From positions 1 to 7,215 of the forward strand of contig JAMORD010000094.1 of assembly GCA_027063755.1 (NCBI GenBank): a DNA stretch of 7,215 nucleotides, read 5' to 3'. Below are positions 1 through 7,215 of the stretch, in pieces; the stretch's first letter is position 1; the number at the start of each line of letters is the position of its first letter. Both the position numbers and the translations under genes were made by a program. Source of the stretch: a bacterium. GTDB taxonomy: Bacteria; Coprothermobacterota; Coprothermobacteria; Coprothermobacterales; JAADFF01. A model generated the notes under the pieces. It saw nothing but the letters and a program-made list of their open reading frames with translations. It had not been told where the DNA came from and did no database searches.

Positions 1-2111
1 CCCTTAGCCATCTGCCTTGGAATACCACCAGGCCCAAGGGCTGTAATTCTTCTCTTATGTGTCAAAGATGCCAGTGGGTTTGTATCATCAAGCAGGTGAG
101 CAAGCTGGCCTTGGAAAAACAGTTTTAGTTGTTTCTGAAGTGGTCTATAAGAAAGGAAGCGAGAAGGCTTTGGAATAGCATCATCGGTGTAAGACAGCAT
201 GTTATCTCTGACAACCCTATTGACAAGAACCTTAAAGCCCTGTATAAGACTTGTATAAATAAGCTCACCGACAGCCCTAACTCTTCTATTACCCAAATGG
301 TCAATATCATCGGGCTCTTCTATACCTGCATAAAGCTTTAGAGGCATGGCAAACATCTCAACGAGGTCTTCTTCTGTAAGGTTTTCTTTTATCTCATGAC
401 CAAATCTACGGGCTATTCTATAAAGGGCTACCTCACCGAGATAGTTTCTCTGAGGATCAAACAAGAACCTTCTTACCCTCTCTTTGGCCTCTCTGGGATG
501 TGTCATTTCAGCAGTAGTTGTGATATTAAGGAGAGAATAGATAGAAATATATGCGGCATCACTGACAATCTTCTCCCATGGCACATCAAAATAGACATAG
601 TCCACTCTTCCACTTCTTATAACAAGCTCTTCAAAGCGTTTGACATCTTCTTCTTTAATTTCCCCTGCCTGCCAGACAACAGAAGAACCTATTTCAATCT
701 CTTCGTCTGTCTCTGCATTAATAACCTTGTCGCCGCATTTGGCGTATAGGGTATTATCAGCTGCATCAAAGAAATACTGGCATCCTTCTTCTATCATGGC
801 AGGATCAAGATCAAGTTTAATAAAGGCAAATACCTTATTACCGGCCTCATCGTATATACCATCTATAAGAATCTCGTAGACATTTTCATCGTCTTCATCG
901 CCCATCTCAAAGAGATATTCACCAGAGGCAGCATCTACAACTCCATCATCACAAACATACACAAACTTACCATCGGCAAATGCTGTAAAACATCCCTCTG
1001 GTGCTATAGGCACAGGCATACCAGGTGTGGAGCTAACAATAACATCTTTGGCAATCTTCCAACCTACTAAGTCTTTAGCTCTAATTTCCGTAAGATTATT
1101 TACAGGTACCTTGACAGTCATCTTAAACATGCCAGTCTTGATCTGTTCTGGCAGGATATGTTCCAAGAATTTTCTAAGAAGTCTCTCATCAAGCACAGTA
1201 CCTGCAGAGATAGCATAGTGAGAAGAGGCGACATCTGAAACAACCTCTGCACCATCAAGCAGTTTTACAAGTCTATCGTATATAGAAGGGATATTCCATA
1301 TCTCATGAATGTTATCTTGCTCCATATTGGTCTGAAGGATATGCTCAATGGTACCCTTCATTGCCGGATCATCAATGCCCTCCAGAGACTTCATAAGGCG
1401 CTCTTTTATAGAAAAATCGGATACATAGCCGAAAGCACGCATAAACAAGGAAACGGGAATATTCTTATACTTTCTGTCAAGTGTAATGGTAAATCTTGTG
1501 CGATTGGTATTACCCTGTTTTCTTTCCTTCAGTGAGACATCCACCCATGTACCTGTTTCTGGAATCAAACTAGCAAGCCACTCTCTTTCTCCTATCTGAA
1601 GGTATATACCGGGGCTTCTAATAATCTGGTTGACTATAACACGCTCAACACCGTTAACAATGAAAGTGGCTCTTTCAGTCATCCATGGAAGTGTTCCCAT
1701 ATTCACCCAATCTTCACGACTTTCACCTGTTTCCAAGTTGGTAATACGAGTTTTCAGTCTGATAGCCTTGGCGTAGTCTCTACCCTGATAACGACACTCT
1801 TCAGGGTCAAGCACTCGCTCTTCGCCGGCTATTTTCACCTTGATATCTTCAAAGGCAAAATCTATAAACTCAAGTCTCCACTTACCGTATTCAATAGGAG
1901 AAAATCTTTTAAGGAGTCTTTCAAACCAACCCCAGTGAATCTTGGGAATCTCATGTTCCTTGCCTTCGTTTTCTTCTCCCATTACTACCTTCTTGATAAA
2001 ATCATTAAAGGACTTACGCTGAATCTCAAGAAAGTCGGGATACTTCCAGTTGGGAACTTTCGTTATTTCTTTCTTCCCAATAAGTTCTTGCACCGTGACT
2101 CGTTTTGTCAT
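1..2111 (-). CDS. rpoB: RNA polymerase beta subunit, N-terminal part (3' end cut by window)
   Basis: This is the beta subunit of DNA-dependent RNA polymerase, which with beta' forms the catalytic core of transcription in the cytoplasm. 703 codons are visible, running off the left edge. Seen in the translation, numbered from ATG 2111: the N-terminal PDFLEIQRKSF (25-35), FIVNGVERVIVNQI then SPG (150-168), DDIDHLGNRRVR (about 602-612) and the rifampicin cluster I, TNPLASLTHKRRITALGPGG (677-696). These are classic RpoB landmarks, so identity is certain. E. coli DIDHLGNRR is near residue 445 but here it is near 604, so the lobe/domain-2 region is enlarged; residues about 373-476 contain a duplicated module. 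The start is ambiguous: ATG 2111 lies 11 nt from GGAGGGGTGAT, while the in-frame TTG at 2117 is better spaced; an in-frame TGA lies just upstream. The preceding gene is purD, not rplL. Confidence 0.97.
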   Translation of the reverse strand, partial: MTKRVTVQELIGKKEITKVPNWKYPDFLEIQRKSFNDFIKKVVMGEENEGKEHEIPKIHWGWFERLLKRFSPIEYGKWRLEFIDFAFEDIKVKIAGEERVLDPEECRYQGRDYAKAIRLKTRITNLETGESREDWVNMGTLPWMTERATFIVNGVERVIVNQIIRSPGIYLQIGEREWLASLIPETGTWVDVSLKERKQGNTNRTRFTITLDRKYKNIPVSLFMRAFGYVSDFSIKERLMKSLEGIDDPAMKGTIEHILQTNMEQDNIHEIWNIPSIYDRLVKLLDGAEVVSDVASSHYAISAGTVLDERLLRKFLEHILPEQIKTGMFKMTVKVPVNNLTEIRAKDLVGWKIAKDVIVSSTPGMPVPIAPEGCFTAFADGKFVYVCDDGVVDAASGEYLFEMGDEDDENVYEILIDGIYDEAGNKVFAFIKLDLDPAMIEEGCQYFFDAADNTLYAKCGDKVINAETDEEIEIGSSVVWQAGEIKEEDVKRFEELVIRSGRVDYVYFDVPWEKIVSDAAYISIYSLLNITTTAEMTHPREAKERVRRFLFDPQRNYLGEVALYRIARRFGHEIKENLTEEDLVEMFAMPLKLYAGIEEPDDIDHLGNRRVRAVGELIYTSLIQGFKVLVNRVVRDNMLSYTDDAIPKPSRFLSYRPLQKQLKLFFQGQLAHLLDDTNPLASLTHKRRITALGPGGIPRQMAK

Positions 2112-2122
2112 TTCCAAGCCCC

Positions 2123-2133
2123 ATCACCCCTCC
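2123..2133 (-). promoter_or_regulatory. Ribosome binding site of rpoB (affects start choice)
   Basis: The minus strand reads GGAGGGGTGAT, a near-complete match to the anti-Shine-Dalgarno partner. It ends 11 nt before ATG 2111 but only 5 nt before the in-frame TTG at 2115-2117. Measured from the GGAGG core the gaps are 17 and 11 nt. Other genes here use 7-11 nt, so the TTG start, adding two residues, is at least as likely as the ATG. Confidence 0.6.
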
Positions 2134-2136
2134 AAA

Positions 2137-2176
2137 GCAAAATATAAAAACAAACACATGGCACACCTACCATGCG
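2137..2176 (-). terminator. Hairpin plus U-rich tract in the purD-rpoB gap (terminator or leader attenuator)
   Basis: On the minus strand CGCATGG (2176-2170) pairs with CCATGTG (2161-2155), giving a 7-bp stem with one G-T wobble and an 8-nt loop. It is followed at once by the U-rich TTTGTTTTTATATTTT. This is the layout of a modest intrinsic terminator. It lies about 100 nt after the purD stop and before the rpoB ribosome site. It could end purD transcripts, attenuate rpoB transcripts starting at the upstream TATAAT, or stabilise the 5' end of transcripts starting at the downstream TATAAT. The stem is short, so strength is uncertain. Confidence 0.45.
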
Positions 2177-2183
2177 AAGGAAT

Positions 2184-2192
2184 ATTATATCA
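2184..2192 (-). promoter_or_regulatory. Extended -10 promoter element, proximal rpoB promoter (P2)
   Basis: The minus strand reads TGATATAAT, a perfect TATAAT with an upstream TG at the extended -10 position. I see no good -35 hexamer at 16-18 nt upstream, which is tolerated when the extended -10 is present. The predicted start is near 2177, about 65 nt before the rpoB start codon, immediately ahead of the leader hairpin. Confidence 0.55.
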
Positions 2193-2236
2193 CAAAACGA
2201 CCCAATTCATATAAACCATATGTACCCCCTACACGA

Positions 2237-2263
2237 AGTACTAATACAACAACATATTATACT
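2237..2263. repeat. Inverted repeat overlapping the distal -10 box
   Basis: On the plus strand AGTACTAATA (2237-2246) is the inverse of TATTATACT (2255-2263) apart from one extra C, with an 8-nt centre (CAACAACA). One arm contains the TATAAT of the distal promoter. It could be an operator or a transcript-start hairpin, or chance in AT-rich DNA. Confidence 0.35.
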
Positions 2264-2286
2264 GCAAATGAGCCTTTTTATAGCAA
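2256..2286 (-). promoter_or_regulatory. Candidate distal rpoB promoter (P1)
   Basis: On the minus strand a perfect TATAAT (2256-2261) is preceded by TTGCTA (2281-2286) with a 19-nt spacer, slightly longer than optimal. The -35 lies inside the last codons of purD. Transcripts would start near 2249 and have a leader of roughly 140 nt including the hairpin at 2155-2176. Confidence 0.45.
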
Positions 2287-3507
2287 AGTCTTGCCAATAT
2301 CACCACGATAAAACTTTCCTTCAAACACAACCTCCTTTGCCTTCTTATATGCTCTATTTATCGCCTCTTCATATGTATCTCCACTACCTACTACCACACA
2401 TGGACGCCAGCCCGATACAATCAATCTGCCCTCTTTCTCCCTAACATGGTCAAAGTATATACCATCGGTATTATTGGGGAGACCTATTACACTCTCTGTA
2501 TAGTGATACGGAGCCCCCTCAGATACAAGTGCTATGGCAACACTAACACCAGAAGGCTGTATTTTCTCTGGCAATCTACCAAATGCCGTGTCTTTAATCA
2601 TACGCACAAATCCATCGCTATCAAGTGGAACAATAGCTTCAGTCTCAGGATCCCCAAGCCTAACATTGTATTCCAGTACCCTTACACCATCTGGCGATGC
2701 CATAACCCCAAGATAGAGAAATCCTTCATATGCAAGCGATTCTTTCAACATGGCCTTCACTGTCCTACCAACAAGATCTTTTATTAGTTCAAACAGTTTA
2801 TCGTCTATACGAATAGGGGCCACTGCTCCCATACCACCTGTATTAGGTCCTCGGCCTCCGTCATACAATCGCTGATACTCCCATACCATAGGAAGAATGA
2901 CATAATCTCCCGAACTGATAAGCACCTGAACAGCATATTCTTCACCAGGAACAAACTGCTCTACAACCAATCCATCACTCCACATACCTTCAAATCCAGA
3001 TGTAATAACACGAGAACCAATATCCAGTGCTTCAGAAATTGTAGGTAATATAAATGACCCTTTTCCACCTTGGAGTGTAGGTATTTTTATAACATACGGA
3101 GGATCAAATTCTTTTAGAGCCCTTTCAAGCTGAGAAAGGGTATGGACTATACGAAAACGAGGTGTTGGAATATTATGTCTAACCATAAATTCCTTGGCAA
3201 ACACTTTATCTGCTTCAAGCATGGCAGACTTTGATGGCGCACCAATGACTTTTATACCTTCGTCTTTCAGCTTATCAACAACACCTAACACCATATACTC
3301 GGTAGGGCCAACAACAACAATATCTGGCTGAAACGACATAGTAGCATTAAAAAGACTATCCAATGTCTCATCTACATTTTTTATGGCAATACCACTTTTC
3401 TTCATTCCATCGTTACCGGGGATTACAAGCGTTTCAAACCCGCTATCTACAAATGCACGTGCTATGGCATGCTCTCTGGCTCCTGTTCCTAATATTGCTA
3501 TCCTCAT
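2278..3507 (-). CDS. purD: Phosphoribosylamine-glycine ligase (GAR synthetase)
   Basis: PurD catalyses the second step of de novo purine synthesis: phosphoribosylamine + glycine + ATP gives glycinamide ribonucleotide. It is a soluble cytoplasmic ATP-grasp enzyme. The 409-residue length is near the family norm. Visible marks are the N-terminal MRIAILGTGAREHAIA (1-16), VVVGPTEYMVLGVVDKL (64-80), ADKVFAKEFM (99-108), an ATP-grasp strand-loop YVIKIPTLQGGKGSF (138-152), RGPNTGGMGA (219-228) and the metal/ATP site LEYNVRLGDPETEAIVP (278-294), ending with a small C-terminal domain (320-409). The glycine-rich loop departs from the usual KADGLAAGKG, and YQR (211-213) sits where DHKR is common. From memory, the LEYNVRLGDPETE and DGGRGPNTGGMG stretches resemble Thermotoga PurD. 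ATG 3507 has an AAGGAGGG ribosome site 8 nt upstream. No other pur gene is visible. Confidence 0.95.
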   Translation of the reverse strand: MRIAILGTGAREHAIARAFVDSGFETLVIPGNDGMKKSGIAIKNVDETLDSLFNATMSFQPDIVVVGPTEYMVLGVVDKLKDEGIKVIGAPSKSAMLEADKVFAKEFMVRHNIPTPRFRIVHTLSQLERALKEFDPPYVIKIPTLQGGKGSFILPTISEALDIGSRVITSGFEGMWSDGLVVEQFVPGEEYAVQVLISSGDYVILPMVWEYQRLYDGGRGPNTGGMGAVAPIRIDDKLFELIKDLVGRTVKAMLKESLAYEGFLYLGVMASPDGVRVLEYNVRLGDPETEAIVPLDSDGFVRMIKDTAFGRLPEKIQPSGVSVAIALVSEGAPYHYTESVIGLPNNTDGIYFDHVREKEGRLIVSGWRPCVVVGSGDTYEEAINRAYKKAKEVVFEGKFYRGDIGKTLL

Positions 3508-3550
3508 ATTCTTATCCCTCCTTCATAGACACATATCATTTTACTTATCA

Positions 3551-3583
3551 AAAAGGAAAAAGAGAGCGGAGTACCCGCTCTCT
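3551..3583 (-). terminator. Intrinsic terminator of the histone/unknown-protein operon
   Basis: A perfect 9-bp inverted repeat, AGAGAGCGG (3561-3569) and CCGCTCTCT (3575-3583), has a 5-nt loop. In the minus direction it is followed by TTTTCCTTTTT. It lies about 20 nt past the stop codon of the 3604-4344 gene and before purD. This is a well-formed rho-independent terminator for leftward transcription. In the plus direction no U-run follows, so it is one-way. Confidence 0.85.
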
Positions 3584-3603
3584 ACTCTACGGAGGGATAG
3601 AAA

Positions 3604-4344
3604 TTATTTTAAAAGTGCAAGCACCTTATCTGCTTTTTCCGCAACATTCCTATCAAACAATGCCACCGTAGGCAACATCCATCTCATACGATATCTCATA
3701 TCACCGTCTTTATTCTCACCCAAGTATGCAAATTCTATGCGGCCAAAACCCACTTTCTTTTCCAGCTTGCGAGCTTCCCTAAGAAATCTCCTTGCCACAC
3801 CGGGCAGTTCATCAAATGTGTGAAGTTTGCCTTTCTGTCCTCTACTCTTTTCAAATGCCACTGTTATACCTACACTGTGAAAAGCATCAATAAGATGTGC
3901 CCACTTGTTTTTCTTAAAGAAAGCAAGCATCAAACTAGCCGCAGGAGTTCTCACAACCTCTATAATCTGAGGCTCTTCCAAATTATCGTCTTCTATCACC
4001 AGATTGACAACAAGATATGCCATGCCATGATACCCCTCAATGCGAGCCCACAGCTTAGCATTACCGGGAAGCTCCTCTACAACAGACTTTACCTCATAGT
4101 GAATGCCCTCTTCGTCTTCATATGTATCTCCCGGCTGTCTATTGTCAGATGTTGGTGCAGAAAAATATGTCATTTGACCACCTTTCATACCATAAAGCAG
4201 GTCAATACCCAGTCTTTTCAACAGCTTGACATTATATTCTCTTGCCTTTTCAGGCTGACCTACTGTCTCAAATACCAGTGTACCAAGGGCCATTTCTTCT
4301 TTCTCTGTAAGAACCTCAGGATCAACCCACACCCTATGTTTCAT
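3604..4344 (-). CDS. Conserved-looking protein of unknown function, histone-operon partner
   Basis: I do not recognise this 246-residue protein. It has no signal peptide, membrane helix or cysteine cluster, so it is probably soluble and cytoplasmic. The translation is rich in charged residues. A likely beta-rich middle (LWARIEGYHGMAYLVVNLVI, about 99-118) is followed by alternating helices and strands, including SVGITVAFEKSRGQKGK (about 157-173), a basic helix RRFLREARKLEKK (about 185-197), and a final RYRMRWMLP strand with a terminal helix. I see no known catalytic motif. The start chosen is ATG 4344, 7 nt after GGAGG; the ATG two codons earlier abuts the Shine-Dalgarno and is unlikely. Its ribosome site begins directly at the stop codon of the DUF1931 gene, with 12 nt between the genes, so the two are almost surely co-transcribed and probably translationally coupled. 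A terminator follows. A role linked to the histone is only inference from this pairing. Confidence 0.85.
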   Translation of the reverse strand: MKHRVWVDPEVLTEKEEMALGTLVFETVGQPEKAREYNVKLLKRLGIDLLYGMKGGQMTYFSAPTSDNRQPGDTYEDEEGIHYEVKSVVEELPGNAKLWARIEGYHGMAYLVVNLVIEDDNLEEPQIIEVVRTPAASLMLAFFKKNKWAHLIDAFHSVGITVAFEKSRGQKGKLHTFDELPGVARRFLREARKLEKKVGFGRIEFAYLGENKDGDMRYRMRWMLPTVALFDRNVAEKADKVLALLK

Positions 4345-4356
4345 AATCATCCCTCC

Positions 4357-4800
4357 TCATAGGATAAGGTCAATAGCAGACAAGGCCTTTTCTACTTCAG
4401 TAGCGGTAGGTTTGCGAGTATCTTCAGATATAGTCTTAATAACACGGCCAGATAAGAGAAGCAGTGTTCCCACAAGCTCTGGCAAGATTTCAACGACCTC
4501 CTTAGATAGGGGCACCCACTTACCAAGCTTAAGATAGGCAATAATAGGCTCAACATCAATCTCCTCTTCAATCTCATGAAACTTTTTCATATACTCCTTA
4601 ATGCCCTTTGTCAGAGGAATGTCATCAAGAACAACCTCTTCAGCCTTTCTTCTCTCGGCCTTTTCCATAGCAATGTCAAACATGTCCCTTAATACCCTTT
4701 CTGTGTGCTCAATAATCCTTTCTGCCTTGCTCTTATCAATATCAAGACCAACACCTCGGCGAAACAGAATCTGAAGTTTTTTGTAAGAAGCTACACCCAC
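4357..4800 (-). CDS. DUF1931 family histone-fold protein (two histone folds in one chain)
   Basis: The 147-residue product matches, from memory, the DUF1931 family typified by Aquifex Aq_328 and a Thermus homologue, whose structures show two histone-like helix-strand-helix units in one polypeptide. Shared landmarks are LFRRGVGLDIDKSK (12-25), a long helix (26-53), VVLDDIPLTKGIKEYMKKF (56-74), VEPIIAYL (83-90), LSKEVVEILPELVGTLLLLS (98-117) and the C-terminal helix ATEVEKALSAIDLIL (133-147). Length equals the family norm. Members are presumed cytoplasmic; DNA binding and cellular role are not firmly established, so chromatin function is inference. The start is GTG 4800, with AGGAG 9 nt upstream; the earlier ATG at the Shine-Dalgarno is in another frame. 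The TGA stop runs straight into the ribosome site of the next gene. It is the first gene of a two-gene operon, divergent from the methyltransferase. Confidence 0.88.
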   Translation of the reverse strand: MGVASYKKLQILFRRGVGLDIDKSKAERIIEHTERVLRDMFDIAMEKAERRKAEEVVLDDIPLTKGIKEYMKKFHEIEEEIDVEPIIAYLKLGKWVPLSKEVVEILPELVGTLLLLSGRVIKTISEDTRKPTATEVEKALSAIDLIL

Positions 4801-4872
4801 AAATATCCTCTCCTTTCATAATTTTATGTGCACTTTTCATGTACCATATTAGAAAAAAGGGTATTCAAGACT
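4801..4872. promoter_or_regulatory. Divergent intergenic region between histone operon and methyltransferase operon
   Basis: Only 72 bp separate the two divergent start codons, so both promoters must lie here or extend into the opposite genes. Candidate -10 boxes are TAAAAT on minus (4821-4826) and ATATTA on plus (4846-4851). Neither has a convincing -35 partner. A single controlling protein could affect both operons. The promoter calls are weak. Confidence 0.35.
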
Positions 4873-5622
4873 ATGAGAACAAATGCTATAAATTACTACA
4901 ACCAATTGGGAAATACCTACGATAAAGGATATAGTTCTTCCTATTGGCTTCTTGAACTGGCTGTCTCACTGACCCAGATTAAACAATATATATCCGGCGA
5001 AACGCTGCTTATTGATATTGGAGCAGGTACAGGCACATACACATATCATCTAAAGCACTTTGTAAAAGACATTAAGGCCATTGAACCTGCTCCCAACATG
5101 GCAAAGGAGTTTCGTAAGAAAAATCCAGACATTGACATTTATATTGCTCGGGCAGAAGAAATACCATTCCCAGATAATAGTTTTCATGTAGCCATAGCCA
5201 TGGGAGATGTGCTCAGCTATGTGGACAATCTGGAAATAGCTTTACAGGAAATACACCGTATTCTCAAACCTGAAGGTTATCTCATAGCATCTGTTGATAA
5301 CTTCCACTTCTTTATCAAAGATGTCTTGAAATACGGTCTGCCATCAGACATAAATAAGATTAAGAGTACAGGAAAAACGGTTATTGGCAATGCATCTTTG
5401 CATTTTGAAACACAAACCTTTCGGCATACAGAGATTCCCCAGATGGCAAATCAATTTGGCTTTATACATAAAGATATGATTTTCAAACTGGCAGCTTTTA
5501 CAGAAGACGATGATATTTCCGATATTAATTATGGTGTATCTATTGAATTTCAACTTAATCGTCAAGTGGAATATATAGGCAACGCACAACATATACAGTT
5601 TGTATGGCAAAAAAGAAGGTGA
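4873..5622 (+). CDS. Class I SAM-dependent methyltransferase (type 11 / UbiE-like)
   Basis: This 249-residue protein has the full class I Rossmann methyltransferase order: an N-terminal helical cap beginning YYNQLGNTYDKGY (8-20), motif I LLIDIGAGTGTY (45-56) for SAM binding, the acidic end of strand 2 IEPAPNM (70-76) for the ribose hydroxyls, AEEIPFPDNSFHVAIAMGDV (94-113) covering the adenine contact and motif post-II, and EIHRILKPEGYLIAS (126-140). The C-terminal part (about 145-249) is a substrate-specific cap that I cannot assign, so the methyl acceptor is unknown. It is probably cytoplasmic. An upstream in-frame GTG at 4828 lacks a ribosome site; ATG 4873 has AAAAAAGGG about 11 nt before it and begins where family similarity begins, so I prefer it. 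The next gene starts 4 nt after the stop, so they form an operon; a substrate link to the transporter is speculative. Confidence 0.88.
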   Translation: MRTNAINYYNQLGNTYDKGYSSSYWLLELAVSLTQIKQYISGETLLIDIGAGTGTYTYHLKHFVKDIKAIEPAPNMAKEFRKKNPDIDIYIARAEEIPFPDNSFHVAIAMGDVLSYVDNLEIALQEIHRILKPEGYLIASVDNFHFFIKDVLKYGLPSDINKIKSTGKTVIGNASLHFETQTFRHTEIPQMANQFGFIHKDMIFKLAAFTEDDDISDINYGVSIEFQLNRQVEYIGNAQHIQFVWQKRR

Positions 5623-5626
5623 TGAT

Positions 5627-7215
5627 ATGAGGAAATTAGCCAGAGTTTTAGTCTTTGTATTGATACTGCTTAGTATATCCTTGCCTTCAGCAGATGCCTC
5701 TACTATAGAAACTATCGGTATCCCAGATGTTCACATACCCGACCCATTGCTCATTGAAAATCCCACGGATTTCTGGCTCTCATCTCTTATATGGCAACCA
5801 TTAACATGGTATGAAAATGGACAGGTATACCCAGTCATAGCAGAAAGCTGGACATCATCAGGCACATTGTGGACCTTCAAAATAAAAAAGCACCTCACAT
5901 GGAAAGATGGTAGTACTCTCACCGCCACCGATGTAGTGAACACATATAATTACTTGCTACACATGCCTATAAATCACCGTAGAGGGGCTACCATATGGCT
6001 GCTCATAAGCAATATTAGAAGTGTAGAAACGGCATCCGATAACACTGTCGTTTTCCAGCTTTACAAACCCTATGGAGACTTTGCCAAAGATGTCACTTCA
6101 AATGTATTCATACTTCCCAAACACCTAAGAAACTATAAAATGAAAACACACAATATTTGGGGCAGCGGAATGTACTATGTGAACAAAACAACCTCAGAAA
6201 ATATAGTGCTAAAACGAAACCCCAATTATAAAGGTTATGTTCCTTATCCTGAAACATTGATATTTACCAGTAATCTATCTAAAACTAATAACTATATAAC
6301 ATATCCCGCACCACATGGTACTCAGCAATATCACATATCACTAAGGCTTGTCTTCAACACCAAAAAACAACCTTTTACCACTTGGCCCTATAGATACTTG
6401 CTAATAACCACATTACCTTACAACAAACTTACCACAACAGGGACAGCAGGCACACCTTGTCTTATGAAAAGTCCTCTGTGTCATTCCAGTCTACATATTG
6501 ATAGGCTAGTATTTGATGCCAATGAGTTCATAGAAAACTACAGCATAGACATAGATAGACTCCAAAACCTCACATTGGCTGTGCCTCCGTTTCTTGAAGA
6601 TGTTGCTCAAAAAATAGTCCAGGGCTGGAAAAAAATAGGTATACATGTTAACATAAAAACAGTTCCACTTTACACTATGCTTCACAATCCCCCAGATGTC
6701 AATATGATTATCATTCCCATAGGGGGAAGCACAAGCCCTTATACACTGGCATCACCTGACTTTCCTTTCTGTCAATGGAACTATCCCAACTTTTTCATCA
6801 AACTATCTGAAGGCATAACAGGTGATCATACCAAATTAGTAACAGCACTGGAAATACTTGACTATACATATCCAAGCACAACCATACAATTTCCTAAAGT
6901 CTATATCAACCTCAAAACCCCATACCTGAAAAAGCATATAGCAGGCTTAGGTATCCCTATGCTGACATCTCCCATTGACGATCCGACGATTGGTTTGTAT
7001 ATACCACCAGAAGAAACTACAGGAACAGCCAGTACAAGTACCACAGCTGGTATAACCAATAAACGGCTCACATACTTCAAAATGGGCCTCATAGCTGTCA
7101 TAGTCATCTCACTAATACTGCTACTTCTTATTTTCTTAGTGCCACGAATAAAAACACTCTGGACAAAAATCATTCATTTTCCTACCCTACTTGTTTTTGG
7201 AAGCATTGGCAGCCT
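5627..7215 (+). CDS. ABC transporter family-5 substrate-binding protein, membrane-anchored, possibly fused to permease (3' end cut)
   Basis: 529 codons are visible and the frame is open at the right edge. Residues 1-24 form a signal peptide (KLAR, hydrophobic 7-19, ADA before S25) without a lipobox Cys. Residues about 45-455 resemble SBP_bac_5 (DppA/OppA/NikA): LIWQPLTWYENGQVYPVIAE (54-73), TFKIKKHLTWKDGSTLTATD (83-102), VVFQLYKPY (141-149), ILPKH (162-166), GSGMYYV (179-185), LKRNPNYKGY (195-204) and IVQGWKKIGIHVNI (330-343). Such proteins bind peptides, nickel chelates or sugars outside the membrane. The body is somewhat shorter than usual. Cys278 and Cys285 could form a disulfide. A Thr/Ser-rich linker (463-476) leads to a membrane helix (about 486-505), a basic stretch PRIKTLWTK (506-514) and the start of another hydrophobic run (515 on). 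An AAGGTGAT ribosome site overlaps the methyltransferase end. Confidence 0.85.
   Translation, partial: MRKLARVLVFVLILLSISLPSADASTIETIGIPDVHIPDPLLIENPTDFWLSSLIWQPLTWYENGQVYPVIAESWTSSGTLWTFKIKKHLTWKDGSTLTATDVVNTYNYLLHMPINHRRGATIWLLISNIRSVETASDNTVVFQLYKPYGDFAKDVTSNVFILPKHLRNYKMKTHNIWGSGMYYVNKTTSENIVLKRNPNYKGYVPYPETLIFTSNLSKTNNYITYPAPHGTQQYHISLRLVFNTKKQPFTTWPYRYLLITTLPYNKLTTTGTAGTPCLMKSPLCHSSLHIDRLVFDANEFIENYSIDIDRLQNLTLAVPPFLEDVAQKIVQGWKKIGIHVNIKTVPLYTMLHNPPDVNMIIIPIGGSTSPYTLASPDFPFCQWNYPNFFIKLSEGITGDHTKLVTALEILDYTYPSTTIQFPKVYINLKTPYLKKHIAGLGIPMLTSPIDDPTIGLYIPPEETTGTASTSTTAGITNKRLTYFKMGLIAVIVISLILLLLIFLVPRIKTLWTKIIHFPTLLVFGSIGS

Follow-up and report, generated by a model that had tools for sequence, protein, structure and literature searches.

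What does a bacterial histone-fold protein do when its gene is joined almost without a gap to that of a second protein? The question arises from a 7,215-nucleotide window comprising a whole contig (C94) of a bacterial genome of 1.5 Mb and 88% completeness. A sequence-only reading had left the second protein unassigned, reporting no known motif in it, and had suggested an undescribed chromatin or nucleic-acid system. We report that the two genes, DUF1931 and UPF0128, form a conserved coupled unit, and we tentatively connect it with heat-related protein quality control.

Organization and conservation of the locus

The minus strand carries, in order, DUF1931, UPF0128, a terminator, purD, and rpoB, and the plus strand carries divergent genes for a methyltransferase and a solute-binding protein. 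The features considered here are:

4801..4865, no strand: short spacer that separates DUF1931 from the divergent methyltransferase gene, conserved (near-identical over ~50 bp) in the sister species
4357..4800, minus strand: gene of the DUF1931 (PF09123) protein, a predicted double histone fold of 147 aa, with a GTG start and the stop codon TGA at 4359-4357
4351..4359, minus strand: this TGA continuous with GGAGGG, the Shine-Dalgarno sequence of the UPF0128 gene, as read from the sequence; the equivalent in the sister genome (locus L027) is TAAGGGGGG
3604..4344, minus strand: gene of the UPF0128/TIGR00703 protein (PF03673, TIGR00703), 246 aa, with an alternative ATG at 4350
3561..3583, minus strand: intrinsic terminator, a 10-pair stem followed by TTTTCCTTTT, also found in L027
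2278..3507, minus strand: purD (phosphoribosylamine-glycine ligase, GARS domains), separated from the pair by the terminator and outside the unit
4828..5622, plus strand: divergent SAM methyltransferase (Methyltransf_11, E = 6.7e-20), outside the unit

On the minus strand the junction reads CTA TGA GGAGGG ATG ATT ATG AAA CAT. The best-spaced ATG after GGAGGG is that at 4344, which yields the 246-residue protein; the ORF listing begins two codons earlier, at 4350. The continuity of the DUF1931 stop codon with the ribosome site of the next gene, described from the sequence beforehand, is thus confirmed, and the same holds for the single terminator said to serve both genes: the site at 3583-3561, strong and with a T run after the stem, is the sole terminator-like site found within 3400-5000. 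The spacer at 4801..4865 presumably holds the promoter and the ribosome-binding site.

The sister species retains the gene order, the terminator, the upstream spacer, and the coupled junction, which there reads TAA GGGGGG ATATGT GTG. Comparison of the two species shows mostly synonymous codon changes in UPF0128 (85 synonymous, 10 non-synonymous) and in DUF1931 (56 and 3, respectively), unlike in the fast-changing divergent methyltransferase gene (69 and 67; plus strand, here taken as 4873-5622). Since the arrangement is kept and nearly all changes in the pair are silent, the observation goes beyond chance: both genes are real and under purifying selection, and together they constitute a conserved coupled two-gene unit.

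Other proteins encoded nearby have peculiarities of their own. RpoB (3-2117, minus strand) seems to contain a long acidic insertion, at approximately residues 340-490, by which the domain match is interrupted, positions 4-178 of the Rpb2_1 profile being stretched across residues 31-637. The SBP_bac_5 solute-binding protein (5600-7213, plus strand) is fused to a membrane segment, and an SBP_bac_5 protein of the sister genome (L005:564-3770, minus strand) carries a long tail in which LSQEEIEKL units recur.

The two protein families

The DUF1931 protein matches PF09123 over profile positions 2-135 of 138 (E = 1.7e-31; 109.7 bits at a curated cut-off of 21.8), and phmmer aligns it over its full length with two double histone folds of solved structure, 1wwi (2.2e-15) and 1r4v (1.3e-8). 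By sequence similarity it is thus predicted to contain two histone folds in one chain, in agreement with the initial reading. It resembles the pseudodimeric histones Aq_328 of Aquifex (1R4V) and TTHA1479 of Thermus (1WWI) in length, in two folds per chain, in acidity, and in scoring above the Pfam cut-off, but differs from them in lying on a long separate branch (2.4 changes per site), apart from the chaperone-linked clades described below, and in its direct coupling to UPF0128. Its net charge is -3 and its pI 5.6, the pI of its relatives being acidic as well; an RKPT-like loop is kept in the sequence of the second half. A weak PHROG match to an SSB family (E = 0.13) was dismissed.

Structural surveys describe DUF1931 proteins as devoid of conventional histone DNA-binding residues (PMC11390915, PMC12701072), and a function outside genome organization has been considered possible (PMC11390915, PMC12701072, PMC13088155). 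A 2026 review calls the role of the double-histone-fold members unclear (PMC13088155), and the Thermus DUF1931 gene TT_C1115 figures in a discussion of unknown-function genes in which transposon hits are infrequent (PMC13140390).

The partner proved assignable after all. It belongs to UPF0128, with E = 1.7e-73 for PF03673 and E = 3.4e-71 for TIGR00703 (239.3 bits at an NCBIfam cut-off of 155.4; profile positions 2-223 of 223). The match to the family is full-length (239-247 bits), and residues invariant in the alignment are retained; compared with most UPF0128 proteins of Aquificota, the window protein is longer by ~10 residues at its N terminus and has a short insert around positions 119-129. 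Modeling by AF2 on 25 sequences gave a confident structure (pLDDT 90.1, pTM 0.85), whose matches to solved folds are weak (TM ~0.2 or less in Foldseek where the alignment is long; Z no higher than 4.2 in VIA). Matches this weak are evidence neither of novelty nor of a known fold. A PDB sequence search found no relative of solved structure. PilM, Arp2/3, and antibody domains appeared in these structure searches as unrelated low-scoring hits and were not used, and a literature lead to COG2047 concerned an unrelated Nop10-linked protein. No UPF0128 was found in the plasmid search. Some genomes of family f261 (L096/L097 of G494; L098 of G498) carry two UPF0128 copies, one of them very divergent and outside the cluster. 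Both DUF1931 and UPF0128 are catalogued families, and neither has an assigned function.

Gene neighborhoods and co-occurrence

The neighborhoods of DUF1931 were covered on plasmids and in two Thermus-like genomes. In one of the latter (L031), the same-strand run grpE-dnaJ-clpB-baeRF-hsp20-metallophosphoesterase-hsp20 is followed by DUF1931, parted from the last hsp20 by a terminator- and promoter-like stretch. Within this interval (L031:7602-7720), a GC-rich inverted repeat is followed by TTGACAATGCTATTGTCAA, a palindrome that overlaps a -35-like site and is perhaps regulatory. In Rhodococcus and Nocardia, DUF1931 ends a (dnaK-grpE-)dnaJ-cbpM-clpB-trxA run; it adjoins groES-groEL and hsp20 in Nostocales, and dnaK-clpB-hsp20 in two Azospirillum species. 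Two hsp20 genes lie near a DUF1931 fragment in Aquicella, where a second DUF1931-like stretch is situated beyond a transposon, and in G370 a Lon protease fragment lies at most 1.5 kb away. No chaperone neighbor of DUF1931 was found in Streptomyces, RHA1, or families f13 and f236. These chaperone associations of DUF1931 extend over several phyla other than Aquificota. Chance linkage in so many unrelated hosts is unlikely, given that ClpB-type proteins and GroEL occur on only 2,044 and 1,308 of 72,556 plasmids, respectively, although these plasmid-wide counts give a scale and are not a matched control; the chaperone background is not negligible, one of two 40-kb plasmid controls containing an Hsp20/J-domain group. 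In contrast to these clusters and to the pseudodimeric histones named above, DUF1931 of the window's genus does not adjoin chaperone genes, and none was found next to the pair at the window locus.

The expectation that the pairing would recur across genomes stands only in a loose form. Among 386 related bacterial genomes, immediate adjacency with stop-to-ribosome-site coupling was seen only in two species of the window's genus; what does recur is co-occurrence and, in Aquificota, looser linkage. Convincing matches in these 386 genomes number six for UPF0128, eight for DUF1931, 10 for DUF505, and four for prefoldin alpha; not counted are weak prefoldin matches inside long frames in G218, G256, G287, and G336 and, in G240, a partial UPF0128 match (E = 4e-5) within a frame of 605 aa. 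The four prefoldin-bearing genomes are exactly those that have both UPF0128 and DUF1931, and all four have DUF505. The UPF0128-prefoldin association (Fisher 1.6e-8) falls to ~1e-4 after collapsing to families, and that of UPF0128 with DUF1931 then reaches only 2e-3, both resting on two lineages. In 136 genomes of the phylum of G306, which we read as Aquificota from gene content and an Aquifex-like member (G387), UPF0128 is convincing in 46, DUF1931 in 52, and both in 41 (Fisher 4e-19, uncorrected for phylogeny). Each gene also occurs without the other: UPF0128 in G051 and G104, DUF1931 in Thermus-like genomes and on plasmids. Part of this pattern could stem from thermophily in common or from genes transferred from archaea; the control genome of M. 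jannaschii holds UPF0128, DUF505, and prefoldin.

In 13 Aquificota genomes, all of family f260, UPF0128 precedes DUF1931 on the same strand at a distance of 2.8-4.2 kb. The intervening genes encode a member of a 240-aa family, here called X, two membrane proteins, prefoldin alpha (PF02996, E = 9e-26), and in many cases YfdX, forming the operon-like run UPF0128-X-prefoldin alpha-YfdX-TM1-TM2-DUF1931 in L100 and L102, and the same without YfdX in L105. Aquifex-like loci (L093, L095) have the run prefoldin alpha-TM1-TM2-UPF0128-X-PFDb-DUF505, where PFDb is short and prefoldin-beta-like, and DUF1931 is located elsewhere. DUF505 comes after UPF0128 in another phylum as well (L025, L062-L064, L111, L112), and in G306 it stands beside the same two membrane proteins.

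Family X has no Pfam family and scores below the NCBIfam cut-off. A search with its profile (alignment A1) recovers the Csm5 proteins of type III-A loci. Its AF2 model (pLDDT 90.8) aligns with Csm5 chains as well, TMq reaching 0.65 and the probability 1.00; by profile and model, we identify it as a predicted stand-alone Csm5-like RAMP protein. In L022, L023, L093-L109, and related Aquificota loci, the gene lies directly after UPF0128, mostly before prefoldin, and outside CRISPR loci. It had no match in the two genomes of the window's genus (G000, G001) or in G051 and G104, and it is therefore dispensable for UPF0128.

The UPF0128 gene of the window has DUF1931 as its partner in place of the Csm5-like gene of most Aquificota clusters checked. 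The window's genome does encode prefoldin alpha (contig C87, E = 1.4e-16) and DUF505 (contig C55, E = 2.9e-103), but both lie on contigs other than that of the pair, and the window has no prefoldin gene. In the sister genome, the two membrane proteins were not found within 1.12 of 1.4 Mb. That genome, which also encodes GroEL/GroES, has a prefoldin alpha gene (L145:4637-5077, plus strand) and, after it, an ORF that is very short (57-aa frame) and weakly prefoldin-beta-like. Prefoldin (GimC) is normally regarded as archaeal and eukaryotic. Here, the hosts are bacterial, with GroEL/GroES in the sister genome, and its phyletic pattern tracks the pair; in the open-access literature we found no described prefoldin system with histone-fold or UPF0128 partners.

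Possible function of the pair

Genomic context, from which alone the mechanism is inferred, makes it a nearly even prospect that the proteins of the unit have an accessory role in heat-related quality control of proteins. The DUF1931 pseudodimer would serve as a protein-protein module, not as a DNA-wrapping histone. TAF-type histone folds are used in this manner. UPF0128 may be its partner or adaptor, direct contact between the two being a guess; in the window's genome, the pair would act with the prefoldin encoded elsewhere, holding or handing over unfolded clients at high temperature. A protein-binding histone fold in quality control appears the most likely reading given the published lack of DNA-binding residues, the acidic charge, and the chaperone context. 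The last of these may not transfer to the window protein with its long branch, which lowers our confidence in a function shared with the chaperone-linked clades.

The same three observations tell against the chromatin or nucleic-acid system proposed initially, in which DUF1931 would be a DNA-binding histone modified or assisted by UPF0128. The histone fold itself and the RKPT-like loop are in its favor, as is the Csm5-like RAMP of the Aquificota clusters, whose fold is RNA-binding in type III CRISPR; but the neighbors of DUF1931 are chaperone rather than DNA genes, and no Csm5-like gene was found in the window's genome, so that we regard this interpretation as very improbable. Only slightly better placed, and still distinctly unlikely, is an RNA-related stress complex in which UPF0128, the Csm5-like RAMP, and prefoldin would be RNA-protein or ribosome-associated, with DUF1931 as a scaffold. 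The Csm5-like gene is directly 3' of UPF0128 in most Aquificota clusters checked and its model agrees with Csm5 structures, yet it is missing from the window's genus, G051, and G104, and it stands outside any CRISPR locus.

The pairing might instead be an accident of this lineage, in which two accessory genes of thermophiles, perhaps gained in separate events, happen to lie side by side under one promoter and have no joint function. This would fit immediate adjacency in two species of one genus only, as well as the differing relatedness of the two proteins, UPF0128 being ~55% identical to its Aquificota counterparts and DUF1931 lying on a far longer branch. Nevertheless, coupling, terminator, and strong purifying selection have been maintained between the species, and the independent linkage in Aquificota and the phyletic pattern shared with prefoldin also weigh against an accident, which we consider rather unlikely.

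The quality-control reading has a broader version, which we put forward as a speculative and somewhat doubtful proposal: DUF1931 would be a conserved co-factor of the heat-shock machinery rather than a chromatin protein, and UPF0128, DUF505, the stand-alone Csm5-like protein, the two membrane proteins, and bacterial prefoldin would make up an undescribed protein-quality-control system of thermophiles, of which the window pair would be a reduced form. In the open-access literature, we found no relevant paper linking DUF1931 to chaperone genes or treating bacterial prefoldin or a UPF0128-prefoldin cluster. The link between DUF1931 and chaperone genes in several unrelated lineages offers a direct and cheap heat-shock and aggregation hypothesis beside that of nucleoid binding. 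UPF0128 and DUF505 gain a genomic context, and attention is drawn to prefoldin in bacteria.
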